NCBI RefSeq assembly: GCF_009498455.1
Contig: NZ_CP045644.1
Location: 4,901,001-4,965,000, forward strand
From: Variovorax paradoxus
GTDB taxonomy: Bacteria; Pseudomonadota; Gammaproteobacteria; Burkholderiales; Burkholderiaceae_C
Length of the DNA: 64,000 nt
Reading direction: 5' to 3'
Positions 1 to 64,000 of this stretch are shown one piece after another. A program made the translations under genes and the position numbers. Below the pieces are notes generated by a model. It did no database searches, was not told the origin of the DNA, and worked only from the letters and a program-made list of their open reading frames with translations. How positions within the stretch are numbered: the stretch's first letter is position 1; the number at the start of each line of letters is the position of its first letter.

Positions 1-1024
1 TGGTCCAGGTGGCGGCCAGCGGCACCAGCGCAAACCACAGCGGCAGCGCGACGTGGCGCTCGAGCCATTGGCGGCGCCAGCGCCAGAGCGTCCAGAGCGC
101 GAGCGGCCAGACCGGCCAGGTGAACCACAGCAGCAGCTTGGCCTGGCTGCGCACGTCGGACAGCAGCGAATTGCCCAGCGTGATCTTCCATTGCGCCAGG
201 CCCAGGCCGAAGACCAGTGCGGCGGCCAGCACGGTGATGCCGACCATCGTCAGCAGGGCGGGCAGCGTGAAACCGGGGCTCTCGTCGTCGCTGCGGCCTT
301 CTGCAACACGGTTGGCGCGCTGGTGGCGTTCGTAGGCGATGTACACCGCGCTGCCGATCGCCAGCGCGAGGCCGACCGTCGGGCCGCCGCTCAGCGTCAT
401 GCCGAGGGTGCCGACCACGAGCGCGATCACCGGGCCGACGCGGCGGTAAGGCAGTGCGGCCACGCCGTAGAACAGGTGCGAGGCGAAGTACAGCTGCGCC
501 AGCGCGGGCGTGGTTTCATGCCCGAGTTGGGCCAGGCCCAGCGAAGCGATCAGCGCCAGCAGGCCGCCGTCGGCGATGGCGCGGGCGTAGTCGGTGGGAC
601 GCGCCTCGCCGCCGAAGGCAAAGGCCACGGGCTGGGCGCGCGGCGTGCGGGCCAGGTAGTAGACGGCGTACCAGGTCGCGGTGAAGGTGCCCCACAGCAT
701 CAGCGCGAACACGAAGCGCACGGCCAGGTCGGGGTTGACCCACGACGGGGCGAGCTGGATCGCCCAGGCGCCGATCCAGTAGGGGATCAGCGCGGGTGTC
801 TCGGGGCGCATGCCCAGCAGCAGCGGGTCGAACCAGCGGGCGAGGCCCTCGGTGCTGCGGGCCAGCTCGGCCATGTAGCCGAAGGCCGTGATGTCGGCGC
901 TCTTCCAGGGGCCCCGGCCGAGCAGGCCCGGCAGCAGGTAGGCCGCGCACAGCAGCAGCAACGCGACGCGCGGCAGCCGGCGTACGGCATTCTGGGCAAC
1001 GATCGCGGGGGTCGGCTGGTTCAA
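1..1024 (-). CDS. ArnT-like membrane glycosyltransferase (partial, C-terminus off the window)
   Basis: An open minus-strand frame runs off the left edge. About 340 residues are visible. It opens with a short basic stretch and a hydrophobic segment (RVALLLLCAAYLLPGLLG), then GPWKSADITAFGYMAEL, followed by several long hydrophobic segments. The GPW...D start after the first membrane segment is typical of ArnT/PMT-type (GT83/GT39) transferases, which move sugars from polyprenyl phosphate donors at the periplasmic face of the inner membrane. That function is inferred from the family. No ATG lies near the start; TTG at 1024 is the first plausible initiator and has no clear Shine-Dalgarno sequence, so the start is uncertain. 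It lies downstream of the rpmE2 terminator, so it probably has its own promoter. Confidence 0.6.
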   Translation of the reverse strand, partial: MNQPTPAIVAQNAVRRLPRVALLLLCAAYLLPGLLGRGPWKSADITAFGYMAELARSTEGLARWFDPLLLGMRPETPALIPYWIGAWAIQLAPSWVNPDLAVRFVFALMLWGTFTATWYAVYYLARTPRAQPVAFAFGGEARPTDYARAIADGGLLALIASLGLAQLGHETTPALAQLYFASHLFYGVAALPYRRVGPVIALVVGTLGMTLSGGPTVGLALAIGSAVYIAYERHQRANRVAEGRSDDESPGFTLPALLTMVGITVLAAALVFGLGLAQWKITLGNSLLSDVRSQAKLLLWFTWPVWPLALWTLWRWRRQWLERHVALPLWFALVPLAATWT

Positions 1025-1054
1025 GGGGCAGGTGGAAGAGGCGGACGGGTGATT

Positions 1055-1092
1055 GGAAAGAAAAAGGGCAGCGCGGTAAACCGGGCTGCCCT
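1055..1092 (-). terminator. Rho-independent terminator of rpmE2
   Basis: On the minus strand an 8-bp stem (AGGGCAGC at 1092-1085 pairing with GCTGCCCT at 1072-1065) is followed at once by TTTTCTTT. It lies 23 bases past the rpmE2 stop codon. Confidence 0.85.
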
Positions 1093-1114
1093 CGACGCCA
1101 GAGCGCGTGCCTGA

Positions 1115-1375
1115 TTACTTGGCAGCGGTCTTGCCGAAACGGTTGCGGAACTTCTCGACGCGACCGCCCATGTTGTCCACCGACTTTTGGGTGCCGGTGT
1201 AGAAGGGGTGCGATTCGCTGGTGGTGTCGAGCTTGTACAGGGGCAGCTCGCGGCCGTCGTCCGTCTTGCCCATTTCCTTGGTGTTCGCGCACGAACGGGT
1301 CACGAACTTGAAGCCGTTCGACATGTCGACGAACAGAACTTCGCGGTAATTCGGGTGGATGCCTTCTTTTGCCAT
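1115..1375 (-). CDS. rpmE2: 50S ribosomal protein L31 type B
   Basis: The 86-residue protein begins [17 protein letters not shown] and contains GFKFVTRSC and SHPFYTG, the signature of bacterial L31. It has only one cysteine, so the CxxC zinc site of type A L31 is missing; this is the zinc-independent type B form, which is also slightly longer than type A. It binds the large ribosomal subunit near the inter-subunit bridge. The frame is open further upstream to 1552, but the family length and the conserved N-terminus fix the start at ATG 1375. It is followed by a strong terminator and is probably monocistronic. Type B genes are Zur-regulated in some species; I do not see a clear Zur box in the upstream 200 bases. 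Confidence 0.93.
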
Positions 1376-1575
1376 GGTGTTTCCTTTTGCGCTGTTGGAA
1401 TCAATGCGCGGTCGATGCGAGAGCCACCAGCGTGCCAGCAATCTGGCGCGCCGCCCTGAGGCCTTTGACGTGAAGTGTGAGGGCCAAGGAAGCCGGGCGA
1501 CGTGCCCAGCCGCACTTTTCGCGGAGCCCATGATTATCGCATACTGCCCCAATTGCGAGCAAACCGGGTCCTCCC

Positions 1576-2643
1576 ATGACTTCTACACCCCTTCGCGCCG
1601 GTCTTGTCGGCTACGGTTTTGCCGGCCAGACCTTTCATGCGCCCGTGCTTTCGGCCGTTCCGGGGCTCGAACTGGCGGCCGTGGCGAGTTCGCAGCCGCA
1701 CAAGGTGCATGCCGACTGGCCGGATGTGGCGGTGGTGCCCGATGTGGCGGCGCTGGTCGCCCGGGCGGACATCGACCTCGTGGTGGTGGCAACGCCCAAC
1801 GCCCAGCACCATCCGGTCGCCAGGGCGGCCCTGGAGGCCGGCAAGCACGTGGTGGTTGACAAGCCGTTCACGCTCGATGTGGCCGAGGCGCGGGAGCTTG
1901 AACTGTTGTCGAGGCGCAACAATCGCGTGCTCTCGGTCTACCAGAACCGGCGCTTCGACGCCGACTTCCTGACGCTCCAGCAGGTGCTGGCGTCCGGCGA
2001 CCTGGGGCGCCCGGTGTACCTGGAATCGCATTTCGACCGCTTCAGGCCCCAGGTGCGCGAGCGCTGGCGGGAGCAGCCCGTGCCGGGTTCGGGCCTGTGG
2101 GTGGACTTGGGCGCGCATCTGGTCGATCAGGCCGTGCAACTCTTCGGCCGGCCCGACACGCTGCAGCTCGACACCGCTGCCTTGCGAGATGGCGCACTGG
2201 TCGAAGACTATTTCCACGCCGTGCTGCGCTACGAGAGCGGCCCCCACGCGCCCCTGCGCGTGGTGCTGCACGCCACGACGCTCGCGGCCCATGCGGCGCC
2301 GCGCTACATCGTGCACGGCACGCGCGGCAGCTACGTCAAGCACGGCGTCGATCCGCAGGAAGACGCGCTGCGCGCCGGCCAACGACCGCCGGCCGAAGGG
2401 TGGGGCGCCGATCCGATCGATGGCGAACTCACTTTGATCGGCAGCGATGGCGCGCCGCACTTTCACGCAGTGCCGACGCAGTCTGGAAACTACGTCGACT
2501 ACTACGCCGCGGTCCGCGACGCGATCCTCGGCAAGGGGCCGAATCCCGTGCCGCCGGAGCAGGCCGTCGCATTGATGGAACTGCTCGACATCGGCCGCCA
2601 GAGCGCCACCGAAGGCCGCGCCATCCGTATCGAACGCCCATGA
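1576..2643 (+). CDS. Gfo/Idh/MocA family NAD(P)-dependent oxidoreductase
   Basis: The 355-residue protein starts with a Rossmann nucleotide-binding motif ([15 protein letters not shown], residues 8-22). It carries the family's catalytic-lysine motif as DKPF (near residue 96) and a GAHLVDQ motif (GxHxxD type, near residue 180) that normally contributes the catalytic His. It is of the YdgJ/scyllo-inositol dehydrogenase-like subgroup and should oxidise or reduce a sugar or polyol with NAD(P). The substrate cannot be read from the sequence. It stands alone between rpmE2 (divergent) and rho (convergent) and shares its terminator with rho. Confidence 0.88.
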
Positions 2644-2644
2644 A

Positions 2645-2680
2645 AAAAGCGCGTTGACCCGTGTGGGTCAACGCGCTTTT
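2645..2680. terminator. Bidirectional terminator between the oxidoreductase gene and rho
   Basis: A perfect 16-bp inverted repeat (AAAAGCGCGTTGACCC, loop GTGT, GGGTCAACGCGCTTTT) lies two bases after the oxidoreductase stop. The arms end in A4 and T4, so it can terminate transcription from either side; rho ends at 2698 on the other strand. Confidence 0.9.
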
Positions 2681-2697
2681 GCGGGAGAGCCTGAAGC

Positions 2698-3963
2698 TCA
2701 GCCGCCGCGACGCATCATGTCGAAGAACTCGACATTGGTCTTGGTCGCCTTCATGTTCTTGAGCATCAGCTCCATCGACTCGATCTCGTCCATGTTGTAC
2801 ATGAGCTGACGCAGGATGCGGGTCTTTTGAAGGATCTCGGGCGCCAGCAGCAACTCTTCGCGGCGCGTGCCGCTGCGGTTGAGCTGGATCGACGGGAACA
2901 CGCGCTTTTCGTACAGGCGGCGGTCCAGGTGGATTTCGGAGTTGCCGGTGCCCTTGAACTCCTCGAAGATCACTTCGTCCATGCGGCTGCCGGTGTCGAT
3001 CAGCGCGGTGCCGATGATGGTCAGCGAGCCGCCTTCTTCCACATTGCGCGCGGCGCCCAGGAATCGCTTGGGGCGCTGCAGTGCGTTGGAGTCGACACCG
3101 CCGGTCAGCACCTTGCCCGACGAGGGCACGACGTTGTTGTAGGCGCGGGCCAGACGGGTAATGGAGTCCAGCAGGATCACCACGTCCTTCTTGAGCTCGA
3201 CCAGGCGCTTGGCGCGCTCGATCACCATTTCGGCGACGTGCACGTGGCGCGCTGCGGGCTCGTCGAAGGTCGAAGCAATGACTTCGCCCTTCACCGTGCG
3301 CTGCATTTCGGTCACTTCTTCAGGGCGCTCGTCCACGAGCAGCACCATCATGTGCACGTCGGGGTAGTTGGCGCTGATCGCGTGGGCGATGTGCTGCATC
3401 ATCACCGTCTTGCCGCTCTTGGGCGGCGCCACGAGCAGGGCGCGCTGGCCTTTGCCGATGGGGGCGATGATGTCGATGATGCGGCCGGTGAGGTTCTCTT
3501 CGCCCTTGACGCCTTCGCGCTCCAGCTTCATCTGTTCCTTGGGGAACAGCGGCGTCAGGTTCTCGAACATCACCTTGTGCTTGTTGGCTTCGGGTGCGCC
3601 GTCGTTGACCTTGTCGAGCTTGGTCAGTGCAAAGTAGCGCTCGCCGTCCTTGGGCGTGCGCACTTCACCTTCGATCATGTCGCCGGTGTGCAGGTTGAAG
3701 CGCCGCACCTGGCTGGGCGAGATGTAGATGTCGTCGGTGCTGGCCGTGAAGCTGGTGTCGGGACTGCGCAGGAAGCCGAAGCCGTCGGGCAGGATTTCGA
3801 GCACGCCGTCGGCGAAGACCTGTTCGCCGGCCTTGGCGCGCTTCTTGATGATCGCGAACATCAGCTCCTGCTTGCGCATGCGGCCGATGTTTTCGATTTC
3901 AAGCGCCTCAGCCTGCTTGAAGACTTCAGACACGTGGAGTGCCTTGAGTTCGTTTAAGTGCAT
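2698..3963 (-). CDS. rho: Transcription termination factor Rho
   Basis: The 421-residue protein is a full-length Rho. It has an N-terminal helical domain, a cold-shock-like RNA-binding domain ([13 protein letters not shown] and [12 protein letters not shown], about residues 60-90), and a RecA-like ATPase with P-loop PPKSGKT (residues 180-186), [11 protein letters not shown] and [13 protein letters not shown]. The hexamer binds C-rich nascent RNA and removes stalled RNA polymerase. The start is ATG 3963, matching the family N-terminus MHLNELK. It lies downstream of trxA on the same strand, the widespread trxA-rho order. The 182-base gap upstream is a possible autoregulatory leader, since rho genes often control themselves by attenuation. 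Confidence 0.98.
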
Positions 3964-4083
3964 GGAACGACCCCTGGAGGGGTAATCGAAACGGGAACGG
4001 GGGGAGGTTTGATGTGGGGCAAGAACTGCCTCACGAACCGGGGAACTCGAACCGGTTGCCTGATGAAAGGCCCGGTGAACTGA

Positions 4084-4135
4084 GGGCGATTATGACAGGA
4101 AAATCGCCCCGGCCAACGCATTGCGCGCTGGCCGG
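4084..4135 (-). terminator. Possible weak terminator or attenuator after trxA
   Basis: Downstream of trxA a 7-bp stem (CCGGCCA...TGGCCGG, 4135-4109) is followed on the minus strand by GGCGATTTTCC. An overlapping 6-bp arm pair (GGGCGA/TCGCCC, 4084-4109) lies next to it. There is no clean T-run, so it may act as a leader structure for rho instead of a terminator. Confidence 0.35.
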
Positions 4136-4145
4136 AAGAAATGCC

Positions 4146-4478
4146 TCAGGCGAGTTGCTGGTCGATGAAGGCCGTGAGTTGCGCCTTGCTCATGGCGCCG
4201 ACCTTGGTGGCGGCCAGCTGGCCGTCCTTGAACAGCATCAGCGTGGGGATGCCGCGGATGCCGAACTTGGCGGGGATGTCGCGGTTTTCGTCGACGTTGA
4301 GCTTGGCGATCTGCAGCTTGCCTTCGTACGTGGCCGAGACCTCGTCCAGGATGGGGGCGATCATCTTGCAGGGACCGCACCATTCGGCCCAGTAGTCGAC
4401 CAGAACCGGCTGGCTGGACTTGAGCACGTCGGCCTCGAAGGAAGAATCGGAGATGTGTTTGATCAGTTCGCTGGCCAT
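4146..4478 (-). CDS. trxA: Thioredoxin 1
   Basis: The 110-residue protein has the classic thioredoxin fold motifs: [15 protein letters not shown] with the redox pair C34/C37, the buried Asp in VLVDYW, and the cis-Pro loop GIRGIPTL. It reduces protein disulfides in the cytoplasm using electrons from thioredoxin reductase. The frame is open further upstream to 4562, but the family length fixes the start at ATG 4478 (MASELIKHI). It precedes rho on the same strand. Confidence 0.97.
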
Positions 4479-4638
4479 GTGATGTGTCCTTGTGCGCAGA
4501 GAGAGTTTCGGTGCAGCTAAAGTGCTGGTCATTGTGACAGAAACCAAGGGGTGACGTGCCATGCGGCCCGGCTATGGCGGCGATAGCCAAAGCCCTTTGC
4601 GGCCCTGCCGCCGACCCCCTCAACCCCCTCGATAGAAC

Positions 4639-7194
4639 ATGAACGAAGGCCATCCCGTCCAGGCCCTGTGGTGCGATCCCGCCGACGGCGTCGTCGCGCG
4701 GATCGTCCGCGCGCTCGGCGAACGGCAGCTGCATGCGGCGCGCACCGTCGTGCTGGTGCCGTATGCGCAGCTGATGGCGGTCGCGCGCGGCATGTGGGCG
4801 CGCTGCGGCAGCCCGGGCTTCGTGCCGCGCTTCGAAACCACGCACAACTGGGCGCGCAGCGCTGGCGGCTTCCTGCCGTCCGGCTACGACATCGCCTTCG
4901 ACATGGCGCGCGACCTGGTCACGGCGCAGGGCCTGCTCGCGCAGTCGGGCTTCCAGTCCGAACGCTTTGCGCTTGCTGGGCGCGTGGTCGAGCTGGCCTA
5001 TCAGCTGGCGCCGTTGGCCGCTGCCGTGACGCCGGAGCTGCGCAGCAGCGACTGGGCACAGAGCGCGGCCAAGGTGGCTGAAGCGGGCAGCGAGTCGGAA
5101 TGGTTCCGCATCGAGAGTGCGTTGATCCGCGTCGCCGTGGCCTGGGCCGCGAACTCGGGCTACGCGACCGACGTGCTGCTGCGCGACGCGGCACGCACCC
5201 AGGTCGATGCGCTGATCGTGCTCGAGGGCTTCCAGACCGACCCGCTGACGCAGGCGCTGAGCGCGCTGTGGGGTGATCGCGCCATCCGCATTCCGCTCGT
5301 GCCCGCCGACGCACCGCCGTCTGCCGCCCACGCCCACGTGGCGCTCGACCCCGAAGACGAGGCCCAGCTGGCCGCCGCCTGCGTGCTGCAGCACCTGGCC
5401 GAGGGCCGCGCGCCCGTCGCGCTCGTCGCCACCGACCGCGCGCTCACCCGCCGCGTCAGCGCGCAGCTGAGCACGCAAGGCATCGTTACGCACGACGAAA
5501 CCGGCTGGAAGCTGTCCACCACGCGCGCCGCCGCCACGCTGATGAGCGCACTGCGCGCTTGCGCGCACGACGCCGCCACCGACCAGGTGCTCGAATGGCT
5601 CAAGAGCGGCGCCGAGGTCGACGTGCTCGCCGTCCAGTCGCTCGAAATGCGCCTGCGACGCGAAGGCGTGCGCGACTGGCAAGCCTGGTGCGCGTTGATC
5701 GCGCGCAGCGACAAACCGCAAGACGAAGGCCTGCGCGCCTTCACCCTCACCATCGAAGCCCGCCGCGCACCGATGGCGCGCGCGCGCTCCCTGGCCGACT
5801 GGCACCGCGCGCTGCGCGAGCTGCTGACGGTCGGCGAACAGTGGGACGCGCTCACCGCCGACTTCGCAGGCGCCAAGGTCATCGGAGCCCTCTGGCTCGA
5901 TGCCGACGCGCACGGCGAGGAAGACGAGTTTCCCGGCGGACGCCACAGCCTCGCCGAATTCACGGCCTGGGCGCGAGACGTGCTCGAAGACGCCAGCTTC
6001 GTGCCGCCCGCCGGCGACGAAACCCCCAAGGTGTCGGTGCTGCCGATGAACCAGCTGCTGGGCCGCGTCTTCGGCGCCGTCGTCATTCCCGGCTGCGACG
6101 ACCGCCGCATGCCCGCGTCGCCCGAGCCGCCGGGCAACTGGAGCGCGGCGCAGCGCCTCGACCTGGGCTTGGCGTCGCGCGATGTGCTGGAGGCCGCGCA
6201 GCGCGCGGCCTGGGCCATGGCCACGCGCAACCCGTGCTGCGACCTGGTCTGGCGCCATTCCGACGCCAGCGGCGAGCCCGTGCGCCCGAGCCCGCTCGTG
6301 CAGGCCCTGCAGCTCGCCCATGCACTGCAGCCGGGCGTCGATCCGCGCACGCCACGCGACGTCACCGTCACTCCGACCCTGCGGCCCACGCCCTCGGGCG
6401 CGCTGCTGCCGCTCACCAACGTGTCGACCAGCGTCTACGAAGACCTGCGCCGCTGTCCCTATCGCTTCTTCGCGCTGCGCCAACTCGGCCTGCGCACCGC
6501 CGACGAGCTCGATGCCGAAGTCGACAAGCGCGACTTCGGCAACTGGCTGCACGCGGTGCTCGGCCAGTTCCACGAGACCTTGCGCGACGCGCCGACGACC
6601 GATGCGCAAGCGCGCGTCGCGCTGCTCGCCGGCACCGCGCGCGATGTCACGCAGACGCTCGGCTATTCCGATGCCGAGTTCCTGCCCTTCGCCGCCGCGT
6701 GGCCGGCGGTGCGCGATGGCTACCTCGAATGGCTCGCGAAACATGAAGCGGGTGGGGCGGTCTTCGTCGAGGCTGAACCCTGGAAAGAACAACCGCTGGG
6801 CACCCTGCGGCTGGTCGGCCGGCTCGACCGCGTCGACCGCACCGCCGACGGCCAGCCCTTCGTGATCGACTACAAGACCGAGACCGCCTCCGTCACCAAG
6901 GAGCGCGTGAAAGACCCGACCGAAGACACGCAGCTGGCTTTCTACGCGGCGCTGATCGCCGACGACACGCTGCGTGCGGCCTACGTCAACGTCGGCGAGA
7001 AGTCGTCGGGCACGCAGACCGTCGAGCAGCCGGCCGTGGTCGAGGCGCGCGATGCGCTGGTCGCCGGCATCATCGACGACTTCGCGCGCATCGCGCAGGG
7101 CGCGCCGCTGCCGCCGCTGGGCGAGGGGAGCGTGTGCGATTTCTGCGCCGCGCGCGGCCTGTGCCGCAAGGATTTCTGGGAGGTCACGCCATGA
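4639..7194 (+). CDS. AddB-like PD-(D/E)XK nuclease family protein
   Basis: The 851-residue protein resembles AddB, the subunit of AddAB helicase-nuclease that carries one nuclease domain and an inactive helicase-like region. The C-terminal part contains a RecB-family nuclease motif (FVIDYKTE, about residue 748). One cysteine lies in RRCPYRFFALRQ (about residue 606) and three more near the end in CDFCAARGLC. This C...CxxCx5C pattern is that of the AddB iron-sulfur cluster. No intact Walker A motif is visible at the N-terminus. It is translationally coupled (ATGA overlap) to the helicase gene. Together they should process double-strand breaks for RecA-dependent repair, replacing RecBCD. The name is by architecture and partner; identity to characterised AddB proteins is likely low. 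Confidence 0.8.
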   Translation: MNEGHPVQALWCDPADGVVARIVRALGERQLHAARTVVLVPYAQLMAVARGMWARCGSPGFVPRFETTHNWARSAGGFLPSGYDIAFDMARDLVTAQGLLAQSGFQSERFALAGRVVELAYQLAPLAAAVTPELRSSDWAQSAAKVAEAGSESEWFRIESALIRVAVAWAANSGYATDVLLRDAARTQVDALIVLEGFQTDPLTQALSALWGDRAIRIPLVPADAPPSAAHAHVALDPEDEAQLAAACVLQHLAEGRAPVALVATDRALTRRVSAQLSTQGIVTHDETGWKLSTTRAAATLMSALRACAHDAATDQVLEWLKSGAEVDVLAVQSLEMRLRREGVRDWQAWCALIARSDKPQDEGLRAFTLTIEARRAPMARARSLADWHRALRELLTVGEQWDALTADFAGAKVIGALWLDADAHGEEDEFPGGRHSLAEFTAWARDVLEDASFVPPAGDETPKVSVLPMNQLLGRVFGAVVIPGCDDRRMPASPEPPGNWSAAQRLDLGLASRDVLEAAQRAAWAMATRNPCCDLVWRHSDASGEPVRPSPLVQALQLAHALQPGVDPRTPRDVTVTPTLRPTPSGALLPLTNVSTSVYEDLRRCPYRFFALRQLGLRTADELDAEVDKRDFGNWLHAVLGQFHETLRDAPTTDAQARVALLAGTARDVTQTLGYSDAEFLPFAAAWPAVRDGYLEWLAKHEAGGAVFVEAEPWKEQPLGTLRLVGRLDRVDRTADGQPFVIDYKTETASVTKERVKDPTEDTQLAFYAALIADDTLRAAYVNVGEKSSGTQTVEQPAVVEARDALVAGIIDDFARIAQGAPLPPLGEGSVCDFCAARGLCRKDFWEVTP

Positions 7195-10100
7195 ACGGCG
7201 CTGCCTACGAACACAACGGCCGGCACGTCGCGCGCGAGGCCTTCTACACCGTCGCCTGCGATCCGCGGCGCTCGGTCGCGGTCGAGGCCTGCGCGGGCGC
7301 CGGCAAGACCTGGATGCTGGTGTCGCGCATCGTGCGTGCGCTGCTCGAAGAGGGCGAATCGGCCTGCGAACCGCACGAGATCCTGGCCATCACCTTCACC
7401 AAGAAGGCCGCCGGCGAAATGCGCGAGCGGCTCGACCAGTGGCTCGCGCTGTTCGCCGAGCTCGACCCGGCCGCTTCGCAACGCGAACTCGTGATGCGCG
7501 GCATGACGCCCGAGGCCGCGCAGGCGGCTGTCCCGCGCCTGCAGGGGCTTTATCGGCGGCTGCTCGAAGGCGGGCGGCCCGTGCAGTTCCGCACCTTCCA
7601 CGCGTGGTTCGCGGGCCTGCTGCGCAACGCGCCGCTCGCCGTGCTGCGCGAGCTGGGCCTGCCGGCGAACTACGAACTGCTCGAAGACGATGCCGAGGCG
7701 CGCACCCACACGTGGCGGCCATTCTTCGAAGCCGTGACCGGCGACGCGCGCGCGCTGGCCGACTACTACGCCGTCGTCGCCACCCACGGCCGCTCGCAGA
7801 CGGCGAAGGCGCTGGGCGAAGCGCTGTCGAAGCGGGTCGAGTTCTTGCTGGCCGATGCCGAGAACGCGGTGGCGCCTTTCGATGTGCTGTACCCGACCTT
7901 GCAAGGGCTCGAGGTGCCGACCGATGCACTGCGCGGCGACGCCGTGCGCCGTCGCTGGCTCGACCGCGCCGCCGCCCTCGGCCGCGAGGCCAACAAGACA
8001 CCGCAGAAGGCTGCCGAAGCCATCATCGACGTGTTCGGCAACGGCGAGCCTGCGCCCGAGACGCTGACCGACGCACTCGCGGTGCTGCGCAAAACGTTCT
8101 TCGTCGCGAGCGAAGACCGGCTCACCAAGAACCTGCAGAAATTCCCCGCCGCACAAGAGGCCGAAACCGAGCTGCAGCTGCTGTGCGCTGCGCAGGCCCA
8201 GCACGCGGCCTGGCTGTACCAGCAGCGCATGACGCGGCTCACGCGCCTGCTGATCACCGCCTTCGGCGAGGTCAAGCGCGCGCACGGCTGGGTCGACATG
8301 AACGACGTCGAGCAGGCCGCGCAGCTGCTGCTGGGCCAGTCGGCGCTGTCGGGCTGGGTGCAGGAGCGGCTCGACGCCCGCGTCGCCCACCTGCTGATCG
8401 ACGAGTTTCAGGACACCAATCCGCTGCAGTGGCAGGCGCTCTACGGCTGGCTCAGTGCTTACACCGGTGCGGGCGGCAGTGCGCCGCGCGTGTTCATCGT
8501 GGGCGACCCCAAGCAGAGCATCTACCGCTTCCGCCGCGCCGAGCCGCAGGTGTTCATCGCGGCCAAGAAGTTCGTGCGCGAAGGGCTCGGTGGCGAGCTG
8601 CTCAACTGCGACCACACGCACCGCAATGCGCGCGCCGTGGTCGGCCTCGTCAACAGCGCGATGCTGGCCGCGCAGACGGCCGGCGAGTTCGACGGCTACC
8701 GCGCCCACACCACCGAACGCGGCGACGACGGCGAACTGCTGAAGCTGCCCGCCATCGACCGCGACGCCGTGGACACCGCCGCGGTCGCTGCGCCGGCCGA
8801 CGACGGCATGCTGCACTGGCGCGACAGCCTCGTCACGCCGCGCGTGCTGCCCGAAGAGCAGCTGCTGCAGAAGGAGTGCGAACAGGCCGCGCGCTGGGTC
8901 GCGCAACGCATCGCCGACGGCACGCCGCCGCGCCAGATCATGGTGCTGGCGCGCCGCCGCAGCCGGCTGTCGGCCATGCAGGACGCGCTGCGCCGCCGCC
9001 ACATTCCCGTGCAGCAGCCCGAGAAGAACGACCTGAACGATGCGCCCGAGGTGCAGGACGTGGTCGCGCTGCTCGACGCGCTGGTGTCGCCTGCGCACGA
9101 CCTGTCGTTGGCGCGCGCGCTCAAGTCGCCGCTGTTCGGCATCGACGACGACACGCTGGTGCAACTGGCCCGCTGCCAGCGCGAGACGCCGGTGGCCAGC
9201 TGGTTCTCGCTGATCCAGAAAGGCGAGGGCCTGCCGCCCGTGCTGATCGAGGCGGGCGTGCAACTGCGCCGCTGGCAGCGCTGGCTGATGGCGATGCCGC
9301 CGCACGACGCGTTGGATGCGATCTTTCACGATGGTGATGTGCTCGCGAAGTTCGGTGCCGCAGTGCCGGCAGCTTTGCGCCAGAGCGCGCTGGCCAACCT
9401 GCGCGGTCTGGTTGCCGCCTCGCTCGACATCGACGGTGCGCGCTTCGCGACGCCTTACGCCTTGGTGCGTGCCTTGCGTGCGGGCGGCGTGCGCGCGCCC
9501 ACCGTGGCCGCGCCCGAAGCCGTGCAGCTGCTGACCGTGCACGGCGCCAAGGGCCTCGAAGCCGACACCGTGCTGATGCTCGACTGCGACGCCCCGCCGC
9601 CGCGCGCGCAGACCATGGGCGTGCTGGTCGAATGGAAGGGCAGCGACAGCGCGCCGACGCGCTTCGTGTTCCTGGCCAGCGAGAAGACGCCGCCGGCCTG
9701 CGCCGCCGCGCTGCTCGAGGAAGAGCAGCACGCGCGCCACCGCGAAGAACTCAATGGCCTCTACGTGGCGACCACGCGGGCGCGCGAGCGGCTGGTGCTG
9801 TCGTCGGTGAAGCCGTCGCGCGCCAACGAGGGCAGCTGGTGGACGCGGCTGGAACCGCTGTGCGAGCCGACCGAAGCCGACGAACCGCTGGTCGAGGCGT
9901 CTGCCGCCGCGGAGGCCGGCTCGGCCACCTTCGCGATGAAGCGCCTGCCCGCACCACTCGTGGCTGCAACCGGTGCAGTGCCCGAAAAGAAAAAGGCGCA
10001 AGACGCCACGGTCGACGCGCGCGCCGCCGCGTTCGGCCAGGCCATGCACCGGCTGCTCGAATGGGCGGTGCCCGGCGAGGCCTTGCCACCGGCCCATGTG

Positions 10101-10463
10101 CGGGCGGCCGCGCGCGAGTTCATGCTCGATCCGCAACAGGCGCGCGGCGCCGCGGCGCTGGCCCAGCGCATCCGCGCGGGCGCCGGGGCCTGGGTGTGGG
10201 ACGATCGCAGCATCGACTGGCATGGCAATGAAGTCACGCTGGTCCACGAGGGCGATACCTTGCGCATCGATCGGCTGGTGCGCGAGCGCGCCACCGGCGC
10301 ATGGTGGATCCTCGACTACAAATCGGCCGCGCGCCCCGAACGGGACGCGGCCCTGATCGCACAGATGCAGCGCTACCGCGCTGCCGTGCAACATGCCTAC
10401 CCCGGTGCCACGGTGCGCGCCGCGTTCCTGACCGGGCAGGGCGAACTGGTGAATCTCGAATGA
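7191..10463 (+). CDS. AddA-like UvrD/REP-family helicase-nuclease
   Basis: This 1090-residue SF1 helicase has all the UvrD motifs in order: Walker A EACAGAGKTWML (near residue 35), a motif with AITFTKKAAGEM, Walker B LLIDEFQDTNPLQW, IVGDPKQSIYRFRRA, LTVHGAKGLEADTV and LYVATTRARERL. The C-terminus adds a RecB-type nuclease domain (WWILDYKS, about residue 1040). This is the AddA layout. The start at ATG 7191 overlaps the stop of the AddB-like gene; an in-frame ATG at 7134 is less likely. It should unwind and resect broken DNA ends with the AddB-like partner. Its stop overlaps the ATG of the next gene. Confidence 0.88.
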   Translation: MNGAAYEHNGRHVAREAFYTVACDPRRSVAVEACAGAGKTWMLVSRIVRALLEEGESACEPHEILAITFTKKAAGEMRERLDQWLALFAELDPAASQRELVMRGMTPEAAQAAVPRLQGLYRRLLEGGRPVQFRTFHAWFAGLLRNAPLAVLRELGLPANYELLEDDAEARTHTWRPFFEAVTGDARALADYYAVVATHGRSQTAKALGEALSKRVEFLLADAENAVAPFDVLYPTLQGLEVPTDALRGDAVRRRWLDRAAALGREANKTPQKAAEAIIDVFGNGEPAPETLTDALAVLRKTFFVASEDRLTKNLQKFPAAQEAETELQLLCAAQAQHAAWLYQQRMTRLTRLLITAFGEVKRAHGWVDMNDVEQAAQLLLGQSALSGWVQERLDARVAHLLIDEFQDTNPLQWQALYGWLSAYTGAGGSAPRVFIVGDPKQSIYRFRRAEPQVFIAAKKFVREGLGGELLNCDHTHRNARAVVGLVNSAMLAAQTAGEFDGYRAHTTERGDDGELLKLPAIDRDAVDTAAVAAPADDGMLHWRDSLVTPRVLPEEQLLQKECEQAARWVAQRIADGTPPRQIMVLARRRSRLSAMQDALRRRHIPVQQPEKNDLNDAPEVQDVVALLDALVSPAHDLSLARALKSPLFGIDDDTLVQLARCQRETPVASWFSLIQKGEGLPPVLIEAGVQLRRWQRWLMAMPPHDALDAIFHDGDVLAKFGAAVPAALRQSALANLRGLVAASLDIDGARFATPYALVRALRAGGVRAPTVAAPEAVQLLTVHGAKGLEADTVLMLDCDAPPPRAQTMGVLVEWKGSDSAPTRFVFLASEKTPPACAAALLEEEQHARHREELNGLYVATTRARERLVLSSVKPSRANEGSWWTRLEPLCEPTEADEPLVEASAAAEAGSATFAMKRLPAPLVAATGAVPEKKKAQDATVDARAAAFGQAMHRLLEWAVPGEALPPAHVRAAAREFMLDPQQARGAAALAQRIRAGAGAWVWDDRSIDWHGNEVTLVHEGDTLRIDRLVRERATGAWWILDYKSAARPERDAALIAQMQRYRAAVQHAYPGATVRAAFLTGQGELVNLE

Positions 10464-11698
10464 CTGTTTCTCCTACCGTCGCCGTCATCGGCGGCGGACC
10501 TGCCGGCCTGATGGCGGCCGAAGTGCTGAGCGCGTCCGGCGCGCAGGTGCACGTGTACGACGCGATGCCCTCGGTGGGCCGCAAGTTCTTGCTGGCCGGC
10601 CGTGGTGGCCTCAACCTCACGCACTCGGAGCCCTTCGATGCGTTCCTGACGCGCTTCGGCGAGCGTCGCGCCCAGCTCGAGCCGCTGCTCGCAAAGTTCG
10701 GTCCGCCGCAGGCGCGTGAGTGGGCGGCCGGGCTGGGCATCGAGACCTTTGTCGGCACCTCGGGACGCGTGTTTCCGACCGACATGAAGGCCGCGCCTCT
10801 GCTGCGCGCCTGGCTGCATCGCTTGCGCGCCGCGGGCGTGCAGTTCCACATGCGCCATCGCTGGGTGGGTGATGGGCCATTCGATGCGAACGCACTGCGC
10901 TTTGGGACGCCGACAGGCGAAGTCACGGCCAAGGCCGATGCGGTGGTGTTGGCGCTGGGCGGCGCGAGCTGGGCGCGCCTGGGCTCCGACGGCGCGTGGG
11001 CACCGTGGCTGCAGGCACAAGGCGTGGCGGTGGCGCCGCTGCTGCCCGCCAATTGCGGCTTCGACGGTGCGGGCTGGAGCGAACATTTTTCGAGCCGCTT
11101 CGCAGGGCAGCCCTTCAAGTCGGTCGCGATCGCCTTCACCGACAGCCAGGGGCGCCACTTTGCGCGCAAGGGCGAGTTTGTCGCGACGGCCACGGGCATC
11201 GAAGGCAGCCTGGTCTATGCGGCGTCGGCGCTGCTGCGGGACGAGATCGCGGCGAACGGCAGCGCGACGCTGCTGCTCGACCTGCTGCCCGATCGCAGCG
11301 CCGAGCAGGTGCTGGCCGCGGTGAAGCATCCGCGCGGCGCGCGTTCGTTGAGCAGCCACCTCAAGAGCCGGCTCGGCATCGAAGGCATCAAGGCCGGCGT
11401 GCTGCACGAAGCGCTGAGCAAGGAAGCGATGCAGGATCCGGCGCAGCTCGCCGCCACGATCAAGGCCGTGCCGCTGAAACTCGTCGCGACGCGCCCGGTC
11501 GACGAGGCGATCAGTACGGCGGGCGGCGTGCGCTTCGACGCGCTCGATCCGGCGCTGATGGCGACGGCGCTGCCCGGCGTGTTCGCGGCAGGGGAAATGC
11601 TCGATTGGGAGGCGCCGACGGGGGGCTACCTGCTCACGGCGGCCATGGCCAGTGGGGCGGCTGCCGCGCGCGGCGCGATCGCGCGGCTGGGGCTGTAG
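10460..11698 (+). CDS. FAD-dependent oxidoreductase, HI0933/TIGR03862-type flavoprotein
   Basis: The 412-residue protein has an N-terminal FAD-binding Rossmann motif (VAVIGGGPAGLMAAE), the family motif GRKFLLAGRGGLNLTHSE, and a C-terminal FAD motif (FAAGEMLDWEAPTGGYLL). These define the HI0933-like flavoproteins, whose TIGR03862 branch is common in Proteobacteria and has no established reaction. The start at ATG 10460 overlaps the stop of the helicase gene by ATGA, so the three genes 4639-11698 are translationally coupled. Why a flavoprotein is tied to a DNA-end-processing pair is not evident. Confidence 0.85.
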   Translation: MTVSPTVAVIGGGPAGLMAAEVLSASGAQVHVYDAMPSVGRKFLLAGRGGLNLTHSEPFDAFLTRFGERRAQLEPLLAKFGPPQAREWAAGLGIETFVGTSGRVFPTDMKAAPLLRAWLHRLRAAGVQFHMRHRWVGDGPFDANALRFGTPTGEVTAKADAVVLALGGASWARLGSDGAWAPWLQAQGVAVAPLLPANCGFDGAGWSEHFSSRFAGQPFKSVAIAFTDSQGRHFARKGEFVATATGIEGSLVYAASALLRDEIAANGSATLLLDLLPDRSAEQVLAAVKHPRGARSLSSHLKSRLGIEGIKAGVLHEALSKEAMQDPAQLAATIKAVPLKLVATRPVDEAISTAGGVRFDALDPALMATALPGVFAAGEMLDWEAPTGGYLLTAAMASGAAAARGAIARLGL

Positions 11699-11710
11699 CC
11701 GCAGGCGTAC

Positions 11711-12139
11711 TCAGCGGACGCAGGGCCAAAAGAACACCTGCTCGGGGTCGGCCGCATCGAGGTTGTCGATGTGGCCGCTCTCCCTGAACCCGGCTTCTTT
11801 CAGCAGCGATTGCATCGCCGCGTTGGAGCGGTTCGTGGAAGTGAAAAGCTTGGGGCGTTCGCAGATCGACTGGAAGTGATCGACGAGCTTCAGGCCGAGT
11901 CGCCTGCGACGAAACTTCTCTCCGACCATCAGCATCTCGATGAAGCCGCTGTCGAAGAAGTGGTGGTGCAGCACGCCGTAGGCGGCGATGTCGCCATCCA
12001 TCTCGATCACGTGGCAGAAGCGATCTTCGATCCAGCCTTTGATCTGCACGGCGCGGCGCGCATCGTGCGCGGCCACGGTGTCGAGGCGCACCAGCGCTTC
12101 GAGATCGCTGATACGGGCGGGCCGGATGTCCATGTTCAT
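11711..12139 (-). CDS. GNAT family N-acetyltransferase
   Basis: The 142-residue protein starts MNMDIRPARISDLEAL, the usual GNAT opening. It has an acetyl-CoA pyrophosphate-binding loop in GEKFRRRRLGLKLVDHF (about residues 73-89) and a C-terminal TNRSNAAMQSLLKEAGF segment. It should acetylate an amine from acetyl-CoA; the substrate is unknown. The frame is open upstream to 12268, into the SRP RNA, so the ATG at 12139 is preferred (12133 is an alternative). It is convergent with the flavoprotein gene (12-base gap). Confidence 0.8.
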   Translation of the reverse strand: MNMDIRPARISDLEALVRLDTVAAHDARRAVQIKGWIEDRFCHVIEMDGDIAAYGVLHHHFFDSGFIEMLMVGEKFRRRRLGLKLVDHFQSICERPKLFTSTNRSNAAMQSLLKEAGFRESGHIDNLDAADPEQVFFWPCVR

Positions 12140-12170
12140 GGCGGGCTGCGCGAAATTCTGGGAGGTTGAG

Positions 12171-12228
12171 GTGTCCGGGGTTGGTAACCCCTGGACACAG
12201 CGCGTGAGTTCTCTGAAAAGGAACTCAC
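12171..12228. other. Two strong hairpins between the SRP RNA and the GNAT gene
   Basis: Hairpin one pairs GTGAGTTC (12204-12211) with GAACTCAC (12221-12228). Hairpin two pairs GTGTCCGGGGTT (12171-12182) with AACCCC-T-GGACAC (12186-12198). Neither is followed by a T-run on the minus strand. They may define the 3' end or processing of the SRP RNA precursor, or the leader of the GNAT mRNA. Confidence 0.55.
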
Positions 12229-12246
12229 GGCTTCTAAATGTTAGGT

Positions 12247-12342
12247 TGACGAGCCTTACCCCTGGCACTGACTACGCAGTTAGGGCTGCTTGGTTCCCCA
12301 CCTGACCCGGTTGGCCACTTCACCATGCAGGGAGGCCCGTCA
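12247..12342 (-). ncRNA. ffs: 4.5S RNA, small bacterial signal recognition particle RNA
   Basis: On the minus strand the segment contains GGTCAGGTGGGGAACCAA followed by GCAGCC, the SRP domain IV hairpin where Ffh binds (consensus GGTCAGG-tetraloop-AAGCAGCC). The ends pair: GACGGGCCT (from 12341) with AGGCTCGTC (to 12248), with one G-U pair, giving a roughly 95-base closed rod. A TAGAAT -10 box (12354-12349) lies seven bases before the predicted 5' end. The RNA joins Ffh to form SRP, which targets membrane proteins co-translationally. Location next to dnaX is usual in these bacteria. Confidence 0.9.
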
Positions 12343-12454
12343 GGTTGCATTCTAACCGCGTGAATTTGTCCCCTTCGCCGGGGCGTGAATCATTTCGAGG
12401 GGGACGGGAAACAAGCGTGAAGTGACCCCCGCCGCGCCTTTTAGAATGCCCGCA

Positions 12455-14320
12455 ATGTCTTATCTCGTGCTCGCTCGCAAGTTCCGTCCGAAAACCTTCG
12501 GTGAGATGGTCGGTCAGGGGCATGTGGTCCAGGCGCTGGAAAACGCGCTGACGACGCAGCGCCTGCACCACGCCTATCTGTTCACCGGCACGCGAGGCGT
12601 GGGCAAGACCACGGTGTCGCGCATCCTGGCCAAGTCGCTCAACTGCCAGGGCCCGGACGGGCAGGGCGGCATCACGGCGACGCCGTGCGGTGTGTGCCAG
12701 GCCTGCCGCGACATCGATTCGGGCCGCTTCGTCGACTACACCGAACTCGATGCGGCCTCCAACCGCGGCGTCGATGAAGTGCAGTCGCTGCTCGAACAAG
12801 CCGTCTACAAGCCGGTGCAGGGGCGCTTCAAGGTCTTCATGATCGACGAAGTGCACATGCTCACGAACACCGCGTTCAACGCGATGCTCAAGACGCTCGA
12901 GGAGCCGCCCGAGTACCTCAAGTTCGTGCTGGCCACGACCGATCCGCAGAAGGTGCCGGTGACGGTGCTGTCGCGCTGCCTGCAGTTCAACCTGCGGCCA
13001 ATGGCGCCCGAGACGATCCTCGAACACCTGACAGGCGTGCTGCAGACCGAGCAGGTGCCGGCCGAGCCGCAGGCGCTGCGTCTGCTGGCGCGCGCCGCAC
13101 GCGGTTCGATGCGCGACGCGCTCTCGCTCACCGACCAGGCCATCGCGTTCGGCAACGGCGAACTGCTCGAAACCGGCGTGCGCCAGATGCTCGGCAGCGT
13201 CGATCGCGGCCATGTGTTCCGCCTCATCGAGGCGCTCGCACAAGGCGACGGCAAGACCGTGGTCGACACTTCCGAGGCGCTGCGCCGCGACGGCATGTCC
13301 GCCGCGTCCACGCTTGAAGAAATGACGTCGGTGCTGCAGGCCATGGCGGTGCTGCAGGCCGTGCCCTCGCGCGCCGAATCGGCCGACGCGGCCACCGATC
13401 CTGACGCGGCCGACACGGCCCGCCTGGCGTCGCTGATGCCCGCCGACGAGACCCAGCTGCTCTACAGCCTGTGCCTGCACGGGCGCGGCGAGTTGGGTTT
13501 GGCGCCCGACGAGTACGCGGCACTGACCATGGTGCTGTTGCGGCTGCTGGCCTTCAAGCCCTCCCACACGGCCGCTTCGACGGCCTCCACGGAAAAAAAA
13601 ACTCTGAATGACGCCGGCAGCGCTGCGCCGCGGGCTCCCGCGCGCGAAGCCGCCCCGGTTTCCCGGCCTTCGGTGCCCGATTCGGCACCCGCTGCCGCGC
13701 CTTCCACGCCCGCCTTTTCGCAGCAACCGCCCGCGCAGTCGATGCCGGCTGGCCAGCGGCTGACGGTGGTCGATGCCCCGCAGCGCCAGCCCATGCCCCG
13801 GCCTGCCGCGCAGGAGGCGTCGGACGCGCCCGCAGCCCATGTGGTCGGCGTGCCGATCCGCGTGCAGCCGCCGCCCGGCCAGCGCGACGTGCCGCGCGAA
13901 GAAGAACAGCGCAGCACCTACACCCCGATCCCGCCGAGCGAAGAGGGCGATTTCTGGCACGCCACGGTCATGCAGCTCATTGCTGCCGAAAGCGTGGCGG
14001 CGCTGGCGCGCGAGCTCGCGCTGCAGTCGCAGCTGGTGGCGCGCGACACCGACCAGTGGATGCTGCGCATCGAGCGCGAAACCCTCAACCAGCCGTCCAG
14101 CCGCGAGAAGCTCACGGCGGCGCTGCAGGGCCTCGGCCACAATGTGAGGCTGGCCATCGAGATCGGCGGCGTGGTCGACAGCCCGGCGCGCCGCAACAAG
14201 CAGGCCGCCGACGAGCGCCAGCGGGTGGCCGAGGAAGCCATTCGCAGCGACCCCGAGGTGCAGATGCTGATGCGCGACTTCGATGCGAAGATCGTGCCCG
14301 GATCGCTGAAGCCCCTCTGA
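12455..14320 (+). CDS. dnaX: DNA polymerase III subunits tau/gamma
   Basis: The 621-residue protein is the clamp-loader ATPase. It has Walker A GTRGVGKT (residues 45-52), a zinc module (C64, C78, C81, C84), the DExx motif MIDEVHML and the SRC sensor motif VLSRCLQF. A Pro/Ala-rich linker follows (about residues 380-490), then the tau-specific C-terminal domain that contacts the replicative polymerase and helicase. The start is [12 protein letters not shown] at ATG 12455; GTG at 12422 is in frame but not conserved. A TAGAAT box (12442-12447) ends seven bases before the ATG, so the mRNA may be nearly leaderless. A nine-A run inside the linker is a likely frameshift site (see separate entry). ybaB and recR follow, as in many bacteria. 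Confidence 0.96.
13592..13611 (+). other. dnaX: Probable programmed -1 frameshift site in dnaX (gamma subunit)
   Basis: The dnaX frame reads GAA AAA AAA ACT here, with nine consecutive A residues (13593-13601). A -1 slip, or transcriptional addition of one A, gives AAC TCT GAA TGA, a stop at 13609-13611. The product would be about 385 residues, ending after the clamp-loader domains, the size of gamma. E. coli dnaX uses A AAA AAG in the equivalent place. Confidence 0.7.
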
Positions 14321-14393
14321 AGCCGGCGCCGCCCTCGCCGCATTTTTCGACCGTATTCTTTCCATCACCAACCCATCACAGACAGGACCAACG

Positions 14394-14726
14394 ATGTTCA
14401 ACAAAGGACAACTGGCCGGCCTCATGAAGCAGGCGCAGGCAATGCAGGACAACCTCAAGAAGGCCCAGGAAGAACTGGCGCACATCGAGGTCGAAGGCGA
14501 GTCGGGCGCCGGTCTTGTCAAGGTCGTCATGACCTGCAAGCACGACGTCAAGCGCATCACCATCGACCCCAGCCTGCTGGCCGACGACAAGGACATGCTC
14601 GAAGACCTCGTGGCTGCCGCCTTCAATGCCGCCGTGCGCAAGGCCGAGGAAACCAGCGAGCAGAAGATGGGCAAGCTCACGGCCGGCATGCCCGGTCTGC
14701 CCCCTGGCATGAAGCTCCCGTTCTAA
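14394..14726 (+). CDS. YbaB/EbfC family nucleoid-associated protein
   Basis: The 110-residue protein starts [27 protein letters not shown] and contains [25 protein letters not shown], the YbaB family core. It forms small dimers that bind DNA. The C-terminal [13 protein letters not shown] is the usual short Gly/Pro tail. It lies between dnaX and recR, eight bases before recR, in the conserved dnaX-ybaB-recR order, and is probably cotranscribed with them. Confidence 0.93.
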
Positions 14727-14733
14727 GCGAGGC

Positions 14734-15324
14734 ATGGCAGACGCCAGTTCGCTCGATGCGCTGGTCGATGCGCTGCGCCGGCTGCCCGGTGTCGGCGTCA
14801 AGTCGGCCTCGCGCATGGCGTTCCACCTGCTGCAGCACGACCGCGAGGGCGCGCAGCTGCTCGCACGCGCGTTGCAGCAGGCGGCAGGCCAGGTGCGGCA
14901 TTGCGAGCTGTGCAACACCTTCACCGAAGCGCCGATCTGCCATGTCTGCATGGACTCGCGGCGCGACGGCTCCAAGCTGTGCGTGGTCGAGACACCGGCC
15001 GACCAGGCGGCGCTCGAACGCACGGGCGCCTTTCGCGGCTACTACTTCGTGCTCATGGGCAAGCTCAGTCCGCTCGATGGCATCGGGCCGAAGGACATCG
15101 GCCTGCAGAAGCTGTTCGACCGCGCGCGCGACGGCACGGTGAGCGAGGTCATCCTCGCGACCAACTTCACGGCCGAAGGCGAGGCCACCGCGCACGTGAT
15201 CGGCGAAGCGCTCAAGCAGCACGGGCTCACCGTGACGCGCCTCGCGCGCGGCGTGCCGGCCGGCAGCGAGCTCGAGTACGTCGACCTCGGCACCATTGCG
15301 CACGCACTGGTCGATCGCCGCTGA
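14734..15324 (+). CDS. recR: Recombination protein RecR
   Basis: The 196-residue protein has an N-terminal helix-hairpin-helix region ([20 protein letters not shown]), a four-cysteine zinc finger ([16 protein letters not shown], about residues 56-71) and a Toprim domain ([14 protein letters not shown] and [10 protein letters not shown]). With RecF and RecO it loads RecA onto SSB-coated gaps. Length and motifs are standard. Confidence 0.97.
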
Positions 15325-15380
15325 CACTCGGCCTGTTCAAGGCCGCGTCCGTTCTTCCTTTGGTTGTTGTTGTCGTCACC

Positions 15381-15773
15381 ATGACCCTCTCCTTGCTCAC
15401 CGTCGCCTACTGGTGCGTGTTCGTCGCCTGCGGCCTGCCGTACCTCGCGGCATGGATCGCGAAGGCCGGCAACTTCGGTCCGCGCGACAACCTGCAGCCG
15501 CGCGACTGGGCGGCCAAGCAAAGCGGCTGGCGCGCACGTGCCAACAGCGCGCAGGCCAACAGCTTCGAAGGCCTGCCGTTCTTCATCGGCGCGGTGCTCA
15601 TTGCGCACCAGCTCGGCGTGGCGCAGGCGCGGCTTGACATGCTCGCGGTGGCCTACGTGGTGCTGCGCGTGATCTACCTCGGCCTGTACATCCGCGGTGC
15701 GGCGAGTGCGCGCAGCGCAGTCTGGGCACTCGCGTTTCTGGTCAATATCGCGATACTTTTTCTGGCCCGATAA
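15381..15773 (+). CDS. MAPEG family membrane protein
   Basis: The 130-residue protein has about four hydrophobic segments. NFGPRDNLQPRDW and the motif RARANSAQANSFEGLPFFIGAV match the bacterial MAPEG group (membrane-associated proteins in eicosanoid and glutathione metabolism; Glu-x-x-x-Phe motif in the second helix). No substrate is known for this branch. ATG 15381 is chosen because hydrophobic segment one begins there; the frame itself is open further upstream inside recR. Confidence 0.8.
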   Translation: MTLSLLTVAYWCVFVACGLPYLAAWIAKAGNFGPRDNLQPRDWAAKQSGWRARANSAQANSFEGLPFFIGAVLIAHQLGVAQARLDMLAVAYVVLRVIYLGLYIRGAASARSAVWALAFLVNIAILFLAR

Positions 15774-15912
15774 CGCCTTGGCGAAGGCTTCTCCAGGAGG
15801 CCTTCATGCTTACGTGAAAACCCGCACGGGATGACCCCGATGCAGGCGGGCGGCGCGCACGCCTAAGCTCGATTCACCTTACAAAGAATCACAGAGCCCG
15901 CAGGACCGCGCC

Positions 15913-16950
15913 ATGCTTCATCGCAGAACCCTCATTTCCGCCTCCGCCGTCGCTGCCGCAGCGATTGCATTGCCGCGGGTCTTTGCGCAGCAGGCCAAGC
16001 TGGAGAAGACCAAGGTCTCGATCGCGGTGGGCGGCAAGGCGGCGTTCTACTACCTCCCGCTCACCATCTCCGAGCAACTGGGCTACTTCAAGGCGGAAGG
16101 GCTCGAGGTCGAGATCTCCGACTTCGCCGGCGGAGCGCGCGCATTGCAGGCGGTGGTGGGCGGCTCGGCCGATGTCTGCTCGGGTGCGTACGAACACACG
16201 ATCAACCTGCAGGCCAAGAACCAGTTCTTCCAGGCCTTCGTGCTGCAGGGCCGCGCACCGCAGATCGCGGTGGGCGTGTCGACCAAGAACCTGGCGGGCT
16301 ACACCGGCATCCAGGACCTGAAGGGCAAGAAGATCGGCGTCTCGGCGCCGGGCTCCTCGACCAACATGGTGGCCAACCTCGTGCTTTCGCGCGGCGGCCT
16401 CAAGGCCAGCGACGTGAGCTTCATCGGCGTGGGCGTGGCGGCCGGTGCGCTCACCGCGCTGCGCTCGGGCCAGATCGACGCCATCAGCAACACCGACCCG
16501 GTGATGACGATGCTCGAGCAGAAGGGCGACGTGAAGATCATCAGCGACACGCGCACGCTCAGGGGCACCGAGCAGGTGTTCGGCGGGCCGATGCCCGCGG
16601 CCTGCCTCTACGCGCCGACCGACTTCATCCAGAAGCATCCCAACACCTGCCAGGCGCTGGCCAATGCGATCGTGCGCGGCCTCAAGTGGCTGCAGACGGC
16701 CGGGCCGGGCGACATCATCAAGACGGTGCCCGAGACCTACCTGCTCGGCGACCGCGCGCTGTACCTCGCGTCGTTCGACAAGGTGCGCGAGTCCATTGCC
16801 ACCGACGGCCTCGTGCCGGCCGAAGGGCCGAAGACGGCGCTCAATGCCATCGCGAGCTTCGACACTGCGGTGAAATCCGACAAGATCGACCTTGCCAGGA
16901 CCTACACCAACGATTTTGCAAAGCGTGCGAAAGACAGGTTCAAAGCCTGA
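15913..16950 (+). CDS. ABC transporter substrate-binding protein, SsuA/TauA (NMT1-like) type
   Basis: The 345-residue protein has an export signal (MLHRRTLISASAVAAAAIALP) with an RR pair, so Tat export is possible. The mature part begins KTKVSIAVGGKAAFYYLPLT, then ISEQLGYFKAEGLEVEISDF and GGSADVCSGAYEH, the usual pattern of the sulfonate/nitrate/thiamine-precursor binding family. The ligand cannot be told from the sequence. It is the first gene of a three-gene importer, separated from the ATPase by a hairpin terminator that would favour excess binding protein. Confidence 0.88.
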   Translation: MLHRRTLISASAVAAAAIALPRVFAQQAKLEKTKVSIAVGGKAAFYYLPLTISEQLGYFKAEGLEVEISDFAGGARALQAVVGGSADVCSGAYEHTINLQAKNQFFQAFVLQGRAPQIAVGVSTKNLAGYTGIQDLKGKKIGVSAPGSSTNMVANLVLSRGGLKASDVSFIGVGVAAGALTALRSGQIDAISNTDPVMTMLEQKGDVKIISDTRTLRGTEQVFGGPMPAACLYAPTDFIQKHPNTCQALANAIVRGLKWLQTAGPGDIIKTVPETYLLGDRALYLASFDKVRESIATDGLVPAEGPKTALNAIASFDTAVKSDKIDLARTYTNDFAKRAKDRFKA

Positions 16951-16965
16951 TTGCGAACGTCCAGC

Positions 16966-16989
16966 AACCCGGCTCCGGCCGGGTTTTTT
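16966..16989 (+). terminator. Intra-operon terminator between binding protein and ATPase genes
   Basis: A 7-bp stem (AACCCGG, loop CTCCGG, CCGGGTT) continues into a run of T (16984-16989). The Shine-Dalgarno sequence GGAG of the ATPase gene follows directly. Partial termination here would lower ATPase and permease expression relative to the binding protein. Confidence 0.75.
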
Positions 16990-17002
16990 CTTCCGGAGCG
17001 CC

Positions 17003-17818
17003 ATGTCCGACTACGCCCTCGAACTCCTCTCCATCCGCTGCACCTTCCATTCGAAGGACGACCCGGGCCAGCGCTACACGGCGGTGGACGACACCACGCT
17101 GCGCATCGGCGCGGGCGAGTTTGTCTCCGTCGTCGGGCCCACGGGCTGCGGCAAGTCGACACTGCTGAATGTGGGCGCGGGGCTGCTCGAGCCGTCGTCG
17201 GGCGGGGTGAAGGTCTTCGGCCAGGCGCTCACGGGCGTCAACAAGCGCGCCGGCTACATGTTCCAGACCGAGGCGCTGATGCCGTGGCGCAGCGCCATCG
17301 ACAACGTGAAGGTGGGGCTGCAGTACCGCGGCGTGCCCGACGCCGAGGCGCAGGCGCAGGCCGAGGCCTGGCTCTCGCGCGTGGGCCTCACGGGTTTCGG
17401 CGACCGCTATCCGCACCAGCTCTCGGGCGGCATGCGCAAGCGTGTGGCGCTCGCGCAGACGCTGGTGCTCGACCCCGACATCATCCTCATGGACGAGCCC
17501 TTCAGCGCGCTCGATGTGCAGACGCGACAGCTGATGGAAAACGAAGTGCTCGAACTCTGGAGTGCGAAGAAGAAGGCCGTGCTCTTCATCACGCACGACC
17601 TCGACGAGGCCATTGCAATGAGCGATCGCGTGGTCGTGCTGTCGGCCGGCCCGGCGACACGGCCGATCGGCGAGTTCGTGATCGACCTGCCGCGTCCGCG
17701 CGACGTGGCCGAGGTGCGCACGCAGCCGCGCTTCGTCGAGCTGCACCGCCAGATCTGGGAGGTGCTGCGCGACGAGGTGCTCAAGGGCTACGCGCAGCAA
17801 CTGAGAAAGGCCGCATGA
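17003..17818 (+). CDS. ABC transporter ATP-binding protein, SsuB/TauB type
   Basis: The 271-residue protein has Walker A GPTGCGKST (about residues 45-53), the Q-loop in YMFQTEALMPW, the signature LSGGMRKRVALAQ and Walker B IILMDEPFSALD, then H-loop FITHDLDEA. The MFQ...LMPW segment is typical of the nitrate/sulfonate/taurine importer ATPases. ATG 17003 follows a GGAG ribosome site. Its stop overlaps the permease start. Confidence 0.92.
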   Translation: MSDYALELLSIRCTFHSKDDPGQRYTAVDDTTLRIGAGEFVSVVGPTGCGKSTLLNVGAGLLEPSSGGVKVFGQALTGVNKRAGYMFQTEALMPWRSAIDNVKVGLQYRGVPDAEAQAQAEAWLSRVGLTGFGDRYPHQLSGGMRKRVALAQTLVLDPDIILMDEPFSALDVQTRQLMENEVLELWSAKKKAVLFITHDLDEAIAMSDRVVVLSAGPATRPIGEFVIDLPRPRDVAEVRTQPRFVELHRQIWEVLRDEVLKGYAQQLRKAA

Positions 17819-18648
17819 TGCCGCGCCTCGACGCACGCCACGCGCGCTTCTGGCAGCTCATGCTGCTGGCCGTGATCCTCGTGACCTGGCACGTGGCCTC
17901 GCGCAACGACCAGATCGCCTTCTTCCTCGGCCAGCCGATCGTGGTGGCGGGGCGCATCTGGAGCTGGTTCCTGCCCTTCGAGGTGCCGCCGAACCTGCTG
18001 TTTCCCGAAGGCCTGAAGGGCAACGCCGACATCTACCGCCACCTGGGCACCACGCTGCTCGAAACGGTGCTGGCCTTCGGTATCGGCACGGCGCTCGGGC
18101 TGGGCTGCGGCCTGTGGCTTGCGCTGGCGCCCACGGCGAGCCTGATCCTCGACCCGTACATCAAGGCCGCCAACTCGATGCCGCGCGTGATCCTTGCGCC
18201 GATCTTCGCGCTGTGGTTCGGCCTGGGCATCTGGAGCAAGGTGGCGCTGGCGGTCACGCTGGTGTTCTTCATCGTGTTCTTCAACGTCTACCAGGGCGTG
18301 CGCGAAGTGAGCCCGGTGGTGCTGGCCAACGCGAAGATGCTGGGCGCCAACCAGCGGCAGCTGCTGCGCACGGTGTACCTGCCAAGCGCCACGAGCTGGG
18401 TGTTTTCCAGCCTGCACACCTCGGTGGGCCTGGCCTTCGTCGGTGCGGTGGTGGGGGAATACCTGGGATCGGCGCGCGGCGTGGGCTACCTGATCCTGCA
18501 GGCCGAGGGCACCTTCGACGTGAACACGGTCTTTGCCGGCATCGTGGTGCTCACGGCCTTTGCGCTGGCGCTCGACGGGCTCGTGGGGCTGATCGAGAAG
18601 CGGCTCATGAAGTGGCAGCCGCGCAGCGGGGAAACCGAAAAGCTCTGA
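17815..18648 (+). CDS. ABC transporter permease, SsuC/TauC type
   Basis: The 277-residue protein has about six membrane segments and the EAA-type loop in the region NAKMLGANQRQLLRTVYLPSA, which docks to the ATPase. The ATG at 17815 overlaps the ATPase stop (ATGA); a second in-frame ATG follows at 17818. It completes the importer of the two preceding genes. Confidence 0.9.
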   Translation: MMPRLDARHARFWQLMLLAVILVTWHVASRNDQIAFFLGQPIVVAGRIWSWFLPFEVPPNLLFPEGLKGNADIYRHLGTTLLETVLAFGIGTALGLGCGLWLALAPTASLILDPYIKAANSMPRVILAPIFALWFGLGIWSKVALAVTLVFFIVFFNVYQGVREVSPVVLANAKMLGANQRQLLRTVYLPSATSWVFSSLHTSVGLAFVGAVVGEYLGSARGVGYLILQAEGTFDVNTVFAGIVVLTAFALALDGLVGLIEKRLMKWQPRSGETEKL

Positions 18649-18670
18649 GCCGCGTGCGCGGTCAGCGCCT

Positions 18671-20431
18671 TCAGTGGGTCTGGCGCGTCTCGGTGTTGAC
18701 CTGCACCAGCGCGCGCCCTGCGAAGAGTCCGCCGGACGTCTCGAGCACCAGCCGTTCCTTGTCGCGTCGGCGCAGGTCGTCGATCACTGCGTCGGCTTCC
18801 TCGGGCGTGGCGCCCAATGCGACCACGCCCTGGCGACCGAAGGCCATCGCCGATTCGAAGGTCTCGCGGATCTGGTAGTCGACGTCGAGCTTCACGAGCG
18901 CGACCGCATGCTCCCGGTCGAAGGCGCGCACCATCAGGTGCGCATGCGGGAACTCGGCCTTCACAAGTTCCGCGATGCGCGTGGCCACGGCGCGGTCGTC
19001 GATGCACACCATGATCGCGCGCGCGGTGTGCGCGCCGGCTGCGTGCAGCACGTCGGCCCGCGCACCGTCGCCGTAGTACACCTTGAAGCCGAACTCGGCG
19101 GCGTCGCGGATCGTCTGCGTGTCGTTGTCGATGATCGAGATCGACGCGCCGCGCGCCAGCGCGCCCTGGATCGCGATCTGCCCGAAGCGGCCGAAGCCGA
19201 TGACGAGCACGTTGCCGGCGAGTTCCTCGGCTTTCTCGACGCCTTCCATCGACGTCGGCACGGCGGGCGCGAAGCGGCGGTGCACCAGCACCACCAGCGG
19301 CGTGAGCGCCATCGACAGCACCACCACCGCCGTCATGTTGGCGTTGACCGTCGGGCTGATGACCTTGACGGCGAGCGCCGACGAGAACAGCACGAAGGCG
19401 AATTCGCCGCCTTGCGCCATGAGCACGGCGCGGTCGATCGCGTCGGCGGGCGAACTCTTGGCGAGCCGGGCCACGCCGTAGATGCACAGCGCCTTGACGA
19501 CCATCATCGAGATCACGCCCGCGACGATGAGCTGCCAGTTCTGCGCCACCACCGCGAGGTCGAGCGACATGCCCACGCCGATGAAGAACAGGCCGAGCAG
19601 CAGCCCGCGGAAGGGCTCGATGTCGGCTTCGAGCTGGTGGCGGAAGGTCGATTCCGACAGCAGCACGCCGGCCAGGAAGGCGCCCATGGCCATCGACAGG
19701 CCGCCGAGCTGCATCAGCAGCGCCGCGCCCAGCACCACGAGCAATGCCGCGGCCGTCATGACCTCGCGCGCCTTGGAATTGGCGAGCACGCGGAACAGCG
19801 GATTGAGCAGCCAGATGCCGGCCGCCACCAGCGCTGCGAGCGCACCCATGCCGATGCCGACACCGACCCAGCGCGAGGGCGCCGCGGCCTGCTGCGCCGC
19901 ATCGACCGGCGCGATGAAGGCGACGATGGCCAGCAGCGGCACGATGAGCAGGTCTTCGAACAGCAGCACGGCGACGATCTTCTGGCCGCGCGGCGCGGCG
20001 ATGTCGCCGCGCTCGCCGAGCAGCTGCATCACGATGGCCGTGGAGGTGAGCACGAAGCCCATCGCGCACACGAACGAGACGGCGAGCGGAAAGCCGAAGG
20101 CCATGCCCACGCCGGTCAGCAGGAGCCCGCACACCACCACCTGCAGGCTGCCCAGGCCGAAGATGTCGCGCCGCATGCTCCACAGGTGCGAGGGCCGCAT
20201 CTCGAGCCCGATCACGAAGAGGAACATCACGACGCCGAGTTCGGCCGTGTGCAGGATGGTCTGGGGATCGGTGAAGAGGCCGAAGCCGAAGGGGCCGATG
20301 GCCAGGCCTGCCGCCAGGTAGCCGAGCACCGAGCCCAGCCCGAGCCGCTTGAACAGCGGCACGGCGACGACGGCCGCGCCCAACAACGTGACGACCTTGA
20401 TGAGATCGCCCGCGCTTCCTTCGACTGCCAT
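18671..20431 (-). CDS. Monovalent cation:proton antiporter-2 (KefB/KefC type) with RCK domain
   Basis: The 586-residue protein has an N-terminal CPA2 antiporter domain of about 12 membrane segments (GSVLGYLAAGLAIGPFGFGL, FVIGLEMRPSHLW and LLFEDLLIVPLLAI). A cytoplasmic TrkA-N/RCK domain follows (NVLVIGFGRFGQIAIQGAL, about residues 410-530). It should exchange K+ or Na+ for protons under nucleotide control. KefB/C proteins are glutathione-gated and protect against electrophiles; its neighbourhood to gloB, which clears methylglyoxal adducts, is suggestive but they are separated by mltD. It is convergent with the ABC permease gene. Confidence 0.87.
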   Translation of the reverse strand: MAVEGSAGDLIKVVTLLGAAVVAVPLFKRLGLGSVLGYLAAGLAIGPFGFGLFTDPQTILHTAELGVVMFLFVIGLEMRPSHLWSMRRDIFGLGSLQVVVCGLLLTGVGMAFGFPLAVSFVCAMGFVLTSTAIVMQLLGERGDIAAPRGQKIVAVLLFEDLLIVPLLAIVAFIAPVDAAQQAAAPSRWVGVGIGMGALAALVAAGIWLLNPLFRVLANSKAREVMTAAALLVVLGAALLMQLGGLSMAMGAFLAGVLLSESTFRHQLEADIEPFRGLLLGLFFIGVGMSLDLAVVAQNWQLIVAGVISMMVVKALCIYGVARLAKSSPADAIDRAVLMAQGGEFAFVLFSSALAVKVISPTVNANMTAVVVLSMALTPLVVLVHRRFAPAVPTSMEGVEKAEELAGNVLVIGFGRFGQIAIQGALARGASISIIDNDTQTIRDAAEFGFKVYYGDGARADVLHAAGAHTARAIMVCIDDRAVATRIAELVKAEFPHAHLMVRAFDREHAVALVKLDVDYQIRETFESAMAFGRQGVVALGATPEEADAVIDDLRRRDKERLVLETSGGLFAGRALVQVNTETRQTH

Positions 20432-20495
20432 GGCCTGTCCTCCTGATATCGCTTTTTTCGTCGAGGCCCGGCACCGCCCGCCGGCAGGGCGGCGG

Positions 20496-22094
20496 TCAGC
20501 GCTTGCGCTTGGACGGCGTGCCGCCGCGCGGCTGGCGCGCCACGACTTGCTTGGCGCTGCTGCTGCCGCGTGCGGCAGTCTTGCTCGGCGTGCCGCCGCG
20601 CTTGGAGGTGGCGACGGCGCCGCGTCCGCGGGTCGCGCCCGTGCCGACGCGCGCCGAGGCCGACGCGCGCACCGGCAGGTAGACGACCACGCTGTAGCCG
20701 CGCTTGAAGGCGTGGTTCGTGTTGACGTCGTTCCAGTCGGCCACGGCGGCAGGCTTGAGGTTGTAGCGGCGCGCGATGCTCGCCACGTTGTCCGAGCGGC
20801 CGGCCTTGACGGTGGTGCGGCGCGTGACGATCTCGGGCTGGAAGCTCAGGTGGCCGCCGTCGGCCACGACCGCCGCCACGTCTTCCTTCACGCGCGCGCC
20901 GCGCGGCACGATGAGCGTGGAGCCGGCCTTGATGAGCATGCGCGGCGGCACGTTGTTGAGTGCGCGCAGGTCCGACTCGCTCATGCCCGAGCGCTGGGCC
21001 GCGTCGGCCACCGTCATGGTGCTGGGCACGACCCAGGCCGTCCAGCTGGCGTACTGGCCCTGCGTGTAGGCGTCGAAGTTGCGCTTGAAGACCGCTGCGT
21101 TGTCCCAGGGCAGCAGGATCTCGGGGGTGCCGGCCGCGATCAGCACGGGCTTGTGGGCGGCGGGGTTGAGCGCGCGGAAGTCTTCGATGCGCACGTCGGC
21201 CAGCTTGGCCGCCAGTTCCACGTCGAGGTCGCGCGTGAGCGGCACGGTCTGGAAGTAGGGGTGGTTGGCGATCAGCGGCAGCTCGGCGTTGAAGGCCTGC
21301 GGGTTGGCCACGATGTTCTTCACGGCCTGCAGCTTGGGCACGTACAGCCGCGTTTCGGCCGGCATCGACAGGTCGCTGTAGGTGGTGGGCAGGCCCAGGC
21401 GCTGGTTCTTGGCGATGGCGCGTCCCACGCTGCCTTCGCCCCAGTTGTAGGCGGCCAGCGCGAGCTGCCAGTCGCCGAACATGCCGTAGAGCTTCTGCAG
21501 GTAGTCGAGCGCGGCGCGGGTGGAGGCCACCACGTCGCGGCGGTCGTCGCGGAAGATGTTCTGCTTGAGGTCGAAGTCGGTGCCGGTGGCGGGCATGAAC
21601 TGCCACATGCCGGCGGCGCGCGCACTCGACACGGCCTGCGGGTTGAAGGCGCTCTCGATGTACGGCAGCAGCGCCAGCTCGGTCGGCATGTTGCGGCGCT
21701 CGAGTTCTTCAACGATGTGGAAGATGTATTTGTTCGAGCGCTCGGTCATGCGCTGGATGTAGTCGGGCCGGCTGGCGTACCACTGCTCGCGATCGCGCAC
21801 CAGGTCGCTCTCGAGGTTGGGCATCTTGAAGCCGCGGCGGATGCGGTCCCACATGTCGGCGGGCGGTGCCAGCGTGACCACGCTTTGCGAATGCGCCTGG
21901 CCGCTGGTCAGCGGGCTGAGGTTGGGGTCGCGCGGATAGACCGGCGTGGCACTGCCCGACGGGCGGGCGCCCGTGCCGCCAGCGGCGGTGCCGGCCTTGG
22001 CCGTGGTGGAGGAGGAAGAAGCGCTGTTGTCCGTGCTCGCGCAGCCCGCGAGTACCAGTGAACCTGCGAGGCAGGTGGCAACAATAAATTTCAT
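20496..22094 (-). CDS. mltD: Membrane-bound lytic murein transglycosylase D
   Basis: The 532-residue lipoprotein has a signal ending in LVLAG-C (lipobox). The SLT domain carries the catalytic Glu in [24 protein letters not shown] and [11 protein letters not shown]. Two LysM-like modules follow (near residues 350-390 and 405-450), then a very basic, Gly/Ser/Thr-rich tail of about 60 residues containing RGGTPSK twice. It cleaves the glycan backbone of peptidoglycan from the outer membrane side. The ATG at 22094 overlaps the gloB stop (ATGA), so the two are translationally coupled, as gloB and mltD are neighbours in many Proteobacteria. The basic tail is not part of the usual enzyme. Confidence 0.93.
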
Positions 22095-22870
22095 CGGAAG
22101 TCGTTTTTCCATTGGCGCAGCGCGGCGAACACCTCGGCTTCGGCGGCATCCGCGGAAAGCTCGGCATGGGCCCGCACTGCTCGAAGGACAGTGGCTTCGC
22201 GGCTGCGAAGAAAGGGGTTGATCCGGCGCTCGATCGCCAGTTGGGAGGGCAGCGTGGGCTGCCCTTGTGCGCGCAGGCTTTCGCAACGCGCGTTGTAGTG
22301 AGTGAGTTCGTCGTTGCCGGGTTCCACGGCGCGGGCGAACTTCAGGTTAGCAAGTGTGTATTCGTGCGCGCAGCACACACGTGTGTCGCCGGGCAGCGCC
22401 GCCAGCGCGTCGAGCGAGGCGAGCATCTGCGCGGGCGTGCCTTCGAACAGGCGGCCGCAGCCGCCGGAGAAGAGGGTGTCGCCGCAGAACAGCACGGGGG
22501 CCTGCGTGGCCGAGGCCGGCAGGAAGTACGCGATGTGCCCGGCCGTGTGGCCCGGCACGTCGATGACCTCGAAGCGCAGGCCCAGGGCCTGTGCGATGTC
22601 GCCCTGCACCAGCGGCGTGTAGGGCTCGGGGATGCGCTCGCGCGCGGGGCCCCACACCTTCGCTCCCGTGGCCGCATGCAGCGCGGCCACGCCGCCTGTG
22701 TGATCGGCGTGGTGGTGCGTGACTAGAATCGCGGCCAGCTGCAGCTTGTGGTGCGCCAACGCATCGAACACCGGTTGGGCATCGCCCGGGTCCACCACGA
22801 GGGCGTGGTGCCCGTCGTGCAGCATCCAGAGGTAGTTGTCAGCAAAAGCGGGCAGCGGAACAAGGGTCAT
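22091..22870 (-). CDS. gloB: Hydroxyacylglutathione hydrolase (glyoxalase II)
   Basis: The 259-residue metallo-beta-lactamase-fold protein has the binuclear metal motif THHHADH (residues 51-57), [22 protein letters not shown] and the C-terminal [13 protein letters not shown] typical of glyoxalase II. It hydrolyses S-lactoylglutathione to lactate and glutathione, the second step of methylglyoxal detoxification. The ATG at 22870 shares a CATG palindrome with the ATG of the divergent methyltransferase gene. Confidence 0.97.
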
Positions 22871-23639
22871 GAGCGGTCAAATTATAGGTTTGCAGGATTG
22901 GTTCGCGACCCCCCCGGGCCGTTACCTCCTGGCTTGGGAACAGGCCCAGTTCGACGAGGCGGTGGCCGATGTTTTCGGTTACCACGCCTTGCAGCTCGGT
23001 GCCGCCGAGGTCGACGGGCTGCGCACCAACCGCATGCCGCACCGCTGGCTGGCGCTGACCGACCCGATGCGGGCCGGCAAGGCCACGCTGGTGACCGATT
23101 TCACCGCCTTGCCGTTCGGGGCCAACAGCCTCGATCTCGTGGTGCTGCCGCATGCTCTGGAACTCAGTCCCGATCCGCACGCCACGCTGCGCGAGGTCGA
23201 GCGGGTGCTGGTGCCCGAAGGGCGCGTGGTGATCTGCGGGCTGAACCCGACCAGCCTGTGGGGCCTGCGGCAGCGCCGCGGCCACCTCTACCGCCGGCTG
23301 GGCCTGGGCGAGACCTTCCTGCCCGAGGCGGGCGAGTTCATCGGCTACTGGCGCATGCGCGACTGGCTTCGGCTCCTGAGCTTCGAGGTGGAGTCGGGCC
23401 GTTTCGGCATCTACCGGCCCGCGGTGCGCAGCGAAGCGTGGCTGGAGCGCTCGCGCTGGATGGACGCCATCGGCGAGCGCTGGTGGCCGATCTTCGGCGC
23501 GGCCTACTTCCTGGTGGCGGTGAAGCGTGTGCGCGGCATGCGCCTGCTGAGCGCCGACTGGCGCCGGGCGGCTGCGCGGGCCACGGCGCCGGTGCCCATC
23601 GCGGGCAAGGTGCACCGCAGCAAAGCGGGCAAGAATTGA
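22869..23639 (+). CDS. YafS-like SAM-dependent methyltransferase
   Basis: The 256-residue protein resembles class I methyltransferases. The middle part has [20 protein letters not shown] and [23 protein letters not shown], which correspond to the motifs after the SAM-binding loop, but the glycine-rich motif I is degenerate. The gene lies between gloB and rnhA, exactly where E. coli has yafS, and the length agrees. The substrate is unknown. The start ATG 22869 overlaps the divergent gloB start; an in-frame ATG at 22836 would run into gloB. Confidence 0.8.
22881..22886 (-). promoter_or_regulatory. Perfect TATAAT -10 box just upstream of gloB
   Basis: TATAAT lies on the minus strand with only ten bases between it and the gloB ATG. 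Transcription would begin about three or four bases before the start codon, giving a nearly leaderless mRNA. No convincing -35 box is seen. Confidence 0.45.
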
Positions 23640-23700
23640 ACAGAACACAGAAGCGGGCGGCATCGCCCGCATGACGCCACAGAAACAAGGAACAGTCAGT

Positions 23701-24150
23701 TTGAACGAAGTCGTGATCTACACCGATGGCGCGTGCAAGGGCAACCCGGGACCGGGCGGCTGGGGTGCGTGGCTCAAGTCGGGGCCCACCGAGAAGGAAC
23801 TGTTCGGCGGTGAACTCAACACCACCAACAACCGCATGGAACTCACGGCCGTGATCGAAGGCCTGGCCGCGCTCAAGCGGCCCTGCAAGGTGCTGCTGTA
23901 CCTCGACAGCCAGTACGTGCGCAAGGGCATCACCGAGTGGATTCGCGGCTGGAAAGCCAAGGGCTGGATGACCGCCAGCAAGCAGCCCGTGAAGAACGTC
24001 GAGCTGTGGCAGAAGCTCGACAAGCTGGTGGCCGAAGGCGGTCACCAGATCGAATGGCGCTGGGTGAAGGGCCACTCGGGCGACCCGGGCAACGAGCGGG
24101 CCGACATGCTGGCCAACAAGGGCGTGGACAAGGCATTGGGTCGGATCTGA
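23701..24150 (+). CDS. rnhA: Ribonuclease HI
   Basis: The protein has all RNase HI catalytic residues: [16 protein letters not shown] (first Asp), [13 protein letters not shown] (Glu), [12 protein letters not shown] (Asp) and [12 protein letters not shown] (His and Asp), plus the basic handle [18 protein letters not shown]. It degrades RNA in RNA-DNA hybrids. I chose TTG 23701 because AAGGAA lies eight bases upstream and the N-terminus then matches the family; this gives 149 residues. An in-frame ATG at 23671 would add ten residues. Order gloB-yafS-rnhA is conserved with gammaproteobacteria. Confidence 0.93.
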
Positions 24151-24175
24151 CGGATCTGACCGCCGGTCTTCCCGG

Positions 24176-25486
24176 CTAGATCAGCCCTTCGAAGATCATC
24201 ACGTCGACTTCCTGGCCGGCGTCGACATGGCCCAGGTCGTGGTGCAGCACCACGAGCCCGTTGGCCTCGACCATCGAACTCAGAACGCCCGACCCCTGGT
24301 GCGCCGCCACCTGCACCTCGGGCAGCGTGCCCGGCACCTGCCGGACGAAACCGCGCTGGTACTCGGTGCGGCCCGGCTTCTTGCGGATGGGCCCGGCGCT
24401 GCGCGCGCGCAGCAGCGGCGGCGGGGCGGCGGCTGCGTCGTGGCAGCCCATGAGCCGCAGCAGCGCCGGCCGCACGAAGGCCAGGAAGGCGACCATCGCC
24501 GCCACCGGATTGCCCGGCAGGCCGAACAGCACGACGGGCGTGGCCGCGGCGTCGCGTGGGATCAGCCCCACCGCGAGCGGCCGTCCGGGCCGCATCGCGA
24601 CCCGCCAGAAGGCCATGTCGCCCAGCTGCTGCATCACGTCGCGCGTGTGGTCGGCCGCGCCCGCGCTCACGCCGCCGCTGGTGACGATGGCGTCGGCCTC
24701 GCGCGCCGCCCGCTGCAGCGTGGCCGCGAGCGTGGCGGGGTCGTCGTGCACCAGTCCGAGGTCGACCACCTCGCAGCCCAGCCGCGTGAGCAGGCCGAAC
24801 AGCGTGTAGCGGTTGCTGTCGTACACGGCGCCTTCGCGCGGCGTGTCGCCCAGGCAGAGGATTTCGTCGCCGGTCGAGAAGTACGCGACGCGCAGCCGGC
24901 GCCGCACGGTCACGCGCGCCAGGCCGAGGCTGGCGACCATGCCGAGTGCGGCCGGTGACAGGCGCTCGCCGCGCCGCAGCGCCGGCTGGCCCTGCATCAG
25001 GTCTTCGCCGGCGAGGCGGCGGTTGTCGCCGCGACCCAGCACGCGGGCCGGAAAGCAGACCTGGTCGCCGTCGATCTTGCAGAACTCCTGCGGGATCACG
25101 GTGTCGAGGCCGGCCGGCATCATCGCGCCGGTCATGATGCGCACCGCGTCGCGTGGTCCCAGCGTGCCGCGCCAGGCCGACCCGGCCAGCGCCGTGCCCG
25201 CCACGCGCAGCGTGAGCGAATGGTCGATGGGCGCGTTGGCCGGCAGCAGCGCGCCGTCGAAGGCGTAGCCGTCCATCGCGGAGTTGTCGTGCGGCGGCAC
25301 GCTCACGGGCGAGATGAGGTCGTCGGCCAGCACGCGGCCGAGCGCGTCGCGCAGCGCGAGGTCTTCGGATTCGGCCACGGCCAGCGGCGTGACGAGGCGC
25401 GAAAGAAAGGTGGTGACGGTGTCGACGTCGAGGTCGCCCGCGTCGCAGTCCGCGAGATCGGCGGCAATGGCGGCGATGCGGCTCAT
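24176..25486 (-). CDS. moeA: Molybdopterin molybdotransferase MoeA
   Basis: The 436-residue protein has the MoeA pattern: [17 protein letters not shown] near residue 65, [27 protein letters not shown] with [10 protein letters not shown], and the MoCF-binding [16 protein letters not shown] with [15 protein letters not shown]. It inserts molybdate into adenylated molybdopterin. Its start overlaps the mobA stop by ATGA; it is the last gene of the moaA-mobA-moeA set. Confidence 0.96.
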
Positions 25487-26142
25487 GGCTGTTCGAGCGT
25501 CTGCAGGTCGGCCAGCGTGTTCGCGTTGAAAAAAGCGTCGGGCGCGTCGCCGGGGCGATCGAAGGGCAAGGTCACGGCGCCGTGCTGCGCAGTCCAGGCG
25601 CCGACCTTGCGGCCGCCGTCTTCGACAAAGCGCCGCAGGCTGTCGCGCAGTTCGATGTGCACGAGGCAGAACACCGGCTGCGGGCGCAGCACCGTGCGGC
25701 CGTCGGGGCCGGTTTCGGGGGCGCTGGCCATGGCGATGCGCGCGTGGTGGCCGTCCGCGGCGAGGGCCTCGGCCAGCCGCGCCGCCAGGTCGGGCGGAAA
25801 GCGCGGTGTGTCGCAGGGCACGGTGAGCAGCCAGGGCGTGGGGCAGTGTTCGAGCCCGCTCAACATGCCGGCCAGCGGCCCGGGGTGGTCGGGCACGCTG
25901 TCGGCGAACACCGGCACGCCCAGCGCTTCGTAGGCCGCGAAATTCCGGTTGGCGTTGATGAGCACGCCGCCGACCTGCGGGCGCAGCCGTTGCACCGCGT
26001 GCGCGGCGAGCGTCTCGCCCTGGAGCAGCTGCAGGCCCTTGTCGACCCCGCCCATGCGCGTGCCGCGTCCGCCGGCGAGCACGAGGCCCGTGATGTCGGC
26101 CGGTGCGATGGCCGGGGCGGTACCCATGGCTGGCGGCCTCAT
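25483..26142 (-). CDS. mobA: Molybdenum cofactor guanylyltransferase MobA
   Basis: The 219-residue protein has the nucleotidyltransferase signature [19 protein letters not shown] and [19 protein letters not shown] with the metal-binding Asp. It joins GMP to Mo-molybdopterin to make the bis-MGD cofactor used by DMSO-reductase-family enzymes. Both ends overlap neighbours by four bases (moaA before, moeA after), so expression is tightly coupled. Confidence 0.94.
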
Positions 26143-27278
26143 CCGCCGATGTAGCTCATCTCGACGCGGCGGGGCGCCGCCGCGTCGGGGGCGCTGTCGT
26201 CGGGGCCGCGCAGTGCGCGCAGCTCGGAATAACGGTCGGCGCGGCCTTGCCAGATGTGGCCGATGGCGGAGGTGATGTCTTCATCGCTCGCGGGGCCGCG
26301 CAGCAGCGGCCGCAGGTCGTGGCCGGCGTTCGCGAACAGGCACAGGTACAGCTTGCCCTCGGTCGACAGGCGCGCGCGGCTGCAGTCGTGGCAGAAGGCC
26401 TGGGTCACGCTGCTGATCACGCCGACTTCGCCGCCGCCGTCGGCATAAGCCCAGCGCTGGGCCGTTTCGCCGGGCGTGGTGGCTTCGAGCGGTACCAGCG
26501 GAAACTCCGCCGCGATGCGCGCGATGACCTCGGCCGAGGGCAGCACCTCGTCCATGCGCCAGCCGTTGGTGGCGCCCACGTCCATGTATTCGATGAATCG
26601 CAGCACGACCTTGCCGTCGTGGTGTTCGCGGAAGTAGCGCGCCATCGGCAAGATCTCTTGCTCGTTGGTGCCGCGCTTGACCACCATGTTGACCTTGATC
26701 GGGCCCAGGCCCGCCGCAATGGCTGCGTCGATGCCGGCCAGCACGTCGGCCACCGGGAAGTCGACGTCGTTCATGTGGCGGAACACGGCGTCGTCGAGGC
26801 TGTCCAGGCTCACCGTCACGCGCTGCAGGCCGGCGGCTTTCAGCGCGGCGGCCTTGCGCTTGAGCAGCGAACCGTTGGTGGTCAGCGTGAGTTCGAGCGG
26901 GTCGCCGTCGGGGGTGCGCAGCTCGGCCAGTTGCCCGATGAGCCCTTCGATGTGCTTGCGCAGCAGCGGCTCGCCGCCGGTGAGGCGGATCTTGCGCACG
27001 CCGTGCGAGGCAAAGAGGCGCGCCAGGCGCGTGATTTCCTCGAAGCTCAGCAGGGCGCTGTGCGGCAGGTACTGGTAGTCCTTGTCGAACACGTCCTTCG
27101 GCATGCAGTAGCTGCAACGGAAGTTGCAGCGGTCGGTCACGCTGATGCGCAGGTCGGTCAGCGGACGGCCGAGCCGGTCGGCCAGCAGGCCGTTGGCGGG
27201 CACGGCGACATCGGGCGCGGCCACGACGGCGTGGCCCGCGGGGGCGATCGGAATGACGGTGCTGCTGCTGTTCTTCAT
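26139..27278 (-). CDS. moaA: GTP 3',8-cyclase MoaA
   Basis: The 379-residue radical-SAM enzyme has the first iron-sulfur motif in [13 protein letters not shown]. The second cluster is in [21 protein letters not shown], and the protein ends in the essential Gly-Gly (MSYIGG). It turns GTP into 3',8-cyclo-GTP, the first step of molybdenum cofactor synthesis. The start is MKNSSS at 27278 or MAQNRH at 27302; neither has a clear ribosome site and the first 45 residues are not conserved. It is the first of three overlapping genes. Confidence 0.96.
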
Positions 27279-27327
27279 GGGGCGATGCCGATTTTGCGCC
27301 ATGGCTCGCGGCTGCGTGCCAGGCGGG

Positions 27328-28617
27328 CTACTTCAGCACCGCCGCATAGACCATGTTGCGCGCAAGGCTTCGGTAGTGGGTGCGGTGCTTGGGCGACTGC
27401 AGCATCAGCACGACGAACATCTCGTTCTTCGGATCGACCCACATGTAGGTGCCGCCTGCGCCGCCCCAGTTGTACTCGCCGCCGCCGGACGGGTAGGGCG
27501 CCTCGCCGTCGTTGCGGCGTACCGCGAAGCCCAGGCCGAAGCCGTAACCGGGGCCCGGCAGGTAGAGCGGGCCCGGCGCAATGCCGGCGCCGGCATTCGA
27601 GTGGTCGCTGGTCATCAGCGCCAGCGTGCGCGGGCCGAGGTAGCGCGTGCCGTCGAGCGTGCCGCCGTTGAGCAGCATCTGCAGGAAGCGCGCGTAGTCG
27701 GATGCAGTCGACACCAGCCCGCCGCCGCCCGATTCGAACTTGCGCACGGTGCGCGGGTCGTTCAGGTCGGCGCCCACGCCGAAGCTGCGGTCGTTCGGCA
27801 GCGGCTCGGCAATGCGCGGCTGGCGCGCGGGCTCGGGCACGTAGTACGTCGTGTCCTTCATGCCCAGCGGGTCGAACAGGCGCGCCTTTTCGAACTGGTA
27901 CAGCGACTGGCCCGACACCACCTCGACCACGCGGCCCAGGATGTCGGTGGAGTAGCTGTAGTCCCAGGTCGTGCCGGGCTGGTAGGCCAGCGGCAGCTTG
28001 GCCAGGCGCTGTGAGAACTCGGCGCTGGTCGGGTCGCCGGCTGCGAGGTCGGCGGTGTTGTAGGCCTGCTTGACCAGCCCCGGGCCGAAGAAGCCGTAGG
28101 TCAGGCCCGAGGTGTGGCGCATCAGGTCCTGTACGGTGATCGGGCGGCGCGCGGGCACGGTCTCGAGCACCGGCTTGCCGTCGGCGCCGGGCTTCTCGAC
28201 GCCCACCGTCATGCGGGCGTACTCGGGCAGGTACATCGCCACGGGGTCGTCGAGCTTCATGCGGCCGTCTTCGACCAGCATCATCGCGGCGACCGTGGTG
28301 ACGGGCTTGCTCATCGAGTAGATGCGGAAGATGCCGTCGCGCGGCATCGGCGTGCCGGCGGTGGGGTCGAGCTTGCCGACCGGTTCGAACCACGCGACCT
28401 TGCCCTGGCGCGCGACCAGCAGCACCGCGCCGGGAATCTTGCCGGCGGCCACGTCGGCCTTGAGCACGTCGGTGAGCTTCTGCAGGCGTTCGGTCGACAG
28501 GCCCACGGATTCGGGCCGGGCGGTGGGCAGCGACTGGGCGGTGGCGAGCAGCGGCAGGGCGAGGCTCAGACCGAGCAGGGCCGTGCGCACCAGGGCGCGG
28601 CGCTTCAGGAAAGTCAT
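27328..28617 (-). CDS. Exported beta-lactamase-family serine hydrolase
   Basis: The 429-residue protein has a signal peptide ([24 protein letters not shown]). The beta-lactamase/DD-peptidase fold carries the SxxK motif as SMSK (near residue 103), where Ser is the nucleophile, and a YSYSTD segment in the YxN position. It resembles class C beta-lactamase-like esterases (EstB type) more than true beta-lactamases. The natural substrate is unknown. It lies 49 bases upstream of moaA on the same strand and divergent from sodA. Confidence 0.87.
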
Positions 28618-28759
28618 GCGTGTTGTCTCCGTCGGTGATGGAAGGATGGAACCGGCAGGATGGTCTTGACGCCGTCCGTTCGAGCCGGTCGCGGGGCAGT
28701 GTATCGGCGGAACGGTGCGGATGAGCTGGCCGATTGGCGGTATCTATGCTGCCGATATC

Positions 28760-28789
28760 TTGACGCAGACAATGAGAATTACTATCATT
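28760..28789 (+). promoter_or_regulatory. sodA promoter overlapped by a Fur-box-like palindrome
   Basis: A -35 box TTGACG (28760-28765) and a -10 box TATCAT (28783-28788) are spaced by 17 bases. AATGAGAATTACTATCATT (28771-28789) covers the spacer and -10 box and matches the 19-bp Fur consensus (AATGA and TCATT arms, AT-rich middle). The sodA start codon is 67 bases downstream. Fur with iron would block this promoter. Confidence 0.8.
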
Positions 28790-28855
28790 TGAACGCCTGA
28801 GTACGCAGCACAAGCACCACGCAAAGGGCTCTCTTCAACCAAGGAGCTTTCGAAC

Positions 28856-29491
<636 letters not shown>

Positions 29492-29513
29492 TGATTCGAC
29501 AAGGAGCCCGCCC

Positions 29514-30437
29514 ATGAACGACTCGCCGCCGGGCACGATGGCGACACAGCCGCCGCACAGGTCGACGCGCACGGTGCGCGAATGGATCGGCTTTGCCATC
29601 GTCGCGGCCGGTGCGCTGGCGCTGGCGTCGCAGTTCTGGTCTTTCGTGCGCGCCGACCCGATGGTGTGGAACGCGCTGCGCGGCGGTTCGGTGGCAGCAC
29701 TGGCGACCGCGCTGGGCACGCTGCCGGTGCTGTTCTCGCAGCGGCTGCCCGACAAGCTGCAGGACACGTTGTTCGGTTTCGGCGCCGGCGTGATGCTCGC
29801 GGCCTGCGCCTTCTCGCTGATCATTCCCGGGCTGGACGCGGCCAAGTCGACGGGCGTCTTCGGCGGGGGCGACTGGGCAGCGGGCGGCGTGATCGGCGCG
29901 GCCATTCTGCTCGGCGGCCTGGTGCTCATGACCATGGACCGCGTGCTGCCGCACGAGCATTTCATCAAGGGCCGCGAAGGGCAGACGGGGCGGCAGCTGC
30001 GCCGCACCTGGCTCTTCGTGTTCGCGATCGCGCTGCACAACGTGCCCGAGGGCCTGGCCATCGGCGTCGGCTACGCAGCCAACAACGGCGTGCGCGCCGA
30101 TGCGCTCGCCACCGGCATCGCGATCCAGGACGTGCCCGAAGGTCTGGTGGTGGCCGTGGCGCTGCTGGCGGCGGGCTACAGCCGGTTGTTCGCGGTGCTG
30201 ATCGGCATGGCCTCAGGCCTGGTCGAGCCGCTCGGTGCCGTGCTCGGCGCGGCGGTGGTCGGCCATTCGGCGATGCTGCTGCCCTGGGGGCTGGGCTTTG
30301 CGGCGGGTGCGATGCTGTTCGTGATCAGCCACGAGATCATTCCCGAGTCGCACCGCAAGGGACACGAAACCTATGCGACCAGCGGGCTGATGATCGGCTT
30401 CGTGCTGATGATGCTGCTGGACACCGCGCTGGGCTGA
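29514..30437 (+). CDS. ZIP family divalent metal transporter
   Basis: The 307-residue protein has about eight membrane segments and the ZIP metal-path motifs ALHNVPEGLAIGVG and IQDVPEGLVV, with HEIIPESHRKGHE later. It belongs to the ZupT-like branch, which brings Zn, Fe or Mn into the cytoplasm. AAGGAG lies seven bases before the ATG. It is probably cotranscribed with sodA under the Fur-box promoter, so manganese or iron supply is a reasonable guess for its role. Confidence 0.9.
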   Translation: MNDSPPGTMATQPPHRSTRTVREWIGFAIVAAGALALASQFWSFVRADPMVWNALRGGSVAALATALGTLPVLFSQRLPDKLQDTLFGFGAGVMLAACAFSLIIPGLDAAKSTGVFGGGDWAAGGVIGAAILLGGLVLMTMDRVLPHEHFIKGREGQTGRQLRRTWLFVFAIALHNVPEGLAIGVGYAANNGVRADALATGIAIQDVPEGLVVAVALLAAGYSRLFAVLIGMASGLVEPLGAVLGAAVVGHSAMLLPWGLGFAAGAMLFVISHEIIPESHRKGHETYATSGLMIGFVLMMLLDTALG

Positions 30438-30461
30438 CGCCCAAACGCGGCGTCATCAGCT

Positions 30462-31895
30462 TCAGCCGTGCTTGATGGCGACCGTCTTCAAGGTCGTGAA
30501 ACCGTACAGCGCCTCGAAGCCCTTCTCGCGCCCGTAGCCCGACGACTTCACGCCGCCGAACGGCAGCTCGACGCCGCCGCCCGCGCCGTAGTTGTTGATG
30601 AACACCTGGCCGCTCTTCACGCGCTTGGCCATGCGGAACTGGCGCGCGCCGTCCGCTGTCCAGACGCCGGCCACGAGGCCGAACTGGGTGGCGTTGGCGA
30701 GTGCCACGGCTTCGTCTTCGTCGGCGAATTGCATCGCGGCGAGCACGGGGCCGAACACTTCTTCTTGTGCGAGGCGATGGCCCACGGGCACGTCGCGCAG
30801 CAAGGTCGGGGCTTGGTAGAAGCCGGTCTCGGGCGCTTCTTCGACCACCACGCCTTGCGCCACCATCGGGATGCCGGCGTGTTGCGCGTCGCTCAAGAAG
30901 TCCCACACGCGCTGCTGCTGCGTCTGGCGGATCAGGGGGCCGACGTCGAGGTCCATGGCGGCGGGGCCGACACGCAGGGCTTCGAAGGCGTGGCCCAGGC
31001 GCTCGAGCAGGGGCTCGTAGATGTCGCGCTGGATCAGCACGCGCGAGCCCGCCGAGCAGGTTTGGCCGGCGTTCTGCACGATGGCATTGATGATCACGGG
31101 AATGGCCGCGTCGAGGTCGGCATCGGCAAAGATGATCTGCGGGCTCTTGCCACCCAGTTCGAGCGTGACCGGGCAATGCCGTTCGGCCGCCACCTGCTGG
31201 ATCAGCGTGCCGATCTTCGGGCTGCCGGTGAAGCTGATGTGGTCGATGCCTTCGTGGCGTGCGAGCGCGTCGCCGACTTCATGGCCGTAGCCCGTCACGA
31301 TGTTGAGCGCGCCGGCCGGAAAGCCGACCTCGGCCGCCAGCTGCGCCACGCGGATCAGCGACAGGCAGGCGTCTTCGGCCGGTTTCACCACGCACACGTT
31401 GCCGGCCGCCAGGGCGCCGCCCACGCTGCGCCCGAAGATCTGCATCGGGTAGTTCCACGGAATGACGTGGCCCGTGACGCCATGCGGCTCGCGCCAGGTG
31501 AAGACGCTGTAGCCATCTTGATAAGGAATGGTCTCGCCGTGCAGCTTGTCGCAGGCGCCGGCATAGAACTCGAAGTAGCGCACCAGTGCCACCGCGTCGG
31601 CGCGGGCCTGTTTCACGGGCTTGCCGCAGTCGCGCTGCTCGATGAGTGCGAGCTCGTCGACGTGCTCGGCGATCTTCTGCGAGAGCTTGAAGAGCAGGCG
31701 GCCGCGGTCGGCGGCGCTGACCTTGTGCCACACGCCCTCGAAGCAGTCGCGCGCGGCGCGCACGGCGGCGTCGATGTCGGCGGCGTTGCTGCGCTGGATC
31801 TCGTCGAAGGGCTGGCCGTCCGACGGGTCGATGACGGGGAGGGTGCGGCCGGAGGCGGAAGGAACGTCCGCGTTGGCGATGTAGTTGAGCTGCAT
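30462..31895 (-). CDS. Aldehyde dehydrogenase family protein
   Basis: The 477-residue protein has the full ALDH pattern: IPWNYPMQIF, HISFTGSPKIGT, the catalytic Glu in TLELGGKSPQIIF, the catalytic Cys in NAGQTCSAGSR, and EEVFGPVLAAM. It oxidises an aldehyde to the acid with NAD(P). The substrate is open; it resembles betaine-aldehyde and gamma-aminobutyraldehyde-type enzymes. ATG 31895 (MQLNYIAN) is preferred over the upstream in-frame 31919. It is convergent with the ZIP gene. Confidence 0.93.
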   Translation of the reverse strand: MQLNYIANADVPSASGRTLPVIDPSDGQPFDEIQRSNAADIDAAVRAARDCFEGVWHKVSAADRGRLLFKLSQKIAEHVDELALIEQRDCGKPVKQARADAVALVRYFEFYAGACDKLHGETIPYQDGYSVFTWREPHGVTGHVIPWNYPMQIFGRSVGGALAAGNVCVVKPAEDACLSLIRVAQLAAEVGFPAGALNIVTGYGHEVGDALARHEGIDHISFTGSPKIGTLIQQVAAERHCPVTLELGGKSPQIIFADADLDAAIPVIINAIVQNAGQTCSAGSRVLIQRDIYEPLLERLGHAFEALRVGPAAMDLDVGPLIRQTQQQRVWDFLSDAQHAGIPMVAQGVVVEEAPETGFYQAPTLLRDVPVGHRLAQEEVFGPVLAAMQFADEDEAVALANATQFGLVAGVWTADGARQFRMAKRVKSGQVFINNYGAGGGVELPFGGVKSSGYGREKGFEALYGFTTLKTVAIKHG

Positions 31896-31950
31896 GGGGC
31901 GAGATTTTGCGCGAAGCACGCCGCGCGCGTGGCGCCCCGGCTGGCCCGCC

Positions 31951-32508
31951 TTACTTCGCCGCGGTGGCTTTGGGCAGCGCGCGCACGGCGTTCAGCATGC
32001 GTTCGACGTGCTTGTCGGGGTTGAGGTTCTGGTAGTAGTAGGCGACCTTGCCGTCGGTCGCGATCACGTACGACAGGCGGTTGGCGAAGTCGGGCCGGGT
32101 CTGCATCAGCGCGTCGAAGCCCTGGATCACGGTCTTGCCCTGGTCGGACGCGACCGGAAAGCGGCTCTGGCAGGACTTGACCGAGAACTTGGAGAGCGTG
32201 TCGATGTCGTCCGCCGAAACGCCGATCACCGTGGCCCCGAGCGCGGAGAATTTGTCGATGGCTTCGGCGAAGGCGTGGGCCTCGATGGAGCAGTCGTTGG
32301 AGTCGGCCGCCGGAAAGAAATACAGCACCACCGGTCCCTTGGCCAGCGCCTCGGCCAGCGAGTAGCGGAAGGTCTTGCCGCCGAGCGCGGCCGTGGCCGT
32401 GAACTTGGGCGCGGGCTCGCCGATATCGAGTGCGGCGTGGGCACTGGGTACCCCGGCGGCGAGGGCGGCGGCCCACAAAGCGGTGCGCAAGAGGAGCGAT
32501 CGGGCCAT
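31951..32508 (-). CDS. Exported peroxiredoxin, Bcp/PrxQ-like
   Basis: The 185-residue protein has a signal peptide cut near SAHA-ALD, placing it in the periplasm. The thioredoxin-fold part contains VVLYFFPAADSNDCSIEAHAF, where C73 takes the peroxidatic position; the usual PxxxTPGC is altered. The nearby resolving Cys of PrxQ is absent; C113 (KSCQSRFPV) may replace it. It should reduce peroxides with electrons from a periplasmic thiol donor. It lies upstream of the aldehyde dehydrogenase on the same strand (55-base gap). Confidence 0.85.
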   Translation of the reverse strand: MARSLLLRTALWAAALAAGVPSAHAALDIGEPAPKFTATAALGGKTFRYSLAEALAKGPVVLYFFPAADSNDCSIEAHAFAEAIDKFSALGATVIGVSADDIDTLSKFSVKSCQSRFPVASDQGKTVIQGFDALMQTRPDFANRLSYVIATDGKVAYYYQNLNPDKHVERMLNAVRALPKATAAK

Positions 32509-32640
32509 GATGTAACTCCGAAGCGAAGTGAACCGAATTCTAGGACGGTGCCTTGCGAAATGGGCCCTTGTTGAAACCGCAGCAGGCGTGGCGGCGTACA
32601 TCAGGGCAATGGCAACCACAACGACAAGAGGAATCCGATC

Positions 32641-34206
32641 ATGAATGCTTGGGCCCGGTCTTTCTTGCGCACGGCGCTGGCCGGCGTGCTGCTGGCATTG
32701 CTTGCGGCTTGCGGCTCCTTGCCGCCGGCGCGCGAACGCCCGGCCGAGCACGCGGCCACGGCCGACCCGGGCACCGCGCTCGCCAAGATCGTCACGGCCT
32801 CCACGCCGCCCGGCGAGCATTCGGGCTTCCGGCTCATGCCGCTGGGCGTGTACTCGCTCGACGCGCGCCTGCAGCTCGCGCAGCGCGCCGAGCACTCGCT
32901 GGTGGTGCAGTACTACCAGCTCGAGAACGACGCCGTCGGCCGGCTGCTGCTGCGCACGCTGCGCGAGGCGGCGGCGCGCGGCGTGAAGGTGCGGGTGCTG
33001 GTGGACGACCTGTACACGGTGAAGAGCCAGCAGCTCTTGCTGGCGCTGTCCGAGACGCCCAATGTGTCGGTGCGCCTGTTCAACCCGTTCTGCTGCGCGC
33101 GCAACGGCTTTCTCTCGCGCTTCGTGGTGTCGATCTTCGACATCCATCGGCTCAACCACCGCATGCACAACAAGCTCTTCATTGCCGACGGCGCGATGGC
33201 GGTGGTGGGCGGGCGCAACATCGCCGACGAGTATTTCGTGCTGAGCGAGGCGCAGAACTTCATCGACATGGATGCGCTGGTGGTCGGCAAAGTCGTGTCG
33301 CAGCTCGAGAGCATCTTCGACGCCTACTGGAACAGCGACCAGATCTGGCCCATTGCCGAAATCGTGCGCAAAGAGGCCGGCGCCGCCACCTTCGACGACG
33401 AGGTCGGCATGGCCGGGCCGCCGCCGAAGGTCGTGCTGCCGCCTTCGGACATCCTCGGCTACGGGCCCATCGCCGAAGAGCTCGACGGCGGCCGCATGGG
33501 CCTGTTGTGGGGCGAGGCGCGCGCCATTGCCGACCCGCCGTCCAAGCCCACGACCCTGACGGCCGAAGACGCGATTGCCACCAGCGTGACGATGAAGGTC
33601 TGGGCGCTGCTGCTCGACGCCAAGACCGAGGTCGACCTGACCTCGCCCTACCTCGTGCCCGGCGAGCGCGGCATGGCCGCCTTCGAGGACCTGGCCCGGC
33701 GCAAGGTCAAGCTCACGCTGCTGACCAATTCGCTCGCCGCCAACGACGAGCCGCTGGTGCACACCGGCTACGCGCGCTACCGCGAGCGCCTGTTGAAGGG
33801 CGGCGCCGACCTGTACGAGCTGAGCCCGCAGCGCACCACCGCGAGCATGCGTTTCGGCAGCTTCGGCACCTCGCTGGGCCGGCTGCACGCCAAGACCGCC
33901 GCCATCGACAAGACGCGCATCTTCGTCGGCTCGATGAACCTCGACCCGCGCTCGGCCAGCCAGAACACCGAGATGGGCGTGGTGGTCGACAGCCCGCAAC
34001 TCGCGCGCGAGATGCTGCGCATCATCCACGTGAGCAAGTTGCAGAACTCGTACCGGCTGCGGCTGTCGAAGGAGGGCGGCACGCTCGAATGGCTCACGAA
34101 CGACGGCGAGAAAGAGGTGATCCTCACCTCGGAACCCGAGTCGGGTTTCTTCCAGCGCCTGTACAACACCCTGATCTCCCCGCTGGTGCCCGAGATGCTG
34201 TTGTAG
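32641..34206 (+). CDS. Phospholipase D family lipoprotein (cardiolipin-synthase-like)
   Basis: The 521-residue protein has a lipoprotein signal (LLALLAAC-G). It carries two HxKx4D motifs, HNKLFIAD (about residue 178) and HAKTAAID (about residue 418), followed by GGRN and GSMNLD as in the PLD/ClsC family. It could act as a cardiolipin synthase or phospholipase at the periplasmic side. It is the first gene of a close run: the sterol-desaturase-like gene starts nine bases later. Whether it belongs functionally with the downstream genes is inferred only from spacing. Confidence 0.87.
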   Translation: MNAWARSFLRTALAGVLLALLAACGSLPPARERPAEHAATADPGTALAKIVTASTPPGEHSGFRLMPLGVYSLDARLQLAQRAEHSLVVQYYQLENDAVGRLLLRTLREAAARGVKVRVLVDDLYTVKSQQLLLALSETPNVSVRLFNPFCCARNGFLSRFVVSIFDIHRLNHRMHNKLFIADGAMAVVGGRNIADEYFVLSEAQNFIDMDALVVGKVVSQLESIFDAYWNSDQIWPIAEIVRKEAGAATFDDEVGMAGPPPKVVLPPSDILGYGPIAEELDGGRMGLLWGEARAIADPPSKPTTLTAEDAIATSVTMKVWALLLDAKTEVDLTSPYLVPGERGMAAFEDLARRKVKLTLLTNSLAANDEPLVHTGYARYRERLLKGGADLYELSPQRTTASMRFGSFGTSLGRLHAKTAAIDKTRIFVGSMNLDPRSASQNTEMGVVVDSPQLAREMLRIIHVSKLQNSYRLRLSKEGGTLEWLTNDGEKEVILTSEPESGFFQRLYNTLISPLVPEMLL

Positions 34207-34215
34207 CCTCGGGGG

Positions 34216-34989
34216 ATGGCGCAGACCTTCACTTCTCTTTCGGCCCCGCAGGTCATGCTGTGGGGCCTGCTTTTTTTCGGCGGCATCTACCTGGGTTTCG
34301 GCGCGCTCACCTGGCTGCTCACGAAGCGGGTGCTGCCGACGATGGGCATTGGGCGCGTGCTCGACCCGCGACCGTTGCAGCCCGGCCAGCTGCGGCGCGA
34401 ACTCACGCAGTCGGGCATCTCCGTGCTGATCTTCGGGCTGGGCATGGTATTCCCGTGGGGGCTGCTGCAACTGGGCTGGGCGCGGCTCGAGCCCGATGCG
34501 GGCTGGCAACGCATCGGCATCGAGATCCTCGTGCTTGCGGTGTGGAACGACGTGCATTTCTGGCTCAACCACCGGCTGCTGCACACGCGCTGGCTGCGCC
34601 GCTTTCATGGCCCGCACCACCGCTCGTTCGTGACCACGCCATGGGCCACCTACAGCTTTCACCCGATCGAGGCGCTGATGCTCGGCAACGTGATCCTGCT
34701 GCCGATGGTGCTGCACGATTTCAGCTTCTGGTCGCTGGCGTCGGTGCCGGTGTTCAGCCTGTTCTTCAACTGCGTCGGGCATTCGAACTACGACTTCGTG
34801 CCCGGCGTGTCATACAGCCACTGGTTCGCCGCGAGCCGTCGGCATCACCTGCACCACGCCGTGCACAACGGCAACTACGGCTTCCAGTTCACGTTCATGG
34901 ACCGGCTGTTCCGCACGCGCATCGCGGCCGATGCGGCCGAGCCGCTGTTCCAGGCTTTTCGAAAGAAGCATGGCGCCACCACTGCCTGA
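34216..34989 (+). CDS. Sterol desaturase / fatty acid hydroxylase superfamily protein
   Basis: The 257-residue membrane protein has four or five hydrophobic segments and the three His boxes of the superfamily: HFWLNHRLLH, FHGPHHRS and HHLHHAVHNGNYGF. These bind a diiron centre that hydroxylates or desaturates lipids with O2. The substrate is not evident; sterols are unlikely in this organism. It overlaps the next gene by 20 bases. Confidence 0.88.
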   Translation: MAQTFTSLSAPQVMLWGLLFFGGIYLGFGALTWLLTKRVLPTMGIGRVLDPRPLQPGQLRRELTQSGISVLIFGLGMVFPWGLLQLGWARLEPDAGWQRIGIEILVLAVWNDVHFWLNHRLLHTRWLRRFHGPHHRSFVTTPWATYSFHPIEALMLGNVILLPMVLHDFSFWSLASVPVFSLFFNCVGHSNYDFVPGVSYSHWFAASRRHHLHHAVHNGNYGFQFTFMDRLFRTRIAADAAEPLFQAFRKKHGATTA

Positions 34990-35911
34990 CGCGCGCCATC
35001 GGTTGCCGAGGCTGCGGCACTGGCGCGACTGGCAAAGCCTTGCGTACCTCGTCGCATTGCCTGCGCTGGCGGCGTGGCAATGGGCGCTGGGCTTCCAGAT
35101 GGTGCTGTACGCGCTGATGCTGTTCCTCACGCTCGGCATCGGCGTGATCCATCACAACCATGTGCACCTGCGCATGTGGCGCGGTCGTCGCATGAACCGG
35201 CTGACCGACTTCTGGATCACGCTGCTGCAGGGCCACCCGACCTTCGTCTTCTGGCCCGCGCATGTGGCCAACCACCACCGCCACCGGCACGGACCGAAGG
35301 ACGTGGCGCGCACCTACCGCTTTGGCGGCGACACCAACCACCTGTGGGGCTACCTGCTGCACCCGTTCCAGGCCGTGTGGGTGCTGATGCCTGTGTTCGT
35401 CGGCTGGCTCGCGCGGCTACATCAACATCACCGCGGCGCCTGGCGCTACTGCATGGCGCAGTACGCGCTGTGGCTGGTCAGCTGGACCGTGCTGCTGGCG
35501 ATCGACTGGCGCAAGGCATTGCTGTTCGTGATCGCGCCGCAGCTGCACGGCCTGCACTGGCTGCTGGCCACCAACTACCTGCAGCACGCGCACGCCGACG
35601 GCCGCAAGACGCCGCGTAAGGAGGCACCCGGTGATACCCGCGGTAGCCAGCTGAACTACGCCCGCAATTTCGAGGGGCTGGTGAACCCCTTGCTGTTCAA
35701 CATCGGCCTGCACACCGCACACCACGAGAACCCGCATGCCCATTGGTCCGAGCTCACGCACCTGCACCACACGCGTTACCGCGCGCAGGTGGCACCCGCG
35801 CTCAACGAGGGCGGGCTGGTGCCGTACATGGTGCGCGTCTTTGTGCTGGGGACCGTGTGGCCGCGTTTTCGCAGCCGCTCGCTGATGCCTCCCGATTCAC
35901 CTATTGCCTGA
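34970..35911 (+). CDS. Fatty acid desaturase-like membrane protein
   Basis: The 313-residue protein has paired membrane segments and three His boxes: HHNHVHLRMW, HVANHHRHRHG and HTAHHENPHAHW, the diiron ligand pattern of membrane desaturases/alkane hydroxylases. NFEGLVNPLLFNIGLHTAHHE matches a desaturase-like group near AlkB. Its start at ATG 34970 overlaps the preceding gene by 20 bases, and the ketosynthase starts four bases after its stop. This arrangement implies joint expression and perhaps a joint pathway. Confidence 0.85.
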   Translation: MAPPLPDARHRLPRLRHWRDWQSLAYLVALPALAAWQWALGFQMVLYALMLFLTLGIGVIHHNHVHLRMWRGRRMNRLTDFWITLLQGHPTFVFWPAHVANHHRHRHGPKDVARTYRFGGDTNHLWGYLLHPFQAVWVLMPVFVGWLARLHQHHRGAWRYCMAQYALWLVSWTVLLAIDWRKALLFVIAPQLHGLHWLLATNYLQHAHADGRKTPRKEAPGDTRGSQLNYARNFEGLVNPLLFNIGLHTAHHENPHAHWSELTHLHHTRYRAQVAPALNEGGLVPYMVRVFVLGTVWPRFRSRSLMPPDSPIA

Positions 35912-35915
35912 ACCC

Positions 35916-37835
35916 ATGCCCGTTTCATTCCAACGCGTGTACCTCGAAAGCGCCGGCTACTTCATGCCCGGCGAGCCTGTTCCCAACGACCGCATGGACG
36001 CGTACATCGCGCCGCTCAACCGCATGTCGGAGCGCATCAAGCGCCGCATCCTGGCCGAGAACGGCATCCTCACGCGGCACTACGCGATCGACGAAGAAGG
36101 CGTGACGCGCCACACCAACGCGCAGCTGGCGGCCGGCGCGATCCGCGACTGCCTGCAGCGCGGCGGCGCCGAGCTGTCGCGCGTGTCGCTGCTGGCCAGC
36201 GGCTCGTCGGGCGGCGACACCCTGATGCCCGGCTTCGCCAACATGATCCAGGGCGAGCTGGCGGCGCAGCCGATGGAAACGCATTCGGTGCACGGCATCT
36301 GCGCGGCCGGCGTGTCGGCGATCCAGACGGCCGCGCAAGGCATCGAGCTGGGCGCGCACCGCTCGGCGCTGGCCGTGGCCAGCGAAATGCCGTCGCGCCT
36401 GTTCAAGCGTTCGCGCTTCGCGGCGCGCGGCTACGAGACCGATTTCGACTCGCACTTCCTTCGCTGGATGTTGTCCGATGGTGCAGGCGCGCTGCTGCTG
36501 TCCGACGGCACGCCCGCGCTGGCCGGCAAGCCGGGGCTGCGCCTGAAGCTGAAGTGGGTGCACCAGCGCGCTTTCTCGGGCGACTACCCGGTGTGCATGC
36601 AGCTGGGCCTCACCGAAGACCGCGCGCGCGGCCATCTCGATTTCGGCTCGTGGGCCGAGGCGGAAGCGGCCGGTGCGCTGTCGCTGCGCCAGGACATTCG
36701 CCTGCTGCCGCATCTGTTCGACATCGGCATCCACGAGTACGCGGGGCTGGTGCGCGACGGCTGGGTCGATCCGAAGCGGGTCGACCATTTCCTGTGCCAC
36801 TACTCGTCGGAAAAATTCATCCCGGTGGTCGAAGACCTGATGGCCAAGGCCGACCTGGCGATTCCGCGCGAGCGCTGGTGGAGCAACCTCGCGTGGCGCG
36901 GCAACACCGGCGCGGCGTCGATCCTCGTGATGCTGGCCGAGTTCCTGCACACCAAGACACTGAAGCCGGGCGAGCAGATCTTCTGCTATGTGCCGGAGTC
37001 GGGGCGTTTCATGGCGGCGTACATGTTGCTCGAGGTCGAGGCGGTCGATGCGGCGCCTGTCGTGATCGCGCCCCGCGCCGCGGCTGTGGTGCCCGACGAC
37101 GACCTCGTCATCGCGCCGCCGCACGACCCGGACGCCGCACCCGAGGGCCTGGGCGCCTTGCTGACGGAACTCGCTGCCATCTGGCACGACTACCGCTCGC
37201 GCGTGTGGCGCACGCCGCTGATCCGCCAGATCCGCGAGCGCCGCTTTGCCGTGCCCGACTACCTGAACTGGATGGAGCAGTGGGTGCCGCAGGTGCGCGA
37301 AGGCAGCCTGTGGATGCGCGAAGGCGCCGCTTCGCTGAGCGAGCCGTACCGCATGCTGTCGTCGCTGATCGACGTGCACGCGGGCGAGGAGCAGAACGAC
37401 TTCAACATCCTCTTCAGCGACTACCGCAAGGCCGGCGGCACCGTCGAGTCGATCGACGAGTTGCGCCGCAACCCCGGCGGCGAGGCGCTCAACGCCTACT
37501 TGCACGGGCTGGCCGCCACGCGCGATCCGATCGGATTGCTGGGCGCGATCTACATCATCGAAGGCACGGGCCAGCGCATCGTGCCGGCGCTGCTGCCGCT
37601 GCTCAAGGCCAGCCTGAAGCTGCCGCCCGACGCCTTCCGTTTTCTCGAGTACCACGGCCACAACGACGAGCACCACCTGAACCGCTGGCTCGCCGCGGTC
37701 GAGATGGTGATGGCCGTGGAAGGGCAAGCCCGCGCCGCCCGCCAGATTGCCGACACCGCGCGCCACACGGCGGCGCTGTACCTGATGCAGTTCCAGCACA
37801 TCACCGAACGAATGCCTCATGAGCCGAACGCCTGA
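35916..37835 (+). CDS. StlD/DarB-type ketosynthase fused to a heme-oxygenase-like diiron domain
   Basis: The 639-residue protein has two parts. Residues 1-385 are a KAS III-like ketosynthase with N-terminal SERIKRRILAENGILTRHYA as in StlD/DarB enzymes; the likely catalytic residues are C129 (HGICAAGVSA), H295 (FLCHYSSEK) and N330 (WRGNTGAAS). After a Pro/Ala-rich linker, residues 411-639 form an all-helical domain with H488/E491/E492 (VHAGEEQNDF), E549 (YIIEGTGQ) and D584/H586/H587 (HGHNDEHHLNRW). That pattern resembles heme-oxygenase-like diiron oxidases (for example UndA), although the fine assignment is a guess. StlD/DarB proteins condense two acyl chains in resorcinol and stilbene formation. 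The product here is unknown. TTG at 35904 is a possible earlier start. Confidence 0.82.
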   Translation: MPVSFQRVYLESAGYFMPGEPVPNDRMDAYIAPLNRMSERIKRRILAENGILTRHYAIDEEGVTRHTNAQLAAGAIRDCLQRGGAELSRVSLLASGSSGGDTLMPGFANMIQGELAAQPMETHSVHGICAAGVSAIQTAAQGIELGAHRSALAVASEMPSRLFKRSRFAARGYETDFDSHFLRWMLSDGAGALLLSDGTPALAGKPGLRLKLKWVHQRAFSGDYPVCMQLGLTEDRARGHLDFGSWAEAEAAGALSLRQDIRLLPHLFDIGIHEYAGLVRDGWVDPKRVDHFLCHYSSEKFIPVVEDLMAKADLAIPRERWWSNLAWRGNTGAASILVMLAEFLHTKTLKPGEQIFCYVPESGRFMAAYMLLEVEAVDAAPVVIAPRAAAVVPDDDLVIAPPHDPDAAPEGLGALLTELAAIWHDYRSRVWRTPLIRQIRERRFAVPDYLNWMEQWVPQVREGSLWMREGAASLSEPYRMLSSLIDVHAGEEQNDFNILFSDYRKAGGTVESIDELRRNPGGEALNAYLHGLAATRDPIGLLGAIYIIEGTGQRIVPALLPLLKASLKLPPDAFRFLEYHGHNDEHHLNRWLAAVEMVMAVEGQARAARQIADTARHTAALYLMQFQHITERMPHEPNA

Positions 37836-38730
37836 ATTCCTGACGCAAGCGCACGACGAGCGCGACCCCAGCCCGTGGCTGGCGCTGTACCTCGACCAGA
37901 GCACGCCGCTGCCCGACGACGTCAAGTCCGCGTGGCTGGCCGATTCGAGCTCGGCCTCGCGCCAGTACCTGCTGCCGTTCCTGCGGCCGATTGCGCGGCT
38001 GACGATCATCCTGATCCAGATCGTGAAGGTGTTCGTGCCGCGCAACTGGTCGCACTCGATGCTGCTGCATCGCTTTCTGGCGTGGGGGCTCAAGCGCTTC
38101 GTGTCGCCCGAGGCCAACTGGCTGATCCTGCGGCACTTTCACCTGGGCTCGCAGGTGTTGAGCTTCATCGGGCGCAACTCGCCCGCGCCCGTGGGCACGT
38201 CGCCGCTGGAGCCGGCGGACATCGACGCGCTGAAGGACGAGATGTTCCTGAAGCACGACCTGAACCTGTTCAACTTCGTGATCCGGCTGAACACGGCGCT
38301 GCGCGACAAGGGGGTGGCGCTGTGCACGGCCGAGCAGGTCGATTTCTCGATGATCCAGTCGCCGGCGTTGCGGCTGGAAGACATGCCCCAGGGCAAGCTG
38401 AATTTTCTCGACCTGCAAAGCGCCATCGAGCTGTTCACGCCGCTGTACCAGCTGATGCTGACCGACAACGATTTCTGGCGCGCGGCCAACTCCTTGCAAC
38501 TGGACGAAACCATCGGCATCTATGCGGCCACGATCCTGAACGCGCCGGAGCACCTGATCCTGGTCAACAACAAGCATCCGCTGGTACCGCTGTCGACTTT
38601 ACGGGCCGGGCACCGGCTGGTGATCCACGGCTTGTCGACCGAAATGCTTCACAGCCTGCTCCAGCGCATGCGCGCGGCGCAGGAGGGCGGGGCGCCAGAA
38701 CCACTTCGGCGCGACCCGCCCCTTGCATAG
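37819..38730 (+). CDS. Conserved protein of unknown function downstream of the ketosynthase fusion
   Basis: The 303-residue protein overlaps the ketosynthase gene by 17 bases. It opens with DERDPSPWLALYLDQSTPLPDD, has one or two hydrophobic segments (residues 50-75, ARLTIILIQIVKVFV), then a soluble region with HDLNLFNFVIRLNTALRDKG, and ends in a Pro/Arg-rich tail. I recognise no catalytic motif. The coupling to the ketosynthase suggests a role in the same pathway, perhaps as a membrane-associated partner. Confidence 0.75.
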   Translation: MSRTPEFLTQAHDERDPSPWLALYLDQSTPLPDDVKSAWLADSSSASRQYLLPFLRPIARLTIILIQIVKVFVPRNWSHSMLLHRFLAWGLKRFVSPEANWLILRHFHLGSQVLSFIGRNSPAPVGTSPLEPADIDALKDEMFLKHDLNLFNFVIRLNTALRDKGVALCTAEQVDFSMIQSPALRLEDMPQGKLNFLDLQSAIELFTPLYQLMLTDNDFWRAANSLQLDETIGIYAATILNAPEHLILVNNKHPLVPLSTLRAGHRLVIHGLSTEMLHSLLQRMRAAQEGGAPEPLRRDPPLA

Positions 38731-38747
38731 GGGTATGCTGTCCCCAC

Positions 38748-39116
38748 ATGCAAACCATGAACACGACCCGAAATCCGTCTCCCAAGACCGATCTGGCAGT
38801 GACCCACGTGCTGGCTCAACTGCTGGAGAGGCTTGAGCACAGCGCCGTGCCGGTGGGCGCCGCGCAGTACCGCTCGGTGGTCGAGCATCTGGTGCATGAG
38901 TTCGAAGACGTCGAACCCGGTGCCGAACTGGGCCAGTTGCTCGATGCCTACCCGGCCGCCTCCGAGGTCTACGAAAATATGAATTACCAGCACGCCGGCC
39001 TTTGCCGCTCGGCGCTGGACGTTTCCCTGGCCGCCGAAGGCGCAGCCAAGGAAGCCATTGCCCGCGCCATGCGCGGTGACGAATCGAACAAGGACAAGAT
39101 GCATGGCCAAGGGTGA
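38748..39116 (+). CDS. Small conserved protein of unknown function
   Basis: The 122-residue protein (MQTMNTTRNPSPK...) is acidic and helical, with LAQLLERLEHSAVPVGAAQYRSVVEHL and a C-terminal lysine-rich end. No family is recognised. It starts 17 bases after the preceding gene; a second in-frame ATG lies at 38757. TATGCT (38734-38739) lies nine bases before the ATG and may be a -10 box. Its end overlaps the next gene by 14 bases. Confidence 0.7.
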   Translation: MQTMNTTRNPSPKTDLAVTHVLAQLLERLEHSAVPVGAAQYRSVVEHLVHEFEDVEPGAELGQLLDAYPAASEVYENMNYQHAGLCRSALDVSLAAEGAAKEAIARAMRGDESNKDKMHGQG

Positions 39117-39351
39117 AGTGAAAACGGCAGTGGTGGCGGACGGGCTGCGCTACAAATCGAAGGCGCCGGGCTCTCCGTTCCGCGCCTCGGCGTCGTTCAG
39201 CGGGGCCACGATGTCCTGCTTCATGTGCGGCAAGCACCGCGTGCGTTCGCAGCTGCGCACGCGCCAGGTGCTGGGCAAGTCGCAGACCGTCTGCGCACCT
39301 TCGTGCAAGGCGCTCGACGAGGCCCTGGAGGCCGAAGCATCGTCGAGCTGA
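39103..39351 (+). CDS. Small four-cysteine protein, possible zinc ribbon
   Basis: The 82-residue protein contains a CFMC pair (near residue 39) and a CAPSC pair (near residue 67) with a basic stretch (GKHRVRSQLRTRQ) between them. The spacing suits a metal-binding knuckle, and the charge suggests nucleic-acid binding; both are inferred. ATG 39103 overlaps the upstream stop. Confidence 0.65.
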   Translation: MAKGEVKTAVVADGLRYKSKAPGSPFRASASFSGATMSCFMCGKHRVRSQLRTRQVLGKSQTVCAPSCKALDEALEAEASSS

Positions 39352-39441
39352 ACCCCTAGCACGACGCCGCGTCGCGTTGGCGACATGGCCTCATCGGCGT
39401 ATCGTCGATTGCCTTCCCTCCTGGCTGCAATCGATATACAG

Positions 39442-39477
39442 TTGGACACAAATGATGCAAGTAATTGCATTTAATCT
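39442..39477 (+). promoter_or_regulatory. AT-rich upstream region with a perfect inverted repeat
   Basis: The gap 39352-39577 is much more AT-rich than its surroundings. It holds ATGCAA-GTAA-TTGCAT (39455-39470), a perfect 6-bp inverted repeat that may be an operator. TTGGAC (39442-39447) and TAATCT (39472-39477) are possible promoter parts but their 24-base spacing is too long for a standard promoter. Confidence 0.4.
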
Positions 39478-39577
39478 AAAGTTCTAATTTGTAGCCGATG
39501 ACCACTCAAATCCAGCAAGAAGGCGATCGGTGCCCCGCAGCGGGCGTGGATTTTTCTGTGCGTGGAGGGCCTGAGCT

Positions 39578-40171
39578 GTGAACAAGCCGCGCCACGTCGT
39601 CATGCAGGTCGTCAAGCGCTCGTCCGGCAGCGCGACGCACCACGTCGAATTCCTCATGGACGACAACTTTGCGGAGCGCCTGCGTCAGTTGCGCTCGCTG
39701 GTGCCGCCGCTGGGTGCCCTCAACAAGCAACGCGACCTCGTGATCGACAAGGTCCGCGTGCGCCTGCCCAACGCCATCTGGCGCTCGGGCAACGAGATCG
39801 CCATCGATGGCGGGGTGGACGGCTCCTGCATCGTGATCGCGGCCGAGGGCTCGTTCAACTGCGGCGGCAAAGACCGCCGCACGCGCGAAAAGCTCGTGAC
39901 CTACAACTTCTCGATCGCACGCCTGATCGAGCTGCACGGCGAACGCCCCGAAGGCGAAACGCTCTACATCCGCGACGGCGTGTTCGCCAACGACGAACCG
40001 GCCGAATCACCGGCCGGCCGCTGGGTGGCGTCCATGCACGAACTCGAAGTCGTGATGCGCGTGCCCGACGCCCCGTCGGATTTCGACACGCTGCACGACC
40101 TCACGCTGCGCGCCGACGGGCAGCCGACGCAGGCGGGGGCGCTGAACCCGCACCGCGCCAGCATCTATTGA
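39578..40171 (+). CDS. Conserved protein of unknown function
   Basis: The 197-residue protein starts at GTG 39578 with GGAGG about ten bases upstream. It has no signal or membrane segment. Motifs that stand out are VVKRSSGSATHHVEFLMDD, VDGSCIVIAAEGSFNCGGKD and GETLYIRDGVF. I do not recognise a family. The TetR-controlled hydrolase gene ends nine bases away on the other strand. Confidence 0.7.
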   Translation: MNKPRHVVMQVVKRSSGSATHHVEFLMDDNFAERLRQLRSLVPPLGALNKQRDLVIDKVRVRLPNAIWRSGNEIAIDGGVDGSCIVIAAEGSFNCGGKDRRTREKLVTYNFSIARLIELHGERPEGETLYIRDGVFANDEPAESPAGRWVASMHELEVVMRVPDAPSDFDTLHDLTLRADGQPTQAGALNPHRASIY

Positions 40172-40180
40172 CTGACGAAC

Positions 40181-41017
40181 TCAGGCCGACGCTGCCGCAG
40201 CAGCGCCCACGGGCGTGAACTGCGCGCCGTTGTCGGCCAGCCAGCGCGCCGAGAGGCTGCTGTCCTGCTGGTCGGGGTGGAAGTCGCTGCGCAGGTACTG
40301 GCGCCAGCCCGCGAGATTGCCCCGCAGCAGGCCGCCGCGGCCCAGCAGGATGCGCGCGGCGCTCTTCCAGGTGGCCCACTTCCACAATTGCTTTTCATGC
40401 CGCAGGTTGTCGACCGTCTGGCGCATCAGGTCGCCGAGGAACATCACCGTCACGCGGCGGAACCAGCGCGTGCGCCATTCGTCGGAGCCGCCCGCGGCCT
40501 TGTAGATGTCGAAGGCGACGCTCTTGTGCTCCAGCTCTTCCGCGCTGTGCCACAGCCACATCGTGCGCAGCCGGGGCTCGGCGCCGTCCAGGATTTCGGG
40601 ACGGGCCAGCAGCCACTCGGCGAACATCGCCGTGAAGTGCTCGGTGGCGGCCGTCACGGCCAGCGCGTGGCGCGGATCGGCGCCGTCCATCAGTTCCATG
40701 CGTTGGCTGGCACGCCCGGTCCAGCGGTCGACCAGGCCTTGCTGGTCGAGGTGCGCGTTGAACAGCGAATGGATGCGGCGGTGCGTCGCCTCCTGGCCGA
40801 TGAAGCCGCGCACGTCGGCGCGGTAGCGCTCCTGCAGCTCGGGCGGCAGCGTGGCCATGGCGTCGCGCACGGCGTCGATGAAGAACTGCTCGCCGAAGGG
40901 GAAGCTCATCGACAGGGCGTTGAAGAAGGCTGTCGAAAAGGCATCGCCGCCGCACCAGTCGCGCGAGAAGGGCGGTTGCAGGTCGATCAGCAGGCGGCGG
41001 ACAACGAGTTCGGTCAT
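40181..41017 (-). CDS. Metal-dependent hydrolase family protein (PF10118-like)
   Basis: The 278-residue, mostly helical protein has FIGQEATHRRIHSLFN (about residues 88-103), ATEHFTAMFAEWLL and WHSAEELEHKSVAFDIYKA. These repeated E..H patterns resemble ferritin-like metal sites and are the signature of the family annotated as predicted metal-dependent hydrolase. No reaction is established. ATG 41017 gives the family length; the frame is open further upstream to 41164. It is divergent from a TetR gene and its promoter holds two operator-like palindromes. Confidence 0.82.
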   Translation of the reverse strand: MTELVVRRLLIDLQPPFSRDWCGGDAFSTAFFNALSMSFPFGEQFFIDAVRDAMATLPPELQERYRADVRGFIGQEATHRRIHSLFNAHLDQQGLVDRWTGRASQRMELMDGADPRHALAVTAATEHFTAMFAEWLLARPEILDGAEPRLRTMWLWHSAEELEHKSVAFDIYKAAGGSDEWRTRWFRRVTVMFLGDLMRQTVDNLRHEKQLWKWATWKSAARILLGRGGLLRGNLAGWRQYLRSDFHPDQQDSSLSARWLADNGAQFTPVGAAAAASA

Positions 41018-41051
41018 GGGAAGGCAATTCCTGAGGTCGTGGGCAAAAGTT

Positions 41052-41067
41052 GGTACAACTCCGTACC
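41052..41067. promoter_or_regulatory. Operator-like palindrome 1 (GGTAC-N6-GTACC)
   Basis: GGTACAACTCCGTACC is a 5-bp arm inverted repeat. Its arms are identical to those of palindrome 2, 44 bases away. It lies between the -35 region and the start of the hydrolase gene, a typical repressor position. Confidence 0.7.
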
Positions 41068-41095
41068 GCGTGCCGCCATGGTGCAATTGCGAACT

Positions 41096-41111
41096 GGTAC
41101 TGTCAAGTACC
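41096..41111. promoter_or_regulatory. Operator-like palindrome 2 overlapping a TTGACA box
   Basis: GGTACTGTCAAGTACC has the same arms as palindrome 1. Its centre, read on the minus strand, is TTGACA, a perfect -35 box for the hydrolase gene; the -10 box is weak. The TetR start codon is 25 bases away on the other side, so one site could control both genes. Confidence 0.72.
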
Positions 41112-41135
41112 GAGGCGTAGGAAAATGAATCCGAC

Positions 41136-41765
41136 ATGACTGCCACCATCGACAAACCCGTCACGCCCGATGCCGCCGAAGGCGCGCCCAGCGAGCACTA
41201 CACGCGGCTGCTGCAGGGCATGGCGCATGCTGTGGCGGCCAAGGGCTACGCCGACACCACCATCGCCGACATCGTGCGTGAGGCGGCCGTGTCGCGGCGC
41301 ACGTTCTACGAGCACTTCAGCACCAAGACCGAGTGCCTGATCGCGCTGTACGAAACGGCCAGCCGGCTCGGCCTGCAGGCCGTGAGCGAAGCCTTCGACC
41401 CCGCCCAGCCGTGGCACACGCAGGTGGAGCAGGCGATGACCGCGTACATGGACTACCTCGCGCAAGACCCGGTGTTGCTGCGCACGCTGTTCGTCGAGAT
41501 CCTCGGGCTGGGCCTGCCGGGCCTGGCGGCGCGGCGGCGCGTGAACGGCGAGATCGCCAACTTCATCCAGGTGGCGATCAACAGCAGCGAGTCAGGCGAG
41601 GCGCCCGCGGCGCACATGAGCAGCCAGATGGCGATGACGGTGGTGGGCGGCATCAATGAACTCGTGCTGCAGGCCATCGAGCAGGACCGCGTGGGCGACC
41701 TGCGCGAGCTGGTGGCGCCGGCCACGCGGCTGGTGCGCGCGGTCGCGGCAGACAGTCGCCGTTAG
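41136..41765 (+). CDS. TetR/AcrR family transcriptional regulator
   Basis: The 209-residue protein has the TetR helix-turn-helix at residues 20-65 (GYADTTIADIVREAAVSRRTFYEHFSTK). The C-terminal ligand-binding domain is helical with no recognisable ligand. It is divergent from the metal-dependent hydrolase gene, and the two palindromes between them are its probable operators, so it likely represses both. Confidence 0.9.
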   Translation: MTATIDKPVTPDAAEGAPSEHYTRLLQGMAHAVAAKGYADTTIADIVREAAVSRRTFYEHFSTKTECLIALYETASRLGLQAVSEAFDPAQPWHTQVEQAMTAYMDYLAQDPVLLRTLFVEILGLGLPGLAARRRVNGEIANFIQVAINSSESGEAPAAHMSSQMAMTVVGGINELVLQAIEQDRVGDLRELVAPATRLVRAVAADSRR

Positions 41766-41788
41766 ACCCGTTAGACCCGTTAGACCCG
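41762..41788. repeat. Three tandem copies of TTAGACCCG
   Basis: The 9-bp unit is repeated exactly three times where the tetR gene and the exporter permease gene converge. The tetR stop lies in the first copy and the permease stop (minus strand) in the third. Copy number could change without harm to either protein. Confidence 0.85.
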
Positions 41789-42922
41789 TTCGGCCTTGCG
41801 CGGCGTGGCCGCGATCCACAGCACGAGCAGTCCCGCCACCACCATCGCCACCAGCGCTCCCAGGTACGGCAACACGTCGTGCAGCGGCGCCCCCATCTGG
41901 TTGAGCCGCAGCGAGGCCTGGATGCCCGCCGTGCTCGGGAACAGCCAGCGCAGTGCCTGCAGCGGCGCGGGCAGGGCCTCGACAGGCCACGAAAAGCCCG
42001 AGAGAAACGCCATCGGCAGCGCAGTGAACAGCAGCACCTGCAACGCACGCTCGCGGTCGCGGAACCAGCAGCCCAGCAACAGCCCGAGCACGCAGATCGC
42101 GGGCACATAGAACAGCAGCAGCACCAGCGCGCCGAACGGATTGCCGCCGCGCGGGTAGTCCTGCAGGAAGAACACCCAGCCGAAATAGAACACGCCGCTC
42201 AGCACGCCGAAGCCCGACAGCGCGCCCAGCCGCCCGAGCCACGCGCCCATGCCCGCGCGCAGGCGGCGCGCCTCGGCCCAGGTGCCGGCCAGCATCGCGG
42301 CGCCCATCAGCAGCGTCTGCTGCAGGATCAGCAGCGCCACCGCCGGCACCACGTAGCTGCCATAGCCTTCGCTCGGGTTGAACAGCGGCACGAGCTGCGT
42401 GTTGAGCGGGCTGCGGCTGCGCGCCGCCTGGACGGCACCTTGGCCGCCGGCCTGCAGCTTGCGAATCTCGACGCCGGCCGACACCGTGCCCACCGCCTCC
42501 GAGAAGCCGTACAGCACCGCCTTGTTCAGCAGCGCATAGGCGCCGTTGCCCTCGATGGTCACCACCGCCGGGGTGCCGCGCAGCACGTTGCGCTTGAGGT
42601 CCTGCGGCAGCAGCGCATAGCCTTCGATCTCGCCGCGCCACAGCGCCTGCTGCGCCTCGTGCACGTCGGACGTGACCATGCGCACATCGAGCCGCGGGCT
42701 GGCCATCGCGAAGCGCGCGATCTGCCGCGACAGCCCGCTGTGGTCCTGGTCGACCACCGCCACCGGCACCCGCGTGACGGCCTGCGTGCCGTAGGGCCAG
42801 GGGTAGAAGAAGCCGTAGATGATGGGCGCGAGCAGCATGATCAGCAGCACGCCTTTGTCGCGCAGCACGGCGAGCGCGGTGTCGCGCCAAGCGGCGGTGA
42901 AGCCTTGGGTGGGTTCGCTCAT
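41780..42922 (-). CDS. ABC-2 type transporter permease (YbhR/S-like), second
   Basis: The 380-residue protein has one N-terminal membrane segment (GVLLIMLLAPIIYGFFYPW), a large periplasmic domain (VAVVDQDHSGLSRQI...), and about five C-terminal segments (FPSTAGIQASLRLNQMGAP near the end). This is the ABC2_membrane_3 layout. The ATG at 42922 shares one base with the preceding stop (TGATG). It should form the channel with the other permease. No ATPase gene lies in the operon. Confidence 0.87.
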   Translation of the reverse strand: MSEPTQGFTAAWRDTALAVLRDKGVLLIMLLAPIIYGFFYPWPYGTQAVTRVPVAVVDQDHSGLSRQIARFAMASPRLDVRMVTSDVHEAQQALWRGEIEGYALLPQDLKRNVLRGTPAVVTIEGNGAYALLNKAVLYGFSEAVGTVSAGVEIRKLQAGGQGAVQAARSRSPLNTQLVPLFNPSEGYGSYVVPAVALLILQQTLLMGAAMLAGTWAEARRLRAGMGAWLGRLGALSGFGVLSGVFYFGWVFFLQDYPRGGNPFGALVLLLFYVPAICVLGLLLGCWFRDRERALQVLLFTALPMAFLSGFSWPVEALPAPLQALRWLFPSTAGIQASLRLNQMGAPLHDVLPYLGALVAMVVAGLLVLWIAATPRKAERV

Positions 42923-44106
42923 CAGCGGCCTCCCCACGTGTCCGGTGCAGCGGCTGCACGCATCAGCAGCGTGGCCGACACGGCCAGCAGCACCGCGGTG
43001 CCCACCACCATCCACAGCGGCGTCGCGGCCGAGTACGCCACGGGCGCGCCCATCTGCAGCTGCTCCATCTGCACGCGGATGTAATGCGTGTAGGGCAGCA
43101 GGCTGGCCCACAGCTGCGCGAGCATCGGCATGGCGACCAGCGGAAAGCCCACGCCGCCGAACGCGAAGGCCGGCGCGGTGATGAAGCCGGTGGCCGACAG
43201 CGCCGTGCGCAGCGAGCGCGTGAGGCTCGACACGAAGGCGCCGAGTGCGATCGACAGCGCCACGAACACCACCAGCGCGAACAGCGTCCACCCCACCGAG
43301 CCGACCGGGTGCCAGCCGCGGCCCGCGGTGATCCACAGCATGGCGGCGATGCCCACGGCCGACAGGCTCGCGAACGGCAGCGCCAGCTTGCCCGCCAGCG
43401 CGGCCAGCGCCTCGGGCCAGCGCGGCGCGGCGCCGAGCCAGCCGCCGAGGCTGCGGTCGCGCAGCTCGCGGCCCACGGCCCAGGCGCCGGCCGTCATCGC
43501 GAGGATGTGCAGCAGCGCCGGAATGAGTGCGGCACCGAGAAACTGCTCGTAGTCGGTGGAGGTGTTGAACAGCGCCACCATGCTGGCCTTGACCGGGTCC
43601 ATGCTCACGCGCGCGGCCTTCATCGACTCGCCGCGCTTGTTGCGCACCGCGAGCTCGACGCCGGCCGACACCGTGGCGACGGCGGTGCGCACGTCGCGCT
43701 GGATCAGGCTCGAATGCGTGCCCAGCTGCGCGTTGTGCAGCAACACGATCTGTCCGACGCGGCCCTGCTTGACGTCACGGCTCAGGTCGCGCGGCACCTG
43801 CACCGCCGCATCGACCGCGCCGCTGGTGAGCGCGCGCTGCATCTCGCCTTCGTCGGCGTACTGCTGCGCGACGCGCAGGCCCGGCGTGGCGTCCAGGAAG
43901 CGCACCAGTTGGCGCGAGAGCGCGGAGTGGTCCTGGTCGAGCACGCCGATCGGCAGGCGCTCGGGCAGGCCGGCCGAGAAGATCCACCAGATCAGGAACA
44001 CCGCGAGCAGCGGCACCCACGAGATCATGGCCAGGTCCCACGGGCGCGTGCGCAGCAGCGCGAATTCGCGCCGGGCGCTGGCGGTGGAAAAGCCGCGCAG
44101 GCTCAT
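42922..44106 (-). CDS. ABC-2 type transporter permease (YbhR/S-like), first
   Basis: The 394-residue protein has the same layout as the following permease: N-terminal segment (ISWVPLLAVFLIWWIF), periplasmic domain beginning LPIGVLDQDHSALSRQL, and a C-terminal membrane part ending with LLPYTHYIRVQMEQLQMGAP. The two permeases share VDQDHS and QMGAP-type motifs and probably arose by duplication. It begins 13 bases after the HlyD gene. Confidence 0.87.
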   Translation of the reverse strand: MSLRGFSTASARREFALLRTRPWDLAMISWVPLLAVFLIWWIFSAGLPERLPIGVLDQDHSALSRQLVRFLDATPGLRVAQQYADEGEMQRALTSGAVDAAVQVPRDLSRDVKQGRVGQIVLLHNAQLGTHSSLIQRDVRTAVATVSAGVELAVRNKRGESMKAARVSMDPVKASMVALFNTSTDYEQFLGAALIPALLHILAMTAGAWAVGRELRDRSLGGWLGAAPRWPEALAALAGKLALPFASLSAVGIAAMLWITAGRGWHPVGSVGWTLFALVVFVALSIALGAFVSSLTRSLRTALSATGFITAPAFAFGGVGFPLVAMPMLAQLWASLLPYTHYIRVQMEQLQMGAPVAYSAATPLWMVVGTAVLLAVSATLLMRAAAAPDTWGGR

Positions 44107-44119
44107 GGCGGGTTCGGCT

Positions 44120-45106
44120 TCAGTCGACCAGCACGCTCATGCCGGGGCGCGCGCCCTCGATGGGCTTGAGCGGCCGGGCGCGGACCTCGAAGGTGCGCAC
44201 GTCGAAGCCGGCACCGCCGCGCGTGGCGCGCCAGGTGGCGAAGTCGGGCAGCACGCCGCTGTAGTACACCTTGAAGCGGGCCATGCGCCGGTCTTCGGGC
44301 AGGGCGGGCAGGCGGGCGTCGAATTCCTTGTCGAGCGCGAAGCGGGCCAGCCGGTCTTCGCGCACGTTGAGCACCACCCACTGGTCGTTCAGGTCGACCA
44401 CCGTGACCACAGCCACGCCCTGCGGCGAGAGTTCGCCGACCTTGGCGAGCACCTTGGCCACTTCGCCGGCGACCGGGCTGCGCAGCTCGGTCTCGGCCCT
44501 GGCGGCTTCGGCTTCGGCGACCACGCCGGCCACCTGCCGCACCTGGGCGTTGGCGGCGGCCTTGTCTTCGGTGCGTGCGCCGGTGCGTGCCATGTCGTAC
44601 TGCGCCTTGGCCGCCACGGCGGCGTCGCGCGAGGCCTTCCAGTTGGCTTCGGCCTCGTCGCGCTTCTGGTCGGCCACGAGACCGTCGCGTGCCAGCCCGT
44701 CGACGCGGCGGAACGAGGTCTGCGCGAGCTGTGCGGCGGTCTCGGCGCGCTGCCATTGCATGCGCGCCATTTCGATTTCTTGCGGGCGGGCGCCGTGCTG
44801 CGCCTTGTCGGCCACGGCCTGCGCGGCCTGCTCGGCGGCGGTGGCCTGCGCCAGCTTGGCGCGCACCTCGGGGCTGTCCATGCGCACCAGCAGGGCGCCG
44901 GCCTGGATGCGCTCGCCTTCCTTCACCGCCACCTCGGCAATGCGTGCCGTGACCTTGCCGGCCACGTCGGTCTCGCGCGCTTCCATCTGGCCCTGGAACA
45001 CCTCGGGCGCCGGCTGCGCGGCGCGCCAGAAGCCCCAGGCGAGCAGCATCAGCACGAGCAGTGCGGCGGCGATGGCGATCAGTCGGCGGGTCTTGGCACT
45101 CATCAT
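44120..45106 (-). CDS. HlyD family periplasmic adaptor
   Basis: The 328-residue protein has an N-terminal membrane anchor (LIAIAAALLVLMLLAWGFW), a biotinyl-lipoyl half (GKVTARIAEVAVKEGERIQAGALLVRMDSPE), a long coiled-coil region (residues 75-200, rich in A, E, Q) and the second half ending in a beta-barrel part. It bridges the inner-membrane permeases and the TolC-type channel. It is three bases from the TolC gene. Confidence 0.92.
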   Translation of the reverse strand: MMSAKTRRLIAIAAALLVLMLLAWGFWRAAQPAPEVFQGQMEARETDVAGKVTARIAEVAVKEGERIQAGALLVRMDSPEVRAKLAQATAAEQAAQAVADKAQHGARPQEIEMARMQWQRAETAAQLAQTSFRRVDGLARDGLVADQKRDEAEANWKASRDAAVAAKAQYDMARTGARTEDKAAANAQVRQVAGVVAEAEAARAETELRSPVAGEVAKVLAKVGELSPQGVAVVTVVDLNDQWVVLNVREDRLARFALDKEFDARLPALPEDRRMARFKVYYSGVLPDFATWRATRGGAGFDVRTFEVRARPLKPIEGARPGMSVLVD

Positions 45107-45108
45107 GG

Positions 45109-46551
45109 TCAGTTCACCTTCACGTCGGCGCGCGCGATGTAGTCGGAAAAAGTCTCGGACAGGCCCGCGCTCTCGAGCAGCTGCGCGAGCGCCTGCACGT
45201 AGTCGTTGGCGGCCTGCGCGCGTTCGGTCAGCACCTTGGCCTGGTTGGTCTCTGCGTCGATCAGATCGAGCGTGGTGCTGGTGCCTTCGCGCAGCCCGGC
45301 GGTGCGCAGCTTGACCACCTCTTGTGCGAGCTCGACCGAGACTTTCATCTCGAGGTACTGGCGGCGCGCGTTGTCCAGCGCGCGCCAGTTGCGCTCGACC
45401 AGCAGCGAGATGTCGCTGCGCACCTGAAGGTCGGTGCGTTCGGCCTGTTCGACCTGCTTGTGCGAAGCGGCCGAGAGCGCGTTGCGGTCGACCGAGTCGT
45501 ACAGCGTCCAGCGCACGCCGAGGCCGGCGACCCAGTCGGCGTTGCCGCTCTTGATCTCGCGCGTGCCGAAGGCGATGACCTGCGGGCGACGCAAAGCTTC
45601 TTCGCCTTCATGCAGCTGCTCGGCCTGCGCCTTCTTGGCCGCGACCTTGCCCAGGCCCGGATGCCGCGTGAGCGCCGCATCGATGAAGTGGCCGAGCGGT
45701 TCGATCGGCGCGCTGATGAGAAACAGCGGCGTCTGCGGCGTGACGCTGCCCTCGGCGCGCACGGTGCGCGCCAGGGCCACGCCCGCGAGCGCGGCGTCGT
45801 TCTCGGCCTTGCGCGCGTTGCGGCGCGCCTCTTCGTAGGCGGCACTGGCCTGCAGCCGCTCGACGCGCGAGATCACGCCGGCCGCGAGCATCTTCTGCGC
45901 GGCCGCGTCGTGTTGGGCGATGGTGCGCTCGGCCTGCAGGCGCAGCGTGGCGGCGCGTTGCGCGAGCTGGGCGCCGAAGTAGCGCTGCACCAGCAGCGTG
46001 TCGACCTCGTGGCCCGCCTGTTCGGCGTCGGCCTGGGCTTCGCGCGCCTGCGCGGAGACAAAGCCGCGCACCGCGTCGGTCGCGCCGCCCAGGTAGAGCG
46101 GCCACACGGCCGACACCGAGGCGTTGGCGCCCGTGTCGTGGCGGTTCAGCGTGTAGCTGTTGGGGAGCTGCGGAATCGGCACGCGCGAGACGAAGCTCTG
46201 GATCGACGGCGGCAGCGACGAGCCGATCTGGCCGAGCCTCTGGTTGAGCGGGTCGAGGTCGAGGTTCAGGTTCGCGTTGTACGCATAGGCCAGCCCCGAG
46301 ATGCTGACCACGGGCCCGCCCAGGCGCTTGAGGCCTTCGCTCTGCAGCTCCTTGGCTTCGACGGCGATGCGCGCGGCGGCCAGCTTGTCGGAGCGTTCGA
46401 CCATGCGCAGGCGCGCGGCGTCGAAGCTCAGCGCGAGGGCGTTGGTGTCGCCGCGGGCCTGCTGCTGCGCGAAGGCCGCGCCGCCCATGAGGGCAGGCAA
46501 CAACAGCAGTAGGGACGGAAGAAGAGCAAGGCGAGGGCGTGTCATCGGCAT
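45109..46551 (-). CDS. TolC family outer membrane efflux protein
   Basis: The 480-residue protein has a signal peptide (LALLPSLLLLLPALMGGAAFAQ) and the TolC repeat pattern of long amphipathic helices (LQASAAYEEARRNARKAEND and VVKLRTAGLREGTSTTLDLID). Its ATG overlaps the MerR stop by one base. It forms the outer membrane duct of the exporter. Confidence 0.9.
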   Translation of the reverse strand: MPMTRPRLALLPSLLLLLPALMGGAAFAQQQARGDTNALALSFDAARLRMVERSDKLAAARIAVEAKELQSEGLKRLGGPVVSISGLAYAYNANLNLDLDPLNQRLGQIGSSLPPSIQSFVSRVPIPQLPNSYTLNRHDTGANASVSAVWPLYLGGATDAVRGFVSAQAREAQADAEQAGHEVDTLLVQRYFGAQLAQRAATLRLQAERTIAQHDAAAQKMLAAGVISRVERLQASAAYEEARRNARKAENDAALAGVALARTVRAEGSVTPQTPLFLISAPIEPLGHFIDAALTRHPGLGKVAAKKAQAEQLHEGEEALRRPQVIAFGTREIKSGNADWVAGLGVRWTLYDSVDRNALSAASHKQVEQAERTDLQVRSDISLLVERNWRALDNARRQYLEMKVSVELAQEVVKLRTAGLREGTSTTLDLIDAETNQAKVLTERAQAANDYVQALAQLLESAGLSETFSDYIARADVKVN

Positions 46552-47282
46552 CAGGCGGTCTTGTGCAGCAGGGCGTCGAGTTCCTGCTGCAGGATCACGG
46601 GAAAGGCGGCCTGCACCGCCCCGGTGGCCAGCGGCCGTGCTTTCTCGAGCAGCTGCGCGGCGCGGCCGGCGTCGAGGGTGTCGCCGGAGAGCAGGCTGTC
46701 GGCCAGCGTGCGCAGCCAGCGCCGCGCCACGGTGCGCAGCGTGCGGACCATGGTTTCCTGCATGCCGATGACCGCTTCGAGCGGCAGGCCGAGCGCGGCC
46801 AGCTGTTCGGCGACTTGGCCGAGCGCCGGGCTCAGCACCTGCACCTGGCCGTCGGGCAACTCACGCATGAGGCCGGCGCGCGTGGCGCGACCGAGCAGGG
46901 CGGGCGTCATCTGGCCTTGCCACTTGGTGGCCAACGCCTGGGCCGACACCACCACGGGCGTTTCTTCGGCGAACAGGCTGCCCGACACCGAACGCGCCAC
47001 GGCCAGCAGGTCGGGCCAGGTGGAGGCCGGCGCGCGCGTGAAGATGCGGCGGATCGCCTCGATGCCGAAGCCCTGTTCGCGCAGTTCGCGGATCAGCGCC
47101 AGGCGTTGAATGTGGTCGGGGCCGTACAGGCCGAGCCGGCCCTGCAGCCGGGGCGGCGGCAGCAGGCCGCTCGTGGTGTAGGCGCGGATGTTGCGCACCG
47201 TGACGCCCGAGCGCGCCGCCAGGGCCTCGACGGAGAGGTCTTGGGCGGCGTCGGAATCGGGAGTGGCGGTGGATGCGTTCAT
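46551..47282 (-). CDS. MerR family transcriptional regulator
   Basis: The 243-residue protein has a MerR winged helix-turn-helix at residues 15-85 (LSVEALAARSGVTVRNIRAY, then GLLPPPRLQGRLGLYGPDHIQRL). The long C-terminal domain is helical and has no metal-binding cysteines, so the inducer is probably organic. It is the first gene of the exporter operon and likely controls it. Confidence 0.9.
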   Translation of the reverse strand: MNASTATPDSDAAQDLSVEALAARSGVTVRNIRAYTTSGLLPPPRLQGRLGLYGPDHIQRLALIRELREQGFGIEAIRRIFTRAPASTWPDLLAVARSVSGSLFAEETPVVVSAQALATKWQGQMTPALLGRATRAGLMRELPDGQVQVLSPALGQVAEQLAALGLPLEAVIGMQETMVRTLRTVARRWLRTLADSLLSGDTLDAGRAAQLLEKARPLATGAVQAAFPVILQQELDALLHKTA

Positions 47283-47293
47283 ATGACAGTTTC

Positions 47294-47317
47294 AATGTTA
47301 CATCGAAAATGTTGCAT
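47294..47317 (-). promoter_or_regulatory. Direct repeat in the merR/exporter promoter
   Basis: On the minus strand ATGCAACATT-TTCG-ATGTAACATT is a 10-bp direct repeat with one mismatch, at a 14-base period, ending 11 bases before the merR ATG. It sits in an AT-rich island. It may be the MerR site or contain core promoter parts. Confidence 0.5.
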
Positions 47318-47355
47318 AGAACCAGCCCGGATCGCGCGGTCCGGGCGCCGCATCT

Positions 47356-47724
47356 TCAGCCCGGCTTGCGCTGCGCCGGGTCGTAGAAGAACTGCTCTTC
47401 GGCGATGCGTTCGCCGTCCCAGCGCTGCCAGGCGATCTCTTCCATGCGCATGCGGCCGCCGCCCTTGAAGGCGAACTCGAAGATCCAGTGGATGGCGACA
47501 TGGTCGCCGTTCACCAGCACCGGCCGCACGCAGGTCGACGCCACCGACTCGGTGCGCGCGAGCACGGCGCTTTCCTGTGCGACCAGCGTGCTGCGCCCGC
47601 GCCGCGGCTCGGCCTGGTTCTCGCGCATCGTGGCGTCTTCGGTGTAGAAATCTTCGATGACCTGGGCATGCGCGCCGCCTTCGACGGCGGCAATGAAGGC
47701 TTCGAGCCGGGCGGCGGTCGGCAT
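47356..47724 (-). CDS. NTF2-like (SnoaL-type) protein
   Basis: The 122-residue protein has the NTF2-like fold pattern: LEAFIAAVEGGAHAQVIEDFYTEDATM at the start, then VNGDHVAIHWIFEF and the closing W-x-G-E-R-I-x-E-E-Q-F-F-Y-D stretch. This fold serves as a small binding or isomerase domain. The function here is unknown. It starts one base downstream of the pyrophosphatase stop on the same strand, so it is probably cotranscribed. Confidence 0.82.
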   Translation of the reverse strand: MPTAARLEAFIAAVEGGAHAQVIEDFYTEDATMRENQAEPRRGRSTLVAQESAVLARTESVASTCVRPVLVNGDHVAIHWIFEFAFKGGGRMRMEEIAWQRWDGERIAEEQFFYDPAQRKPG

Positions 47725-47725
47725 G

Positions 47726-50242
<2,517 letters not shown>

Positions 50243-50496
50243 GCTTTGCTTCTCCATTCGTTCGTTGTGACTTGTGGAGACGGACAGCCTGGGCCCTGCG
50301 CGCAACGCGTACGGGACCATGTTCTCCGCCGCGTTGCTTCCTCGAAGCTCACTGCACCGGAGGTGCGGAGCCGATTGGCCAACGGTTGCAATTTACAGGC
50401 AAAAACACACGGGCGTGCGACCGGCCCGTGACACGGAAAGTAAACTCCGGGTTTGTCCCCATCCGTCTCATACTTTTCAACTACTCGAAAAACGTC

Positions 50497-51024
50497 ATGT
50501 CCTTCGACAAAGTCTCCCCCGGCAAGAACGTCCCCGACGCATTCAATGTCGTGATCGAAATCCCGATGAACGCCGACCCGATCAAGTACGAAGTCGACAA
50601 GGAATCGGGCGCGATCTTCGTGGACCGCTTCATGACGACGGCCATGTACTACCCCGCCAACTACGGCTACGTGCCGCAGACCCTGTCGGGCGACGGCGAC
50701 CCGGTCGACGTGCTCGTCATTGCCCCTTACCCGCTGCTGCCGGGCGTGGTCGTGCCTTGCCGCCCCCTGGGCATCCTGATGATGGAAGACGAAGCCGGCG
50801 TCGACGGCAAGGTGCTGGCCGTGCCCACCGACAAGGTGCTGCCGATCTACAGCCACTGGAAGTCCGTCGACGACGTGAACCCGATGCGCCTGAAGGCCAT
50901 CAGCCACTTCTTCGAGCACTACAAGGACCTGGAAGCCGGCAAGTGGGTCAAGGTGCTGGGCTGGGAAGGCATCGACGCCGCCAAGAAGGAAATTCTTGAC
51001 GGCATCGCCGCCTACAAGAAGTAA
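50497..51024 (+). CDS. ppa: Soluble inorganic pyrophosphatase, family I
   Basis: The 175-residue protein has the family I active site: [28 protein letters not shown] and the metal-binding [11 protein letters not shown]. It hydrolyses cytoplasmic pyrophosphate. ATG 50497 matches the family N-terminus; the frame is open upstream to 50272. It is divergent from hppA, with a 254-base gap that must hold both promoters; I see no convincing regulator site there. Confidence 0.96.
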
Positions 51025-51066
51025 TTTTTTCTTTCGTTTGAACGACGGCCTGGATGCTCCGGGCCG

Positions 51067-51819
51067 TCAGCCCTGGACCGCATCCCCGGCCAGCCGCATC
51101 CATTCGCGGTTGACGCCTCGCGCATGCGAGTTCCAGTGGCGCGCAGCCTGCTGCAGCTCGCCCCACAGGCGCTGCGCACCGGCGGTGTCGCCCTGCTGGG
51201 CCAGCCACGCGATGTAGCGGGCACGTATTTCCACGGTGTTGTAGGTGTTCAGCGCAGTCTCGAAGGCTTCGCGCGCTTCCGGCGTGCGGCCCTCGGCGGC
51301 GAGCGCGCGGGCGTTCAGCACGGCGACTTCGTCCTTGCGGTAGTCGTCGCGGGTGGCGCGCAGGGCCTGCAGCGCCAGGTGCGCCTCGCGGCCCGAGGCC
51401 GGGCTGCCTTCGGCGACCAGGGCGCTGGCCAGGCCGAACTGCAACTCGGGGTCGGAAGCGAAGGGGCCTTTCAGCGCGTCGCGGTAGTGCCCGACGGCAT
51501 CGGCCGCCTGGCCCCGGTCGAGCGCCGCCTTGGCCAGGCGCAGCTTGTTCTGCGCCGTGGGTGCCAGGTCGTAGGCATCGGCGGCGGCGCGGTATTCGCG
51601 CTCGGGGTCGATGAAGCCGATGGCCGCGTTCGCGACCTTGCCGGCGGTGCGCTGCATGCGCGAGGCGGGCAGGTACTCGACGACGAAGTACACGATGCTG
51701 CCGAGCAATGGAAAGCTGAAAAGGATGATGAGCCAGTACATCTGCTTGCCGTGGCGCATGGCATGCACGGCGAAATACAGCGCGATGAGGATGTGCAGTC
51801 CCAGTCCGACGAATGGCAT
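51067..51819 (-). CDS. Membrane-anchored tetratricopeptide-repeat protein
   Basis: The 250-residue protein has two N-terminal membrane segments (LGLHILIALYFAVHA and YWLIILFSFPLLGSIVYFVVEYLP) resembling the PLD_N-type hairpin. The rest is helical with TPR-like repeats (AKAALDRGQAADAVGHYRDALKG, then FGLASALVAEG and EAREAFETALNTYNT). GGGAG lies before ATG 51819. The function is unknown; it may be a scaffold at the inner membrane. It is convergent with ppa. Confidence 0.8.
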   Translation of the reverse strand: MPFVGLGLHILIALYFAVHAMRHGKQMYWLIILFSFPLLGSIVYFVVEYLPASRMQRTAGKVANAAIGFIDPEREYRAAADAYDLAPTAQNKLRLAKAALDRGQAADAVGHYRDALKGPFASDPELQFGLASALVAEGSPASGREAHLALQALRATRDDYRKDEVAVLNARALAAEGRTPEAREAFETALNTYNTVEIRARYIAWLAQQGDTAGAQRLWGELQQAARHWNSHARGVNREWMRLAGDAVQG

Positions 51820-51896
51820 CGGTGCTCCCTGTGTGTTGTGTGTGGTTGTTTGAGTGCCGGGCGGGTTTATATCAGCCCCCGGCGCTCCCACGCCGC

Positions 51897-53075
51897 TCAG
51901 GCCGCCTTGAATGGACTGCGCTCGCCGAGGTGGTCCATGTAGTTCTCGATGCCGGCGCCCTCGCGCTCGAGAAAGCGCTCGACGGCGTCCGCGAACGACG
52001 GGTGCGCGAGCCAGTGGGCGCTGGTGGTGCGCACCGGCATCAGCGCGCGGGCCATCTTGTGCTCGCCCTGCGCGCCGCCCTCGAAGCGTGCCGCGCCGTG
52101 CGCGATGCACCAGGCGATCGGCTGGTAGTAGCAGGCCTCGAAATGCAGGCAGTCGACGCGCTCCAGCGCCCCCCAGTAGCGGCCGTAGGCCACCAGCGGT
52201 TGGGCTTCATCGGTGGAGAGTGCGATCAGGCTGGTCGCGATGGGGCGCCCGTCGCGCTCCGCGACGAACAGCAGCCACGCCTCGGGCAGCGTGTCGGCCA
52301 TGCGCTGGAAGAAGTCGCGCGTGAGGTAGGGCGGGTTGCCGTGCTCGCGGTAGGTGCGCTCATAGCAGCGGTAGAAGAAATCCCAATCGGCGGTCGCGAT
52401 GTCGGCGCCGCGCGACCAGCGGAAGCTGACGCCGGCGTCGGCCACCTTGCGGCGCTCCTGGCGGATCTTCTTGCGCTTGTCGTGCGAGAGGCTCGCGAGG
52501 AAGGCGTCGAAGTCGACGTAGCCGGCCTGTGTGCCAATCGAGGGGGTTGTGTTCGTCCAGTGGAATTGCACCGTGTGACGCAGCATGAGCCCGGCTTCGG
52601 TGCATGCGGCGATGTCGGCATCGGCACCGAACAGCAGATGCAGAGACGAAAGTTCCTGTTCCTTGCAGACGGCCACCAGCCCCTGCACCAGCAGCGTGCG
52701 GCTCTGCGCGTCGCGCGCCAGCAGACGGGCGCCGGGCACGGGCGTGAAGGGCGCCGCCACCACGGCCTTGGGGTAGTAGGCAAAGCCGTGCTGCTCGTAG
52801 GCGTTGGCCCAGGCCCAGTCGAACACGTACTCGCCGTAGGAATGGTCCTTCAGGTAGAGCGCGCAGGCGGCTTCGAGCACGTCGCCGCGCCACAGCGTGA
52901 TGAACTGCGGCGTCCATCCGCGCTCGGGCGAGGCGCTGCCGCTGTCGTGCATCGCCGCGAGGTATTCGTGGCGTATGAAGGGCGAGGGCTCGGGCTGCGC
53001 CGCGAGCAGGGCGTTCCAGGCTTGCGGGTCGATGTCCGACGGCGACGCCAGAACCCGAATGACATAATCGTTCAA
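51897..53075 (-). CDS. FemAB-like GNAT-fold protein (PF04339, peptidogalycan biosynthesis type)
   Basis: The 392-residue protein has SLSHDKRKKIRQERRKVAD in the middle and FEACYYQPIAWCIAHG and QGEHKMARALMPV near the end, the signature of the FemAB-like family. It should transfer an acyl or aminoacyl group, but no substrate is known. TTG 53075 is chosen because the minus strand reads AAGGAAG about ten bases before it. ATG 53114 would lie inside nadE. It is divergent from nadE with only 19 bases between the starts. Confidence 0.82.
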   Translation of the reverse strand: MNDYVIRVLASPSDIDPQAWNALLAAQPEPSPFIRHEYLAAMHDSGSASPERGWTPQFITLWRGDVLEAACALYLKDHSYGEYVFDWAWANAYEQHGFAYYPKAVVAAPFTPVPGARLLARDAQSRTLLVQGLVAVCKEQELSSLHLLFGADADIAACTEAGLMLRHTVQFHWTNTTPSIGTQAGYVDFDAFLASLSHDKRKKIRQERRKVADAGVSFRWSRGADIATADWDFFYRCYERTYREHGNPPYLTRDFFQRMADTLPEAWLLFVAERDGRPIATSLIALSTDEAQPLVAYGRYWGALERVDCLHFEACYYQPIAWCIAHGAARFEGGAQGEHKMARALMPVRTTSAHWLAHPSFADAVERFLEREGAGIENYMDHLGERSPFKAA

Positions 53076-53094
53076 GCCTTTTTCTTCCTTCTGT

Positions 53095-55127
<2,033 letters not shown>

Positions 55128-55133
55128 GCTCGC

Positions 55134-55220
55134 CCCCAGGCTACGCGCACTTCGTGTCGCTTCGCCAACCCCCTGCCGGGGGCAACACCAGAGGCCCGGC
55201 AAAGCCGGTTCCTCGGTGTT
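55134..55220. repeat. Hairpin-rich element, probably a dispersed repeat
   Basis: After glnB lie CCCCC-TGCC-GGGGG (55169-55182) and a long compound hairpin. In that hairpin AACACC, GAGG and CCGGC (55184-55200) pair in order with GCCGG, CCTC and GGTGTT (55204-55220). I recall similar sequence between genes of Variovorax and relatives, but copy number cannot be seen here. It may also act as a terminator for nadE-glnB. Confidence 0.55.
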
Positions 55221-55260
55221 CGCTGGAATGGGGCCGGAGGCTGCCTTTGGGGCTCTCAGG

Positions 55261-55851
55261 TCAGAGGTTCTCTGACAGCTTGTCGTCGCGGGGGTGCAGG
55301 GGGACCTCGGCGCGCAGCGCGGTCAGCAGTTCGGGCACGTCGGTGCCGGTGCGGACCAGGTCCATCTGCCATTCACCCATGAAACCCTCGCGCACGCTGT
55401 GCGCCAGGAAGCCCAGCAGGCCGTCGTAGTAGCCGGCGGTGTTGAGGATGCCGGTCGGCTTGTCGTGGTAGCCGAGCTGGCGCCAGGTCCAGATCTCGAA
55501 CAGCTCTTCAAAGGTGCCGATGCCGCCCGCCATCGCGAGGAAGGCGTCGGCGCGCTCGCCCATCATGGCCTTGCGCTCGTGCATGGTGTCGACCACGTGC
55601 AGCTCGTCGCACAGGGGGTTGGCCAGTTCCTTGTCGACCAGGGCCTTGGGAATGATGCCGACGACGCGGCCGCCGGCCAGCCGGGTGGCCTCGGCCACGG
55701 TACCCATCAGGCCGGTGCGGCCGCCGCCGTAGACGAGCTGGCCGCCGTTCTGGCCGATCCAGTGGCCCACGGCCTGGGCGGCCTGGGAAAACTCGGGGCG
55801 CTCGCCGGGGCGCGAGCCGCAATACACGCAAATCGAAAATTCAGGAGTCAT
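55261..55851 (-). CDS. LOG family protein (TIGR00730 type)
   Basis: The 196-residue protein starts ICVYCGSRPGERPEF, then GGQLVYGGGRTGLMGTVAEA, and carries MAGGIGTFEELFE, the family's PGGxGTxxE motif with Ala for Pro. Related proteins hydrolyse nucleotide monophosphates such as AMP to the base, or free cytokinins. The bacterial substrate is uncertain. ATG 55851 fits the family; the frame continues upstream to 55926. Confidence 0.9.
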   Translation of the reverse strand: MTPEFSICVYCGSRPGERPEFSQAAQAVGHWIGQNGGQLVYGGGRTGLMGTVAEATRLAGGRVVGIIPKALVDKELANPLCDELHVVDTMHERKAMMGERADAFLAMAGGIGTFEELFEIWTWRQLGYHDKPTGILNTAGYYDGLLGFLAHSVREGFMGEWQMDLVRTGTDVPELLTALRAEVPLHPRDDKLSENL

Positions 55852-55882
55852 CTTGCGATCATGCCGCAGGCGGCAGACCCGC

Positions 55883-56281
55883 TCATGACACGAAGCGTTG
55901 CCACAGGGCCGCGGCCCAGATGCCACCGCACAGCGTGAGCGACAGCAGAACGGCGGCGCTGCCCATGTCCTTCGCGCGCTTGGAGAGGTCGTGCCACTCG
56001 GGGCCGATGCGGTCGATGGCGGCTTCGACCGCCGTGTTGAGCAATTCGACGATCATGACCAGGATGGCGCTGCCGGCGAGCAGTGCCACCTCGACCCAGC
56101 TGCGCCCGAGCCAGAACGCGGCCGGGATCATGAGCATCGACAGGATGGCTTCCTGGCGGAACGCCGGCTCGCTCCAGCCGGCGCGCAGGCCGTGCAGCGA
56201 GATCAGGGTGGCATGCCAGACGCGTTCGAAGCCCTTGCGGGCCTTCTGCGGGTTCACGGCGGGGTCGGGCAGGGCACTCAT
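55883..56281 (-). CDS. dgkA: Diacylglycerol kinase
   Basis: The 132-residue integral membrane protein has three membrane segments and the DgkA active-site stretch VELLNTAVEAAIDRI with the essential Glu and Asn. It phosphorylates diacylglycerol released in membrane-derived oligosaccharide and lipid turnover. Its start overlaps the RDD gene stop by four bases. Confidence 0.93.
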   Translation of the reverse strand: MSALPDPAVNPQKARKGFERVWHATLISLHGLRAGWSEPAFRQEAILSMLMIPAAFWLGRSWVEVALLAGSAILVMIVELLNTAVEAAIDRIGPEWHDLSKRAKDMGSAAVLLSLTLCGGIWAAALWQRFVS

Positions 56282-56847
56282 TGGCGGCTCATCGGCTTGG
56301 AGGTGATGAGCCGCGTACCGGCCCAGGCGTCGTGCCAGAACTGGCGTTCGGGGTGAAAGCGGGCCAGCAGGGCCCAGACGGCGATCCAGCCGAACAGCAG
56401 GACCATGGTTTCAACCACGGGCACGCCCAGCAGGGGATGCAAAGCCAGTGGCGGCAGCAGCCAGACCCAGCTGAAGATGTACCTAGCCAGTGCGCGCCAT
56501 TGGGTCACCGGCCGGCCTTGGCGGTCGACGATACGGATATTCCAGGTCTTCATGCCCAGAGTCTGGCCCTTGGACCAGAACCAGACGAAATAGACGCCGA
56601 AGACGATGAACAGGTAGCCCAGCAACAGGGGGCGCCGCGTCTCGTCCATGGCATTGCGCATCTGGCTGAGGGCGCTGAACAGCCAGCCGGCCATCATGGC
56701 GACCGCGAACAGCAGCATGCCCTCATAGAGCCAGCACGCCATGCGCCGCCACAGGCCGGGCACTGCGGGAGCGGGGGCGTTGGGCGTGGAAGCGGAGGGC
56801 GAGGCGGACTGGCCGGGTCCCGAGGCCTCGGGAGAACTGGAAACCAT
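56278..56847 (-). CDS. RDD family membrane protein
   Basis: The 189-residue protein has a Pro/Ser-rich cytoplasmic start, then WRRMACWLYEGMLLFAV, VYFVWFWSKGQTLGMKTWNIRIVD and a further membrane pair, the RDD domain (Arg, Asp, Asp). Some RDD proteins are Na+ or Li+/H+ antiporters. The first Arg-Asp motif is altered (RRMACWLYE). The gene is the last of the sigma-factor block, upstream of dgkA. Confidence 0.85.
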   Translation of the reverse strand: MVSSSPEASGPGQSASPSASTPNAPAPAVPGLWRRMACWLYEGMLLFAVAMMAGWLFSALSQMRNAMDETRRPLLLGYLFIVFGVYFVWFWSKGQTLGMKTWNIRIVDRQGRPVTQWRALARYIFSWVWLLPPLALHPLLGVPVVETMVLLFGWIAVWALLARFHPERQFWHDAWAGTRLITSKPMSRQ

Positions 56848-56859
56848 CGAAACCTTCGG

Positions 56860-57705
56860 TCAGGGGGCGGAGGACGAGGCCGCAGGCGCCGATGCCGCTG
56901 ACGGGGCCGGCACCTGGGCCTCGGCGGGCACCGGCGGCGGCGTGAGGCTGCTTGGCGCCGAGGCGGCCGGCACGGCGATGACGCTGGCCGGTGTGGTCGC
57001 GCGTTCCGACGCAGCAGGCGAACTCACCGCGATGGCTGCCGGCGGCAGCACGGGCGTGGGGAGCATGGCTGGCACGATGCGGGGCGTGTGCTGCCCCGGC
57101 GGCGTGACGGCCGGCACCGGCACCAGTTTTTGCGACGAAACCGGGCGCACCGGCAGGGCGGCGCCGCGCGGCTTGGGCGGTGCGCGCTCGGCGAGCTTGC
57201 GTTTTTCTTCTTCGCTCAGCGCCTGGTATTGCTCCCATTTGAGCCGGCGCTCATCGGCGGGGACCCGCTTGACCTCGGCGAAGTTCAGGCGGGCCTGGGC
57301 GCGCTGCTGGTTGCTCAGCGCCGCCCACTCGATCATGCGGCTGTGCAGCGTGACCTGGTCGTCGGCGGGCATGTTCGCGTAGTTGCGCGACAGGGCAAGC
57401 CATTTGCGCTTTTGGCCGACGTTCAGCGTGTTCCAGTGCGAAGCCAGGGGCTTCAGGGCGTGCTGCTGTTCGGTGCTCAGGTCGCTCCAGAGGGGCTTGG
57501 TCGTCGCGACGGCCTTGGGGCTTGCCGCGCCATTGGTGGCTGCGGCATGCGCGGCGGGCTTGGTGGCCTCGGGCAACGTCTGGGCATCGGCCAGCGTCAG
57601 GCCGAAGGCGGCGGCTGCCAGCGCGCCGGCCCAAACGACGGCGCCCGCCGGAAGCGGGCGCAACGGAAGCAGGGTTTTCGCACGGGAAACGGAGCGGCGT
57701 CGCAT
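56860..57705 (-). CDS. DUF3106 protein, exported or membrane-anchored
   Basis: The 281-residue protein has a basic start and a hydrophobic segment (AVVWAGALAAAAFGLTLADA), then a helical domain WSDLSTEQQHALKPLASHWNTL... and RLKWEQYQALSEEEKRKLAE, which are DUF3106 repeats. The second half is Pro/Ala-rich (residues 190-281). No biochemical role is known. It resembles periplasmic helical sensors of the Spy/CpxP type in composition, but that is a guess. TTG 57717 is another possible start. Confidence 0.8.
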   Translation of the reverse strand: MRRRSVSRAKTLLPLRPLPAGAVVWAGALAAAAFGLTLADAQTLPEATKPAAHAAATNGAASPKAVATTKPLWSDLSTEQQHALKPLASHWNTLNVGQKRKWLALSRNYANMPADDQVTLHSRMIEWAALSNQQRAQARLNFAEVKRVPADERRLKWEQYQALSEEEKRKLAERAPPKPRGAALPVRPVSSQKLVPVPAVTPPGQHTPRIVPAMLPTPVLPPAAIAVSSPAASERATTPASVIAVPAASAPSSLTPPPVPAEAQVPAPSAASAPAASSSAP

Positions 57706-57722
57706 TCGGTCGGGCAAGGTGT

Positions 57723-58148
57723 TCAGTCGGAGGCGCTGTCGGACTTCAGGAATTGAGCGAAGCCCGGATCGGTATAGGCGGCGGGCGGCAGGTCGCCCGT
57801 CAGCAGGGCCGAGTCGACGTCGGCAAGTTCGCTGGCGCGGTCGTCGTCCTGAAGCACGCTGATGGTGATCAGGCCGGCCACCAGGGCGATGAGGGGCACC
57901 ACCGAACCGATGCGCGTCCACCAGCTGCCGCCCAGCGTGACCGTGTGGCCAGACTGGACCGCGGCGGATGCCGTGCGCAGCTGCGGCGCTTGCTTGCGCG
58001 CAGCCACGGCCTGCGAACGGGCAATGCGCAGACGCTCGCTGATGTCGTGCGGCAACGCCTGGTTGGCGTCCGACAGCCGGGCCGCCAGCCGTTGGCCGAA
58101 GCGGTCTTCTGCTGCGCTGGATTGAGAGGTTGGAACCTTAGTGTTCAT
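57723..58148 (-). CDS. DUF3619 single-pass membrane protein, candidate anti-sigma factor
   Basis: The 141-residue protein has a cytoplasmic N-terminal part (about 75 residues) with RFGQRLAARLSDANQALPHDISERL, one membrane helix (IGSVVPLIALVAGLITISVLQ, about residues 85-105) and a short acidic periplasmic tail. Its start overlaps the sigma-factor stop by ATGA. That coupling and the topology are those of a membrane anti-sigma factor, but no zinc HxxxCxxC motif is present. Confidence 0.8.
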   Translation of the reverse strand: MNTKVPTSQSSAAEDRFGQRLAARLSDANQALPHDISERLRIARSQAVAARKQAPQLRTASAAVQSGHTVTLGGSWWTRIGSVVPLIALVAGLITISVLQDDDRASELADVDSALLTGDLPPAAYTDPGFAQFLKSDSASD

Positions 58149-58711
58149 AGCGATATTCCCTTGGCCTTGAGCGCCTTGCTCAGAGCGTGGACAGCTCGCG
58201 AACAATGGGTTTTGACGCTGCCCTCGGAGCAGCCCATTGCGGCGGCCGTCTCTGCGACGTCCATTTCCTCCCAGTAACGCATCAGGAAAGCCTCGCGTTG
58301 ACGGCCGGGCAAAGCCGCGATCTGTTCTTCGATTTCGTGAAAGACCTGGCTGCGGCGGGTGGTGTCTTCGGCGCTCTCCGATTCCCTGGAGTCGGTTGGC
58401 GAGACAAAGTTCTCCAGCAGGTCGAAATCCTCGCCGTTGTCGGCCGGTTCGAAGTCGCTGAGGTTGGAGAAAAGGGCGCGGCGGGTCTTCTGGCGGCGGA
58501 ACCAGTCGAGCGTGCAGTTAGACAGGATGCGCTGGAACAGCATCGGCAGTTCCTCGGCAGGCTTGTCACCGTAGTGCTGGGCCAGCTTCATCATGCTGTC
58601 CTGCACGATGTCCAGGGCCGCTTCTTCGTCCCGCACGTGATAGACCGAGCGCTTGAAGGCCCGTCGTTCGACGTTTTTCAGGAAGTCGGAGAGTTCGTGT
58701 TCAGTAGCCAA
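58145..58711 (-). CDS. ECF-type RNA polymerase sigma factor
   Basis: The 188-residue protein has sigma region 2 (FKRSVYHVRDEEAALDIVQD, then FQRILSNCTLDWFRRQKTRR) and region 4 (LPGRQREAFLMRYWEEMDVAETAAAM followed by GCSEGSVKTHCSRAVHAL). Regions 1.1 and 3 are absent, the ECF layout. It directs RNA polymerase to an unknown regulon. It is the first gene of a block with the DUF3619, DUF3106 and RDD genes. Confidence 0.92.
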   Translation of the reverse strand: MATEHELSDFLKNVERRAFKRSVYHVRDEEAALDIVQDSMMKLAQHYGDKPAEELPMLFQRILSNCTLDWFRRQKTRRALFSNLSDFEPADNGEDFDLLENFVSPTDSRESESAEDTTRRSQVFHEIEEQIAALPGRQREAFLMRYWEEMDVAETAAAMGCSEGSVKTHCSRAVHALSKALKAKGISL

Positions 58712-58995
58712 ATGAGAGGGGGCGGCGGGACGCGCCGCGTGGGGGAGGATGTTTGGCGAACGCTCATGTTTTTATGCCGCGGATTATGCCTTTGTGCCAA
58801 GACAGGGCACCTGAAGCGAGTCTGAACGCGCCGGTAGTGTCATAATCCGCGTTGCAAGTCAAAAGGCAAACGGGTCACGGTCCGGCGGAACATCAGTCCG
58901 CTCATGGCTTTGGCCTCAAGTCCTGGCGCGGCCCCACAAGGGCTGGCAAGGGGCACCCAAGGTTTTTCGTTCCCGAAAAAACACAAAGGTTGATC
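58712..58995. promoter_or_regulatory. Divergent intergenic region between the sigma factor and ilv genes
   Basis: This 284-base gap holds the ilv and sigma-factor promoters. A small hairpin TTTTTCG-TTCC-CGAAAAA lies at 58963-58980, shortly before the ilv start. It has no T-run after it and is not a terminator. No branched-chain leader peptide is evident. Confidence 0.4.
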
Positions 58996-60780
58996 ATGGA
59001 AATCTCGAAGGCGGAACTCGCTTCCGCAGCAGCCGCGTCCTCTGGCGCCGGCAACACCACGCAAGAACTCATGGGCGCTGAAGTGCTGGTCAAGGCACTG
59101 CAGGCCGAAGGCGTCCAGTACATCTGGGGCTACCCGGGCGGCGCGGTTCTCTACATCTACGACGCGTTCTACAAGCAGGACACCATCCAGCATGTGCTGG
59201 TGCGCCACGAACAGGCTGCCGTCCACGCAGCTGACGGCTATGCGCGCGCCACCGGCGAAGTCGGCGTGGCCTTGGTCACCTCCGGCCCCGGCCTGACCAA
59301 TGCGGTCACCGGCATCGCAACGGCCTACATGGATTCGATCCCTATGGTGATCATTTCCGGCCAGGTGCCGACGGCCGCCATCGGCCTCGACGCCTTCCAG
59401 GAATGCGACACGGTCGGCATCACGCGCCCCATCGTCAAGCACAACTTCCTCGTCAAGGATCCGAAGGATCTGGCCATGACGATGAAGAAGGCCTTTCACA
59501 TCGCACGCAGCGGCCGTCCCGGCCCCGTGGTGGTGGATGTGCCGAAGGACGTGTCCTTCAAGAAGACCCCGTACAGCGGCTACCCCGACAAGGTCGAGAT
59601 GCGCTCGTACAACCCGGTGCGCAAGGGCCACGGCGGGCAGATCCGCAAGGCGCTGCAACTGCTGCTGGCGGCCAAGCGTCCCTACATCTACACCGGCGGC
59701 GGTGTGCTCCTGGGCAATGCCTGCAACGAGCTGCGCACGCTGGTCGACATGCTCGGCTACCCGGTCACGAACACGCTGATGGGCCTGGGTGCCTATCCGG
59801 CGAGCGATCGCAAGTTCCTCGGCATGCTGGGCATGCACGGCACCATCGAAGCCAACAACGCGATGCAGAACTGCGACGTGCTGCTGGCCGTGGGCGCGCG
59901 CTTCGACGACCGGGTGATCGGCAACCCGAAGCACTTCGCGCAGAACGAACGCAAGATCATTCACGTCGACATCGACCCGTCGAGCATCTCCAAGCGCGTG
60001 AAGGTCGACATTCCGATCGTTGGCGACGTGAAGGACGTGCTCACCGAACTGATCTCGATGATCCGCGAGAGCACCGCCAAGCCCGATGCCGGCGCACTGG
60101 CCGACTGGTGGAAGACCATCGAGAGCTGGCGCTCGCGCGACTGCCTCAAGTACGACCGCGACAACAAGGACGTGATCAAGCCGCAGTTCGTGGTCGAAAC
60201 CCTCTGGAACATGACCAAGGACGCCGACACGTACATCACGTCGGACGTCGGCCAGCACCAGATGTGGGCCGCGCAGTACTACCGCTTCGACGAGCCGCGT
60301 CGCTGGATCAATTCGGGTGGCCTGGGCACCATGGGCGTGGGCATTCCCTACGCCATGGGCATCAAGCTCGCCAAGCCCGATTCGGAAGTGTTCACCATCA
60401 CCGGCGAAGGTTCGGTGCAGATGTGCATCCAAGAGTTGTCGACCTGCCTGCAATACAACACGCCGATCAAGATCTGCTCGCTCAACAACCGCTACCTGGG
60501 CATGGTGCGCCAGTGGCAAGAGATCGAATACTCCGGTCGCTACAGCCACAGCTACATGGACGCGTTGCCCAACTTCGTGAAGCTCGCCGAGGCTTATGGC
60601 CACGTCGGCATGCTGATCGAGCGTCCACAAGACGTGGAGCCCGCGCTGCGTGAGGCGCGCAAGCTCAAGGACCGCACGGTCTTCATGGATTTCCGTACCG
60701 ATCCCACCGAGAACGTGTTCCCGATGGTGAAGGCCGGCATGGGCATCACCGAGATGCTGCTGGGTTCCGAAGATCTCTGA
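58996..60780 (+). CDS. ilvI: Acetolactate synthase, large (catalytic) subunit
   Basis: The 594-residue thiamine-diphosphate enzyme has GYPGGAVLYIYDAF, the catalytic Glu in RHEQAAVHAADGYAR, GPGLTNAVTGIATAYMDS, and the ThDP/Mg motif GEGSVQMCIQELSTCLQYNTPIKICSLNN split across residues 470-500. It condenses pyruvate with pyruvate or 2-ketobutyrate, the first common step of valine, leucine and isoleucine synthesis. ATG 58996 begins a poorly conserved Ala/Ser-rich 25-residue extension. It could equally be named ilvB. ilvH follows. Confidence 0.95.
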   Translation: MEISKAELASAAAASSGAGNTTQELMGAEVLVKALQAEGVQYIWGYPGGAVLYIYDAFYKQDTIQHVLVRHEQAAVHAADGYARATGEVGVALVTSGPGLTNAVTGIATAYMDSIPMVIISGQVPTAAIGLDAFQECDTVGITRPIVKHNFLVKDPKDLAMTMKKAFHIARSGRPGPVVVDVPKDVSFKKTPYSGYPDKVEMRSYNPVRKGHGGQIRKALQLLLAAKRPYIYTGGGVLLGNACNELRTLVDMLGYPVTNTLMGLGAYPASDRKFLGMLGMHGTIEANNAMQNCDVLLAVGARFDDRVIGNPKHFAQNERKIIHVDIDPSSISKRVKVDIPIVGDVKDVLTELISMIRESTAKPDAGALADWWKTIESWRSRDCLKYDRDNKDVIKPQFVVETLWNMTKDADTYITSDVGQHQMWAAQYYRFDEPRRWINSGGLGTMGVGIPYAMGIKLAKPDSEVFTITGEGSVQMCIQELSTCLQYNTPIKICSLNNRYLGMVRQWQEIEYSGRYSHSYMDALPNFVKLAEAYGHVGMLIERPQDVEPALREARKLKDRTVFMDFRTDPTENVFPMVKAGMGITEMLLGSEDL

Positions 60781-60833
60781 TCCGGAACGTTCGTTCGCTC
60801 AACTTTTTACTGACGAATCTATTGCCCGCCAAG

Positions 60834-60855
60834 CCCGCGCATTACCGTGCGCGGG
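60834..60855 (+). other. Hairpin between acetolactate synthase genes
   Basis: An 8-bp stem (CCCGCGCA, loop TTACCG, TGCGCGGG) lies in the 106-base gap before ilvH. There is no T-run, so it probably affects mRNA stability or subunit ratio and does not end transcription. Confidence 0.5.
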
Positions 60856-60886
60856 GGAGGGCGGCGAAAAGAGGAGTCACGCCAAC

Positions 60887-61378
60887 ATGAAACACATCAT
60901 TGCAGTGCTGCTGGAAAACGAGCCGGGTGCTCTTTCCCGCGTGGTGGGCCTGTTCTCGGCCCGTGGCTACAACATCGAATCGCTGACCGTGGCGCCGACC
61001 GAGGACGCAAGCCTCTCGCGCATGACCATCGTCACCAACGGCTCGGACGACGTGATCGAGCAGATCACCAAACACCTCAACCGCCTCATCGAGGTCGTGA
61101 AGGTGGTCGACCTGACCGAAGGCGCTTACACCGAGCGCGAGCTCATGATGGTGAAGGTGCGTGCGGTGGGCAAGGAACGCGAGGAAATGATGCGCATGGC
61201 GGAAATCTTCCGCGGCCGCATCATCGACGTGACCGACAAGAGCTACACCATCGAGCTCACCGGCGATCACGGCAAGAACGACGCTTTTCTTGAAGCGATC
61301 GACCGCAGTGCCATTCTGGAGACGGTTCGCACCGGCGCCAGCGGCATCGGACGCGGCGAACGCATCCTGCGGGTCTGA
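60887..61378 (+). CDS. ilvH: Acetolactate synthase, small (regulatory) subunit
   Basis: The 163-residue protein has an N-terminal ACT domain (IIAVLLENEPGALSRVVGLFSARGYNIESL) and a C-terminal regulatory part (RELMMVKVRAVGKEREEMMR and IELTGDHGKND). It binds valine and feedback-inhibits the large subunit. AGGAG lies about ten bases before ATG 60887. Confidence 0.96.
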   Translation: MKHIIAVLLENEPGALSRVVGLFSARGYNIESLTVAPTEDASLSRMTIVTNGSDDVIEQITKHLNRLIEVVKVVDLTEGAYTERELMMVKVRAVGKEREEMMRMAEIFRGRIIDVTDKSYTIELTGDHGKNDAFLEAIDRSAILETVRTGASGIGRGERILRV

Positions 61379-61405
61379 CACCATGATTCGGAGCTCAGTC
61401 GCTGC

Positions 61406-62543
<1,138 letters not shown>

Positions 62544-62563
62544 TCTTCAGAGGCAAGAGCCAG

Positions 62564-62630
62564 CAGGGTGTTTCGACACCCTGTTTCAGACCTGTTTCAG
62601 AGGGCCACCCATCGCGGTGGCCCTTTTGTT
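62564..62630 (+). terminator. Tandem terminator hairpins after ilvC
   Basis: The first hairpin is CAGGGTGT-TTCG-ACACCCTG (62564-62583), with a stable UUCG-type loop. The second is AGGGCCACC-N6-GGTGGCCCT (62601-62624), followed by TTTGTTTG. Together they should end the ilv transcript before pssA. Confidence 0.85.
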
Positions 62631-62746
62631 TGAAGGGGAGCCCACGGGCCCCTGAACTACACTGCGAAACATGCGATTCACAGACCAAGAAGCCATCGAA
62701 TGGATGGCTGACCGGGCAGTTCCCACGAGGGACGGAGGCCATTTCA

Positions 62747-63571
62747 ATGCATGACGACACGCTCCCCGACGATGTGCAGCCGCGCAAGCGTCGCAAGGGC
62801 ATTTACATCCTGCCGAACCTGTTCACGCTGGCGGCGTTGTTCGGCGGCTTCTACTCGGTCGTGATGGCCATGAACGCGCGCTTCGACCTCGCCGCGCTCG
62901 GCGTGTTCGCCGCCATGATCCTCGACAGCCTCGACGGCCGCGTCGCGCGCATGACCAACACGCAGAGCGCATTCGGCGAGCAGATGGACTCGCTGTCCGA
63001 CATGGTGTCGTTCGGCGCCGCGCCGGCGCTCATCGCCTACGAATGGTCGCTCAAGGGGCTGGGACGCTGGGGCTGGATTGCCGCCTTCGTGTACTGCGCC
63101 TGCGCGGCACTGCGGCTTGCGCGCTTCAACGTCAACACCGGCGTGGTCGACAAGCGCTGGTTCCAGGGGTTGCCGTCGCCGGCGGCCGCAGCACTCGTGG
63201 CCGGCTTCATCTGGCTCATGACCGAGTGGGGCAAGCGCGGCGGCGAGGTGCTGTACCTCTCGTGGACGCAGATCACGTGGATCACTTTCGCGTTCACGCT
63301 CTATGCCGGACTCTCGATGGTCACCAACGCGCCGTTCTACAGCTTCAAGGACGTCCAGATGAAGAAGAGCGTGCCCTTCGTCGTGATCGTGCTGATCGCG
63401 CTGGGCATCGCGGTCATCAACATCCATCCGCCGACGGTGCTGTTCGGCGTGTTCGTGGCCTACGGTCTGAGCGGCTACGTGGTGTACGCGTGGCGCAAGG
63501 CCAAGGGCCAGCCGGTGAGCGTGATCAGCACCTCGACCGAAGAGCCCGACGAGCGGGGGCTGCACAACTGA
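62747..63571 (+). CDS. pssA: CDP-diacylglycerol-serine O-phosphatidyltransferase
   Basis: The 274-residue membrane protein has the CDP-alcohol phosphatidyltransferase motif DSLDGRVARMTNTQSAFG...DSLSD (residues 60-90) and about eight membrane segments. It makes phosphatidylserine, the precursor of phosphatidylethanolamine. ATG 62747 (MHDDTLPDD) is preferred; the frame is open upstream into the ilvC terminator. A 7-bp hairpin CGGGCCT-TCAC-AGGCCCG (63577-63594) follows the stop. Confidence 0.93.
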   Translation: MHDDTLPDDVQPRKRRKGIYILPNLFTLAALFGGFYSVVMAMNARFDLAALGVFAAMILDSLDGRVARMTNTQSAFGEQMDSLSDMVSFGAAPALIAYEWSLKGLGRWGWIAAFVYCACAALRLARFNVNTGVVDKRWFQGLPSPAAAALVAGFIWLMTEWGKRGGEVLYLSWTQITWITFAFTLYAGLSMVTNAPFYSFKDVQMKKSVPFVVIVLIALGIAVINIHPPTVLFGVFVAYGLSGYVVYAWRKAKGQPVSVISTSTEEPDERGLHN

Positions 63572-63603
63572 AGTCCCGGGCCTTCACAGGCCCGCAAAGG
63601 CTG

Positions 63604-63612
63604 TGCTACATT
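63604..63612 (+). promoter_or_regulatory. Extended -10 promoter of the leu leader
   Basis: TGCTACATT has the TGn extended -10 element followed by TACATT, 10 bases before the leader peptide ATG. No good -35 box is present, as is usual for extended -10 promoters. Confidence 0.45.
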
Positions 63613-63622
63613 CGCAACCCTC

Positions 63623-63679
63623 ATGACCAAGATTTCGCTGCTGGCCCTACTAGCCCTCCCTCACGGGCGGAGACGGTAG
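63623..63679 (+). CDS. leu operon leader peptide
   Basis: ATG 63623 opens an 18-codon frame, [18 protein letters not shown], ending at TAG 63677-63679. Five of 18 codons are leucine, in the order CTG CTG, CTA CTA, CTC; CTA is rare in this GC-rich genome. A terminator hairpin follows, and leuA starts 100 bases after the leader stop. This is the standard layout of a transcription attenuator controlled by charged leucine tRNA. Confidence 0.82.
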
Positions 63680-63700
63680 CGCACGCGCTAATCCCTCATC

Positions 63701-63736
63701 ACGGCCCGTTCGCACCAGCAACGGGCCGTTTGTCTT
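63701..63736 (+). terminator. leu attenuator terminator
   Basis: ACGGCCCGTT (63701-63710) pairs with AACGGGCCGT (63720-63729), a 10-bp stem, followed by TTGTCTTTT. An alternative pairing of ACGGGC (63663-63668, in the leader frame) with GCCCGT (63704-63709) would break the terminator when ribosomes stall at the leucine codons. Confidence 0.82.
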
Positions 63737-63779
63737 TTGGGGTTGCTGGTTGAGTTCCAACCATCACAGAGAAATCGAC

Positions 63780-64000
63780 ATGTTGAAGCAACCTCAAGCC
63801 AAGTACCGCGCATTCGCACCGATCGGCCTCAAGGACCGCACCTGGCCCGACGCCGTGCTGACCAAGGCCCCGATCTGGCTGTCGACGGACCTGCGCGATG
63901 GCAACCAGGCGCTGGTCGAGCCCATGGACATCCCGCGCAAGATGCGCATGTTCGAAACCCTCGTGGCCATCGGCTTCAAGGAAATCGAAGTCGGCTTTCC
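63780..64000 (+). CDS. leuA: 2-isopropylmalate synthase (partial, C-terminus off the window)
   Basis: The visible 73 residues include [21 protein letters not shown], which is the DRDGxQ-type metal-binding motif of the LeuA type 2 (homodimeric, about 560 residues) enzyme, then [20 protein letters not shown]. It condenses 2-ketoisovalerate with acetyl-CoA, the first step of leucine synthesis. It is preceded by a leucine leader peptide and attenuator. Confidence 0.95.

Follow-up and report, generated by a model that had tools for sequence, protein, structure and literature searches.

A probable lipid pathway built around a ketosynthase fused to a haem-oxygenase-like domain, with DUF6999 as its constant partner, in Variovorax paradoxus

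Ketosynthases of the StlD/DarB type belong to the stilbene and dialkylresorcinol pathways, and DarB and StlD form a (dialkyl)cyclohexane-1,3-dione. The lists in PMC3949708 give DarA as the DAR-aromatase and DarB as the DAR-cyclase, and the same paper also mined Variovorax paradoxus S110. Haem-oxygenase (HO)-like dimetal oxidases (HDOs) are the closest described systems on the oxidising side; according to section 4 of a review (PMC13108848), only about a dozen members have a validated function, and these are predominantly linked to fatty acid or amino acid substrates. Their reactions include N-oxygenation, C-C cleavage and desaturation, the last by MboA and PolF, and their metal ligands follow a 3H/3C rule, with other sets also allowed (PMC13108848, section 4). 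Ketosynthases and HO-like diiron oxidases are thus each known, whereas the literature that we searched contains no description of both as one enzyme.

The locus presented here lies in a window of 64,000 nucleotides (the whole stretch of DNA that was analysed), part of a 7.29 Mb single-contig genome of V. paradoxus. Five close-packed open reading frames run along the + strand; two junctions have gaps of 9 and 4 bases and the other two overlap by 20 and 17, exactly as a preliminary description had reported. The first (A, 32641..34206 +, 521 aa) encodes a PLD-superfamily lipoprotein (PLDc_2, PF13091, 1.2e-36) and is a peripheral neighbour outside the conserved core. The other four form a cassette, beginning with B (34216..34989 +, 257 aa), an FA_hydroxylase-family membrane protein and His-box oxygenase (PF04116, 1.2e-21; 78 bits against a cut-off of 31) with the motifs HFWLNH, HGPHH and HHLHH. 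C (34970..35911 +, 313 aa from an ATG start) encodes an FA_desaturase-family membrane protein with the boxes HNHVH, HVANHH and HTAHH, its Pfam match (PF00487, 5.5e-19; 69.4 against 29.7 bits) having been computed on a longer reading of 326 aa from 34931. With scores above cut-off and His boxes present, the two are indeed different His-box membrane oxygenases, as first thought, and a fatty acyl chain would be the predicted substrate of B and C. D (35916..37835 +, 639 aa), which starts at an ATG at 35916 with an in-frame TTG at 35904, joins a StlD/DarB-clade ketosynthase domain (residues 1-380, 35916..37055 +) to an HO-like diiron-type domain (residues 410-639, 37143..37835 +); its assignment comes from Pfam (ACP_syn_III_C and Haem_oxygenas_2), NCBIfam matches and alignment with StlD. 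Finally, E (37819..38730 +, 303 aa) encodes a DUF6999 protein (PF22523, 4e-131).

The closest solved relative of the ketosynthase half is StlD, with which it aligns over residues 7-374. C129, H295 and N330 fall within conserved motifs, and this half is therefore a thiolase-fold ketosynthase with the catalytic Cys, His and Asn in StlD motifs, upholding its initial description as StlD/DarB-like. Compared with StlD/DarB ketosynthases, however, D scores below the NCBIfam cut-offs of the family (316.6 against 450 bits for NF005293, 256.0 against 550 for NF053539) and is paired with an HO-like domain and DUF6999. It also lies across a branch with a bootstrap of 92 and an SH-aLRT of 79, which separates 18 ketosynthases of this set from 11 DarB-like enzymes lacking these partners. 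The usual dar neighbours, a DarA aromatase and an acyl carrier protein, do not accompany it in the window: none of the 16 PP-binding matches of the genome falls there, and a DarA-like query found nothing in the window better than E 0.18 (control L144, 1e-154). The cyclase and acyl carrier protein had been called missing here; dar genes do occur elsewhere in the same genome. This dar-type locus (arcuflavin-type dialkylresorcinol; L039, G000:C1:6186000-6203000) encodes DarB (7998-9134 -), a DarA-like protein upstream of it (9124-10128 -), an ABC ATPase and a BtrH-like protein, with a carrier-protein match at 6190211-6190426, some 4 kb off, and its gene content agrees with the dar genes that PMC3949708 gives for Azoarcus. 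Its ketosynthase reaches 586.9 bits against the NF005293 cut-off of 450, and 463.5 against the NF053539 cut-off of 550. A StlD/DarB-family ketosynthase is what the two loci share; the rest of the dar gene set is what separates them, and no match to the cassette partners was found at the dar-type locus. The cassette is therefore not the ordinary dialkylresorcinol pathway of this bacterium. Resorcinol is mentioned in two papers on Variovorax genomes, which may concern either locus.

Residues 410-638 of D have the HO-like helical fold, and in a Pfam profile check of the C-terminal half Haem_oxygenas_2 scored above its cut-off (40.7 against 28.9 bits); the AlphaFold model of D is of moderate quality (mean pLDDT 68.3, pTM 0.52). 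Conservation was followed in 215 HO-like sequences, many of them near-identical and only eight unfused, with L083 and L084 represented by their second loci. Among the residues proposed earlier as conserved, H488, E492, E549, D584 and H587 are present in 215/215, but E491 (207/215) and H586 (85/215) vary. D495 and H580, which were absent from that list, are invariant as well (215/215). These seven invariant residues are candidate metal ligands of a diiron-type site: in the alignment, the helix-2 Glu and the helix-3 His/Asp/His (H-x3-D-x2-H) are in place, and helix 1 carries, in all 215 sequences, a Glu together with an Asp where a His would be usual. The primary 3H/3C ligand set of HDOs on core helices 1, 2 and 3 is thereby departed from at one position. 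For helix 1, 10 of the 215 ketosynthase-linked sequences were compared with the top 30 PF14518 loci by score, taken from a search that matched 137 of 396 genomes, a set in which 21 of the 30 loci share one motif and the row for L162 is misaligned. The HDOs UndA, AetD, SznF, PolF and MboA resemble D in fold, in the helix-2 Glu and in the helix-3 H-x3-D-x2-H. The spacing of the AetD residues given in PMC10654658 (D76/H79, E140, H172/E176/H179) is the same as in D. Unlike these HDOs, D has an Asp for the helix-1 His, an extra invariant His (H488) four residues before the helix-1 Glu, and a ketosynthase either fused to it or encoded beside it. A His also stands at the place of D495 in the alignment with 3dde, an HO-like protein of Shewanella denitrificans whose function is not known.

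The product of the fifth gene, initially listed as an unknown protein, still has no functional assignment; its family does have a Pfam name, DUF6999 (PF22523, 436.5 against a gathering cut-off of 27 bits). Its model is all-helical (mean pLDDT 90.9), with one strongly hydrophobic stretch by hydropathy at residues 51-73. In an alignment of 125 rows, which counts the window twice, R105, H106, H146, D147, D198, D229, R266 and E275 are invariant (125/125) and H270 varies once; a metal site is possible. The protein does not appear to be a hidden HO-like domain (hhalign probability 0.4%).

We then followed the genes through the best 80 of 455 stretches of the GTDB collection that encode a DUF6999 relative, a sample dominated by near kin. 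B, C, D and E are contiguous on one strand in 76 of these 80 loci (39 from Variovorax, 28 from Achromobacter, 5 from Bordetella, 2 from Pseudorhodoferax, 1 from Pigmentiphaga and 1 from a MAG). Neighbourhood across relatives, the point on which the preliminary description could have failed, therefore holds across genera, and further groups carry the core genes unfused. Full runs are lacking in L083, L084, L088 (a contig of 3.3 kb) and L095 (genome G809), where the FA_hydroxylase gene is missing at the locus and has no match elsewhere in the genome. In L027 (genome G316) the fusion and DUF6999 genes are open, the FA_desaturase gene is interrupted and matched as two pieces, and FA_hydroxylase is unmatched in the genome. 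The fusion is present in 78/80 loci; in the related Variovorax genomes of L083 and L084 it occupies a second locus (L145, L146) together with C, while B and E lie at the first. Perhaps this split was one event. Between the two genomes, B (dN 0.012, dS 0.109) and E (dN 0.015, dS 0.113) are under constraint, with dN/dS of about 0.11 for the hydroxylase and about 0.13 for DUF6999. As the split genomes retain every member, all four genes appear to matter, and the desaturase and the fusion may be one sub-unit. Of the 120 closest relatives of D, the named proteins come from Variovorax, save one from Acidovorax cavernicola.

The flanking genes that we saw, unlike B-C-D-E, vary by lineage. Among the clusters listed in a survey of 24 loci, made with crude gene calls, those outside the cassette were lineage-specific or resembled antisense shadows, and flanking genes were rejected as pathway members. 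The PLD lipoprotein A had originally been grouped with the pathway and has to be removed from it: its conservation as a neighbour is confined to Variovorax, where 36 of 42 loci have it directly upstream of B; the 38 other loci, some of which end at contig ends, show no match. In L026, from a genome of another family, a gene for a ClsB-type cardiolipin synthase (5478-6635 +, 373.6 bits against a cut-off of 281) lies upstream of FA_hydroxylase, and a looser tie to phospholipid enzymes is therefore possible.

Beyond these close relatives, DUF6999 was found in 9 of 398 genomes sampled across the phylum and a related ketosynthase (E<=1e-60) in 18. In all nine DUF6999 genomes, a ketosynthase and an HO-like domain adjoin DUF6999; the other nine ketosynthase genomes lack DUF6999 matches as well as HO-like neighbours. 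In the class of genome G223, DUF6999 occurs in 6 of 337 genomes (G223 included), each with both partners, and in the order of G368 (148 genomes) the DUF6999 search found G368 itself alone. The ketosynthase/HO-like pair is thus adjacent in 14/14 sampled DUF6999 genomes. At eight further loci, ketosynthase, HO-like protein and DUF6999 are separate genes in the same order: two are gammaproteobacterial (L028, and L147 from Pseudoalteromonas THAF3) and six presumed alphaproteobacterial (L134-L139), a class deduced from named relatives (Sphingomonas, Sphingobium, Aquisalinus and others) and kinship. The HO-like protein of THAF3 (P0363) has no PF14518 match at E<=0.1 and is HO-like by annotation; it aligns with the other HO-like sequences at the candidate ligand positions. 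That unfused genes keep the same order at eight loci suggests that the fusion joined enzymes which were already partners. The two membrane oxygenases, which had been counted in the set, are contiguous with it in the Burkholderiales-type version, but both are seen only in that fused version; in the six presumed alphaproteobacterial genomes FA_desaturase is matched in none and FA_hydroxylase distantly in three. The conserved core is therefore ketosynthase, HO-like enzyme and DUF6999, and from this distribution the older unit seems to have had three parts, to which the fusion and the two membrane enzymes would have been added later. With this spread of matches, a single product for all versions is doubtful.

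Several smaller observations belong to this survey. Upstream of the gammaproteobacterial ketosynthases lies a gene for a small His-rich membrane protein of 185-188 residues (L147, 7436-7993; L028, 9441-10007), with no Pfam or NCBIfam match for either; it is possibly another membrane oxygenase, and P0361, one of these proteins, gave hhalign probabilities of 0.7% with B and 0.1% with C in comparisons of two sequences only. Caulobacter vibrioides, a control genome, matches both DUF6999 and PF14518. A weak match (E 1e-6, with a tiny database) between DUF6999 and an ABC ATPase of L030 comes from a genome without a DUF6999 match and was set aside. Spread on plasmids was considered and dismissed: at E<=1e-60, 4 of 72,556 plasmid records gave a match, in each case confined to the ketosynthase half. 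These include Pseudoalteromonas THAF3, with adjacent HO-like and DUF6999 genes, and Streptomyces sp. NBC_00008, without them. The latter plasmid (L148, typed mobilizable) encodes a DarB-like ketosynthase with two acyl carrier proteins, and its neighbours also include an FAD-dependent monooxygenase, an SCP2 domain protein, FabF, a P450 and FabG.

Given the fold, conservation and partnership found here, we consider it probable that the cassette is a lipid pathway around a two-step condense-and-oxidise enzyme; its substrate, step order and product are what we infer. From its family and conserved catalytic residues, the ketosynthase half would load a fatty acyl thioester on C129 and, helped by H295 and N330, join it to a second thioester, probably a beta-ketoacyl one, yielding either a beta-keto acid or a cyclic 1,3-dione. 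As the window has no acyl carrier protein gene, the ketosynthase would depend on CoA esters or carriers supplied by the rest of the cell. With O2, the HO-like diiron domain tethered to it would then dehydrogenate or oxidatively decarboxylate the condensed product. In the least certain step, DUF6999, the partner in every version examined, may be an enzyme associated with the membrane, completing or anchoring the product, and in the Burkholderiales-type version the two membrane His-box enzymes would desaturate or hydroxylate alkyl chains. Two classes of product would suit this scheme: aromatic lipids with a dehydrogenated ring, and ketones, enones or alkenes. More tentatively, we propose that a proteobacterial pathway makes an undescribed lipid class, in which the ketosynthase would hand its product directly to a diiron oxidase of the Asp-for-His kind, with a ligand set unlike 3H/3C, and DUF6999 would be a third metalloenzyme (H106, H146, D147, D229, H270 and E275 being invariant or nearly so).

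The two product classes can be set out as specific alternatives. For a dialkylresorcinol- or quinone-type aromatic lipid, the ketosynthase would make a dialkylcyclohexane-1,3-dione and the HO-like domain would stand in for DarA by O2-driven ring dehydrogenation. The kinship with StlD is consistent with such a route, as are the want of a DarA-like gene in the window, DarA being listed as the DAR-aromatase (PMC3949708), and the desaturations carried out by MboA and PolF (PMC13108848, section 4). Yet DarB, a DarA-like protein and a carrier-protein match already occur together at a dar locus of this genome, and the ketosynthase, with its scores below both family cut-offs, is divided from the DarB-like enzymes by the branch described above; this outcome is possible but doubtful. 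An OleA-like head-to-head condensation to a 2-alkyl-3-keto acid, followed by oxidative decarboxylation in the HO-like domain, the reaction of UndA on fatty acids, would instead yield a long-chain ketone, enone or alkene, which we judge unlikely.

Other alternatives take the oxidation, or the pathway itself, away from D. If the HO-like domain were structural or regulatory and held no catalytic metal, the membrane enzymes alone would do the oxidation, and the change of the usual first-helix His to Asp in every member examined could be read in this way. A non-catalytic remnant would have no need, however, to keep this Asp and the remaining canonical positions identical in all 215 sequences, and the presumed alphaproteobacterial versions retain the HO-like gene without adjacent membrane oxygenases, which makes this reading quite improbable. 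Less likely still is a loose neighbourhood for lipid remodelling, with the PLD, hydroxylase and desaturase proteins acting on membrane phospholipids and not in one pathway. PLD-type genes do recur, upstream or elsewhere in the locus in Variovorax and as the ClsB-type gene in L026, and B is unmatched in two genomes that retain D and E, but B-C-D-E keep their order and tight packing across families while the flanks vary, and all four are retained where the locus is split.

That no described pathway has this gene set, as was claimed at the outset, agrees with the literature searched, which was thin on subscription papers: it gave no description of DUF6999 and nothing joining "ketosynthase" with "iron-containing redox enzyme". 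"Ketosynthase" and "heme oxygenase-like" occurred together, in the texts covered, in work on chalkophomycin only, and the words ketosynthase, fusion, fused and polyketide are absent from the main text of the HDO review. With an O2-using step built into a condensing enzyme, oxidised lipids would be reached by a compact route, and the diiron oxidases would gain a new reaction. The invariant Asp-for-His change makes a testable prediction on how ligand sets tune diiron oxidases, and DUF6999 gains a pathway context. Since members of Variovorax, Achromobacter and Bordetella carry the set, its product could bear on how they live with hosts.

Three further genes downstream in the window deserve mention. 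Directly 3' of the DUF6999 gene lies a small ORF (38757-39116 +) whose sequence begins MNTTRNPSPKTDLAVTHVLAQ, and similar ORFs follow DUF6999 in L083, L084 and L095. A gene for a PF10118 metal-dependent hydrolase (40181-41164 -) is matched in 30 of the 80 loci, all Variovorax, and a TetR regulator gene (41136-41765 +), divergent from and overlapping it, is found in 29 of the 80, again all Variovorax.
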